DNA of 47,234 bases from contig JAUYKW010000023.1 of assembly GCA_030698395.1 (NCBI GenBank), forward strand, positions 1 to 47,234. Reading direction: 5' to 3'. A model generated the notes under the pieces. That model ran no database searches, was not told the DNA's origin, and was given only the letters and a program-made list of their open reading frames with translations. This document shows, in pieces, positions 1-47,234 of the stretch (positions within the stretch are counted from its first letter, which is position 1; the number at the start of each line of letters is the position of its first letter). Source of the stretch: a bacterium (GTDB taxonomy: Bacteria; Patescibacteriota; Patescibacteriia; UBA9570). The translations under genes were made by a program, and so were the position numbers.

Positions 1-96
1 ATAGTGAGCTCTATAATAGTCAATTTGCTGAGTAAATAACTTCTGTTAGAGTGTGTCATGCTACATACTTCGTGAATCCTCGTGTCCTACCGTAAA

Positions 97-132
97 CGAT
101 AAAACGCCGGCCTAAAGACCGACGTTTTATCG
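97..132. terminator. Strong inverted repeat (cgataaaacgccggcc-taaa-gaccgacgttttatcg), likely bidirectional terminator
   Basis: 16-bp stem with two wobble positions, small loop, T-rich flank. Confidence 0.6.
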
Positions 133-293
133 TTGTGCTGGCCGTTGTGGTCCAGAACCTAGGCCCCACAAGCACCTTTCGGTCATTGTATCAGGTTACC
201 AACAGGGTTGCCAGGTCATAAAGTGAGACAAATGAGACACTATAAAAAGGAAGTTTTGGTGTCTCAAAGTAATGATTGTGATGGGACTAGACT

Positions 294-1055
294 TTGTTCG
301 GGTGTATATGGCGTAATATACATATAAACATTAACAATAATATTATGGTCCAAATTTCAGATGAACGGCTCGATGAGTTTATCGAGTTAAGTAAAGAAAA
401 AAATATTGAATACAAAGATCGACAAGAGGCGTACGAATCAGCGAGTAATCTGGTGGGATTCTTTGAGCTTCTGCATAAAATTGATCGCCAAGAACAGATG
501 AGGAAAAGACGACTTGAAAATGAACCTAAAGGATTTTCAATGGAAGGCAGTGGTCGCAATTGTCGACTCTGTAGACAATCCATTCAAGAAGATATGTGGT
601 ATGATGAATATGGAATGAAGTGCATGGATTGTCAAAAAGCAGTGAATGATAACGTCGTACCAAAAAGCATCTTTCAGGATGATAAATCCTACATTACTTC
701 AAATGAACTATCCTGGAAGTATGGCATACGGCACCAAACGATTAAAAAATATATTCGTGAAGAGGAGTTGCTTAAGCAGTTACTGCACATTATTGATCAA
801 ATAGATTTAAATACCATTGCAGCTAAACGGAAATTCCAGGAAGAACTAGAACGCTTCAGAAAATTTGCACGGGGTGTGTTGGGACAGGTGACCGACGGAT
901 CAACTGGTCAAAAAGTAGTTGATATGAAAATGTATGTGCGGTATGTGCTACAAGAAGGAACGCGAGAGGAAAAGCATGAAATTTTAGAATGCTTGGATTG
1001 CAAAATTATGTTAAAAAATCAAAAAATATTTATTGAGACGAAAGGGCCAAGCTAA
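294..1055 (+). CDS. Chimeric protein: zinc-ribbon/HTH DNA-binding N-terminus joined to a serine-recombinase-type C-terminal tail
   Basis: C-x2-C...C-x2-C (NCRLCRQ...MKCMDCQK), HTH-like ITSNELSWKYGIRHQTIKKYIREEEL, then IDLNTIAAKRKFQEELERFRKFARGVLG...YVRYVLQEGTREEKHEILECLDCKIMLKNQKIFIE, resembling tails of CPR serine recombinases. Start may be the internal Met at VQISDE. Confidence 0.6.
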   Translation: MFGCIWRNIHININNNIMVQISDERLDEFIELSKEKNIEYKDRQEAYESASNLVGFFELLHKIDRQEQMRKRRLENEPKGFSMEGSGRNCRLCRQSIQEDMWYDEYGMKCMDCQKAVNDNVVPKSIFQDDKSYITSNELSWKYGIRHQTIKKYIREEELLKQLLHIIDQIDLNTIAAKRKFQEELERFRKFARGVLGQVTDGSTGQKVVDMKMYVRYVLQEGTREEKHEILECLDCKIMLKNQKIFIETKGPS

Positions 1056-4000
1056 CTTATTCTATTAGCCACGTCAGCAATGATTGTCGGTAAATCCAAT
1101 ACAACTTCAGCATCTTCTTTTTGCAAACGGGGAATCAGTTTAGTTAATTCAGCTCGAGCTTCAGCAATCAAAATGGTCTTATCTAAGCCCATTTCAACCG
1201 CCAGCATAGCTGTCTCTTCAGTGTCTGCCACTGCCGGAATACTTTCCCAAGCCCCGAGGTACTTTAGTGTCCAGTCTGGACGGTAACCAGTTACTGTTCG
1301 TGCGCCAGTTTTATCCCAAGCTCTGTCTACCCGACGACGCAAATCAGCCACTAAACCGCGAATGCGTTCTGGACGAGGGTTACTAGCTGCTAGTTCGCCT
1401 CGAACATTGCGAGTCGTGTCATTCAAACCTGGAATCAACTTATCATATAATTCCAATAAGGCTTTATCTCGATCGGTTGGCCGATCCTTTGGTTGCAACT
1501 TTGGTTTATCACCTAAGGTTTTTAATTGACCAATCAGACTGTGTAACACATCAACTTGATCAGTAAAGCTGGCCAAAAGTTCTGGAGTCATTACTTCAAC
1601 TTCAACAGCTTTAACTTCTGCAACCGGGCGAGTTGGAACTTCCACTACCTGAGCAGGGACTTCGACTACTGGTTCTGATGTGCCAGATTTTTTCTTACCT
1701 TTATCTCCGCCAAAGGCCGCTACTAACTGACCAAGGGTACTAGCATCTGCTGCCGGACCAACTGGTTTAACAGATTCCACTGCTTTAGGAGGTTCCTTAA
1801 CTGTAACTTTTTTTAAAGCTGCTGCAAACGGACTATCCACAGATTCAAGCTGAATAGGTTCATTTGCCACTTCAGCCCAGTTAGCAACACCTTCGGGTGC
1901 CACACCTTGATCGTAGGATACTTGGAGTGCTTCTACTTTTTGTTGAGCTATAAGTTGCTCACCACGGCGTTGGACAGAATACACTTCACCTTTGTTACCA
2001 ACAGCATATAATCCATCAGGTAATTGATAGTGATCGTATAAGGTTCTACCGGTACCACTCCAGTGTGATAGCTCTCGACCACGCATATACATGTTCCCAA
2101 CACCTAAACGCATAGTTATACGACGTGGTTCACGTTTATATTTCTCTTCAGAATTAAGCTGGAGAGTATCATTTTGACCATCCATACCAGAGGCACGCAC
2201 AGCAACGCCGCCACGTACCTCGAGTAGCCGAGCTGAGGAACCGGCTTGATCAAGCATTTCTAAAAACGCCACTTGTAATGGTGAAGTGTTCAACTCTAAG
2301 GGAAGTAAAGTCTGCTCTACTTCAGGCATAACACGCATGGCCTCTGCAGGATTAAAAGTATCAGTCGTTCGGCCTGGTGTAAATCTGCTGAGCAGACGCA
2401 CAGCCGCATCCCATTGAGTTTGTAATGCTCTACCGCGTTCTTCAGCTAAACCATAGTACCGAAACCGATTACCGGCTAATTTTTCTGTGACTAGTTGTTG
2501 TGCACGATCACGCACTGCAGTTGCTTGTTTGTATAATTCTGCCTGCCCCAGTTTAGACTTCTCACGATCCGCTAACGTTTGTTCAATTGCCTGCAACAGT
2601 TCAAGCGCTTTACGCGGATCAACTTCAGTAGTACGGCCATAACGATCACGCCCTTGAATGGACATGTTAGCTTCCTGCAATCGTGTGTTTAGATCTTGGG
2701 CTTCACTGTAACTAAACCCAAACTGCTCATAACCTTTAACTACTGCAGCTACTCTTGGTTCTATCTGAGCATACAGTTCTTGAGCTGGTGCAAGTATAGT
2801 CTCTCGATCAAGCCGGCGTTGTTCAGCTGCATCAACCTCAGTTTTTTTGGCTGTGGCACTGGTTTGTGCTTGCTCGGCTTCAGCATTGTTTGGATAATAT
2901 TGCACAGAAAAATTATATCGGTAAGCCGATATGCTGTAATCATATTCTTGTAAAGTTGTAATCGCCGGATAGGCCAATACAGGTTCACCATTCCGATTTG
3001 TCGTGTAAGCTGTGGGTTCATAACCCAATTCTGCACAACTTGGTAGCGGCTTCAACAGCTCTGTGGCCACAGGTTTGGCTGCTGGCTTTTCCCATTGATC
3101 CCAGGCCTGGCGGATACGGTAGGTATCTAAAGCATCTTTTAGATTTTCAATATTGATGTCTGTTTGGGCTTGCCAACCAATCCGCGCCTCAAGCATAAGA
3201 GGTACTGGCTGTTCGGCGGTACCAAGTTGTGGGATATCGGTTTGCTCAAATAAATTAAGTTGTTCTTCTGTCAGCATGACAGTAGCAGTGAACCGCTCGG
3301 CTTTACCCCAACGTTCTTGAGCTGCCCGAAAATCATAACGTACAGGTAATTGTTCTCCGCCAATAGATACCGTTTCAGGATACAAACGATCAGTTTCTTC
3401 TTGCAGTACTTTAGGATAAAAATCCTCACGTTGTAACTGTAGCGCATCATTAATATATGTAGCTTCAGATTTACGGTACACCCCAGCTAAATGCTCAACA
3501 TACCAAGCGGCCATATCTGTAGGCGGCTGTACTTGCCCGCGACTACGTTGCTGTAAAGCTTGTAACTGTTCAAGTAGCGTTTTATTATGTGCCACACACG
3601 GCAGGTCAACTTGTGCATACGCCAAGGCCCGGGCAAATGTTTCAGTAGCCTCTGCCCCTTCAACTACACGATCTTCTTTGCCTAATTCAATCGAACTATT
3701 GCCTTTTGGATACAGCACAATTTCAACCACCACCTGATCACTCGTAGCGTCATAACGCAGACTATTCCGGCGCTCTTCAATCATGTGAGGTAATGCCTCG
3801 CGCAACACTTCAAAGCTAATCGGGTGTACTCCATTGGCATAATTACGCACTATTTCTGCACCACGTCGGCCAGACCCACGCCCCTGACTAATATCGGCAG
3901 CGATACATAACTTCGGTTGGCTATCAAAGCCTTCAGAACCAGGAGACATGTTAATTTCGTTCCCACGACTTCCGCTCAGTGGATAATAACTAGGCAACCC

Positions 4001-5989
4001 CCTACCTGTACTTGATAAGTATAAGATCTTATCTGGATGACTGGCCAGTACCACACAACCCAAATCGACATCTTTTGCTGACGCTAAATGCCCTTTGAGT
4101 TTTCGAAAATCCAGTTGGGTACCAGCATAGCGGGCATAATCCTGTAAGCGATAAGCAATATGGGTGAGTGCTTCAGCTCGAATATAAAATTGATCACACC
4201 ACTGGCGAAATCGTTGTTGGGCAGCGCGACCTTCTGGAGACTTATCGCGACGCATGGCTTCAACTACACCATTGTCCAGAGCTTCAGCAAACACATTTAA
4301 GGCCTTAAGCCAATCTGATCCACCACGGTCAAAGCGATTTTGAATACCTTGCACTTTTTTACGAGCATTTAAACGTTTGTCTTTTTCACCAAAACCAGAA
4401 GCTACTTCTTCATCACGCCGGCTGGGACCCATTAACACATCTCCCTCACGTTCAAAGGCGGCTAACACTAAGGCCGCTTCCAAACACTTACGTTCCTTGG
4501 CTTCAATCAACATTCGGGCAATTCTAGGTTCAAATGGCATTTCACCCATTTGTCTGCCGCGATCGGTTAAACTAGCGTCTTCCGCTAAGGCACCAAGGGC
4601 TTTTAATTCCTCCTCACCACCAGTTAAGGCAGCAGCATCTGGCGGTTCAATAAAAGGGAAAGTTTGTGGCTCAATACCTAAACGCTTCAAGCGTAAAATC
4701 ACATGCGATAAATTACTACGCCTAATTTCTGATTCTGGATGTTCGGCTAATTGAGAAAATTGCTCAGTTGTAACAATGCGTACACACTCACCAGGTTGCA
4801 CGCGACCAGCACGCCCTGCGCGTTGTTGAGCTTGATCTTTGGAAATGAAACCTGTACCCAATTCTTGGATACCAGTTTGTGGGTTATAGCGCACTGACCG
4901 TTCACGACAGGTATCTACCACTAGCGTCACACCAGGCACTGTCACGGAAGTTTCAGCGATATTCGTTGCCACAATAACCCGCCGTCGCACACCGCTCGGT
5001 TTATCGCCAGACAAGGCATAGTCACGATCCTTAGGCGTTAAGCCACCATAGAGTGAGATAACTTCTACCCCAAGAATTGTGCCAATTTGCTTAATACAAT
5101 CCCTAATTTCTCTGGCACCGGGCATAAAGACTAAAATATCACCACCCTTAGTGCTGCAAGCTTTTTTCACTTCTTCAGCAGCTAGCCGAATGTATTCATA
5201 TTTTCCCTGAGTAGCTTCATGAGCCTTTTCAGCATAACGCGCATCAACTGGGTGAGCTCGACCTTCGATTCTGACATATTGGTCATCAGGGATATCAAAA
5301 AATTCCTGGACTCCTTCGCGGTTCATGGTGGCACTAGTCAGCACTGTTGGTGGCAATTCCCCCCCCTGTTGCATTAATTTCATCAAGCCCAAGGCCAGGT
5401 GATAATCAATGCTACCTTCATGCAGTTCATCTACGATGATGGCACCCACTTCACTAGCGCGTAAATCGCCAGACATTAAGTGGCGTAAAAAAATACCAGG
5501 TGTGATGACACTTATTTGGGAGTTTGATCTGACGGCTTTCATTTCAGACGTAGAAAAACCAATCGTGCTGCCTAATTCTTCATCAGCTATTGCTGCCATG
5601 GCTCGAGCTACGCCACTGCAGGCGTCACGTCTTGGTTGCATCACTACCACGCGCAATTTTCGATCAAGTTTGCGTAACAGTCTACGAACAATTAACGGAG
5701 TGTACAATGATTTACCAGATCCAGTTTCACCTTGCAATAACGTAATGCCATTACCAGCTGTGATGGCATGTTCAACAACGCTGGACAACTTTTCTCGATC
5801 ACGACTAACTGGTAAATCTTGAGCCTCAATTCTCGCCCGCAAACTGCGTTGTCGATCCTGTGTAGCATACTCTTCCACTGTTCTGTCGTCCACAACACGC
5901 TCATCGCTATCATCTGGAGTACCAACAGTAGCAACGTAATCTAAAGATTTATCGGGTAGTCCTCTTGGTTCAGGAGGTTGGGTTGGCAT
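1052..5989 (-). CDS. DEAH-family (HrpA/HrpB-like) ATP-dependent RNA helicase with a very long C-terminal extension
   Basis: Walker A GETGSGKS, Walker B DELH, SAT motif (VLTSATMN), QQRAGRAGR motif VI, NIAETSVTVPGV motif V. Confidence 0.85.
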   Translation of the reverse strand: MPTQPPEPRGLPDKSLDYVATVGTPDDSDERVVDDRTVEEYATQDRQRSLRARIEAQDLPVSRDREKLSSVVEHAITAGNGITLLQGETGSGKSLYTPLIVRRLLRKLDRKLRVVVMQPRRDACSGVARAMAAIADEELGSTIGFSTSEMKAVRSNSQISVITPGIFLRHLMSGDLRASEVGAIIVDELHEGSIDYHLALGLMKLMQQGGELPPTVLTSATMNREGVQEFFDIPDDQYVRIEGRAHPVDARYAEKAHEATQGKYEYIRLAAEEVKKACSTKGGDILVFMPGAREIRDCIKQIGTILGVEVISLYGGLTPKDRDYALSGDKPSGVRRRVIVATNIAETSVTVPGVTLVVDTCRERSVRYNPQTGIQELGTGFISKDQAQQRAGRAGRVQPGECVRIVTTEQFSQLAEHPESEIRRSNLSHVILRLKRLGIEPQTFPFIEPPDAAALTGGEEELKALGALAEDASLTDRGRQMGEMPFEPRIARMLIEAKERKCLEAALVLAAFEREGDVLMGPSRRDEEVASGFGEKDKRLNARKKVQGIQNRFDRGGSDWLKALNVFAEALDNGVVEAMRRDKSPEGRAAQQRFRQWCDQFYIRAEALTHIAYRLQDYARYAGTQLDFRKLKGHLASAKDVDLGCVVLASHPDKILYLSSTGRGLPSYYPLSGSRGNEINMSPGSEGFDSQPKLCIAADISQGRGSGRRGAEIVRNYANGVHPISFEVLREALPHMIEERRNSLRYDATSDQVVVEIVLYPKGNSSIELGKEDRVVEGAEATETFARALAYAQVDLPCVAHNKTLLEQLQALQQRSRGQVQPPTDMAAWYVEHLAGVYRKSEATYINDALQLQREDFYPKVLQEETDRLYPETVSIGGEQLPVRYDFRAAQERWGKAERFTATVMLTEEQLNLFEQTDIPQLGTAEQPVPLMLEARIGWQAQTDINIENLKDALDTYRIRQAWDQWEKPAAKPVATELLKPLPSCAELGYEPTAYTTNRNGEPVLAYPAITTLQEYDYSISAYRYNFSVQYYPNNAEAEQAQTSATAKKTEVDAAEQRRLDRETILAPAQELYAQIEPRVAAVVKGYEQFGFSYSEAQDLNTRLQEANMSIQGRDRYGRTTEVDPRKALELLQAIEQTLADREKSKLGQAELYKQATAVRDRAQQLVTEKLAGNRFRYYGLAEERGRALQTQWDAAVRLLSRFTPGRTTDTFNPAEAMRVMPEVEQTLLPLELNTSPLQVAFLEMLDQAGSSARLLEVRGGVAVRASGMDGQNDTLQLNSEEKYKREPRRITMRLGVGNMYMRGRELSHWSGTGRTLYDHYQLPDGLYAVGNKGEVYSVQRRGEQLIAQQKVEALQVSYDQGVAPEGVANWAEVANEPIQLESVDSPFAAALKKVTVKEPPKAVESVKPVGPAADASTLGQLVAAFGGDKGKKKSGTSEPVVEVPAQVVEVPTRPVAEVKAVEVEVMTPELLASFTDQVDVLHSLIGQLKTLGDKPKLQPKDRPTDRDKALLELYDKLIPGLNDTTRNVRGELAASNPRPERIRGLVADLRRRVDRAWDKTGARTVTGYRPDWTLKYLGAWESIPAVADTEETAMLAVEMGLDKTILIAEARAELTKLIPRLQKEDAEVVLDLPTIIADVANRIS

Positions 5990-5994
5990 ACCTG

Positions 5995-6549
5995 TTACTG
6001 TAAGCGATTATCGTTATAAAATAATTGTGTGATAGGTAGTTGGATAAACCAATTCACTGTCAACAATAGTAGAGTAACTGGAACTTCTCCAGTGAGATGT
6101 ACTGTCTGCTTATTTTGCGCTAACGCATACAACTGTCTTAGAAAATTTAGAGCTGGCTCATCAGGTTGGTCACGTTTCGAATCTTCCCACCATTCAATTA
6201 AATTAATGGTCACATCAGTGGTTGTATCAGACTGTTGTTGCTGTGCAAAACCATCGAGGTCTGCTTCAGAAAATTCCGCTACGCACTTTACATCACTTGG
6301 ACGTAAAGTTATGGTTTCGTCAACTTGGGTTGTTAGGAGATAAGCAGTAGGTGAACCAGATGGGCGATAGGTAATTTCTGTGGCGACAGTGCGCAAACGT
6401 AAAAATAACGGTAACAGTAATTCTGTATCTGCCTGTCCACGCAATTCATACGCTACATTTTTGGCTTGCGTTAAAAACGTTTTAGCTGAAGGTTTGGTCA
6501 ACTTATCTAAGCGTACTACAACGTAATCAAGTAACTGTTCAGATTGCAT
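5995..6549 (-). CDS. Hypothetical protein with a possible divergent Csx3-like C-terminal module
   Basis: ORF in tight operon; C-terminus TVHLTGEVPVTLLLLTVNWFIQLPITQLFYND resembles the V-x-L-[ST]-G-x-x-P-x-x-L Csx3 core. Confidence 0.6.
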   Translation of the reverse strand: MQSEQLLDYVVVRLDKLTKPSAKTFLTQAKNVAYELRGQADTELLLPLFLRLRTVATEITYRPSGSPTAYLLTTQVDETITLRPSDVKCVAEFSEADLDGFAQQQQSDTTTDVTINLIEWWEDSKRDQPDEPALNFLRQLYALAQNKQTVHLTGEVPVTLLLLTVNWFIQLPITQLFYNDNRLQ

Positions 6550-6554
6550 TGAGT

Positions 6555-7784
6555 TTAGGCTTTAGCTCTCCAAGATTTTACTAACACTGCCTCTTCATCT
6601 GGCTTTTGATAATGCAGTTCTGCAATCAAACCATGTGCCGCATGGGCCACTTTACCAGCGATGGCTAATTCCACTGCATTGGTAATCCCGGTGATAGTTA
6701 ATACACTAGCTTTATTAACAGCTTCTTTGGCCAGAGCTAACACTACGGCATCAACATTCATTGGGTCAGCCGCTAAGGCTTCCTGCACGTTTAAAGTGAG
6801 TGGCACACGACTGTCTTTAAATTGTAGATCAGGATTTTGACCTTTATTCTTAGGAACTAAATCATGCGTTCTGGGATCGCGATGTTGGAAGACTTCAATG
6901 CCTGCAACAGTTAGTGATTTGGCTACCGAGTGGACGCTATCCATTAATCGCAACCCAGCTTGAGGTGATAGAGCTTCCAATTCAGCGGCATTGATTTTTA
7001 CTTCGTTATTCGGTAATTCTACACCAAGTGCGGTTTGAGCACCGCGCCAATTTTGTACTTGTTCTATGCTCGCAGTCGGATTACTTGCCTCAACAGTTTG
7101 CGATGGAGTGCTTTCAACCCTACCCATCTGGTTACTAGCTTGATCAGTACTGGCATCATAGGTTACAACCTCTTTTCCCGGAGCAAAAGAAATGACTTTA
7201 GTAAAACCTTCTTTGACTGCAGCAAACGCCGCACCTTCCGCCAACCAAATTGGAAATCCAGTTAACCGCACTGTCGTATCACCCTGGCTCCGCAGCTCGC
7301 GCAGTTGAGCAATGACTTGTTGCATCACGGCTTCACTGGCAGCTGCATTGACCATTTCCGGACCCTCGGGATCACCGCGAAAAGTCAAACGTAAATCTAA
7401 TACTTGACTAGGAGCCGTTGGATCAATTTTTGAATCTCCCTGATCAGCCATTAGTGAGCGTTTTAATTCTACAGTAGGTTGTGCCATCGCTTCAGACCAC
7501 AATACTACTCTGCCTTCACGTCCAGGGTTATTAAAGGCTAATTCATTTACTGACGAACCTGGCTTAGCAGCTTCGGCAGCCACTGCCATGTAGATGGTCA
7601 TCAACGTACCACCAGTTAGGTCCAGTTTTTGTTTATCTAACAGTCCGCGCTCTTGAGCAGTTCGTACATAAGCTGCTAACTGCCCTTCATCGGCCTTACC
7701 ACCCTCATATAACTTACTCGCATCAATCAAAGTTGTATCTGTTGGGTGTTCTTGAGGTATGGCTAGCGGATGTACTGGTTCCAT
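6555..7784 (-). CDS. Protein with two Csx3-like modules
   Basis: TTVRLTGFPIWLAEGAAFAAVKEGFTKVISFAPGKEVVTYD and SVLTITGITNAVELAIAGKVAHAAHGLIAELHYQKPDEEAVLVKSW resemble the Csx3 core (vvlSGrgPIWL...H...vavYdPrlgavVV). Confidence 0.6.
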   Translation of the reverse strand: MEPVHPLAIPQEHPTDTTLIDASKLYEGGKADEGQLAAYVRTAQERGLLDKQKLDLTGGTLMTIYMAVAAEAAKPGSSVNELAFNNPGREGRVVLWSEAMAQPTVELKRSLMADQGDSKIDPTAPSQVLDLRLTFRGDPEGPEMVNAAASEAVMQQVIAQLRELRSQGDTTVRLTGFPIWLAEGAAFAAVKEGFTKVISFAPGKEVVTYDASTDQASNQMGRVESTPSQTVEASNPTASIEQVQNWRGAQTALGVELPNNEVKINAAELEALSPQAGLRLMDSVHSVAKSLTVAGIEVFQHRDPRTHDLVPKNKGQNPDLQFKDSRVPLTLNVQEALAADPMNVDAVVLALAKEAVNKASVLTITGITNAVELAIAGKVAHAAHGLIAELHYQKPDEEAVLVKSWRAKA

Positions 7785-7848
7785 AAAATGATATGAAATA
7801 TATTAATTGTTGATAATTTTAGCAAATTTTTTCGCAAAAGTCAAGCTC

Positions 7849-8957
7849 TCATGGCATATCTTCAACATATTTCTCTTGGCGTTTTTTACGATTGTTTTCA
7901 AATACTGGTCGGTCGTCATCATGGGTCTCATTCAACCAGTTCTCTTCCATGTCAAATTGTTCACGTTCAGCAAAACGAAATACAAAACCCGGCCCTTCAA
8001 CTAAATCAGCTAGATACAATGCCGCTTGTTCTGGTGTTTGTATAGTTGCTGGAAGCTGGCCATAGGACTTCAACTTTTCTGTATAGGCTATTGCCACTGC
8101 CCGATTGCCTTCAAGAGCTTTATCTAGTTGTACTAATAACCAAAATGGCCGAATAAAAGCTTCAGAAAACTGCCCTTCGTTGATCGTAAGATGTCCTTCA
8201 CCATAACGGTGAATGGTTTCCACCCAAAAACGCAATACCTTAGCCAACATTTTGGGGCCAAGTTTTTCATCATCTCCATCCCAGCCTAATTCTTTCGGTG
8301 TTGGCCTAATAATACGCCGCACGGTATCCAAAATACATTGCTTACTGGCAAAAATAAATTGATCATCCGCATAGACTTCATTGATCGTCAGGTCTCGTGA
8401 TTGAAAATAGTCATCATCGACTTCCTCAACCACTTCATGTTTGGTTAAGGCTAAATCATCTTGCATAAATTGTTCTGCAATATCCTGATCGTGAGTATTG
8501 GGTATTCCAGACAAACGCGCTACATCCACATCCCTAGGTTGCGCCATGGGTTGCAAGTCTAAGGCCTGCATTAACAATGCACGCGCTGCCCCCCCCCCTT
8601 ATACACATACCCTTCCGGTAAACGCTGCTGATGAAAATGTTCTTTTACCGCCAGACGAAAAATATCTGGTTTGACCTCGCTGATTTCTAGCGTACTTATA
8701 TCTACACCATATTCTTCTATAACTGACTGTAAGTCTGGATGTCTATCCCACACCACAGCATCAATCTGTTCAGCTTTGACTAATACTTCATTAACAGTTG
8801 CTCCAGTATTTTCCGGTCGCGGTAAGATCTCAGTTAATTTTAATAACTGCTGTTTCCAATCTGGTAAACTTGGACGTTTTTCTACGTGTCTTTTTAAGAC
8901 TGAAACTGGTTCCATTGCTAGCAAAGTATTAGCCAATAAATGATTTAGCTTGTTCAA
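7849..8957 (-). pseudogene. Class II nucleotidyltransferase (poly(A) polymerase/CCA-adding-like) split into two ORFs (8571..8957 and 7849..8577) by a G10 tract; disrupted, phase-variable or a sequencing indel
   Basis: 8571..8957 runs ...GYVYKGGG and then shifts; removing 2 G or adding 1 G gives a continuous frame ...GYVYKGG(G)AARALLMQALDLQPMAQPRDVDVARL...SRDLTINEVYADDQF, matching hG[GS]..R, [DE]h[DE]h and an RDFTINAL-like motif. Confidence 0.7.
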
Positions 8958-9870
8958 GCACTGCTGCCATCAAAACTGGAGTTGGATTACCAGTATTATC
9001 TACACCCATGCAATTTGAACCAAATCCAAAAGCTAACCGTGGTTCGGCTACTAACCCTTTATAATGTTCAATCAGTGCTGGAACACCTGCCGGATTAATA
9101 TTCTGCACATAAATTTTTGCTCCACTGTTAACACTAATCACTACTGGCTTCGTATCCAACCCGGCTTTCATGGCCGCTTCAGATATAAAAGTGCGCGCAT
9201 CATAAGGCTGGGTTGATTCCACCACCATAAAACCATCCTGCTCGCGGCGCTGTGCCCAATCTTGTTCAGCTGCGATGACTCGTTCAGGATACTGCGGGTC
9301 AATTTCGGCAGCTAACTGTTGGCGAAATTCTATCACGCGGGCAATGTCGGCTTGATCATACTGGTGATTACGTAAACCTTGCACAAAACCATGGTCCATA
9401 ATGCCAATCCCACGAACGGTTTTTGGATCATAGCCCCAGGCCATTAATTCTGTATCGGTGATATGCGTTCTAGCCATGAACTGTTCTAAAGAACTAGGTA
9501 AAGCTCTGCCGTTAGAAGCTTGCGTTCTATCTAAACTACCATAACGATGATGGTCAATCACTTCTAACTCTAAACCTGAAACGCGCAATGCCTCTTCAAT
9601 CTCAACATTTGGAATTTCAATAATCCACACCTCTTGTTTTTGGGTAGCACTCAGCTTATTTGATAAATCAGGTTCTTTGTCTAGCGTAGCGCCATGTTTC
9701 TGATCACTAGTAATTACTGTCATACCAAGTCTTTCAGCTAAGTGGGTAATAGTTTGTGATTCAGCATCATTACGTGGACACACTAAAACAACCCGTTCTA
9801 AAATTCTTTCACGGAATTCACGTGGATCATCTGGTGTTTTAGGTAAACCGATTTTAGCTCCTGGCTCCAT
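8929..9870 (-). CDS. DHH-like phosphoesterase family protein
   Basis: EVIDHHRYGSLDR motif, SSLEQ segment, GIGIMDHGFVQGL, C-terminal FGFGSN; overlaps the following gene by 29 nt (operon). Confidence 0.55.
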   Translation of the reverse strand: MEPGAKIGLPKTPDDPREFRERILERVVLVCPRNDAESQTITHLAERLGMTVITSDQKHGATLDKEPDLSNKLSATQKQEVWIIEIPNVEIEEALRVSGLELEVIDHHRYGSLDRTQASNGRALPSSLEQFMARTHITDTELMAWGYDPKTVRGIGIMDHGFVQGLRNHQYDQADIARVIEFRQQLAAEIDPQYPERVIAAEQDWAQRREQDGFMVVESTQPYDARTFISEAAMKAGLDTKPVVISVNSGAKIYVQNINPAGVPALIEHYKGLVAEPRLAFGFGSNCMGVDNTGNPTPVLMAAVLEQAKSFIG

Positions 9871-9914
9871 AAATTTTATTGTGAATAATGATTGTCCAGA
9901 TTTTTGATTGACTT

Positions 9915-9943
9915 AGTATAGCACCTTTCTTAACTACCAAATA
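9915..9943 (-). promoter_or_regulatory. Possible sigma70-type promoter for the 9870-1052 operon (TATTTG-N17-TATACT)
   Basis: Minus-strand -10 TATACT with a 17-bp spacer to a weak -35, 45 nt upstream of the ATG. Confidence 0.35.
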
Positions 9944-10049
9944 CCATTTTTAATGTGAGGTTTAGTAATTCAGGAAGATGGGTATTTTAGGGAACTGGCG
10001 TGAAGTGAATCACGTAGCTCAACCACGGTATACCCGACCGTTTTTCTTT

Positions 10050-10712
10050 CTACTCCTCCGAGATGGTGGGCTTGAAGGCCCCGTCCACCCGCAGGCGGTG
10101 GCGAGCCTCGAGCCGGATGGCCTGGCGATCGACCGGCTTCATCCAGACGAATCCGCCGCCATCAACCCGGCGAGACCAGGAGATGCGAACGAACTCGCCT
10201 ACGATGCCGTGCAGCACCGCGTCCATCACCATCACTCCGGCCGGGAGGTTGGGTGGGACGAGCACGACGTTCGGGTCGGCCGCCATCAGCCGCGAACGAA
10301 TGGCGTCGGGGAGCGTCATCAGCGCATCGATCACCGAATCCCGGAGGGCGTCGGTGGTGTCGATGTTCAGGTGGATCGCGTGATCCACCATGATCGCTCC
10401 CGTTCCCCAGTCGGCTTCGAAAGCACGAAGGGGGTGGCCGCTCATGTTCACGATGGTGAGCGGTCCCGCGGTGGCAGAGCCCCGAATGGCCACGGTGGCC
10501 TTGCGGGTCTGAGCGACGGCGACGAGGATCGCCACCATGGAAATCACACCCGTGAACGGCTCCAAAAAATTCCAGAGACCGAGCGACCAGACGACGAGAG
10601 CGGCGACCACGGCGCTCGGCACCCAGATACGGATGTCGGCGAAGATGTGGGCCAGCTTGTCACCGGCGGTGGAGAGGGCGGGGAGGACGGTGTTGTCGAG
10701 GAACGTGCGCAT
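10050..10712 (-). CDS. Membrane-anchored protein with a Csx15-like soluble domain
   Basis: RBS aaaaaaggagaagaaatcATG at 10712 (ORF track start at 10874 is too long); hydrophobic helices VPSAVVAALVVWSLGLW / FTGVISMVAILVAVA; soluble part LTIVNMSGHPL...VVLVPPNLPAGVMVMDAVLHGIVGEFVRISW...DRQAIRLEARHRLR. Confidence 0.65.
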   Translation of the reverse strand: MRTFLDNTVLPALSTAGDKLAHIFADIRIWVPSAVVAALVVWSLGLWNFLEPFTGVISMVAILVAVAQTRKATVAIRGSATAGPLTIVNMSGHPLRAFEADWGTGAIMVDHAIHLNIDTTDALRDSVIDALMTLPDAIRSRLMAADPNVVLVPPNLPAGVMVMDAVLHGIVGEFVRISWSRRVDGGGFVWMKPVDRQAIRLEARHRLRVDGAFKPTISEE

Positions 10713-10820
10713 GATTTCTTCTCCTTTTTTGAGAAAGACTGAGTGGCGCCCAGAGTGGAGGGGTTTTGGTTCCACTTCTATAATCACCTTTGGATTTTTA
10801 AAGATGAGTATGGAAGCGGT

Positions 10821-10865
10821 GGTCGACGGCGAGATTCCTTGTTGAAGGGAAACCCGCCGCCGACC
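10821..10865. other. GC-rich inverted repeat between the Csx3-like and TM-Csx15-like genes
   Basis: ggtcgacggcg (10821-10831) vs cgccgccgacc (10855-10865), 10 of 11 paired. Confidence 0.6.
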
Positions 10866-10880
10866 GATCCGCAAGAACCG

Positions 10881-11456
10881 CTACTTGTGGTCGATCACCA
10901 CGACCCGGGCTGCGTTGGGAGCGCTGTACACGACCTGGCCTCCGCGCGAGTGCAGCGCGGCCGCGAGGGCAAGGTACAGCCAGATCGGACCGGGACCCGA
11001 GAGCACCACCTCGAACTCGGGCAGCGAACACCCGGGGCGGAACGCGGGCAGGAGCGCCAGCGCCTTCGCTTGGTACTCCACGACGGAGCCCAGTTCGAAG
11101 TTGATGCGCTGGCCGGGCGCGGGGGTGGGGACGAGGGTGGTGATGTCGAGGACGATCTGTCCCTCGACGATGGCGGAGCCGTCACCGCTCGCGACGCCGA
11201 CCGCGACGGGCGAGTAGTCCACACCCGGGGCCTGGTAGTGAATGCCGCCGTCCGGGATGGTACCGTGCGCGGCGTGCCACACGGCGAGGTAGAGCCAAGC
11301 GGGACCGGGGCCGGTGAGGGTGATGGACGAATGGCCGGTGATCCGGGTCAGGAAGGTGTTGATGTACGTGGGGAGATCTTCCACCACGAAGTTCACCTTG
11401 CCCTCCGGGATGGAGGCGTCGGTGGTCAGGAGAGAACGCAGATCGAGAGTGAGCAT
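10881..11456 (-). CDS. Tandem Csx3-like protein (two Csx3 modules)
   Basis: ITLTGPGPAWLYLAVWHAAHG...IHYQAPGVDYSPVAVGV and EVVLSGPGPIWLYLALAAALHSRGGQVVYSAPNAARVVVIDH; strong RBS aaggaggacatATG. Confidence 0.75.
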   Translation of the reverse strand: MLTLDLRSLLTTDASIPEGKVNFVVEDLPTYINTFLTRITGHSSITLTGPGPAWLYLAVWHAAHGTIPDGGIHYQAPGVDYSPVAVGVASGDGSAIVEGQIVLDITTLVPTPAPGQRINFELGSVVEYQAKALALLPAFRPGCSLPEFEVVLSGPGPIWLYLALAAALHSRGGQVVYSAPNAARVVVIDHK

Positions 11457-11495
11457 ATGTCCTCCTTGGACATCCGTGCAGCGCCGAGATGAAAT

Positions 11496-11554
11496 CCGGT
11501 TGCAGGTAGCGAGGGAGAAAGGTTATTACATTCTCACTTAATACCTACAACCGG
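11496..11554. promoter_or_regulatory. Inverted repeat upstream of the tandem Csx3-like gene (possible operator, leader structure or insertion boundary)
   Basis: ccggttgcaggta (11496-11508) / tacctacaaccgg (11542-11554), 12 of 13 paired, 33-nt spacer. Confidence 0.5.
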
Positions 11555-11867
11555 TATCAAATTGGTGACGATAAAGTAGTTTAGTTCTTGCAGATAAAAC
11601 GTAGTATGTTCGCCCTTGCGGGCAAGTCTACCAACGTATTGTAAAGAGCGTGCATTCATTATCCCACTGTGGGACAGTCCATTTTAGGCCTAATCAGTGC
11701 ATATCACTGTGATAAGCCTTTTGGCCTAATGAACTAGACATTATCGCATGTTTAGCGGCGGTTTTTTATACCCCAGCAGTGCATAAACTGCCGGAATCAA
11801 AAAATGGCATAAAACAGCACAGTATACTCTTTTTAGTGCTTTGTGTCAATGTAGGCTAGGTGCAACC

Positions 11868-12290
11868 TCAGACTTCCTTTATTTCACTATTGACTAGTGC
11901 CTGAATCAACAATTGGTTATCTTTCCCAAGCTTTTTACATATTAGTTTAAGTGTCTCCTCATTCAAACGACCAGTGGTATGATCAATAGCAGCGATAATC
12001 TGATCTCGGTGTGTGAGTAATGGTTCAGTCTCTAACAGAGTAGCTAAGCGTCCGACATTATAGTGAGTAAACTGGCAGTCACGTTGAATCTGTTCAACTA
12101 ATTCATCAATCGTAGCATCGATCCACACTTCGGCTTTACGCAGCTGCTGTAACTGTCGCTCAATTTTCCGGCTATTTAATTCGGCTACGGGTTGGCCGGC
12201 CGGCTTGAACTGCTCCCCCAACCCCCTGCTTAATTGCAAACCATTCTCTTGCTGACCTTTTTGCTTTTGCTTGTACATTTTCTGAAACAA
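11868..12290 (-). CDS. Hypothetical 140-aa protein; possibly part of a rearranged Res region
   Basis: ORF directly downstream of and overlapping the truncated Res-like ORF in another frame. Confidence 0.4.
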   Translation of the reverse strand: MFQKMYKQKQKGQQENGLQLSRGLGEQFKPAGQPVAELNSRKIERQLQQLRKAEVWIDATIDELVEQIQRDCQFTHYNVGRLATLLETEPLLTHRDQIIAAIDHTTGRLNEETLKLICKKLGKDNQLLIQALVNSEIKEV

Positions 12291-12453
12291 GCTCTCCCCT
12301 TAAATCTACTTCATTTTTAAGTTCCAACTCACCCACAAGTTTTGATAAAATCTCAAGACTCTCTGTTTGTGGAGGTCGAAGACTAAGCCTGTTGTTAATA
12401 GTTTGAGCATTTTTATTCATAGTCTTCATGGTTAAGATCTTGGTCATCAGCAA
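12172..12453 (-). pseudogene. Truncated N-terminal fragment of a type III-like restriction (Res) helicase-nuclease
   Basis: NNRLSLRPPQTESLEILSKLVGEL resembles N-termini of Res subunits; no helicase motifs follow in any frame; overlaps the mod stop. Confidence 0.45.
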
Positions 12454-14050
12454 CTTCTTCAGTTGATTGAATAATATTCAAATCATAATTGTCTTGACCA
12501 AATTCACATTTACCTAGAATCATTAAAGGAATTTTCTTGATCGTGATATTAGGATGTCGGCTATCACATTCGGGAGCATAAGATTTAGCACAAATAAGCA
12601 AGCTTTCCTCATCATTCATTTCTTCATGAATCTTATCGAGTTGCTCCACAGTGACAAAGGCAGTTGTGACAAATATATGATCTGTTTCAGTTGATTGACC
12701 CTGTTTCCAATACAATTCTTCATGAGGAGCAAATCTAAAACCTTCATGCTTACACATGGCTGCACTAAGCATATTGGCATTGTACTTTTCATCAATGACC
12801 CAATTGCCGTATTTGTCTTTTTGAAGCAGACTTGGGGCAAGATTATAAAACTTGAAGCCACCTCCACCTTTCCAGCTCAATGTCTCGGAAAGTAGTAATC
12901 CATCAGTATTATCTACTACCTTCCTGAGTCTTGGTAAGCAGTGCGTATTAGCATGTTCACCATACTCAATCCCAATATGCCTTCTGTTCATTTTATGGGC
13001 AACGGCTGAAGTTGTTCCTGATCCAAGAAAACTATCAAGGATCCAATCTCCCGGTTTTGAAGCTAGATCTAAAATTCTTTTTATAAGTCGTTCTGGTTTT
13101 GGGGTGTCGAATACGTCATCTCTAAATAATTCCTTTATTTCTCTTTTTGACTCTTGATTATCACCAACTTCTATTCGATACCAGATAGTTTTTGAAACCA
13201 TGCCTTCTTGTACTTCAGAAAGAAATCTTTTAATTCGTGGCAAACCATTCCCATCTTTTCCAAACCATATTCTATTATCTTTAATGAGTCCTTCAAATTT
13301 TTCTTTAGTAAATCCCCAGCATCTGCTATTAGGAGGATTGACAATCCTACCAGAGGGCGTAGTGATTGGAAAATCAGTATTGGCCGAGTAAGTCTTGACT
13401 GAAGGATTATCGGACATCCACGCTCCACGGGAATCATTATCAGGATTTTTATACGAAGAATTATTCTCATTTGTCCTTGGTAATAAATATGGTCGCCAAA
13501 CTGACTTATTATTTGCATACACTAAAATGTGATCATGGCTGTCGGAAAGCCATTTCGCATCATTTTGAGGAGAATATTTTTTCTCCCAAATTACATTTGC
13601 TACAAAATTCGAACGCCCAAAAACTTCATCACATAGCACTTTCAGATAATGGCTTTCATCGTCATCTATGGAAATCCAAATACTACCTGCGGTGGGGTGC
13701 AAAAGATTTTTTAAGATATCAAGTCGTGGCCTCATTAAGCTAAGCCATGTTGAGTGCTCAAGATTGTCATCATAATGCTCAAAAGCACTCCCCGTGTTGT
13801 AGGGAGGATCGATATAAATACATTTTACTTTACCAGCATAATCCTGCTCCAAAGCTTTCAAAGCTAAGAGGTTATCTCCGTGAATCAGCATGTTCTCTGA
13901 GTTCGGATCACCATATGATTTTTCAGGATCTTCAATCAGAATTCTTGGCTCCAATTTCACTTCATCATCTTTACCAATCCATGTTAGCTCAAGGCGTTGC
14001 TTCCTCTTTTTTGGAGTCTTACCGTTTTGTTGTTGATTATTATTATTCAT
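12413..14050 (-). CDS. Type III-like site-specific DNA adenine-N6 methyltransferase (Mod)
   Basis: NMLIHGDNLLALKAL, IYIDPPYNTG (DPPY), LDSFLGSGTTSAVAHKMNRRHIGIE (FxGxG). Confidence 0.9.
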   Translation of the reverse strand: MNNNNQQQNGKTPKKRKQRLELTWIGKDDEVKLEPRILIEDPEKSYGDPNSENMLIHGDNLLALKALEQDYAGKVKCIYIDPPYNTGSAFEHYDDNLEHSTWLSLMRPRLDILKNLLHPTAGSIWISIDDDESHYLKVLCDEVFGRSNFVANVIWEKKYSPQNDAKWLSDSHDHILVYANNKSVWRPYLLPRTNENNSSYKNPDNDSRGAWMSDNPSVKTYSANTDFPITTPSGRIVNPPNSRCWGFTKEKFEGLIKDNRIWFGKDGNGLPRIKRFLSEVQEGMVSKTIWYRIEVGDNQESKREIKELFRDDVFDTPKPERLIKRILDLASKPGDWILDSFLGSGTTSAVAHKMNRRHIGIEYGEHANTHCLPRLRKVVDNTDGLLLSETLSWKGGGGFKFYNLAPSLLQKDKYGNWVIDEKYNANMLSAAMCKHEGFRFAPHEELYWKQGQSTETDHIFVTTAFVTVEQLDKIHEEMNDEESLLICAKSYAPECDSRHPNITIKKIPLMILGKCEFGQDNYDLNIIQSTEEVADDQDLNHEDYE

Positions 14051-14052
14051 AT

Positions 14053-14523
14053 TTATGACCAGTTAAAAGTTTTTAATCTATTTCGAGGAATTGTATATTC
14101 TAAGATTTTCCCTCTACACTTAACATGTAATCGAGTATTATTATTCCAAGAAACAATTACACTTGTTGATTTTTTTTCAAATAAGAGGCGTGTGTTATCT
14201 ATATCTTCCCATTCAAGTGTACAAACTTCGTTATCAGCGCAGACCAAACATATCAATAAATTTTTTTCAGTTTCAATTTCTCTCAATTTAGAGATATCTG
14301 ACTCGGAAAATGTAAATGAAGAATAATGCACTTCCTTTTTTCCAATACGTACATTTGATGTGGACTTAACAAAGACCTTGTGTGTGGATTGGTTATCCGT
14401 AATCTCATAAGCACTCCATTCAAAATCATCACTTTTTTCTAGCAATTTTATATTTATTCTCGGACTTCTAATTATCTGAGATAATACAACGCCGTGATAT
14501 AATTCAAATTTAGAAATAGTCAT
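14053..14523 (-). CDS. Conserved-looking hypothetical protein in the R-M cassette
   Basis: ORF between mod and SNF2 helicase, same strand, tight spacing. Confidence 0.7.
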   Translation of the reverse strand: MTISKFELYHGVVLSQIIRSPRINIKLLEKSDDFEWSAYEITDNQSTHKVFVKSTSNVRIGKKEVHYSSFTFSESDISKLREIETEKNLLICLVCADNEVCTLEWEDIDNTRLLFEKKSTSVIVSWNNNTRLHVKCRGKILEYTIPRNRLKTFNWS

Positions 14524-14534
14524 TGTATATTTAA

Positions 14535-17474
14535 TTAAATCACTTTCCAGCGAATAGTAAATAATGGAGTAAGTGTGGAGTCTTGTTTTAACTGAGCCTC
14601 CACGCGATCGATTAGATTTTCTTTTCTTTCTTCCATTTCATCTTGAGATACAAATAGCTTTTTTCTCATTTCATTTCGTTTCTTTTCCATGTCTTTAATT
14701 TCTTTTTGCACCTTCAATTTCTCATCGAGATTCAAAATATTCTTGGAATTAGTCTTAGCTGCCTTAATATCAATATCCAGCTTCTTTAAATCCAACTCCA
14801 AGGCAATCTTCATGTCATCCGCCCACTTGTCCAGTTTTTCTACCTCAGCATCAAAGAATTCGCTATTTCTTCCTGCAATTTGTCCTGAAATTATAGTTAC
14901 TGTTTGAGCTTCAAATTCATTAATCTTATTTTCTTCTACTGAAGTTAGGGAGTCGCAAGCCTGCTCCTTTCCATAGAGGGCTAGGATTTTTTTTGCCACT
15001 TCGGATTCTAGTTTCTCACCATTATTATCAAACGCTATAGCAATAATATGATCTTCTTTTTCAAATGCCTGAACTGTATAATTGGAAACTCGTAGCAATC
15101 CGCTTTGTCCAACAAAATGTTCTAAAACTGAAATAATTGCCTGATGATTGCTATAGTCAAAAACTATCTCTTTTACAGGCAGGTCACTATTTTTTACTTC
15201 ATTCAAAATTCTTTGCGCTAATGGATGGCCTGGGCGGTAAACATGAGAATCTTCAATATTATTTCCAATTTTATATGGACCCGGTGGGATAGATTCACCC
15301 TGAAATGGGTTTTTCTCCAAAGAAAATGAATATTCATGTTCAGCAAATTTTGCACTGTCACCCAAATAAAATTTAGTAGTCTCCCATAACCATTTTTGAT
15401 AAGTATCCAGATAGCGCTGGCTTTCATGAAGATTTAATTTCAGCTTCTCATGCACTTCGGCATCAAAATTTTCAAGAAGTTTTTGTTTGGCATCACCCAT
15501 ATTTTCCTGAATACTAACATCCATTTCTTCTTGCAAAGAGTCAAATGCACTGTTTATTTCATCTTCTGATCTACAGGATTGATAAATCGAAGCAATGCGC
15601 TTCTCAAAATCCACACCTGATTCAATACTTCCAAGAACTTCATCGCTGGCACCAAATACACCTTTAAATAAATTGAACTTCTGATCTAAAAGTTCGTATA
15701 CTCGCTGATCTGCGGCGTTTTTTCTGTTGACGAAATTAATAACCACAACATCATGTTTCTGCCCATAACGATGACAACGACCGATTCTTTGCTCAATTCG
15801 TTGCGGATTCCAGGGTAAATCATAGTTTATTACCAAAGAACAAAACTGCAGATTTATTCCTTCCGCACCTGCCTCTGTGGCAATCATTATTTCCGCTTCA
15901 TTCTTAAAATAATCTACAATGGCCGCGCGCATATCAGATGTTTTTGATCCGGTAATTTTATCTGTATCTTTGTGTTTTTTCATCCATGCTAAATATATCT
16001 CTTTTGACTTAGGATCATTGTTAGAGCCATTGAAAAATACAACTTTATCTTTATAGCCATTATCAGAAAGTAGCTCTAATAAATAATTCTGAGTAATTCT
16101 AGATTCTGTAAAAATGATGGCTTTCTTTTTAGCGCCTAATTTTTCCGTCATCTGAAAACCTTTCTGTAGACCAATAAGCAAGGCATCCCCCTTTGAGTTT
16201 TTAAAGATCTTCTTTGCAAGATCTCTATATTTTTCCAAATCTATTTTCTCCGCCTTCATTGCTTGAATATCTTCTTTGGTATAAATTTTTTCTTCCTCAT
16301 TTTCCTCATCATCAATATCCTCATCATCAATCCACTCATCTGATAATTCATCAAAGGAGTCAAAATTTTCTTCGATACCAGGAATGCCTAATTCACCTTG
16401 AGCTTGCTGCTTTTTAGCTTTCTCAATCAATTTTTCCAGTTTATAGGCGAGTCCTGTAAGTGTGCTAGCAATAGCAAAAGATGATGAAGCTAGCAGTTTA
16501 CGAAGAATAAGTGACATTAAGTGTCTTTGGCTGGCTGGTAAAGCATAGAGCTTTGGTCTTTGTAGATAATCCGTCATCTCATTATAAAGCTCCACCTCTT
16601 CTTCTGATGGGACATAGTCCTCGGTAAGTGGTATGCGCTTAGTGTATTTGATATATTCTAAAACCTGTTTTCGAAGTGTTCTATTGCAGACAGTTTTTAA
16701 TCGTTTTCTCAGATCAATAAACATTTCTTGCTTTGGCTCTATCAGACCAAGTTCATTTTCGTAAATATCCTGCACTTGGGATACCCGTGAGTATTGTGAT
16801 TTGAAACTTTTTAGGTCACCAAAAACATGATCATCAATAATGCTAACAAGCCCATATAATTCGAGCAATGAATTTTGCAAAGGAGTGGCTGTAAGTAGAA
16901 TTTTAGGGACGTTCTCAAGTGAGTCCTTTATGTCTTTAGCAATTTTATTACTAGGCTTATATACATTTCTCAATCTGTGAGCTTCATCAATAATAGCTAA
17001 ATCCCACGCAGTTTGTTTTACATAGGGAGCTTTATTGCGAGCAAAATGATATGAACAAATTATAATGGTATCGCCTTGATCAAACGGATTGAGATTTCCT
17101 TCTTTTAGACATTGGTTAAACGATTTTGCTTCTAGAATTGTGGATGGAATAAAAAACTTTTCTTGAAGCTCAGTACTCCATTGTTTACGAAGGTTAGACG
17201 GCACAATCAAAAGCATTCTTCTTTTACGCTCAGCCCATTTCTGAGAAATAACCAAACCAGCTTCAATTGTTTTCCCTAAACCTACTTCATCTGCCAAAAT
17301 TGCCCCTTTGGAAAGTGGTGAGCGAAAAGCAAATAAAGCCGCTTCAATCTGATGAGGATTCAAATCAACCTGAGCATTAGATAAAGTGGAGGTAAATTTC
17401 TCCAAACTGTCAGAGGCACTCCGTTTTGTTAACTCGTAAGCATAATATTTTGCGTGGTAATCGGTTATGTTCAT
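14535..17474 (-). CDS. SNF2-family DEAD/DEAH helicase (DISARM DrmD/R-M-associated type)
   Basis: ADEVGLGKTIEAGLV, IIDEAHRLRN, LLTATPLQNS, EGINLQFCSLVINYDLPWNPQRIEQRIGRCHRYGQ. Confidence 0.9.
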   Translation of the reverse strand: MNITDYHAKYYAYELTKRSASDSLEKFTSTLSNAQVDLNPHQIEAALFAFRSPLSKGAILADEVGLGKTIEAGLVISQKWAERKRRMLLIVPSNLRKQWSTELQEKFFIPSTILEAKSFNQCLKEGNLNPFDQGDTIIICSYHFARNKAPYVKQTAWDLAIIDEAHRLRNVYKPSNKIAKDIKDSLENVPKILLTATPLQNSLLELYGLVSIIDDHVFGDLKSFKSQYSRVSQVQDIYENELGLIEPKQEMFIDLRKRLKTVCNRTLRKQVLEYIKYTKRIPLTEDYVPSEEEVELYNEMTDYLQRPKLYALPASQRHLMSLILRKLLASSSFAIASTLTGLAYKLEKLIEKAKKQQAQGELGIPGIEENFDSFDELSDEWIDDEDIDDEENEEEKIYTKEDIQAMKAEKIDLEKYRDLAKKIFKNSKGDALLIGLQKGFQMTEKLGAKKKAIIFTESRITQNYLLELLSDNGYKDKVVFFNGSNNDPKSKEIYLAWMKKHKDTDKITGSKTSDMRAAIVDYFKNEAEIMIATEAGAEGINLQFCSLVINYDLPWNPQRIEQRIGRCHRYGQKHDVVVINFVNRKNAADQRVYELLDQKFNLFKGVFGASDEVLGSIESGVDFEKRIASIYQSCRSEDEINSAFDSLQEEMDVSIQENMGDAKQKLLENFDAEVHEKLKLNLHESQRYLDTYQKWLWETTKFYLGDSAKFAEHEYSFSLEKNPFQGESIPPGPYKIGNNIEDSHVYRPGHPLAQRILNEVKNSDLPVKEIVFDYSNHQAIISVLEHFVGQSGLLRVSNYTVQAFEKEDHIIAIAFDNNGEKLESEVAKKILALYGKEQACDSLTSVEENKINEFEAQTVTIISGQIAGRNSEFFDAEVEKLDKWADDMKIALELDLKKLDIDIKAAKTNSKNILNLDEKLKVQKEIKDMEKKRNEMRKKLFVSQDEMEERKENLIDRVEAQLKQDSTLTPLFTIRWKVI

Positions 17475-17476
17475 AA

Positions 17477-17689
17477 TTAATTTCGTATTAAGTCATCTAC
17501 CCCAACACCAAGACCATTAGCAATTTTGGTTAAAGTGTCGATTGTGGGATTTTCATTTGCGCCACTTTCAACAGTAACCACGGTATTTAAAGAAAGGTCT
17601 GCTAATTTTGAAAGGCGATCTTGTGAAATACTTTTTTCTACTCGCAATCGCTTCATGTTTTTTCCAATTGTATTTTTAGAATTTTGCAT
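17477..17689 (-). CDS. XRE/Cro-family HTH regulator (possible R-M controller)
   Basis: IGKNMKRLRVEKSISQDRLSKLADLSLNTVVTVESGANENPTIDTLTKIANGLGV. Confidence 0.85.
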   Translation of the reverse strand: MQNSKNTIGKNMKRLRVEKSISQDRLSKLADLSLNTVVTVESGANENPTIDTLTKIANGLGVGVDDLIRN

Positions 17690-17826
17690 ACAGTATAATG
17701 TATAGGTTTGAATGTATGGTACTCCGTAAAAACCGCCATGTCAAAAGGAATTACATAATTATTCAATATGAATTCACCTAAATGCTGGCTATGTGCTTAG
17801 TTTACGCATGTATACAAACTACACAT

Positions 17827-17854
17827 AAAAGAGGCCAAAAATAGGCCCCTTTTA
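17827..17854. terminator. Bidirectional terminator-like hairpin
   Basis: aaaagaggcc-aaaaat-aggccccttttat just downstream of the 17865..18701 ORF. Confidence 0.55.
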
Positions 17855-17864
17855 TGTTCGGCAA

Positions 17865-18701
17865 CTAAATTTCCAAATACAGCTTATCCTTTGTAAGATT
17901 CTTATTTATACCTGGATGAACATAATAATAGGCTGAGCCACTTTCCATCTGCTGCCATACAGGCTGGAAGCTCAAATTATCCCATTCATACTTTTGAAAC
18001 TCATCTTTGTTGAACCAAACCTCAATGGCTATCTCTGAATCCTTTTTTCCATACTGGTCGGTGAACTCAGTTTTATAGACGACTTGCACCTGATTAACTC
18101 CTTCAATCGTGAATGCCTCCTTACCGTACTGAACAAGATCTGCGTAATCCTTTCGTACAAGATCGTTTTCGTCCCAGAAGCTATCTTCTACTTTTGTCAC
18201 AGTTACTGCACTTGAAGTATCACTCCACGCAATATCATAACCCGAACGATTCTTAATGCTGTTATCGAAAGCTATCCATAGCCTGTCGATCATCGTCACT
18301 TCTTTTGGGGCCTCGGGCTGTATTTCATTGTTTACGTTTGTATCAATAGTTTCAACAACTACTTCTACTTTTGCATCTTCCTCTGCGATGGTAGGTGGCG
18401 TGTTGTTCTTTGCAACATTCGAATCATCATTATTGCTCGAACCTAATGATGCGACACTCGCAATGATCAATAAGATAAATGAAATAACAATGAGGACTGG
18501 TCGTGAAAATGTTGTATTCACTTTTTTCTCTAACCATTGCCTACTAGGTGGCAATATTAGTAATCCAGCTGCTAATACGCAGATCCCGGCCAGAACGCTT
18601 TCGGATAATGCGCCTAATGTGCTAATTAGTAAAATAACTCCGAATATCCATCCGAGAGTATGTTTTTTCTTCTCTTTTTGGGAGTTAACGTCTTGCGACA
18701 T
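17865..18701 (-). CDS. Hypothetical membrane protein
   Basis: N-terminal hydrophobic helices (ILLISTLGALSESVLAGICVLAAGLLIL, VLIVISFILLIIASVASL) and a soluble C-terminus. Confidence 0.7.
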   Translation of the reverse strand: MSQDVNSQKEKKKHTLGWIFGVILLISTLGALSESVLAGICVLAAGLLILPPSRQWLEKKVNTTFSRPVLIVISFILLIIASVASLGSSNNDDSNVAKNNTPPTIAEEDAKVEVVVETIDTNVNNEIQPEAPKEVTMIDRLWIAFDNSIKNRSGYDIAWSDTSSAVTVTKVEDSFWDENDLVRKDYADLVQYGKEAFTIEGVNQVQVVYKTEFTDQYGKKDSEIAIEVWFNKDEFQKYEWDNLSFQPVWQQMESGSAYYYVHPGINKNLTKDKLYLEI

Positions 18702-18708
18702 AGTTGTG

Positions 18709-18860
18709 TGTAGTTAGGGCTTAATTAAATTCTGGCTCAAGAAACACAAAAGGCCTCCCGAACCAGCGACAGCCCTTACGGAACTGCCATCCATCCTTTC
18801 GAATGGATACCCTAACTACAGAATACTGGTCGGAAGACCGTCTCTATGTAGTTAGGGATA
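18709..18860. other. Structured intergenic element with direct and inverted copies of TGTAGTTAGGG
   Basis: TGTAGTTAGGG at 18709-18719 and 18847-18857; reverse complement CCCTAACTACA at 18810-18820; nested ggtc-ggaa-gacc hairpin. Confidence 0.6.
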
Positions 18861-19043
18861 CTGACAACCATGCCTCCGAAAAGGTTTAGGCTGTTTGCTT
18901 TCGCAATAAATTGTAGTTACATAGTAACATAAGTACCCCAAAAATAAAGGTGCTTATCAAGCGAGTTACCTACAATCAACCCATTCGCAACCAGATCGAT
19001 TGTGTGAAGTTCTATGAACCACTGAGGGTTGTACACGTAATTC

Positions 19044-19072
19044 AAAACCCCTCGCAAATTTGGAGGGGTTTT
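19044..19072 (-). terminator. Rho-independent terminator downstream of tRNA-Gln
   Basis: minus strand aaaacccctc-caaatttgc-gaggggtttt. Confidence 0.7.
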
Positions 19073-19120
19073 GAGGGTTTGAGGTTGATAGGTCGGATCG
19101 CACGATCCGTCCATGATGGC

Positions 19121-19191
19121 TGGGGCGGTAGGATTCGAACCTACGCATGCGCGGACCAGAACCGCGTGCCTTACCGCTTGGCTACGCCCCA
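19121..19191 (-). tRNA. tRNA-Gln (anticodon CTG)
   Basis: TGGGGCGTAGCCAAGCGGTAAGGCACGCGGTTCTGGTCCGCGCATGCGTAGGTTCGAATCCTACCGCCCCA folds as a cloverleaf; anticodon loop TTCTGGT. Confidence 0.95.
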
Positions 19192-19201
19192 ATGAATTGT
19201 C

Positions 19202-19356
19202 AACCGCTTTCCGCCGGAGGCGGATCCGCCTTTGGCGGAGGCTACGCCCCATCCGGACAGTTGCTTCGCAACTGAACGGACAAGATCGGAATTATTACCG
19301 CTTGCTTGTCTGTTCAATTTCGAATGAAATGAGAATTTGGTCAAAGCTACGCCTCA
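19202..19356. repeat. Two degenerate extra copies of the tRNA-Gln 5'-end segment, each interrupted by an insert
   Basis: aaccgcttt...ggctacgcccca (19202-19251) and taccgcttg...agctacgcctca (19296-19356) versus taccgcttggctacgcccca in the tRNA. Confidence 0.5.
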
Positions 19357-19359
19357 ATG

Positions 19360-21099
19360 TTAATCACTGTTTTCTTCTCCACCAAAAGTATTTAGCGCTA
19401 AATCCCAAACATTGTCAACCTCTTCCACACTAGAAATATTATCGGATGGCATAGTATTTAACACCTCAACTTCTATCTCATATTGATCATCCACAATACA
19501 GCTAACATTTGCAATTTCATAACCCATAATTTCTTTAATCACTTTTTGAACGATAGATATACTATCACTATCCCCTAACCTTTCCTTATGAAAAGCAAAT
19601 CTAGTACCTAACTGTAACATTCCTGACTCTGTTACCGAAATTACATGCGCCAAAGATAAACTCATAGCTAATGCATGATTATATTGCCGAGTTGCTGAAA
19701 TTATTTCTTTCCATTTTCCTTTAACAGTATCTACGCTAACAACTACACTTGAATCAATTGCAGGTGGTTCATCCTCTGGTACTATCTCATCTGTTTCAAC
19801 CGTTTTTTTTTCTGCAATCTCTGATACTTCTGACATTTTTTCAACCTCTAGTTTTTTCACTGCTTCTGTTTGCTCATTATTAATTGCTGATATAGTAGGT
19901 GTATCGTTTATTGATTCCGCTACAGGCTGTGGAGCTGTCGGCTGTTTAACTTCCGGCGAACTAGGAGCAGGCTGTGTTGGTACAGGTGCCACAGGTGTTT
20001 TAGTAGCAGGTTGTACTGGCACATTACTTTGATTTGATACACTTCCACACCAAGTAATGCCAGCAGTTTCTAACGGTAATTGTAAAATTCTAGCATTATA
20101 CATTTGCTGTCCTGCTTTGGTAAATAAATCAATCAAAGTTATACAATCAGCAGTTGTAACTGATTTCATTAAATCAATCAACTGAGCATGTACGTCTGTA
20201 TGCACATCCAACTCAGAAAAATGATCCAAGGATTTATCAATTGTATACAGCATACACTGACGGAGTGCATCCATTAATGAACTATGTAGCTCCATTAAAT
20301 GCATACCATCATGAACAGCTGTATTAATAACTTCTAAATAAAACCTAGCTTCTTTCTTAACAAGATGTTCCAACAATGAAGTTACTACTGTCATGTCTGT
20401 ACGTGGCAAAACAATATCGGCTTGTTCATCTGTAATTTCTTTTTCTCCAATAGAAAAAATTTGCCCTAACATACTCTCAGCATCACGAATAGCGCCATCA
20501 GATCTCCGAGCAATCCTTTCTAAAATAGTTGTTGCTACTTTCATGCCTTCATTCTCGCAAATATATTGCAACCGTTTTACAATGTCTGGCAAACTAATTG
20601 TATGAAAATCAAATCTCTGACAGCGCGAGATAACTGTAGCCGGAATTTTATGTGCTTCTGTAGTGGCTAAAATAAATACTACATGTGCAGGAGGTTCTTC
20701 CAAAATTTTCAACAAAGCATTAAAAGCCGATGCAGATAACATGTGTACTTCATCAATAATGAAAACCTTATACTGCAATTGTGTTGGCACAGCATACGCA
20801 TTCTGAATAACATTCTCTCGAACATTATCCACACCCGTATGGCTAGCTGCGTCAATTTCGATAATATCGATTAATTGAGTTCCTTCTAAATTGAATTTTT
20901 TAATTGAATCAGCATTAACAGCATGGGCAAATAACCGAGCAATGGTAGTTTTTCCTACACCTCGGGGTCCAGCAAATAAATAAGCATGGGCAAATTGTTT
21001 GCTTTCAATTTCATTCAGCAATGTTGTCTTAACATGTGCCTGATTTACTACGTCCGAAAATGATGTTGGACGGTATTTTCGATATAATGCCTGAGCCAT
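19360..21099 (-). CDS. dnaX: DNA polymerase III subunit gamma/tau
   Basis: MAQALYRKYRPTSFSDVVNQAHVKTTL, GPRGVGKTTIARLFAHAVN, DEVHMLSASAFNALLKILEEPPAHVVFILATTEAHKIPATVISRCQRFDF. Confidence 0.97.
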   Translation of the reverse strand: MAQALYRKYRPTSFSDVVNQAHVKTTLLNEIESKQFAHAYLFAGPRGVGKTTIARLFAHAVNADSIKKFNLEGTQLIDIIEIDAASHTGVDNVRENVIQNAYAVPTQLQYKVFIIDEVHMLSASAFNALLKILEEPPAHVVFILATTEAHKIPATVISRCQRFDFHTISLPDIVKRLQYICENEGMKVATTILERIARRSDGAIRDAESMLGQIFSIGEKEITDEQADIVLPRTDMTVVTSLLEHLVKKEARFYLEVINTAVHDGMHLMELHSSLMDALRQCMLYTIDKSLDHFSELDVHTDVHAQLIDLMKSVTTADCITLIDLFTKAGQQMYNARILQLPLETAGITWCGSVSNQSNVPVQPATKTPVAPVPTQPAPSSPEVKQPTAPQPVAESINDTPTISAINNEQTEAVKKLEVEKMSEVSEIAEKKTVETDEIVPEDEPPAIDSSVVVSVDTVKGKWKEIISATRQYNHALAMSLSLAHVISVTESGMLQLGTRFAFHKERLGDSDSISIVQKVIKEIMGYEIANVSCIVDDQYEIEVEVLNTMPSDNISSVEEVDNVWDLALNTFGGEENSD

Positions 21100-21123
21100 A
21101 GTACGACTCAGTATAGAGAAAAA

Positions 21124-21819
21124 TTAGCCGCTTGGCAATTCCGAGTCGGTGCCATCATCTAGCTCTGCTGAACTACCATCTGCCAGCTCTGCTTCATCCC
21201 CCATTGGTAGCTCTGCTGCACTGCCATCTGGCAATTCTAGCGCCTCTTGTTTATCAATGTATTCAGAAGCAGACTGCTCTCCTTGGCGAATAACGTTTTC
21301 CACAGCAGCCCAAGCACTATCACCGTCAATGGAAGTTAAAATAACAACTTCATCACCAGGTTCGCCATGATAATAAGTTATAGAAGCCTTAATAACCTTA
21401 TATGATTTAGTACCTACAACCACAAAATAATCTCCAGATTCCTGATCTATTACCAAAGAACCCACTATCCGGCTTCTTTCCACTGGCCCAATTTGCTTAT
21501 AAATAAAAGAACCATCCGGCCTAATTGTCAGCTTCATGATATCTCCCTCTACTAATTTTGATTTTGATGCATAATTTGCCGGAACTGTATAAATCTTTCC
21601 ATCCGGACCAACCATATTCTGGCCATTAAAGACTCCCTCTACAATTTGAGAATTTCCTTGGTATTCCTCACTAGCAACTTGTTCAACTTTTTGTTTAAAT
21701 GCTGATGATACGGGCCAATTACCATTTAATTCAGCCATTATCTGCCTTGCTTGCTGTAACTGAGCTGATGCATTATCGAGTACCTGTTGTAACTGATTTA
21801 TTTTGTTTTCTTCTTCCAT
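21124..21819 (-). CDS. Hypothetical protein with a repetitive acidic tail
   Basis: Full-length ORF; tail LPDGSAAELPMGDEAELADGSSAELDDGTDSELPSG. Confidence 0.75.
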   Translation of the reverse strand: MEEENKINQLQQVLDNASAQLQQARQIMAELNGNWPVSSAFKQKVEQVASEEYQGNSQIVEGVFNGQNMVGPDGKIYTVPANYASKSKLVEGDIMKLTIRPDGSFIYKQIGPVERSRIVGSLVIDQESGDYFVVVGTKSYKVIKASITYYHGEPGDEVVILTSIDGDSAWAAVENVIRQGEQSASEYIDKQEALELPDGSAAELPMGDEAELADGSSAELDDGTDSELPSG

Positions 21820-21947
21820 ATTTTTGTTATTTTATTCTATTTTTGTTAATGTTTTGTATTTTTTTTGAACGCTAAATGTAAAGAAAAGTATATCACGACA
21901 AATTATACTTGGCTAGATTAGCTTGAATTACATTTTTTTCGATTTTC

Positions 21948-22982
21948 TTATGCAGCTTTCTTTTCTTGGTCAGCTTCATCTACTTTTTTTGCATTATCTG
22001 GAACATTGAATAGTGACTTTAAGTCTTCAGTAGTATCATTCTGCTTACGTTTTTGAGCCACCTTTCGCGCTGCTGCCAAATCAATAACATCACCCTGTGC
22101 ATCTTCCCCGCCTTCAGCTGAAGCATCTGCTCCATCATCACTCCCGGCTACTCCTTCATCTAAATCAACAAAATCCTCATCTGCTTCGCTTGTTTTTTCA
22201 TCCCCTGAATCGTTAGACACATCAGGTGCTGGTTCATTCTCATCTACATCAACATATTCCGGATCATCGACAGATGGTTGCTCCGTTTTTGGACCACCCA
22301 AACCTTCTTGAAAAACAAATACCATATGAATGCCTAATTCTCTATTTTGCAATACAAAGCCATAATTATTTTTCCGCTTTATCTTCATTGGTGTATGTTG
22401 TTGCTTTAATGATTCCAACAACTCATGACCAGCCTGTTCATTAACGACAAAGTTTGCATCTCCTTTAGCACCTAGCTTAGACGTAGTTTCTTTACCAATG
22501 TCATCTGTTTCAATCACAGCTATTGATCGCCTATTTTGATTTAATGCATCTACTACATTTTCTGCTAATTTTTTTAAGTACTCAAGTACCTCTTTTTGTA
22601 ATTTATCACCTGAACCTTCAATTCCTTCTTCCATTGTTGTTGGCTTATCAGCTTCCGTGTCTGGTAAATCAGTATCTATATCAACGCCCATTTCAGCTTC
22701 CATCTTTTTAAGCTCTGCTTCTCTACTTCCTTTACTCTTACGTTCCAAGCCTGCCACCATCTGTTCATAAACATCATGTACTGTAAAATACTGTCTAGAA
22801 GGTTCAACTTCTGTCATCCAATCTCCTGTTTTTGTAGGAATTCTCTTGCTAAAATCCATTCCTTCAGTGTGTTTAGTCAATGCTGTTGATTTATCACGAT
22901 GTAACATAGCATTACTCATGCCCGACTCTGCACTCCGCATTGATCCTTGTTCGAAACTCTCGTTTTGATTCTTATCTTCCAT
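21948..22982 (-). CDS. Hypothetical acidic protein
   Basis: Full-length ORF upstream of dnaX, same strand. Confidence 0.75.
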   Translation of the reverse strand: MEDKNQNESFEQGSMRSAESGMSNAMLHRDKSTALTKHTEGMDFSKRIPTKTGDWMTEVEPSRQYFTVHDVYEQMVAGLERKSKGSREAELKKMEAEMGVDIDTDLPDTEADKPTTMEEGIEGSGDKLQKEVLEYLKKLAENVVDALNQNRRSIAVIETDDIGKETTSKLGAKGDANFVVNEQAGHELLESLKQQHTPMKIKRKNNYGFVLQNRELGIHMVFVFQEGLGGPKTEQPSVDDPEYVDVDENEPAPDVSNDSGDEKTSEADEDFVDLDEGVAGSDDGADASAEGGEDAQGDVIDLAAARKVAQKRKQNDTTEDLKSLFNVPDNAKKVDEADQEKKAA

Positions 22983-23004
22983 AATGTTATTTATTGACTA
23001 TTCT

Positions 23005-25566
23005 TTAAAAAAATGAATCTGGTGCTGTTAAATCAGCTCCCCCGCCCATTTGATCTAACTTACCACGCTCGATCACTTCTGCTTCTACAATTGCTCTATC
23101 TCGACCAAACTTCAAACGTGATAATTGAGTCATCTGTTTAGCCAAATCAAGATTACCTTCCGGTGGTAGTATCGTTTTCATATTAAACGGCCGACTAGTA
23201 GTATTATCAATCAACAACTTAATGTTAGCTGTAAATTTTTCTACATTAATTACATCATTCTCATTAAACACTGGAGCAAATTCTTTAGCTAACATCTCCG
23301 CATCTTCCACACCGATTCTAAACGCTACTTTTGTACCAACGTTACCAAATACAGCATCTCGAATAGATGCATCATTATCCTTTACCAGCTGAGAAACATA
23401 CTGGTGAGCTAAAATTAAATCTAACTTATATTTTCTAGCCTCAGATAATATCACAGCAATAGAATCTGTTGTGTAGTTTTGGAACTCATCAATATATGTA
23501 TAAAAATCTTTTCTATCTTCCTTGGCCATATCGGCACGTCCCATTGCTGCCATCTGAATCTTAGATACCATAATCAAACCAAGTAATGAACTATTCACTT
23601 CACCAACTTTACCTTTAGATAAGTTAACCAACAATATCTTTCTATTATCCATGATATCTCGAACATTAAATCCTGATTTTGGCTGACCAACAATATTACG
23701 CATCATGTCGTTACTTAAAAAACGTCCAATCTTAGAAATTACATAAGAAAGCATATCCGCTGCTTGCTGACCTTGTTGAGACTGTTCGTACTCTTGCTCC
23801 CAGAAATTTTTTACAATTAAATTCTTTACATTTTTCAATTTATCTTTTCTAAATTTTTCATCCGTAAACATACGCGGAATTTCAATCATGGTAGCGCCTG
23901 ATTCTTTATCTTCCATCATAGCTAACATAGCATTACGCATATAATGCTCGAACATCGGACCAATCATTTCTTGGCCAAACAATTTATAAAAAATTGCTAC
24001 CATTTCTTGCACTGCGAAATCTTTCTGCTCATCTGTATCATATTCAAGCATGTTCAATCCAACTGGACGATCCGTATCGGAAGGATCAAATATCACCACA
24101 TCATCCGCTCGCTCTTTTGGAATACGCTCCAAAACATCATTAACTAAATCGCCATGCGGATCAATAATACACACGCCCTCTCCCCGCTTAATATCCTGTA
24201 CTGCTAAAGAAGATAATAATACAGATTTACCAGAACCAGTTTGTCCAATTACATATAAATGACGCCTGCGATCGGCCTTCTTCATTCGTACCGGAGTTAC
24301 GACGCCACGATAATCAACTTCTCCCAAAATAACACCATCTTTAGGCATATTGAATGGCGGTGCTGCCTTCTTCGATAATAGCCATCTAATATTTGGAGTC
24401 TCAGTAGTCGGCAACGGCATGTGATACAACGTAGTCATCTCCTTAATGTTCAAAACAAAAGAATTTTTCTCATCAAAAGTACGGTAGATAAAATTCTCAA
24501 TCTCGCTCTCGTTTACAGATGGCTTAGAATACGAAAGCTCATTTGCATACAAAGTACCAGAATACTGAGCAAACGATCCCAAAATTGTATCAGCTTTATG
24601 TGCAGCAGCTTCTCTAGTTGGTGCAGTTACCAAAACTCTGATATTAACATCAAATCCACTACTAGATGCTTTCTCCTCAAATCCCTTTACCATCTCCTCT
24701 TCCATTGGAGACAATTTATATTCTCGCTCTGTTCTAATATCAATTCCCTGTTCTCGTTTTGCGCGACCTTTAAACATAATGAACTTAAACGACAACCACC
24801 AACGATACATAAAAAATCCAGCAACTTCAGCTCGGGCTTGTTCATACTTCTTTCCTTGTTGCATTACTTGGGCAATTTTTGCTGGAACACGCGCCCAATT
24901 GCTATGAGCTGGTCGAATAACAAACTGAATAGCTGCACCTTCATTCATCTCGAATTTCGACAATACATTAGTTAATGCACTCATTGGATCTGCTTCTAAT
25001 TTTTCGTAGGTTAAAATTGGAAAATAATATGCTTTCTTAAGCTTAATCCGTGATGTTACTACAGCTCCAGTTGCTTCAAAGATATTATAATCATCCACTT
25101 CATTAATAACAGCGTCATTATATTGAGCTTGAAATTGTTGCTCAAAAAATCTCCTTAAATAATATGGCACAACCGCATAGAACGATATCAATTGATCTTT
25201 GTCTGCGACTATTTCAAAACTAACATGATCATTACGGCCCAACCAAAAAGCCTGCCAACCAGTTTGTTCCTCAATGCTGGCCAAAGTATTAAAAAAAGCT
25301 TCTGCTATAGAAATACGTTGTTCTTCAGATTGTTTCCGATATGAAGGATTGTCACCACCTTGCTTTTCTTGCATGTCTTCTTTTGGCACCCGAACCAACA
25401 GTACTACTTTCCGAAAACTCTCACCTCTTCTAACTAATTTTCTAACTATCTTGCGCGAAACAAATAACATCACGGACAAAACTATTAAAGAAAATATTAG
25501 ATACCCGACGAATGTCAAAACAACACTATCGGCATATATCAATATTGTATCAATAACTACGTCCAT
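23005..25566 (-). CDS. VirB4/TraG/VirD4-like (DUF87-type) ATPase with N-terminal transmembrane helix
   Basis: YVIGQTGSGKSVLLSSLAVQDIKRGEGVCIIDPHGDLVNDVL; FYTYIDEFQNYTTDSIAVILSEARKYKLDLILAHQYVSQL. Confidence 0.88.
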   Translation of the reverse strand: MDVVIDTILIYADSVVLTFVGYLIFSLIVLSVMLFVSRKIVRKLVRRGESFRKVVLLVRVPKEDMQEKQGGDNPSYRKQSEEQRISIAEAFFNTLASIEEQTGWQAFWLGRNDHVSFEIVADKDQLISFYAVVPYYLRRFFEQQFQAQYNDAVINEVDDYNIFEATGAVVTSRIKLKKAYYFPILTYEKLEADPMSALTNVLSKFEMNEGAAIQFVIRPAHSNWARVPAKIAQVMQQGKKYEQARAEVAGFFMYRWWLSFKFIMFKGRAKREQGIDIRTEREYKLSPMEEEMVKGFEEKASSSGFDVNIRVLVTAPTREAAAHKADTILGSFAQYSGTLYANELSYSKPSVNESEIENFIYRTFDEKNSFVLNIKEMTTLYHMPLPTTETPNIRWLLSKKAAPPFNMPKDGVILGEVDYRGVVTPVRMKKADRRRHLYVIGQTGSGKSVLLSSLAVQDIKRGEGVCIIDPHGDLVNDVLERIPKERADDVVIFDPSDTDRPVGLNMLEYDTDEQKDFAVQEMVAIFYKLFGQEMIGPMFEHYMRNAMLAMMEDKESGATMIEIPRMFTDEKFRKDKLKNVKNLIVKNFWEQEYEQSQQGQQAADMLSYVISKIGRFLSNDMMRNIVGQPKSGFNVRDIMDNRKILLVNLSKGKVGEVNSSLLGLIMVSKIQMAAMGRADMAKEDRKDFYTYIDEFQNYTTDSIAVILSEARKYKLDLILAHQYVSQLVKDNDASIRDAVFGNVGTKVAFRIGVEDAEMLAKEFAPVFNENDVINVEKFTANIKLLIDNTTSRPFNMKTILPPEGNLDLAKQMTQLSRLKFGRDRAIVEAEVIERGKLDQMGGGADLTAPDSFF

Positions 25567-26288
25567 TAAAGTATGTCTTTCTTATTAGCTCTTTCCCTAG
25601 TATACCGTAATACTTCTTCTGTTTTAATTTTTGCTTCTTGTTCTAAATAAAACTTACTAATTCCAGGAATTAACCTTAACCAATTACGTATTAAAGCCAA
25701 CGCCTTGCGAGCAGTTAGCTTAGCTTTCTCAATTAATATCTCAATTTTCTTGGCAGTTTTCTCTCCTTCTTCTTTGAACTTTTCTTGCTCCTTTGGCGAC
25801 ATAGTTTGAAACGCCTCACCTAACCCTACTACCATTAATTCTTCTAAATCAATTTGAACCTGCGTTTTATTTTTATCTTCTTCAGCAATATCGTCTTTTC
25901 TAGTTGATGATTTTGTTACAACATATGGTGATTCATCCGTCTGCTCTGCTGGTTTATCCAAACCCTGTTCATCAAAAGCTTTATCTAAAACTCTGGTTTC
26001 CTGCTCACTCTGTAATAGTTGCTCTGGCATAATAGAATCAACGGACCGCTCTTGCACTCCTGGTCTATTTTCTGCAGAACCACTAATTGCCGCTGATAAA
26101 TCTGCATTCATTGATGCAGTATCAACATTTGAATTAGACTGTTCGGTTGGCATTGCAACTGTTCTTGATGTAGGAACACGCTCTACACCACGTGCAGCAG
26201 ACATAGGAGCAGATTGCTCCAGTTTTGACTCTAGATCCTTTAAGGTATCTAGTATACTTGAATTATCGCTTTGATCGCTGTTTGACAT
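25566..26288 (-). CDS. Hypothetical protein coupled to the VirD4-like ATPase
   Basis: ORF overlaps the start of the ATPase gene, same strand. Confidence 0.7.
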   Translation of the reverse strand: MSNSDQSDNSSILDTLKDLESKLEQSAPMSAARGVERVPTSRTVAMPTEQSNSNVDTASMNADLSAAISGSAENRPGVQERSVDSIMPEQLLQSEQETRVLDKAFDEQGLDKPAEQTDESPYVVTKSSTRKDDIAEEDKNKTQVQIDLEELMVVGLGEAFQTMSPKEQEKFKEEGEKTAKKIEILIEKAKLTARKALALIRNWLRLIPGISKFYLEQEAKIKTEEVLRYTRERANKKDIL

Positions 26289-26371
26289 TGTTTATACTAT
26301 AGCACATTTTGAGAATATTTCAACCATATCTAGGGGTGGACAATTGCCAAAAAAAATGGTAAAATATATAT

Positions 26372-27331
26372 ATGAGTAAAGATAGCTTACCAAACAACGT
26401 TCAAATCGTTGAACATCAGAACATAAAGTGGATTAGTATTGAACATCCAGATAAAGCTTCCATGGACTACTTGAAAGAACAGCATGATTTTCATGCTTTA
26501 GATCATGAAGACATCATGACATCAATTCGTCGTTCTAAACTTGATAAATACGAAAAATATCTTTTCTTGATATTACTATTCCCCTTCTTTAATCGTAAAA
26601 CCAAACAAATTGAATCTGCCGAAATTGATTTTTTTATAGGTGAAGATTATTTAATCACCATTAGTAATGGAGAAATCCCTACGTTTACAGACATGTTCCA
26701 ATTATGTGAAACTTCTGAACAAGCCAGGGAATCATTAATGACTACATCTCCGCAACTATTACTATATAAAGTATTACAACTTCTATTTCAATATTGTTAT
26801 CCAATTTTAGATCACATTAATTTAGAAATTGAAGAAATTGAAAATCGCATCTTTGAAAAAGGAGAAAAAAAATTACTCCAAGAAATATTGTATGTGCGAC
26901 AAAATATCACAGACATGCGAAAAATTGTCCAACCACATCGTGCTACTCTCACTCGCTTAAAAAAACCAAATGTGGAATTAATATCCCGGCAAAGCTTTGA
27001 ACTCGAAAAACATTATGAGAATTATTTTGATAATCTGATGGATTATACTGAGGAAATTTGGAACCAGCTTGATTCTTTCAAAGAATCTGCAGATGCCCTG
27101 CACGAAACCAATGAATCGCTAATTTCATTCCGTATTAATGAAATAATGAAAACCCTTACAATATTTTCAGTTATCCTGCTACCAGCAAGCGTAGTTGCAG
27201 GATTATTTGGTGTAAATGCAAAACACATTCCATTTGTCGGACATGCTCAAGATTTTTATATCATATTAGGTATTACTTTAACTGCTATCCTCTCAACCCT
27301 CTTGTACATTAAGCGCAAGCATTTGCTCTAA
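26372..27331 (+). CDS. corA: CorA-family Mg2+/divalent cation transporter
   Basis: Two C-terminal TM helices with GVN motif (GLFGVNAKHIPF) in place of GMN. Confidence 0.85.
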   Translation: MSKDSLPNNVQIVEHQNIKWISIEHPDKASMDYLKEQHDFHALDHEDIMTSIRRSKLDKYEKYLFLILLFPFFNRKTKQIESAEIDFFIGEDYLITISNGEIPTFTDMFQLCETSEQARESLMTTSPQLLLYKVLQLLFQYCYPILDHINLEIEEIENRIFEKGEKKLLQEILYVRQNITDMRKIVQPHRATLTRLKKPNVELISRQSFELEKHYENYFDNLMDYTEEIWNQLDSFKESADALHETNESLISFRINEIMKTLTIFSVILLPASVVAGLFGVNAKHIPFVGHAQDFYIILGITLTAILSTLLYIKRKHLL

Positions 27332-27382
27332 CAACATAACAATAAAATTGCTGAAATAGCCCAATTTGCTACAATACCTAGC

Positions 27383-28768
27383 ATGTTACATTTATATAAT
27401 ACTTTATCCAGAAACAAGGAAGAATTTAAGCCTATTAAGGGTAAAAAGGTTGGTTTATATACTTGTGGACCTACAGTATATAACTTTGCTCACATTGGTA
27501 ATCTTAGAACATATATTTTCGAAGATCTTTTACGCCGTACCCTAGAAAAGAATGGTTATGTTGTTAATCATGTAATGAATATTACAGATGTGGGCCATCT
27601 GACTGATGATGCTGATGCTGGTGAAGATAAAATGGAAGCAGGTGCTAAACGTGAGAAGAAAACAGTCTGGGAAATTGCTGATGAATACACCAAGGCATTT
27701 CAAGACAACATGGCAGATTTAAACCTGCATACTCCAGATATCTGGTGCAAAGCAACGGATCACATTCAAGAACAAATTGATTTAGTAAAACAGATTGAAA
27801 CAAACGGTTATGCCTATGTAACTAGCGATGGCGTCTACTTTGATTCTGTTAAGTTCAAAGATTATGGCAAAATGGCCAAACTAGATATTGCTGGTTTACA
27901 AGAAGGTGCGCGCATAGACAAAGGAGAGAAAAAGAATTCTACCGACTTTGCCTTATGGAAATTTTCACCAAAAGATGAACAGCGTCAAATGGAATGGGAT
28001 TCACCTTGGGGCAAAGGCTTCCCTGGCTGGCATCTAGAATGTTCTGCTATGAGCATGAAGTATTTAGGTGATCATTTTGATATTCATTGTGGTGGCATCG
28101 ATCATATCCCAGTTCATCACACCAACGAAATCGCTCAGAACGAAGCCGCTGTTGGAAAGAAAACTGTTAACTACTGGTTACATGGAGAATTCTTGCTTAC
28201 CAATGATGATAGAATGGGTAAATCCAAAGGAAACTTCTTAACTCTGCAGGCTCTAAAAGAAAAAGGATATGATCCTCTAGCCTACCGCTACTTTGCTGTT
28301 AGCTCTCATTACAGATCCAAACTTAATTTTACATTCGAAGCATTGGATGGAGCTGTTACAGCTTTAAACAAACTTCGCCATCTCATGACTATTTGGGATG
28401 AATCCACTGAACAAGACGAAGCTATCATGGAAAAATTTATGATGACTATGAACGATGATCTAGATACACCAAAAGCTGTTGCAATTATGTGGGATATGAC
28501 CAAGCTAGAAAATATTGATCCTGGAAAAAAACTAGCCACTCTTTTGGAAATGGATTTAGTTTTAGGCCTAGGCTTGCAAAGCTGGTTTGATATAGAAGAA
28601 ACTCAACAAGCAGAAGTTCCACCGGATATCACCGAACTTGTCCAAGCCAGAGAAACTGCGCGCGCTGCCAAGGAATGGAATTTAGCTGACGAGCTACGTG
28701 AAAAAATTTCTCAGCAAGGATACGAAATCGAGGACACAACAGATGGCTCTCGAATTTATAAAGCATGA
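27383..28768 (+). CDS. cysS: Cysteine--tRNA ligase
   Basis: [44 protein letters not shown] (KMSKS-like). Confidence 0.97.
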
Positions 28769-28781
28769 TTGATTATTAATA

Positions 28782-28811
28782 GGTAGTGACATGCCATGGT
28801 ATGTCACTACC
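28782..28811. repeat. 30-nt near-perfect palindrome GGTAGTGACATGCCATGGTATGTCACTACC
   Basis: Palindrome centred on CCATGG; related to 31154-31183. Confidence 0.85.
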
Positions 28812-28819
28812 CGATCTTA

Positions 28820-30139
28820 ATGAATAAGCGCACACTATTCAACTGGCAATACACAGGAATTGCTTTATTGCTACTACTTTTTTTGTGTCGCATCATTGCC
28901 GGCTTTTATGACGATCCAGTATTTTTTGGCAAAGCAGATTTTGCAGTTTTTTATACTACTGCTGAATTTGCTCTCGACAATCAAGATATCTATGGCAATG
29001 AAGCATTACAAGATGCTATTACCACTACCCGAGATGCCGAAGGCTCTGTTCGTTACCTCTACCCTCCTGCAGTATTAATACTCTTTTTGCCATTAACAAT
29101 TTTCTCTTTTAAAACTGCAGTTTGGCTATGGCTAGGATTAAATTGCATAATGCTATTTGCCACGATCTGGTTATTAGAAAAAATTATTCAGGTAAAACCA
29201 AAGCACAACACTTTCTATTGGTTGATTGCACTCTCCTGTATAACAATATATACGCCAATATTTGTTAGTCTTCGCACTGGACAGGTTAATATTTTCTTGA
29301 TGTTCTTGCTAGTTGTGCATTTATTTTTGTTTAATCTTAAAAAATTTAAATGGGCTAGCCTAGTAGTAGCTGGAATGATTATCATTAAATTATTTCCAGT
29401 AATTCTGCTGGCATATTACTTAATAAAGAAACAGTATAGTTTTGTTGAATATACTTTAGCTTGGATGCTAACACTGTTTATTATTACATTGCCAATTACA
29501 TCGCTTGATAACCATACTTCCTATATACAACGAGCATATAACCAAGCCACCCAAGGCATACATCAAACAGGTTTACATCGTTACGATAACCCAACTATCA
29601 ATGGTGAATTGTACCGTGCAACATTGATGAATAAAATTCGATCAGCAGATCGCAAAAATTATAAACCGCTATTAGTAAGCTTGAATAAAATTAAAGAAAA
29701 TTTATTAAAAACTGACATCACATTAAGAATGTCCCTCACTGATTGGATTGCTCCAACTCATCTAGTTTTAATTGTACTATTTGGATTAGGACTATTAATT
29801 GTCAGCATCCTAATTCGTACCACTCCACCAAATATAGTTGAGATATCTTTGTGGTTTAGTTTTGTATTTCTAGCTGCCAAAGATGCTCATATTGAATATT
29901 TCGTATTACTGCTACCTGTCTTTATCTTTATCTTTATGCAAAAGAAAGTTGCCAAGACTAATAAATATAAAATTATTATTCCACTAACATGTTTAATACT
30001 ATTTGCAGTATCCTGGATTAACCCCCTACCCTACACAGAATTACCAGCTCAACTTATCTGGATTCCTACAGCTTTGTTGGCTAACTTGATGTTATTCTTT
30101 TATCTGCTAAGATTGGTGAGATCATATGTTAAAAAATAA
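28820..30139 (+). CDS. GT87/DUF2029-like polytopic membrane protein
   Basis: Multiple TM helices, DUF2029-like pattern (YPPAVLILFLPLTIF..AVWLWLGLN; LRTGQVNIFLMFLLV). Start set at 28820 because the 28796 ATG lies inside the palindrome. Confidence 0.75.
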   Translation: MNKRTLFNWQYTGIALLLLLFLCRIIAGFYDDPVFFGKADFAVFYTTAEFALDNQDIYGNEALQDAITTTRDAEGSVRYLYPPAVLILFLPLTIFSFKTAVWLWLGLNCIMLFATIWLLEKIIQVKPKHNTFYWLIALSCITIYTPIFVSLRTGQVNIFLMFLLVVHLFLFNLKKFKWASLVVAGMIIIKLFPVILLAYYLIKKQYSFVEYTLAWMLTLFIITLPITSLDNHTSYIQRAYNQATQGIHQTGLHRYDNPTINGELYRATLMNKIRSADRKNYKPLLVSLNKIKENLLKTDITLRMSLTDWIAPTHLVLIVLFGLGLLIVSILIRTTPPNIVEISLWFSFVFLAAKDAHIEYFVLLLPVFIFIFMQKKVAKTNKYKIIIPLTCLILFAVSWINPLPYTELPAQLIWIPTALLANLMLFFYLLRLVRSYVKK

Positions 30140-31082
30140 TCCCTGGGAACTCCCTAAACCATTAGTTTATCTAGCGCCCATGAGTGGTGTAACAAATAAA
30201 GCATATCGCCAGATTGTTAAAAAGTTTGGATCTGATTTATTATTTCCAGAATTTGTATCCATCTATGGTATGCATTATGGTTCAGATAAAACTCTGGAAA
30301 TGTTGAAATTCGATGATATGGAAAGGCCAATCATTGCTCAGCTATTTGGTTCCAAGCCAGAATATTTTTATGAAGCTGCTAAAACAATAAAAAATATAGG
30401 CTTTGATGGAGTTGATATAAACTTTGGTTGTCCTGCTCCTAAAGTTGCCAAGGATGGTGGCGGTTGTGTTTTAATGGGAGATCTTGGCTTATGCAAAGAA
30501 ATTATTCAAGCAACTTTAAAAGGAGTAAATAATGAAATCCCAGTATCAGTAAAAACCAGAAAGAGTTATAAAAAAACTCATGTGCGAGATTTCTGTAAAG
30601 CAATTGCCGATTTACCAATAGCAAATATTTGTATTCACGGCAGATCTTTTGAAAAACCTTATATAGGTGAAGCCGATTTGGATTGCATCAAAGAAGCAAA
30701 AACTTTAGTTCCCTTCTTGGTGACGGCTTCGGGTCATGGTCATACACCAGAAGCTGCCAAATATACTTTGGATTATACAGGAGCTGATGGCATTACAATT
30801 GCTCGTGGTAGTTTTGGAAAACCTTGGTTAATAAAACAAATTAAAGATTATATAGCAACTGGTTCTTATACCGAACCTACTTTCAATGAAGTACTTGATA
30901 CTATGGTAGAGCATGCTCGCTTAGCCACCCAAATAAATAGCGAACGTCCCTTCGTGGAAATGCGCAAAGTTCTGGGTTGGTATATCAAGGGATTTCCTAA
31001 TGCATCTCAATACCGTGCTAAACTTGTGCGCGTAAATACCATAGCTGAAGTTGAAGCAGTAGTTGGAGAAATAAAACAATAG
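30126..31082 (+). CDS. dusB: tRNA-dihydrouridine synthase
   Basis: YLAPMSGVTNKAYR, GVDINFGCPAPKVAKDGGG, SVKTRKSY, ICIHGRSFEKPY. Confidence 0.9.
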   Translation: MLKNNPWELPKPLVYLAPMSGVTNKAYRQIVKKFGSDLLFPEFVSIYGMHYGSDKTLEMLKFDDMERPIIAQLFGSKPEYFYEAAKTIKNIGFDGVDINFGCPAPKVAKDGGGCVLMGDLGLCKEIIQATLKGVNNEIPVSVKTRKSYKKTHVRDFCKAIADLPIANICIHGRSFEKPYIGEADLDCIKEAKTLVPFLVTASGHGHTPEAAKYTLDYTGADGITIARGSFGKPWLIKQIKDYIATGSYTEPTFNEVLDTMVEHARLATQINSERPFVEMRKVLGWYIKGFPNASQYRAKLVRVNTIAEVEAVVGEIKQ

Positions 31083-31091
31083 CAACGTGAA

Positions 31092-31115
31092 GACCCCGGG
31101 TTAATCCCAGTGGTT
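31092..31115. repeat. Short palindromic repeat gaccccgggttaatcccagtggtt (copy 1)
   Basis: Similar to 31995-32016 and 32090-32114. Confidence 0.5.
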
Positions 31116-31153
31116 GAATAATTTATTTATCAAAAATAACAACGTACACAAAA

Positions 31154-31183
31154 TGTAGAGACATACCATGGCATGTCTCTACA
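31154..31183. repeat. 30-nt near-perfect palindrome TGTAGAGACATACCATGGCATGTCTCTACA followed by T-run
   Basis: Same design as 28782-28811 with compensatory changes in both arms. Confidence 0.85.
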
Positions 31184-31194
31184 TTTTTATTATA

Positions 31195-31947
31195 CTATTT
31201 TTCTTCTCCAGATCTACCAACAAAAATCATGGCCGCAACTGGAGCAATGATCCAACCAAAGTACGTCCACTCATTAGTAAAGATAAATAATGTTAATTCA
31301 GAAAATTTGCTTAAAACTTCTGGTGGCAAGAAAGACATTGTTACAGCTACCAACAATCCAACGTGTAGAACGCTAAATAACAACACCTGCCAATATTTTC
31401 CTTCACTACTTGGTGATAAAGAGTTTAAAACTGCTTGCCGAGATAATAAAAAAAATAATACTACAAACACTGATAAGAAAGCTGTAATCTGCAAAGTATA
31501 GCTTTCATTAATTTTCACATTCAGCATAAAATCTGGTAAAGCAGCTACAACAGCTAAAGCCATATAAATGCTAACCATAATAGCTATCACTCTATCCTTA
31601 CCAAGAGACAATCCATAAAGTAATGCTCCAACAATGAAAAAACCTACCAAAAATAAATCCCATGATGGATTATTTAAATCTACTTTAGATGCAACTTGAT
31701 CGAAAGAAAATGTATTACTAGCCGTAGATGTTTCTGTAGTGCCAGTTTCAGATGCTGATATTGTTTCCTTTGCATCTGTGCCACTTTGTGTTTCAGTGTT
31801 TCCGCCGTTTAAGTTTTGATCTGTTTCAATAATTAAAGCAGTGCCTGAATCAGTTCCGGCCTCAGTACTGGTATCTTTAGTTACTTTCTCTTTATTTTTA
31901 TTCTTTTTTGTTGTTGTTTCTGTTACAACAACTTCTTCTGTATTCAT
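31195..31947 (-). CDS. Hypothetical membrane protein
   Basis: Ser/Thr-rich N-terminus then several hydrophobic helices. Confidence 0.75.
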   Translation of the reverse strand: MNTEEVVVTETTTKKNKNKEKVTKDTSTEAGTDSGTALIIETDQNLNGGNTETQSGTDAKETISASETGTTETSTASNTFSFDQVASKVDLNNPSWDLFLVGFFIVGALLYGLSLGKDRVIAIMVSIYMALAVVAALPDFMLNVKINESYTLQITAFLSVFVVLFFLLSRQAVLNSLSPSSEGKYWQVLLFSVLHVGLLVAVTMSFLPPEVLSKFSELTLFIFTNEWTYFGWIIAPVAAMIFVGRSGEEK

Positions 31948-31994
31948 AGAATATGATTATACCATAAAAAAGAATAATTGATAAATAAGTTGGA

Positions 31995-32016
31995 TACCCA
32001 GGGTTTATCCCTGTAA
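31995..32016. repeat. Short palindromic repeat tacccagggtttatccctgtaa (copy 2)
   Basis: Similar to 31092-31115. Confidence 0.5.
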
Positions 32017-32089
32017 CATTGTAAACAAAAAGTCAGCCACCGGCATAAAGCCGGGGCCTCCAACATGGTACATGTTAATTTTCCTAGGA

Positions 32090-32114
32090 AACCCCGGGTT
32101 CACCCCGGTGGTTA
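32090..32114. repeat. Short palindromic repeat aaccccgggttcaccccggtggtta (copy 3)
   Basis: Similar to 31092-31115. Confidence 0.5.
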
Positions 32115-32115
32115 C

Positions 32116-33270
32116 TTAACTAAATAGTCCCCCGCCGTTTATTATCTCTTCACCATTTAAGTCTGCTAACTCTTTTAACAATTTCTTTTCCTTTCGAGAA
32201 GGCTTGGTAGGAGTTTTAACTACGATAGTTACTAAATGATCACCCCGCTGAGAGCTCCCAATAGCAGGCGCACCTTTACCTCTTAGTTTTAATACTTTTC
32301 CAGATTGAGTTCCAGCTGGAATCTTAAGTTCTACCTTACCATCTACTGTACTAACATCCACCTTTGTTCCTAAAGTTGCTTGCGGAAATGAAACTTCTAC
32401 ATCTGAACGAATAGTTTCTCCATCACGGGTATACTGCTTACTATCTTTTACTTTTACTCGCACATACAAGCTACCATGATCTCCACCATAAGCAGATGCT
32501 TCTCCAGCTCCGGTTAACTTGATTGCCTGACCATCTTCAATACCTGCCGGAATCTTTACTTTAATATTTGTTGGCTGTTTAGTTACTCCAGTTCCGGTAC
32601 ATTCATCACAAGTTTTTTCTGCAATAGTACCTGCACCACGACAATCCGGACACTCTACTTGAGTACGCATTGCACCTAATAAAGTACGCTGGATTTGTTC
32701 TACAATTCCATGGCCACCACAGGTTTTACAAGAGTCTACCTTTGTTCTTGGCTCACCGCCATTTCCATCACAACGTTTGCATGTATCTACTTTATGTAAA
32801 TCGATAGATTTTTCTATACCAAATACAGCCTCATTAAAAGACAGATCTACTTTTACTTCAATGTCGCTTCCTACTTTATGTTGTTTTCTTCTGCCACCTC
32901 CACCAAAGCCAAAACCGCCACCGAATAATTCACCGAAGATATCACCGAGGTCTCCCAAATCTACATGAGCGCCGTTAAAGCCACCGCCTCCCCCGCCACC
33001 TTGACGAGCTTGTTGCATAAAGTCATCCCAGCCCATGCCACCACCAAAGCCACCTTGCTGTTGGAAGTCTGCACCATACTGGTCAAACTGCTTGCGTTTT
33101 TCCTCATTACCAACAATCTGATAAGCCTCGTTTATTTCTTTAAACTTTGCTTCATCACCGCCTTCTTTATCTGGATGGTATTTGTGCGCTAATTTTCGAA
33201 AAGCTTTCTTTATCTCTTCGTGAGTTGCACCTTTATCTACTCCTAATACGTTATAATAATCTTTTGACAT
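32116..33270 (-). CDS. dnaJ: Chaperone DnaJ
   Basis: J domain with HPD, Gly/Phe region, four CxxCxGxG-type zinc repeats. Confidence 0.97.
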
Positions 33271-33334
33271 GTTGCTTATATTAACATTGCTTTACGAAAC
33301 TGAACAGGCTTCACTAATGCACCTCTCCCTTGTT

Positions 33335-33412
33335 CCCTCTCCTCATTTAGGAGAGGGATATCTACGAACCAGGATGATCAAATCTCCCCTTCTCCTAAAA
33401 GAGGAGAAGGGG
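33335..33412. repeat. Two CT/GA-rich palindromes between dnaK and dnaJ
   Basis: ccctctcct..aggagaggg (33335-33357) and ccccttctcct-aaaag-aggagaagggg (33386-33412, 11-bp perfect stem). Confidence 0.7.
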
Positions 33413-33428
33413 TTGGGGGTTGAGGTAC

Positions 33429-35369
33429 TTATTTCTTATCGTCTTTTTTATCTTCCTTTTTTTCCTCAAACTCTGCATCTTCAACAACTTCACCCTCTTT
33501 AGCGGAGTCGTCTTTTTTGTCGTCTCCAGATGGAGCGAAACCAGTTGCTTCAGCATCTTTCTTCTGCTCTGCTTCGTAAGCGATCTTACCAATTTCTTGG
33601 GCAGTAGTTGCTAGCTCGTCTGATTCTTTCTTAATCTTCTCAAGATCATCACCTTGAATAGCATTCTTTACATCTTCCATTTTATCTTGAATCTTCTTGA
33701 TAGTTTCTGCATCTACTTTATCACCATGATCTTTAATAGCACCTTCAGTTGTATAAACCATTGTTTCGGCTAAGTTCTTAGCTTCCACAAGTTCTTTCTT
33801 CTTGCGATCATCTTCTGCATGAGCTTCTGCATCCTGACGCATCTTCTCTACTTCTTCATCACTCAAACTGGTAGACGCTTCTATTCTAATTGATTGCTCT
33901 TTATTGGAAGCTTTATCTACAGCTTTCACGTTCAAGATTCCATTAGCATCAATATCAAAGCTTACTTCAATCTGAGGCATACCACGTGGTGCTGGTGGAA
34001 CTCCAGTAAGTACAAACTTACCTAGCGATTTATTATCCATCGCCATTTCACGTTCACCTTGCAACACATGTACTTCCACTGAAGTTTGATTATCAGCTGC
34101 AGTACTAAATACTTGGCTCTTAGAAGTTGGAATAGTTGTATTACGTTCAATTAATGGAGTACGCACACCACCTAAAGTTTCTAGACCCAAAGTTAATGGA
34201 GTTACATCAAGTAATAATACATCTTTCACATCTCCTTGTAATACACCAGCTTGAATAGCCGCACCTGCAGCTACCACTTCGTCTGGATTTACTCCAGCAT
34301 TTGGTTCTTTGCCAAAGAATTCTTTTACCTTCTGTTGTACCAATGGCATGCGTGTCATACCACCAACCAAGATAATTTCATTTATATCAGAAGCTTTCAA
34401 TTCAGCATCTGCTAAACATTTCTTTACTGGCTCTAATGAACGATCAACTAAATCGCCAATCAGTTCTTCCAGCTTAGAACGAGTCATTGTCATTACCAAA
34501 TGCTTTGGCCCACTATTTGGATCGTTAGCAATAAACGGTTGATTGATTTCTGTTTCTTGGGCAGATGATAATTCAATTTTAGCTTTTTCAGCAGCTTCCT
34601 TTAAGCGCTGTAAAGCCAGGTTATCTTTTGATAGATCTATACCTTCTTGTTTACGGAATTCTTCGATCATCCATTTGATAATAGTCTGATCAAAGTCATC
34701 ACCACCTAAATGAGTGTCACCATTAGTAGCTTGCACCTCTACTGTGTCATCTCCTACTTCTAATACAGAGATATCAAAAGTACCACCACCTAAATCGTAA
34801 ACGGCAATTTTTTCATTCTTCTTTTTATCAAAACCATAAGCTAATGCTGCTGCTGTAGGTTCATTAATAATACGCTTTACATCTAACCCAGCGATTTTTC
34901 CGGCATCTTTAGTAGCCTGACGTTGTGAATCATCAAAGTATGCTGGCACAGTAATTACTGCTCCATCTACTGGTTCACCAAGCCTTGCTTCTGCATCTGC
35001 TTTCAACTTAGATAAAATCATTGCTGATATTTCCTGTGGAGAATATTCTTTATCTCCCATTACTACCTTTAGTCCTTCTCCGGCTTGTTTTACATCAAAC
35101 GGAAACAAACCAAGATCTCTTTGTACAGATTCTTCATCAAACCTTCTACCAATCAAACGCTTCACCGAAAATACTGTATTTTTTGCGTTAGTTACTGCTT
35201 GTCTCTTAGCTGGCTGACCGGCTAACCGTTCACCAGTTTTAGAAATTGCAACAATTGATGGAGTAGTTCGATGACCTTCCGCGTTTTCTAACACTTTCGG
35301 CTGACCACCTTCTACTACTGCCACGCAAGAGTTGGTTGTTCCTAAATCAATTCCAATTATTTTTCCCAT
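33429..35369 (-). CDS. dnaK: Chaperone DnaK (Hsp70)
   Basis: [22 protein letters not shown], complete Hsp70. Confidence 0.98.
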
Positions 35370-35476
35370 ATTATTTCTTATTGTTTATTATATTGAATTA
35401 TTATTTTTCGCTTACGCTGGCGATTGATAGACAGGTATATTCACCTGTCTATTTTATCGTCAGATAAGCTGACTCT

Positions 35477-35896
35477 TTATTTATTAATTGTGATTGTTTT
35501 CTTTTTTGCTACTTCTAATTTTGGCACGCTAATTTTTAATACGCCATCATTATAATCCGCTTTGGCTTTTTCACCGTCTACGCTACAAGGTAACGCAACT
35601 GCTCGATGGAAACCACCATAACGAACTTCTTTTCTGTAATAATCTTTTTCATCTACCTCGGTTTTTTTCTCTGTTTTACCTTCGATAGATAAAACATCAT
35701 TTTCAATTGATACTTCAATGTTGTTTGTATCAACTCCTGGTAAAGGTACTTCCGCTACCATGTTATTTCCTTCTTCATACACATCAATGGCTGGTGCAAA
35801 TCCGCCCTGAGCCATTGGGCCAGCGAAATCTTCGAACATATCATCGAAATCTGGCATGCGATTTGGAAACATAGGTGACCATTTTACAAGTCTCAT
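35477..35896 (-). CDS. Hsp20/alpha-crystallin small heat shock protein
   Basis: alpha-crystallin domain AEVPLPGVDTNNIEVSIENDVLSIEGKTE...GVLKISVPK. Confidence 0.93.
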   Translation of the reverse strand: MRLVKWSPMFPNRMPDFDDMFEDFAGPMAQGGFAPAIDVYEEGNNMVAEVPLPGVDTNNIEVSIENDVLSIEGKTEKKTEVDEKDYYRKEVRYGGFHRAVALPCSVDGEKAKADYNDGVLKISVPKLEVAKKKTITINK

Positions 35897-35906
35897 ATTT
35901 TTATAA

Positions 35907-36482
35907 TTAATTATCTTTTAAATTAGCTTTATTATCTTCTTGCTTTTCCTCTTTTGTTTTTGCCACTATTACTTTAGCTGGTTTAACCACTCTACCGTTT
36001 AAAGTGAATCCAGCTTGGGGATTTTTTAAAATAGTATCTGCTGGTTCATCGCTATCTTCTTCACCTACTGCTTCATGAAATTCTGGATCAAATGTTTTTC
36101 CTACTGCATCAATCACCTCTATATTATTCTCTTGCAGTGTCTTTAGTAATTGATCTTGAATATGCTTAATGCCCATCATCCATCCTGATTCCAACTCTTC
36201 TGCTGGCACTGTTGAGAATGCACTGTTGAAATAATCTACCAATGGTGCAAGTTCTAACAATAATTGTTCCGTACTATATTTTCGAATGTCAGAAATCCTG
36301 GCTTCAGTTTGCTTTTGTAGATTCTGATAATCTGCTGCGAGACGTTGAGAAAGATCACGATACTCAATAGCTTTTTTCAATAACTCTTCCTCTGTCATTT
36401 CTTCTATTTTACTCGGAGCAGTTTGATCATTTTCTTGAATTCCATCTACTTCCTCTTCTTTATTTTTCTTCTTCTTTTTCAT
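35907..36482 (-). CDS. grpE: Nucleotide exchange factor GrpE
   Basis: RLAADYQNLQKQTEAR...TFDPEFHEAVGEE...PQAGFTLNGRVVKPAKVIV. Confidence 0.95.
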   Translation of the reverse strand: MKKKKKNKEEEVDGIQENDQTAPSKIEEMTEEELLKKAIEYRDLSQRLAADYQNLQKQTEARISDIRKYSTEQLLLELAPLVDYFNSAFSTVPAEELESGWMMGIKHIQDQLLKTLQENNIEVIDAVGKTFDPEFHEAVGEEDSDEPADTILKNPQAGFTLNGRVVKPAKVIVAKTKEEKQEDNKANLKDN

Positions 36483-36491
36483 TAATCTGTA

Positions 36492-37196
36492 TTAATTGGT
36501 AATTAAATTTTTTACATGCTTCAGTAAACCGTAATTTTGTTGATAGTTCATTCGCATTGGGCCCAAGATAGCAATTACTCCACTATTATCTTCTGCTCCA
36601 TATTCAGTAACTAGCGTGCTACACATTTTGCTAATTGGATTATCTTTACCTATCAAGATATCAATCCCTTCTGTTACACCTAACATTTCTAATACATCAT
36701 CAAAATGATCAACTAATTCAGATAAAGAATAAATCATCTCAGTATCACTAAACTCTGGCTTACGAAAAATATTAGAAATACCGGTGTAGTAAAAACTATG
36801 TGCACCGAACCTTACCAATACAGCCTCCGAAGTTAATTCTGCCAATTCTTTAGCCATGTATTTTATCTGAACTTCTCTTACTACATGATCTGCCTGCTGG
36901 GCAAAATCATCAAATGCCTGCGCTACCTTTTTAGCTAATTTAGCTTGTTTATTTACAAAGTGCTCCACATAATACCGATAACCTTTTTCTGTAGGAATAC
37001 GGCCAGCTGAAGTATGAGGATGAGTAATCATGCCCAAATCTTCTAGCTCTTTCATTTCATTACGGATGGTAGCTGAAGAAATATCGAAATCGTGGTTTTC
37101 CGCAAGCATTTTTGATCCAATTGGCCTTGCTGTAGCAACATATTGTTCAATAATTGCGCTAAGTAAAGCATTTTTTCTATCAGATAACCTATCCAT
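36492..37196 (-). CDS. hrcA: Heat-inducible transcription repressor HrcA
   Basis: ARPIGSKMLAE..SSATIRNEMKELEDLGMITHPHTSAGRIPTEKGYRYYV. Confidence 0.95.
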   Translation of the reverse strand: MDRLSDRKNALLSAIIEQYVATARPIGSKMLAENHDFDISSATIRNEMKELEDLGMITHPHTSAGRIPTEKGYRYYVEHFVNKQAKLAKKVAQAFDDFAQQADHVVREVQIKYMAKELAELTSEAVLVRFGAHSFYYTGISNIFRKPEFSDTEMIYSLSELVDHFDDVLEMLGVTEGIDILIGKDNPISKMCSTLVTEYGAEDNSGVIAILGPMRMNYQQNYGLLKHVKNLITN

Positions 37197-37215
37197 AGAT
37201 TGTTATATTAAAAGA

Positions 37216-37242
37216 TTAGCACTCTACTGTCAAGAGTGCTAA
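37216..37242 (-). promoter_or_regulatory. CIRCE operator (HrcA binding site)
   Basis: ttagcactc-tactgtcaa-gagtgctaa, perfect match to TTAGCACTC-N9-GAGTGCTAA. Confidence 0.97.
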
Positions 37243-37296
37243 AAAGCTGTTTATTGGATTGTTTAAAATATAGCTATCTTTGGCTGAAATTTCAAG

Positions 37297-37587
37297 TTAT
37301 TCTTGAACTTGAGGTACTGACTCTTCAGTAATGACATCTTCAGTATCAGTAGTTGTTCCAGCATCTTCTGTCCCCTGTTCTGTAGTTGCATTAGTAGTTT
37401 CTTGTTCTCCTTCTGTTACCATAGCTTCTTCAGCTGCAACGTCCTCAACTGTAATATCTACTGGTACAGTTGTAGTGTTTATTTCTTCATCACCAGCAAC
37501 TTCATCGCTCTTAGAACCTATACAACCTACGCCTACTAACAATAATATTGACACTAAGCTCGTGACTACAATTTTATTTCTCATCAT
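37297..37587 (-). CDS. Small putative lipoprotein
   Basis: Signal-like MMRNKIVVTSLVSILLLVGVGC lipobox, acidic Thr/Glu-rich body. Confidence 0.65.
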   Translation of the reverse strand: MMRNKIVVTSLVSILLLVGVGCIGSKSDEVAGDEEINTTTVPVDITVEDVAAEEAMVTEGEQETTNATTEQGTEDAGTTTDTEDVITEESVPQVQE

Positions 37588-37686
37588 TTCTATGCGTTAA
37601 AATATTAATCCTCTATTTTTATATCATCTATCACTAACAAAATCAATCAAACACATTACTTTATAGATATTTGCTATACTATATGT

Positions 37687-38910
37687 ATGCCAGATATAGA
37701 ACAATCAACCCCAGAGCAAAATCCGTTTCTAGACCTCGACCAACATTCAGCGTGGATGCTACGCCAAGTTATTCAATATAGTGAAGCAGAAAGAACTGAA
37801 ACTGAGCAAGAACTTTCTAATGCGGGAGTAGGGGCAAGACGTTTAGCAGAAACTTTAAAAAGAATTGGTGAACTCCCAAAAGAATTTGATGCTGAAAGCT
37901 ATATTGGATTAGTCGATCAAATCAGTAAATTGGAAGCGGAAATAACCACGCCATCACCGAGTATAGCTGCCGAAGAAGTTAGCTTAGCCAAGAATGGTAA
38001 TGTTGAAGGATCGCAAATTATTGGAGAGCTAAAACAAAAACTAGCACCAATGGATGAAGAAATAAGTTCAGTCTTAGGAATTTCTCGTGAACGTGCTCAT
38101 CAAGCAATGGACGATGAACAATCAAGACGACATCTAGAAAACTTGCACTATGACAAACAAGACGTAGCAAGAAACAACCTTAAACAAAGAATGTCTCATT
38201 TTGCAGGCCAATCAAAAGCCTGGAAAATAGAAACGGCTTTTAATGTAGCAGGCAGATTTCCGTACAATGAGAGAATTAAAGATACAGTCCGGTCGTTAGA
38301 AGCCGGTATGCCAAATGCAGAAGAACTAGCTCCTCAACCAGAAAAAGGAACATTTCAATATTTAGAAGATAATAATCCAACTAATTCAGAAATACCAGTT
38401 AAACTTTACGAACGTCAATTGGTAAAAACATCGCGAGATGCTGTGAGTCCAGATTTTTCGTCATGTGCCGGAATAATGATGTACAAATTAGATAACAATG
38501 GTGTTCCAGAACAAGAATCGATTGTTGCTCACCTACCACCGAAAGTATATGGCGACATGTCTGAACGACCTTCTGACTTTAAAGATTATGATGATAAGTT
38601 CTTTAGCGATCAACTAGGAACAACTGATCTAACTGGATATCAAGTAAAAATAATTGCTGGCTTAAAAATTTCTCCTGCTCAACTTGCTGATACTTTGACA
38701 AAAATGGGCGCTACTGTAGAAACCGTTGAACAACTTCCCCGCGATATGTATACAGCTTATTTTGACGCAACATCAAAAACAATTGTAGTGCGTGGAGTCT
38801 CTGAACGAATAACCGATAGCAGCAGAGGTGATCGCGTTTCTTATCGAACAGATGAACACAAAATTCCAATAACACAGGAAGACTGGGAAGCAATCGCGAT
38901 TGTAGAATAA
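37687..38910 (+). CDS. Hypothetical 407-aa protein, C-terminal region possibly CheD-like
   Basis: Full-length ORF; SSCAGIMMYKLDNNG...SIVAHLPP reminiscent of the CheD Cys/His motif. Confidence 0.6.
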   Translation: MPDIEQSTPEQNPFLDLDQHSAWMLRQVIQYSEAERTETEQELSNAGVGARRLAETLKRIGELPKEFDAESYIGLVDQISKLEAEITTPSPSIAAEEVSLAKNGNVEGSQIIGELKQKLAPMDEEISSVLGISRERAHQAMDDEQSRRHLENLHYDKQDVARNNLKQRMSHFAGQSKAWKIETAFNVAGRFPYNERIKDTVRSLEAGMPNAEELAPQPEKGTFQYLEDNNPTNSEIPVKLYERQLVKTSRDAVSPDFSSCAGIMMYKLDNNGVPEQESIVAHLPPKVYGDMSERPSDFKDYDDKFFSDQLGTTDLTGYQVKIIAGLKISPAQLADTLTKMGATVETVEQLPRDMYTAYFDATSKTIVVRGVSERITDSSRGDRVSYRTDEHKIPITQEDWEAIAIVE

Positions 38911-38925
38911 TAAAATATCAAAACA

Positions 38926-38946
38926 AAAACACACTGGGAAGTGTGC
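38926..38946 (-). terminator. Terminator downstream of tRNA-Glu
   Basis: minus strand cacac-ttcccag-tgtgtttttg. Confidence 0.55.
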
Positions 38947-38958
38947 CTTTGTTTATTG

Positions 38959-39030
38959 TACCCCCACGGAGAATTGAACTCCGGTTTCCAGGATGAGAAC
39001 CTGATGTCCTAGCCACTAGACGATAAGGGC
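38959..39030 (-). tRNA. tRNA-Glu (anticodon CTC)
   Basis: GCCCTTATCGTCTAGTGGCTAGGACATCAGGTTCTCATCCTGGAAACCGGAGTTCAATTCTCCGTGGGGGTA; loop TTCTCAT; several G-U pairs in the acceptor stem. Confidence 0.9.
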
Positions 39031-39134
39031 TGGTGCTCTTCAATCAAGAATCACTCCGCTGACCTCCACATCAGCCGAATACTCCACCGGGTCCTACATG
39101 AGAAAGGGTGAAGAGAGTGTCAACTGAAGAGCAC
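39031..39134 (-). ncRNA. Candidate structured RNA directly upstream of tRNA-Glu
   Basis: Terminal arms GTGCTCTTCA...TGAAGAGCAC(CA) enclosing about 80 nt, with an internal hairpin gctga-tgtggagg-tcagc. Confidence 0.4.
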
Positions 39135-39205
39135 TATTTAGTTTATCATCTCCTGTGCAATCCATGCAATATTGTACTATGGATAGAATGTGGAAGAAAT
39201 ATTGA

Positions 39206-39664
39206 CTACTTTTTTGCTGGTACTGGCGAATCTATCACTAAAGTGACTGGTCCATCATTTACTAACTCCACCATCATATGCGCCTGAAACTCCCCTTGCG
39301 CAACCTTTAAATCACAACTTTCTTGCATGCTTGCAACAAATTTATCATACATTTCTTTAGCCAAATCTGGTGATGCAGCATTCGACCAACTTGGAACTGT
39401 CCCCTTCCGCACATCACCATATAATGTAAATTGAGAAATAATTAACAACTCACCAGATACATCTTGAACAGATTGTTTCATTCTCCCAGCATAATCTGGA
39501 AATATCTTCAAAGACAAAATTTTATTGATTAACCAATCAATATCTTGCTCGCTATCATCCGGGGCAACTGCTACCAAGAGTAGCAGTCCCCTGTTTATAC
39601 TTCCTAAAATTTTATCGTTAACAGATACAGATGCTTGCTCAACTCGCTGTAAAACTACGAGCAT
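39206..39664 (-). CDS. dtd: D-aminoacyl-tRNA deacylase
   Basis: MLVVLQRVEQASVSV...GELLIISQFTLYGDVRKGTVPSWSNAA...LVNDGPVTLVIDS. Confidence 0.95.
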   Translation of the reverse strand: MLVVLQRVEQASVSVNDKILGSINRGLLLLVAVAPDDSEQDIDWLINKILSLKIFPDYAGRMKQSVQDVSGELLIISQFTLYGDVRKGTVPSWSNAASPDLAKEMYDKFVASMQESCDLKVAQGEFQAHMMVELVNDGPVTLVIDSPVPAKK

Positions 39665-40698
39665 TATTTAGCGATTTTTTCGCCAGCTGCTACTGCCATG
39701 TCTACCAATCTATGAGCATAACCCATTTCATTATCATACCAACTAACAACCTTCACAAGATTTCCACCAGTCACTAAAGTTAAAGGTAAATCCACGATTG
39801 AAGATTCTGTTCTACCAACAACATCAGATGAAACAATTGGTTCAGTTGATGCAACTAGAATTCCTTGCATTTCTGGCCGCTCAGACCATTTTGTGATTGC
39901 TGCATTTACTTCTTCAATTGTAGTATCTTTCTTTAACAACATTGTAATATCAGATACAGATCCTGATGGTACTGGTACGCGTAACGCAAATCCATCAAAA
40001 ATTCCTTCAAACTCAGGCATTGTTTTTCCAACTGCTTTAGCTGCTCCTGTTGATGTTGGAATTGTGTTAATGGCAGCTGCTCGGGCACGACGAAGATCTG
40101 ACGAGTGAGTACCATCAACTAAATTTTGATCTGCAGTGTAACCATGAATAGTTGTCATCATAGCTTTTTCAACACCAAATTCTGCCATCATTACTCTCAT
40201 TACTGGGGCAATACAATTTGTTGTACAAGAAGCATTGGAAGACATATCGCTTTCTCCAATTTTTTCGTTATTCACACCCATTACATAAGTTCCAATATCA
40301 TCGCTCTTTGCAGGTGCAGAAATCATTACATGTTTAGCACCAGCAGTAAGATGTTTACCAGCTAATTCTCTGGTTCTAAATACACCTGTACATTCTAATA
40401 CCACATCTACATCCAAATCTCCCCATGGTAAAACACTAGGGTCTTTTTCAGAATAGCGTGGATATTTCTTTCCATCTACTATCAAAGTATCTTCACCTTC
40501 CCAAGTTACTTCCTTATTGTACTTACCGTACACACTATCATACTGTAATAATCGAGCAGCCATCTCCAAGCTACCTAATCCATTAATCGCTACTACTTCC
40601 AACTCTGGTCGTTCTAAAGCTATTTTAAAAGCTGCAGAACCGATACGACCGAAACCATTTATTGCAATACGTGTTGCCATATTATTGAAATTAATCAA
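39664..40698 (-). CDS. gap: Glyceraldehyde-3-phosphate dehydrogenase, type I
   Basis: RIAINGFGRIGS, SNASCTTNCIAPV, WYDNEMGYAHRLVDM; Met within MINFNNMATRIAINGFG is the likely start. Confidence 0.97.
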   Translation of the reverse strand: MINFNNMATRIAINGFGRIGSAAFKIALERPELEVVAINGLGSLEMAARLLQYDSVYGKYNKEVTWEGEDTLIVDGKKYPRYSEKDPSVLPWGDLDVDVVLECTGVFRTRELAGKHLTAGAKHVMISAPAKSDDIGTYVMGVNNEKIGESDMSSNASCTTNCIAPVMRVMMAEFGVEKAMMTTIHGYTADQNLVDGTHSSDLRRARAAAINTIPTSTGAAKAVGKTMPEFEGIFDGFALRVPVPSGSVSDITMLLKKDTTIEEVNAAITKWSERPEMQGILVASTEPIVSSDVVGRTESSIVDLPLTLVTGGNLVKVVSWYDNEMGYAHRLVDMAVAAGEKIAK

Positions 40699-40766
40699 TT
40701 ATTAAATGTTGCTTCTTATGAAGAATTTATAAGAAAAAAATGCTTTTGCGTAAGAATTATATCATA

Positions 40767-41255
40767 TTAAAAGAATATTTTCAATGCTCCCAAAGAAATT
40801 GCAGACACTATTACGCCCGCAATCAATACTCCACTAAATATCAATGGTAAAGCCTTCTTTTTTGGTATACCAAACAACCATGCAGCTAAAGAACCAGTCC
40901 AAGCACCAGTTACAGGCAAAGGAATCGCTACGAACAAAACCAAAGCTAAATCTCCCCATTTTTTATGCTTATCATAAAATTTTTTCCGCGTTCTTTCAAA
41001 TAGCCAGTCAAAAAATCGGTTAAAAATCTTCCACTGCCGTAACCATTCAGATACTGGTCCAAATAACCAAAGAATAAAAAACACTGGAATCATATTACCA
41101 AGCACAGCCAAAGGATAAGCCTGCCACAAAGGTAAGCTATATGGCCCCAATGCAATTGGTAAAGCACCGCGCAATTCCCCTATTGGAATCATAGCAATCA
41201 AGATAGTTGCTATCTGTGATGGAATTCCTATAAATAATTCAACCCAATCTATCAT
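40767..41255 (-). CDS. COG2426-like small membrane (putative export) protein
   Basis: ELRGALPIALG..., FVAIPLPVTGAWTGSLAAWLFGIPKKKA. Confidence 0.8.
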   Translation of the reverse strand: MIDWVELFIGIPSQIATILIAMIPIGELRGALPIALGPYSLPLWQAYPLAVLGNMIPVFFILWLFGPVSEWLRQWKIFNRFFDWLFERTRKKFYDKHKKWGDLALVLFVAIPLPVTGAWTGSLAAWLFGIPKKKALPLIFSGVLIAGVIVSAISLGALKIFF

Positions 41256-41258
41256 AAA

Positions 41259-42239
41259 TTATAATGCCGTATCCCAGCTATAATTATCATATGCCCAGGT
41301 AATTAACTCCTGAGTTTCCTCAAAACGAGTTGTTGCATCCGGACCACCAAGTAAAATTACCACGATTCTATTACCATCATCATTTGTAGCCAACGTAGCC
41401 AAACAATGACCAGCTTCATAAGTAAACCCAGTCTTGCCAGCTAATACACGCGGATCGCCTTCTTTGATTAAACGATTAGTTGTACTTACGGTAATCTCGG
41501 GATGATCCACACCTTCGTTCTGACGTGTCATTTTATGTTCCGGCTGACCCATGGCTTCTAAAAATTTATCATCTCGCACTACCGATCTTAATAGAATAGC
41601 CAAATCTTTTACTGTAGATTGATTCCCTAATTCTAAACCAGTAGGATCTTCAAATTCAGAATTCATCATGCCTAAAGCATCGGCTTTTTCGTTCATTTTT
41701 ACAACAAACTCATCTTGTTCTAAACCTGTACTATGAGCCAATGCAGCTGCTGCATTATTCGCCGACGCTATTAAAGTAGTTTTTAATATATCCTCTTTCG
41801 TAAACGAATCTCCATTGCCTGCTGCAAACCTTGCGCCAATTAACCAATTTTCTTTAGGTTGCATTTCATATGTTTCTTCCCAATCTTTTATATAATCATT
41901 AACAACTGTAACTGTCATTAACTTTGTTATGCTGGCAATGGGCATTTTAGTATCTTCATTCTTTTGCCATAAAATTTTTCCAGTTGATTCATCCATCACT
42001 AATGCTGCCCGCGATGTAATATTCGGTCCCCACTCAAAATCTAACTTCCGTGGTGTTTGTTTTAACTTAATAGCTGGTAAAACTCCCAACTCCAATTCAT
42101 TGTCTACAGTAAAAGTTGGAGGCACATAATATTCTGTCTCAATAGTTGTTGGCAGGGTCATTCCTGTTACAGTGGCAGCAAATGCAACAGACCAAAGAAA
42201 ATAATCTAGCATATGTTCTCTTTCTTGATTATGTTCCAC
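41259..42239 (-). CDS. D-alanyl-D-alanine carboxypeptidase (PBP5/DacA-like)
   Basis: SxxK ASITKLMT, SAN motif ASANNAAAAL, KTG motif AGKTGFT. Confidence 0.92.
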   Translation of the reverse strand: MEHNQEREHMLDYFLWSVAFAATVTGMTLPTTIETEYYVPPTFTVDNELELGVLPAIKLKQTPRKLDFEWGPNITSRAALVMDESTGKILWQKNEDTKMPIASITKLMTVTVVNDYIKDWEETYEMQPKENWLIGARFAAGNGDSFTKEDILKTTLIASANNAAAALAHSTGLEQDEFVVKMNEKADALGMMNSEFEDPTGLELGNQSTVKDLAILLRSVVRDDKFLEAMGQPEHKMTRQNEGVDHPEITVSTTNRLIKEGDPRVLAGKTGFTYEAGHCLATLATNDDGNRIVVILLGGPDATTRFEETQELITWAYDNYSWDTAL

Positions 42240-42925
42240 TTGCCTGGTGGCAAGGTTCCTAATGATAAATCACCAATACGAATTCGTTTTAATCCCATCA
42301 CTTTATTATCCAGACTCTGTATCATTCTCCTAATTTGTCTATTCCATCCCTGTTGAAGGATAATCGCAAAAGTTGTTGGATCTATCTGTTTAACTTTATT
42401 TTTTCCAGTATTACCTTCTGCTAAAACAATTCCATTTCTTAACTTGTTAATATCTGCCATAGTTAATGGATCTCTGGTTTTTACAATATACTCTTTCTCT
42501 TTGTTAAATTTTGGATGAGTCACCTCGTATGTATAATCACCATCATCAGTTAACAATATCAATCCACTGCTCATTTTATCTAATCTACCAACAGGATGTA
42601 CATGTTGCAAAGTATTTGGAAGTAAATCCATAATTGTCCTGATAGCATGAGCATCAGACTTAGTTACTACATAACCACTAGGCTTATGTAACATGATGTA
42701 TGTAAATTGAGTTTTTTTACCAGTCAATTTTTTTCCATTAACTTCCACTAGTAAAGTCTCATCTGATACGTCTACTTTCATACCCAATTCAGTGACTACT
42801 ACATCATTAATTCTAACTCGTCCATCCTCAATAAGTTCATCAGCCTTTCTTCTGGAACAAACTCCAGAATTAGCGATGTATTTATTTAATCGAACTAGCT
42901 CTTCGCCTTTATTTTTTGTCTTCAT
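42206..42925 (-). CDS. RsuA/RluB-family rRNA pseudouridine synthase
   Basis: S4 domain RLNKYIANSGVCSRRKADELIEDGRVRIND; HPVGRLDKMSSGLILLTDDGD; QGWNRQIRRMI. Confidence 0.95.
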   Translation of the reverse strand: MKTKNKGEELVRLNKYIANSGVCSRRKADELIEDGRVRINDVVVTELGMKVDVSDETLLVEVNGKKLTGKKTQFTYIMLHKPSGYVVTKSDAHAIRTIMDLLPNTLQHVHPVGRLDKMSSGLILLTDDGDYTYEVTHPKFNKEKEYIVKTRDPLTMADINKLRNGIVLAEGNTGKNKVKQIDPTTFAIILQQGWNRQIRRMIQSLDNKVMGLKRIRIGDLSLGTLPPGKWNIIKKENIC

Positions 42926-43511
42926 CTATTTGTTCAACCTGTTTAAAAAAATCTTCCGGATCTTCCATTTCTGAAAGCGTTTCGCCAATAGTAATATCTC
43001 TACTTAATTTTTCATAATTAGGCAAATCCTTTGAAGCACCAACACCAAGTAATTGCAGATACTCAGTAGTAACATCATAAACATCAATTCCCCTCTTCTT
43101 ATCAAAGGACTCGGTTATTAAACCACGAATTAATAAATTTCGCAGAATCAATGTGCAGTTTACGCCTCTAATCATCTCTAACTCTGCTTTCGTTACTGGA
43201 TTTCGATACGCTATGATAGCCAAAGTTTCTAACGACGGTTTCGTAAGTTCTCCAGTGCGTTCATCTTTAATAATAGACGCAATTAAATCGTGTTGCTCTG
43301 GTGCGGTAGCCATTTGCACCTCGTCATTTGTTACTAATATACGTAGACCATGTTGCGCTTCCTCGAATTGCTTACTTAATTCCTGTACACCAGTCTTAAT
43401 GTCTTCTACTGAAGCATTCAGCCATTTAGCTAAACGTTTAAAACTAATAGATTTGGCCTCGACAAATAATATTGCCTCAATGCCTGCTTGAAGGTTTTGT
43501 TCTGAAATCAT
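42909..43511 (-). CDS. scpB: Segregation and condensation protein B
   Basis: ETLAIIAYRNPVTKAELEMIRGVN, partner scpA adjacent. Confidence 0.93.
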   Translation of the reverse strand: MISEQNLQAGIEAILFVEAKSISFKRLAKWLNASVEDIKTGVQELSKQFEEAQHGLRILVTNDEVQMATAPEQHDLIASIIKDERTGELTKPSLETLAIIAYRNPVTKAELEMIRGVNCTLILRNLLIRGLITESFDKKRGIDVYDVTTEYLQLLGVGASKDLPNYEKLSRDITIGETLSEMEDPEDFFKQVEQIDEDKK

Positions 43512-44218
43512 GATTTTGCTTGAGTTATTAATATATCACTGTATTCGTCCTGTTGTCGGACGATAATATGTTGTTGTTTTAATAGTTCTAAAACAGCTAA
43601 AAAAGTTACCACAATTTCAGTTCGATCTCGTTGCTCACCAATAATTTCATTAAAACTAACTTTCTTATGTTGATCTAGCAACTTTGATAACGCATTGATT
43701 CTATCTTTTAAAGTGAGGGCTTTTCGAATTGCTGCTTTAGGTATTTTAATAATAGTTTGAATGCGCTCAATAACATCCCGATATGCTTCTTCCAACACCA
43801 CAGGAGTTACTTCAGTTGGTGGTGAAAATTCAATCATTTCTAACTGCTTAGCTGTTACTGGCCTGGCCATAGAAAAATTATGCTGAGCAACTCGCCCTGC
43901 TAATGCATCAGCTGCATCTCTAAACTCTTTATACATTTTCAAGTGCTCCGCTAAGTTCGATTCTGATTCTTCTTTCTCTGGTTCTAAAAATGGTAATAAA
44001 GCACGCGACTTTATATATAGCAATCTAGTAGCGATAACTAAAAAATCAGCTAACTCATCTGGATAACTCTGCTCAATTTTATCTAAATACTGTACAAAAG
44101 AATCAGTTATCTCTGCTAAAGAAATATCTGTAATTTGTAGTTCCTGTTCCTCGATTAGTTGTAATAAAACATCTAACGGTCCTTGGAATTGTTCAATTTC
44201 AACTTTATGTTTACTCAT
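43508..44218 (-). CDS. scpA: Segregation and condensation protein A
   Basis: FQGPLDVLLQLIEEQELQITDISLAEIT...LADFLVIATRLLYIKSRALLP. Confidence 0.95.
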   Translation of the reverse strand: MSKHKVEIEQFQGPLDVLLQLIEEQELQITDISLAEITDSFVQYLDKIEQSYPDELADFLVIATRLLYIKSRALLPFLEPEKEESESNLAEHLKMYKEFRDAADALAGRVAQHNFSMARPVTAKQLEMIEFSPPTEVTPVVLEEAYRDVIERIQTIIKIPKAAIRKALTLKDRINALSKLLDQHKKVSFNEIIGEQRDRTEIVVTFLAVLELLKQQHIIVRQQDEYSDILITQAKS

Positions 44219-44220
44219 CT

Positions 44221-44514
44221 TTAACCCTCTTGTTTAGGATACGTTCTAGTAATAGCGCTAGGTTCAATATTTTCTACATCACCACCTGTAAATTCGACCT
44301 TAACAAAACCCTTGTTATCAAACATTCTCACAGTACCCATCGTCACTCGGTTTCCTACCTGTACTCTCCAACCAGCCATGACTCCTGAATTGCGTTGCCG
44401 AAAATCTGTCAGATCTGCTAATCTATGTTGAGTTTCTGAATCTGATACTTCATGTCGTGGACCACGATCTCCAGTACGAAAGATTGGATTTGTAGGTTCT
44501 ACCTTTTTAGACAT
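44221..44514 (-). CDS. Small hypothetical protein
   Basis: ORF between aspS and scpA, same strand. Confidence 0.6.
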   Translation of the reverse strand: MSKKVEPTNPIFRTGDRGPRHEVSDSETQHRLADLTDFRQRNSGVMAGWRVQVGNRVTMGTVRMFDNKGFVKVEFTGGDVENIEPSAITRTYPKQEG

Positions 44515-44517
44515 CGA

Positions 44518-45909
44518 CTATACTAACTTAATTGATAACTCATCTAACTGTTCTTGATCCACGTCACTTGGTGAATCCATCATAGGATCTCGTCCTTCTA
44601 GAGTTTTTGGAAATGCAATCACATCCCGAATCCCCTGTTCTCCTGCTAGTACAGCAACTAATCTATCTAAACCAAAAGCAATTCCACCATGAGGTGGCGT
44701 ACCATACTTAAATGCTTCCAGCATGTGACCAAAGTTCGCCTGAATTTCTTCATCTGAATAACCAATAATCTCTAAAACCTTTTTCAAAGCTTCTGGTTGA
44801 TGATTACGAATACTTCCACCACCAATCTCAAAACCATTCAACACCATATCATATTGAGTCGTAATAATATCGCCAATGTTTTCTTTTTGCATTAGCCATT
44901 CATGATGATCTGGAATAGCAGCTGAAAATGGATTGTGCGTAAATGTCCATTTATCATCTTCAGTTTTTTCAAAAAATGGAAAATCAGTTACCCATAAAAA
45001 TGCTAGCTCATTTGGATCTTCCTTATTCTCTCTCAAGTCTGGTCGATCCACTCCATATTCATCCATCACTTCCTGATATGTCTTGCGTGGCATTGTAGAG
45101 AAAGTTAGTTTTTTCTCTGGCGCAACTACTTTTACAACTTGGGTTATTAATTCTTCCATCGCAACAATAACATCATCACGCTCTACGAAACTCATCTCAA
45201 TATCCAACTGAGTAAATTCAGGTTGACGATCACCGCGGGCATCTTCATCTCTAAAACATCGACTAATCTGAAAATACTTCTCAATGCCACCTACCATCAA
45301 TAATTGTTTATACTGCTGAGGTGATTGTGGCAAAGCATAAAATTTCTTTGGATAATTACGCGATGGTACTAAAAAATCTCTAGCACCTTCTGGAGTAGAC
45401 TTGGTTAGAATAGGAGTTTCTACTTCCATAAAATCCTGCTCGTATAAATACTCCCGCATACTTTTAGCAACATTGTGTCTGAGAATCAAATTCTTCTGCA
45501 TGCGTTCCCGCCGTAAATCCAAATAACGATGCTTTAGTCGCAACTCTTCGTTTACCTCCTCTTTAAATTCGTCCTCAATTTCAAAAGGTGGCGTTTCCGA
45601 TTCACTAAGAATCTTTAATTCCAGCGCTTCAATTTCTACTGTGCCAGTTGCTAAATCCTTGTTTACTTGTTTTTCCGGACGCTGATTTACCATCCCTTTT
45701 AGCTCGATGCAGTATTCAACTCCTAATTTCTTTGCTTCTTCTAAAGCTTCTGCATGATTAGGTAGAAAAATCACCTGACAAACACCAGATCGATCTCTAA
45801 AATCGATAAAAATCATCTTTCCCATCTTGCGTCGGGTATTTACCCAACCTTTTAAAACAACCTCCTCACCTACGTGATTAAGCGTGTCTAGAATAGAAAT
45901 TCTTTCCAT
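44518..45909 (-). CDS. aspS: Aspartate--tRNA ligase (compact form)
   Basis: class II motifs FRDEDARGDRQPEFTQLDIEMSF, GIAFGLDRLVAVLAGEQGIRDVIAFPKT; N-terminal OB fold. Confidence 0.93.
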   Translation of the reverse strand: MERISILDTLNHVGEEVVLKGWVNTRRKMGKMIFIDFRDRSGVCQVIFLPNHAEALEEAKKLGVEYCIELKGMVNQRPEKQVNKDLATGTVEIEALELKILSESETPPFEIEDEFKEEVNEELRLKHRYLDLRRERMQKNLILRHNVAKSMREYLYEQDFMEVETPILTKSTPEGARDFLVPSRNYPKKFYALPQSPQQYKQLLMVGGIEKYFQISRCFRDEDARGDRQPEFTQLDIEMSFVERDDVIVAMEELITQVVKVVAPEKKLTFSTMPRKTYQEVMDEYGVDRPDLRENKEDPNELAFLWVTDFPFFEKTEDDKWTFTHNPFSAAIPDHHEWLMQKENIGDIITTQYDMVLNGFEIGGGSIRNHQPEALKKVLEIIGYSDEEIQANFGHMLEAFKYGTPPHGGIAFGLDRLVAVLAGEQGIRDVIAFPKTLEGRDPMMDSPSDVDQEQLDELSIKLV

Positions 45910-46019
45910 TTCAGTACTGTAAATAAATGATTAAACGTGAATTATAGTAAAATAATACTGTGCAATTATACAATTTTTTGCCTACTTATGCAATGATTTT
46001 GCCCTATTTTAGGCAATAT

Positions 46020-47234
46020 TTACGGAATGATCCGATTGATCATGCGTGGGAATGGAATAGTTTCCCGAATATGCTTAACGCCAGATATCCAGCCAGTTAT
46101 TCTTTCTAAACCATAACCAAATCCAGAATGTGGAACTGAACCATATTTACGTAAATCTAGATACCATTCAAATGGTTCTCGTGGCAAATTAAACTCTTTC
46201 ATCTTTTGAACTAGCAAGTCATAATCATGAATACGTTCTGAACCACCAATCATCTCGCCATATCCCTCTGGAGCAAGCAAATCAGAGCATAGCACTCTTG
46301 TTTCGTCACTCGGATCTGGTTGCATATAAAATGCTTTCACTTTTGCTGGATACTTTTCGATAAAAATTGGTGTCTCATATTCCTTAGTCAATGTAGTTTC
46401 ATCATCTGCTCCCAAATCTTGATCTGGTTGAATGTCGCTTCCTAATTCCTGCAACTTTGCCACAGCATCTGCATGAGTAATTCGCGGAAATGGTGCTAAG
46501 CATTTTTCTAAAGCTGTTACATCTCTTTCTAGAATAGCTAGCTCTTCCTGATTATTTTCCAATACATGTTTTATAATAGCTTTAACCAAATCTTCTTGAA
46601 TTTGCATATTACCGATATGTTCTACAAATGCTGCTTCTGCATCCATCATCCAAAATTCTGTAAGGTGTCGACGGGTTTTAGATTTCTCAGCTCTGAAAAC
46701 TGGTCCAAAATCAAATACCTTACCGTGCGAAAACATAGCAGCCTCAATATAAAGCTGTCCGCTTTGAGTTAAGAAAGCTTTGCCCTCATCAAAATATTCA
46801 ATCTCAAACAATTCCGTTGTATCTTCACAAGATGTTGGCGTAAGAATCGGTGCATCAATTTTTATAAACCCCTCATTGTTTAAATGCTGATACGTTGCAT
46901 TAATTACAGAATTTCTAATCCGTTGAATCGCCCACTGTTTTGGGGAACGTAACCATAAGTGCCGTTTCTCCAATAAAAAATCTGGCCCATGTTCTTTTTT
47001 ACTAATCGGATAATCTTCTCCAGCAACTTGAACTATCTCTATAGCTGATACTTGTAATTCATATTCCTCTTTTTTTGGATGTTTCGAAACTATACCAATC
47101 ACCGCCAATGATGACTCATCTGTTAGTTGTTCAACTCCCTGCCAAACATCATCTGCAACATCTGCGCGATTAACTATAGCTTGAGTAAAACCACTGCCAT
47201 CTCTAATTTGTAAGAAAGCTATTTTTCCAGACGA
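46020..47234 (-). CDS. asnS: Asparagine--tRNA ligase (5' end beyond window)
   Basis: Frame continues to the window end (SSGKIAFLQIRDGSGFTQAIVN...); GPVFRAEKSKTRRHLTEFWMMDAE; FGYGLERITGWISGVKHIRETIPFPR. Confidence 0.93.
   Translation of the reverse strand, partial: SSGKIAFLQIRDGSGFTQAIVNRADVADDVWQGVEQLTDESSLAVIGIVSKHPKKEEYELQVSAIEIVQVAGEDYPISKKEHGPDFLLEKRHLWLRSPKQWAIQRIRNSVINATYQHLNNEGFIKIDAPILTPTSCEDTTELFEIEYFDEGKAFLTQSGQLYIEAAMFSHGKVFDFGPVFRAEKSKTRRHLTEFWMMDAEAAFVEHIGNMQIQEDLVKAIIKHVLENNQEELAILERDVTALEKCLAPFPRITHADAVAKLQELGSDIQPDQDLGADDETTLTKEYETPIFIEKYPAKVKAFYMQPDPSDETRVLCSDLLAPEGYGEMIGGSERIHDYDLLVQKMKEFNLPREPFEWYLDLRKYGSVPHSGFGYGLERITGWISGVKHIRETIPFPRMINRIIP

What the first reader, a model, noticed from the sequence alone, without database searches (positions are those of the whole stretch)
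8571..8605. G10 homopolymer splits a nucleotidyltransferase exactly at its catalytic GG..R loop
Seen: C10 on + (8589-8598) is G10 on the coding strand. As written the upstream ORF ends YKGGGQRVHC*, and the downstream ORF has a stop just before the tract. With 8 G the frame reads GYVYKGGAARALLMQALDL (canonical hGGxxR spacing), with 11 G it reads KGGGAAR; both open a continuous ~370-aa protein with DVDV and RDLTINEV motifs. Either a sequencing/assembly indel, an on/off phase-variable switch, or a transcriptional-slippage site controlling a potentially toxic polymerase.
Basis: seen in the sequence. Interest (0 to 1): 0.78.

Follow-up and report, generated by a model that had tools for sequence, protein, structure and literature searches.

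The report
Poly-G frameshift in a nucleotidyltransferase gene
In a tiny-genome environmental bacterium, a run of ten Gs breaks an enzyme gene exactly at its active-site codons; all 24 distinct relatives are unbroken, so this looks like ordinary slippage of an unstable repeat (in the cells or in the sequencing) rather than a proven genetic switch.

Summary
C10 at 8589-8598 is the longest G/C run in the window and the only one of 9 or more in the 1.32-Mb assembly. It puts the two halves of one gene (ATG at 8915, stop at 7849) out of frame at the glycine loop of a CCA-adding/poly(A)-polymerase-like nucleotidyltransferase. All 24 distinct relatives that span the motif are uninterrupted, none has an inserted residue there, and their G run at these codons is at most 6. 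This supports the 8-G frame as ancestral; the 11-G reading has no precedent. The assembly is not generally homopolymer-damaged: 25 other long runs with coding sequence on both sides stay in frame, and this is the only switch. No downstream structure, tract conservation or A/T character supports programmed recoding. The evidence fits replication slippage at a hypermutable G tract, caught out of frame and probably mixed in the population. A tract-length error in the metagenome assembly is the main rival; reads would decide and were not available. A selected on/off switch is possible but unsupported: the tract is private to this genome. Neighbours include Csx15-like, Csx3-like and DHH-like genes, a neighbourhood not shared by relatives.

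The parts
8589..8598 (-). G10 homopolymer (C10 on +) at the codons of the catalytic Lys-Gly-Gly-Ala loop; breaks the reading frame
   Evidence: only G/C run >=9 in the assembly; only frame switch among long runs in a 235-kb sample
8571..8915 (-). N-terminal part of the nucleotidyltransferase as written (ATG at 8915; an upstream TTG at 8957 is possible), ending YKGGGQRVHC*
7849..8577 (-). C-terminal part in the other frame (listed ORF begins at a TTG; the frame is open from the tract itself)
   Evidence: 35-44% identical to most relatives, 27-33% to the most distant
7849..8915 (-). whole gene: CCA-adding/poly(A)-polymerase-like nucleotidyltransferase, about 354 aa when in frame
   Evidence: relatives; fold of a relative
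8524..8532 (-). DVD (DxD metal-binding motif) of PRDVDV
   Evidence: R, D and D invariant in alignments A1 and A2
8374..8397 (-). RDLTINEV, the R-D-x-T-x-N motif as in class II CCA-adding enzymes (motif identity from general knowledge)
   Evidence: Y, R and N of the Y...RD.T.N block invariant in A2

Best explanation
One gene encodes a CCA-adding/poly(A)-polymerase-like nucleotidyltransferase of about 354 aa. Its conserved Lys-Gly-Gly-Ala loop is written AAG GGG GGG GCA in the ancestral frame, an 8-G run. Shown: the present tract is 10 G and disrupts the frame, every motif-spanning relative is in frame with the spacing that 8 G gives, and the rest of the gene is undamaged. Inferred: replication slippage lengthened the run, so the sequenced allele is out of frame and makes only the inactive N-terminal third. 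Inferred from the known behaviour of G runs of 8 or more in other bacteria: the length is unstable, so in-frame and out-of-frame cells probably coexist and revert. Whether selection uses this as a switch is not shown, and the privacy of the tract argues against an old, maintained switch.
For: 24 distinct relatives spanning the motif are single ORFs with identical loop spacing. No other stop or frameshift in the gene; 14 of 16 invariant residues kept, so the break is recent. The assembly keeps 25 other long runs with clear coding flanks in frame; this is the only frame switch. From an 8-G state a +2 change is needed, which is less typical of a single sequencing miscall (inference). G tracts of 8 or more switch genes in Campylobacter (PMC6321876) and G11-G12 tracts switch Bifidobacterium pilus genes (PMC9187656).
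Against: No reads and no second genome of the species were available, so tract variation is not shown. A frameshift seen in one family member only is more often an error or a simple mutation (PMC3711429). Long G tracts are also where Illumina and PCR fail (PMC9187656).
Confidence: 0.5

Rival explanations
1. Tract-length error: the cells carry an in-frame length, and sequencing, PCR or consensus building of the metagenome assembly gave 10.
For: Longest G/C run of the assembly. Only one family member is broken. In Bifidobacterium the reference tract length (G11, about 37%) differed from the main population length (G12, about 60%), and Illumina reads failed on G-tract templates (PMC9187656). A true 11-G run read one short would also give 10.
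Against: 25 other long runs in 235 kb are in frame. An error from 8 would have to add two bases; an original of 11 would put an extra Gly in a loop where no relative has one.
Confidence: 0.35
2. A selected phase-variable switch: the tract is kept because turning the enzyme on and off pays.
For: Length, in-frame/out-of-frame arithmetic and intact remainder fit translational phase variation; 10 G is a common length in Campylobacter switches (PMC6321876). GGG codons are rare here, so the G8 spelling is unusual (0.001-0.005 under codon choice; post hoc).
Against: No relative has more than 6 G at the site. The genome has no other G/C run of 9 or more, whereas organisms with contingency loci have many. 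No polymorphism shown.
Confidence: 0.1
3. Programmed transcriptional slippage or ribosomal frameshifting restores the frame in some products.
For: A 10-nt homopolymer is long enough in principle; one extra G in the mRNA or a -1 shift restores the frame.
Against: Not conserved in any relative. The region folds no better than shuffled sequence (z = 0.36). The bacterial slippage work read here concerns A/T runs, where the weak hybrid is what slips (PMC6260861). Both routes give KGGGAAR with an unprecedented extra glycine.
Confidence: 0.05

Closest known systems
Poly-G translational phase variation (Campylobacter contingency loci; Bifidobacterium breve pilus genes bbr_0113/bbr_1889)
   Same: A G run inside a coding sequence splits one gene into two ORFs, and only some lengths join them.
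   Different: There the tracts are polymorphic, recur in many genes or strains and mostly serve surface structures; here there is one tract in one genome, in a cytoplasmic-type enzyme, with no variation shown.
Class II CCA-adding enzyme / bacterial poly(A) polymerase (PF01743)
   Same: GG..R, DxD and RDxTxN motifs in the same order; predicted fold of a relative finds CCA-adding enzymes first.
   Different: No Pfam hit above cut-off in the window protein or any of 14 relatives; the genome has a separate canonical PF01743 enzyme; partners and substrate unknown.
Programmed transcriptional slippage (e.g. dnaX, IS elements; from general knowledge and PMC1088944 abstract)
   Same: A long homopolymer lies at an ORF junction.
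   Different: Those studied are A/T runs; this is a G run private to one genome.

Membership tests
Poly-G phase-variable gene | G/C run of 7-8 or more inside an ORF whose length sets the frame | tested here: met
   cut-offs from PMC6321876
Poly-G phase-variable gene | tract length varies within the population | not testable with these tools
   needs reads or other genomes of the species; the order holds 10 searched genomes and only this one has the gene
Poly-G phase-variable gene | tract kept in orthologues, or several such tracts in the genome | tested here: not met
   relatives have at most 6 G; no other run of 9 or more in G000
Programmed transcriptional slippage / ribosomal frameshift | conserved shift site | tested here: not met
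   24 distinct relatives in frame without it
Programmed transcriptional slippage / ribosomal frameshift | stimulatory structure downstream (frameshifting) | tested here: not met
   z = 0.36, 130 of 200 shuffles fold as well; pseudoknots not examined
Programmed transcriptional slippage / ribosomal frameshift | mRNA length heterogeneity or fused product | not testable with these tools
   needs cDNA or proteomics
CCA-adding / poly(A) polymerase class II superfamily | GG..R loop, DxD, RDxTxN motifs | tested here: met
   alignments A1 and A2; in the window only when read through the tract
CCA-adding / poly(A) polymerase class II superfamily | match to PF01743 | tested here: not met
   none for the window protein; one of 14 relatives at E 0.13
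CCA-adding / poly(A) polymerase class II superfamily | fold | tested here: inconclusive
   relative L048: Foldseek probability 1.00, E 6e-5 to CCA-adding enzymes, but TM only 0.33-0.39
CCA-adding / poly(A) polymerase class II superfamily | nucleotide addition to tRNA or RNA 3' ends | not testable with these tools
   needs an assay

The most novel reading that the evidence does not exclude
A contingency switch written into the catalytic-loop codons of a CCA/poly(A)-polymerase-like nucleotidyltransferase in a Patescibacteria-type genome, turning on and off an enzyme that sits among Csx15-like, Csx3-like and DHH-like genes, perhaps a nucleotide-signalling defence module without Cas10.
Probability: 0.08. 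Interest if true: 0.7.

Novelty: new member of a known kind. Interest (0 to 1): 0.3.

Why it matters
If the tract varies in nature, it would be a candidate for poly-G phase variation in a reduced-genome Patescibacteria-type lineage (the one literature search here on that combination, listed no Patescibacteria paper), and for a switch sitting in active-site codons. If it is an assembly error, it is a reminder that conserved Gly-Gly loops can create error-prone G runs and split annotated genes. Either way, it points to a nucleotidyltransferase family that no Pfam model matches.

Tried and rejected
Two genuinely separate genes: rejected, since all 24 motif-spanning relatives are single ORFs across the break. 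General homopolymer damage of the assembly: rejected by the run survey. Recoding structure: none found. A conserved operon giving the function: neighbours of 14 relatives share nothing with the window's neighbours, and only scattered pairs among themselves. Type III CRISPR context: no Cas10 palm domain (PF22335) found in G000; other Cas genes were not searched. Viral origin: no match of the tract flank or of the family in IMG/VR. The first genome-contig scan, with the C-terminal half alone, found nothing. The window protein itself was not folded, because a changed copy is not accepted; an intact relative was folded instead.

Full report
Observation. The window has C10 at 8589-8598, i.e. G10 on the coding strand. 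The upstream ORF ends ...GYVYKGGGQRVHC* and the downstream frame has TAA directly before the tract. Testing tract lengths 7-12 in a script, only 8 and 11 open one long frame. A run of this length is not expected by chance in this DNA (about 0.001-0.01 per window by Markov orders 1-3), and no other G/C run of 9 or more exists in the 1.32-Mb assembly.

What the gene is. No Pfam family matches either half or the joined protein, but 15 other genomes of the same class (of 381) encode relatives, and a motif-based scan of named genomes adds members labelled Magasanikbacteria, Uhrbacteria, Harrisonbacteria, Bdellovibrionales, Phycisphaera and others. All are uninterrupted. The scan used the motif itself as its pattern, so only the 14 relatives that span it test the spacing without bias; all 14 agree. 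Invariant or near-invariant columns include GG..R, RDxD, Y(F)..RD.T.N, a later D, and K and R in a following helix. A model of the relative L048 (pLDDT 84) finds CCA-adding enzymes first in the PDB (probability 1.00, E about 1e-4, but TM only 0.33-0.39). So it is a divergent CCA/poly(A)-polymerase-like nucleotidyltransferase; what it adds nucleotides to is unknown. It is not the cell's only such enzyme: a canonical PF01743 protein is on contig C31.

Which length is ancestral. Every relative has the loop spacing that the 8-G reading gives; none has the extra residue of an 11-G reading. Their G run at these codons is 2-6; runs of 6 occur in several distant relatives because AAG GGG GGx is one way to write Lys-Gly-Gly. 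In this genome GGG is rare (6.8% of Gly codons; 13.6% in the neighbouring genes), so writing the loop as G8 was unlikely (0.001-0.005), but this is a post hoc figure because the site was chosen for its run. The rest of the gene has no other stop or frameshift and keeps 14 of 16 invariant residues, so any inactivation is recent.

Error or real. In 235 kb of the same genome, every long homopolymer with clear coding sequence on both sides (25 runs: A/T 8-9, G/C 7-8) stays in frame; the only switch is this tract. The assembly is therefore not generally damaged, but this is also its longest G/C run, where both cells and sequencing chemistry slip most. The Bifidobacterium work shows both things at once: real on/off slippage at G11-G12 tracts, a reference record whose length differs from the main population length, and Illumina trouble on G-tract templates (PMC9187656). 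The GeneTack survey treats frameshifts seen in a single family member as likely mutation or error (PMC3711429). I put genuine DNA-level slippage somewhat above error and keep a selected switch well below both; a selected switch is a special case of genuine slippage.

Programmed recoding. The site is not conserved, the tract is G and not A/T, and the region folds no better than shuffled sequence (z = 0.36). Both a +1 slip in the mRNA and a -1 ribosomal shift would give KGGGAAR, unseen in relatives.

Surroundings. On the same strand lie a Csx3-like protein (10881-11456: NCBIfam cas_csx3 E 1.3e-8, 35 bits, below its cut-off of 55.4; Pfam Cas_csx3 36.7 bits, above its cut-off of 21), a Csx15-like protein (10050-10874, NCBIfam 39.5 bits, above its cut-off of 35), a protein with a VIDHH motif as in DHH phosphoesterases (by eye; no family match), a 409-aa orphan found in no other of the 381 class genomes, and a 1645-aa DEAH helicase with an in-frame G8. 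Next to them are an MTase_III-type methylase and a DrmD-like helicase. This looks like a defence island (inference), but no Cas10 palm domain is found in the genome and relatives of the nucleotidyltransferase do not share the neighbourhood. Relatives of the DHH-like protein occur in four of the other genomes that have the nucleotidyltransferase (G289, G295, G350, G354), but on other contigs.

Is poly-G frameshifting usual in these bacteria? In 12 related genomes G/C runs of 8 or more are few. Of those inspected, most lie outside long ORFs, two G8 runs are in frame in long ORFs, and one gene in G011 (contig C19, about 27.9-28.8 kb) carries a G9 and a G8 and changes frame at about the G8, while its distant relatives are intact and have no such G run. 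That is a second candidate for the same read-level test, not proof of a shared mechanism.

Verdict. A real and correctly read feature with an ordinary best explanation: an unstable G run caught, or misread, out of frame. The decisive data are reads across the tract.

Noticed in passing
10050-11456 (-): Csx15-like and double Csx3-like genes in a G+C-rich (58%) segment of an otherwise 35-46% G+C contig, in a genome where no Cas10 palm domain was found.
   Followed up: partly
5995-7784 (-): The 184-aa and 409-aa proteins contain stretches such as LTGFPIWL and LTGEVPVTLLLL that resemble the Csx3 motif by eye; no library matched them, and the 409-aa protein has no relative in 381 class genomes.
   Followed up: partly
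8929-9870 (-): Protein with VIDHH as in DHH phosphoesterases but no family match; relatives in 30 other genomes of the class, four of which also have the nucleotidyltransferase, on other contigs.
   Followed up: partly
5359-5366: Second G8 tract, in frame inside the 1645-aa DEAH helicase gene, so two of the four G/C>=8 runs of the genome lie within 3.3 kb of each other.
   Followed up: partly
11868-17474 (-): Type III-like DNA methylase and DrmD-like SNF2 helicase; after the methylase, two overlapping short ORFs (12172-12453 and 11868-12290), the first looking by eye like the start of a type III restriction subunit, perhaps a remnant.
   Followed up: partly
L072 (G011:C19:26900-29900), about 1050-1900: A gene with G9 and G8 runs that appears to change frame at the G8, in another genome of the class; its distant relatives are intact without such runs.
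   Followed up: partly
L050 and L051: A contig labelled Schekmanbacteria carries a nucleotidyltransferase gene that matches like that of a Uhrbacteria contig (same length, identity and E-value, same motif DNA), which suggests mis-binning.
   Followed up: no

Follow-up and report, generated by a model that had tools for sequence, protein, structure and literature searches.

A putative membrane-anchored Csx15 encoded beside a tandem Csx3 protein on a high-G+C island of a Patescibacteria genome

Introduction

Csx15, Csx3 and membrane proteins gated by cA4 are already known. The one biochemical study of Csx15 that we found presents the protein as soluble, acting as a cA4 sponge or as a slow ring nuclease, and nowhere in its text is a membrane anchor mentioned (PMC13148439). 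The orphan PfCsx15 sponges cA4, and CliCsx15 cuts it slowly. In both, S9, H11, H82, R116, R120 and R123 (PfCsx15 numbering) hold cA4 between head-to-tail dimers; when the His residues are mutated, stacking, sponging or cleavage is lost or impaired (PMC13148439). Among membrane effectors, Cap1 joins two transmembrane (TM) helices to a cA4 domain and is a pore opened by its ligand (PMC12642688). Cam1 and Csx23 are further precedents (PMC11229360), and 2TM-CARF genes are found beside mCpol (PMC12657218). For the ring nuclease Crn3/Csx3, the D69A mutant is inactive and the R71A and H80A mutants are strongly reduced in activity (PMC7371418).

Here we describe a gene pair from a Patescibacteria genome that encodes a Csx15 domain behind two predicted TM helices (TM-Csx15) and a tandem Csx3 protein. 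In the literature covered, to which the 2020 CARF classification does not belong, we found no published description of a two-TM anchor on Csx15 or of its recurrence in type III loci, nor of Csx15 paired with a probably cleavage-defective tandem Csx3.

Results

TM-Csx15 has a predicted membrane anchor and a Csx15 domain

The window is a contig of 47,234 nucleotides, and the features of the pair within it are collected in Table 1. A good Shine-Dalgarno sequence, AGGAG, precedes the ATG of the TM-Csx15 gene; a longer reading frame starting from a TTG and extending to 10874 was considered but is unlikely to mark the start. The TM helices were predicted from hydropathy (per 19 residues) and charge only, with no trained predictor. 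As the first-pass annotation had proposed, two hydrophobic helices precede the soluble domain. The net charge after helix 2 is +3 and the Csx15 domain is therefore predicted to be cytosolic. By hydropathy and charge, TM-Csx15 thus has the N-terminal TM part and cytosolic ligand domain of the cA4-gated membrane effectors.

Table 1. Features of the TM-Csx15 and tandem Csx3 pair and its surroundings (positions in the window)
Feature	Position	Strand	Basis
High-G+C island, 58-73% except for an intergenic dip to 45%	10020..11510		G+C profile
TM-Csx15 gene, 220 aa: two predicted TM helices and predicted cytosolic Csx15 domain	10050..10712	-	ATG at 10712, stop at 10050; NF040560, profile search
Predicted TM helix 1, residues 29-47	10572..10628	-	Kyte-Doolittle 1.89, GES 1.95
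Predicted TM helix 2, residues 49-67	10512..10568	-	Kyte-Doolittle 2.07, GES 1.69
Csx15 domain, residues 84-210	10083..10463	-	HMM alignment, residues 86-205; AF2 topology, low confidence
Motif I, VNMSGHPL, residues 88-95 (S91 and H93 = PfCsx15 S9 and H11)	10428..10451	-	Csx15 alignment
LHG motif, H168 (= PfCsx15 H82)	10206..10214	-	H in 34/36 Csx15 domains
Tandem Csx3 gene, 191 aa, upstream of TM-Csx15, same direction	10881..11456	-	PF09620; PADLOC Csx3
Csx3 copy 1: HxxH (H57, H60) kept; lacks D69, R71, H80	11181..11330	-	Alignment
Csx3 copy 2: H60, H80 kept; lacks H57, D69, R71	10887..11018	-	Alignment
Strong hairpin, 24-nt arms, upstream island edge	11496..11554	-	Fold z -6.3

That annotation had also likened the soluble domain, with VNMSGHPL near its start, to Csx15, and the profile searches agree. 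TM-Csx15 scores 40.3 bits against NCBIfam NF040560 (E 3e-10; curated cut-off 35), and the PADLOC Csx15 match has an E of 9e-5. A profile built from 35 other Csx15 sequences, with TM-Csx15 excluded, gives it 49.8 bits, and 42.3 bits when its closest relatives are also left out; the best of 500 shuffles of TM-Csx15 reached 3.8 bits. By sequence the closest PDB chain is 9tet, 'CRISPR-associated Csx15', at an E of 0.28 that is weak alone. Pfam gave no match for the protein.

Most of the residues that hold cA4 are retained. In an alignment of 36 Csx15 domains the two motif I columns carry S in 29 and H in 34. R200 and R204, in an RxxxR, match conserved Arg columns; the third Arg column of the R116, R120, R123 set is L207 in TM-Csx15, flanked by R206 and R208. 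Because S91, H93, H168, R200 and R204 are kept, it is likely that the Csx15 domain binds ligand. The AF2 model of the domain has the topology b-a-b-a-a-b-a-b-b-a (mean pLDDT 58.6), which agrees, at that low confidence, with a CARF-like fold minus one strand plus a b4-b5 hairpin. In fold searches with this model no match was significant; those listed were weak and SAVED/Cap5-like (E>0.1, Z<4), and the Csx15 structures were not among them.

The neighbouring gene encodes a tandem Csx3 probably defective in cleavage

The gene directly upstream lies in operon-like order with TM-Csx15 and matches PF09620 with 36.7 bits over two stretches (gathering cut-off 21), which confirms the pairing noticed on first inspection. 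Against the Crn3 equivalog TIGR02579 it scores 35 bits, below the cut-off of 55.4. We aligned the two copies with AF_1864 and AAA-Csx3 proteins. The D69 and R71 columns hold Ser and Asn in copy 2, and neither is aligned in copy 1. Since both copies lack Asp69 and Arg71, the idea of the first-pass annotation that Csx3 is an off-switch, cleaving cA4, is weakened. From its residues, the tandem Csx3 possibly binds a ligand, and cleavage of cA4 by the Crn3 mechanism is unlikely. The same division between HxxH and H60/H80, with D69 and R71 absent, occurs in the AAA-Csx3 proteins encoded at L160 and L161 in two further Patescibacteria. For the tandem Csx3 by itself the AF2 model was uninformative (pLDDT 40.7).

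Near AAA-Csx3 genes of two Patescibacteria we also observed small proteins with ILWMSRHRPT or VLWLSQHQLT (L163:11156-11521 and L159:1-558). The first of these has no Pfam or PADLOC match.

The pair lies on one of many high-G+C islands

The host, a member of the Patescibacteria, has a 1.32-Mb genome assembled into 31 contigs, with completeness of 97% and a contamination estimate of 0.95%. The pair occupies an island of about 1.5 kb and about 65% G+C within this genome of 36% G+C, and the island is therefore probably a recent transfer. Patescibacteria are known to acquire genes by transfer (PMC12455944). The GC3 of the two island genes is 0.78 and 0.88, compared with about 0.2-0.3 in the adjoining host genes. 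Both reading frames are complete and have good Shine-Dalgarno sites, and the island edges are close to the gene ends.

The host genome, which was read in pieces, holds about 17 isolated islands of 55-66% G+C (L017, L021, L025, L027, L072, L079, L083, L085, L110, L124, L126 and others). Most of them carry one or two complete genes, so the TM-Csx15/Csx3 pair was probably acquired as one among many. Their genes include tubulin-like, aminotransferase, LOG-like and lipoprotein genes and unknowns. We saw no insertion site common to the island flanks, and the repeats there recur elsewhere in the host genome. The gene flanking the island had no match in nine related genomes. The hairpin upstream of tandem csx3, where the island adjoins the AT-rich flank, is single copy genome-wide; an Rfam search gave nothing, and a promoter and terminator scan stayed at chance level. 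The island adjoins DNA methylase and SNF2-type helicase genes (12413-17474) that probably belong to a restriction or other defence system.

No recognised synthase is encoded in the host genome

In the 97%-complete genome there was no match to the Cas10 model TIGR02578 at E<=1 and none to a separate Cas10 profile, no CRISPR array and no SMODS nucleotidyltransferase. Two host-genome repeats reported as CRISPR were rejected, one being a lysine-rich coding repeat (L126) and the other looking like tRNA sequence (L109). A ligand could possibly come from the unassembled 3%, from an unrecognised synthase or from another cell.

The host is the only one of 380 sampled Patescibacteria genomes with Csx15. 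Csx3 is present in nine of 361 other Patescibacteria, and several of these are AAA-Csx3 proteins. TM-Csx15 directly beside tandem Csx3 was found nowhere else in the sampled genomes, a sample outside which the high-G+C phyla, the probable donors, lie. Viral contigs scanned with single proteins and with motifs yielded no confirmed relative. A tblastn search of phages and plasmids gave none either, the 9tet fragment yielding one plasmid match at chance level. The first scan of genome contigs found nothing. The second, with an alignment as query, found five Csx15 loci and led to other phyla. In that query the first row fused TM-Csx15 with a stretch of Csx15 taken from the PDB, and the last two rows placed motif variants in filler sequence; these rows served for searching only.

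Csx15 with a predicted membrane anchor occurs in other phyla

The sampled genomes were grouped under the names of their centre loci (Chlorobaculum, a Clostridiales-named MAG and an archaeal MAG). Csx15 was found in the Chlorobaculum phylum in 16 of 296 genomes, in a Bacillota phylum in 20 of 249 (above cut-off) and in an archaeal phylum in four of 195. Of the 16 genomes in the Chlorobaculum phylum, at least nine encode a Csx15 in which a basic stretch comes after an N-terminal hydrophobic helix, and several Csx15 genes in this phylum adjoin Cas10 in type III loci. Like TM-Csx15, the helix-bearing Csx15 of this phylum (L003-L005, L036, L038-L041) have a hydrophobic N-terminal anchor with positive charge after it and a domain predicted to be cytosolic; unlike it, they have one TM segment and a basic helix, and the TM part is not clearly homologous. 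In one locus (L129) TM-Csx15 adjoins Cas10 and a separate CARF-HEPN effector is present. For both of the soluble Chlorobi Csx15 examined (L143, L144), the gene directly upstream encodes a two-TM CARF protein (L143:7154-8017, L144:6754-7599); the Csx15 of their relatives is itself TM-anchored.

The first-pass annotation had named a lack of co-occurrence of Csx3 and Csx15 relatives in other genomes as grounds for refuting it. They do co-occur: in two Chlorobi genomes that carry one and the same locus (G640, G700), TM-Csx15 is encoded within 3 kb of an AAA-Csx3, with no Cas10 in the stretch read.

Bacillota Csx15 are mostly soluble and many are beside Cas10. The exception is the genome G804 (L127:8391-9459), where tandem TM-Csx15a and TM-Csx15b genes are flanked by Cmr genes, including a Cas10 with GGDD, on one side and Cas1-Cas2 on the other, in a complete III-B locus. 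Among the genes tested in this locus no CARF protein besides the pair was recognised. These two proteins are the closest relatives of the Patescibacteria TM-Csx15 (split support 89) and share with it an N-terminal TM segment and KPV[ND] near the C-terminus. They differ from it in having one TM segment each, a full Cmr complex with Cas1-Cas2 and no Csx3. Their losses are complementary: a lacks the motif I His (TGAP) and b lacks the LHG His (IYG). The two may form one cA4 site shared between unlike subunits.

Csx15 was also observed in other settings. A prophage-like contig (G1239) carries a Csx15-like gene of 116 aa (L190:4793-5143) with RecT, SbcC-like, repressor, replication initiator and endolysin genes as neighbours. 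Its product is a candidate anti-CRISPR; the 2026 Csx15 paper reports no Csx15 in phages. In L132:7523-8419 (the same gene as in L043) Csx15 is C-terminal to an apparent AlbA/Schlafen-type domain, possibly a Csx15-gated effector. An archaeal protein (L134:7257-8661, the same gene as in L069) has two tandem Csx15 domains and is encoded just downstream of an apparent DUF1874/Crn2-type ring nuclease gene.

Discussion

We tentatively read the locus as a horizontally acquired CRISPR-less module in which a membrane-anchored Csx15 is a cA4-gated effector and the tandem Csx3 binds ligand. TM-Csx15 would form a two-helix membrane hairpin carrying a cytosolic cA4-binding domain. In this reading cA4 would be sandwiched head to tail between Csx15 dimers, and the stacked dimers would cluster and reorient the attached membrane helices. 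This rearrangement might depolarise or otherwise perturb the membrane, as in cA4-gated Cam1 and Cap1. The tandem Csx3 may bind cyclic oligoadenylate (cOA), probably cA4, and probably does not cut it by the Crn3 mechanism; by competing for ligand it would set a threshold.

The cOA-gated membrane effector suggested by the first-pass annotation is plausible, and a membrane-tethered cA4 sponge or slow ring nuclease fits almost equally well. In this second, also possible, arrangement the helices would only hold Csx15 at the membrane, where ligand is removed and the cell protected. The protection may cover a neighbouring membrane effector, with the tandem Csx3 as a second sponge and the pair as a regulator or counter-defence module. 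The characterised Csx15 act as sponges or slow ring nucleases and not as effectors, which speaks against an effector, and TM-Csx15 keeps all but one of the cA4-binding residues. The effector reading is further weakened by the absence of the exact pair elsewhere in the sampled genomes and by the low confidence of the AF2 model. A sink requires no synthase of its own, whereas in a host without a recognised synthase an effector would have nothing to respond to, and this too counts against the effector. The separate CARF-HEPN effector beside the Cas10-linked TM-Csx15 of L129 and the Csx15-like gene among phage genes also fit a sponge. However, a sponge has no obvious gain from two TM helices, and the G804 pair is the only recognised CARF-superfamily component of its locus, unlike a pure regulator. 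We slightly prefer the membrane effector because the nearest relatives of TM-Csx15 are, in their III-B locus, the sole genes recognised as CARF-superfamily members and because of the Cap1 precedent. It is also favoured by the retained cA4-site residues, by the two predicted helices with positive charge after them, by the recurrence of anchored Csx15 in type III loci of the Chlorobaculum phylum, by the two-TM CARF genes upstream of soluble Csx15 and by the proximity of TM-Csx15 to AAA-Csx3 in G640 and G700.

It is less likely that the pair is passenger DNA: a piece of some cOA-signalling locus that recently came from a donor of high G+C, happens to be complete and has no function in its host. 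The composition and GC3 of the island are unlike those of the host, similar islands are numerous, no synthase was found, and Csx15 is confined to one sampled Patescibacteria genome, all as such a fragment would have it. Yet complete reading frames with good Shine-Dalgarno sites and island ends near gene ends would be rare for a random fragment. That the island is foreign to the organism altogether, through an assembly chimera or contamination, is very improbable. The genome is a draft and the composition is foreign, but within the same 47-kb contig the island has AT-rich host genes to its left and right, similar islands with complete genes are mostly inside contigs, and estimated contamination is below 1%.

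Returning to the preferred effector reading, we regard it as doubtful, though worth stating, that membrane-anchored Csx15 is a separate, hitherto unrecognised class of cOA-gated membrane receptor, serving as an effector in some type III systems (the tandem TM-Csx15 of III-B) and here working free of CRISPR, with a cleavage-defective tandem Csx3 as a ligand buffer and a messenger from an unknown synthase or another cell. The pair in a symbiont-type bacterium without a recognised synthase suggests a membrane-bound receptor or sink for cOA-type signals. If many Csx15 are membrane proteins, some of them the sole recognised cA4 binders of type III loci, there may be effectors in the family, and why Csx15 binds well yet is a poor enzyme can then be tested directly. 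That a symbiont-type bacterium encodes two cA4-binding families without CRISPR also poses the question of the origin of the ligand.

Comparison with known systems

TM-Csx15 shares the motif I S and H, the LHG His and two Arg with the described Csx15 (NF040560; PDB 9tet, 9teu; PfCsx15, CliCsx15). Compared with PfCsx15 and CliCsx15 (PMC13148439), it adds two N-terminal TM helices and has Leu in the third Arg column; it is encoded without a type III locus, and its partner is Csx3 rather than Crn1. The tandem Csx3 has the GxGPxWL core in common with Crn3/Csx3 (AfCsx3) and with the AAA-tandem-Csx3 proteins (L160, L161), but lacks D69 and R71 of AfCsx3 and the AAA ATPase domain of the latter. Like Cam1, Cap1, Csx23 and the 2TM-CARF effectors, TM-Csx15 is predicted to join N-terminal TM helices to a cytosolic cyclic-nucleotide-binding domain. 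Unlike in these effectors, the ligand domain is of the Csx15 type rather than a canonical CARF, CARFL or Csx23 CTD, and the host genome is one in which no synthase was found.
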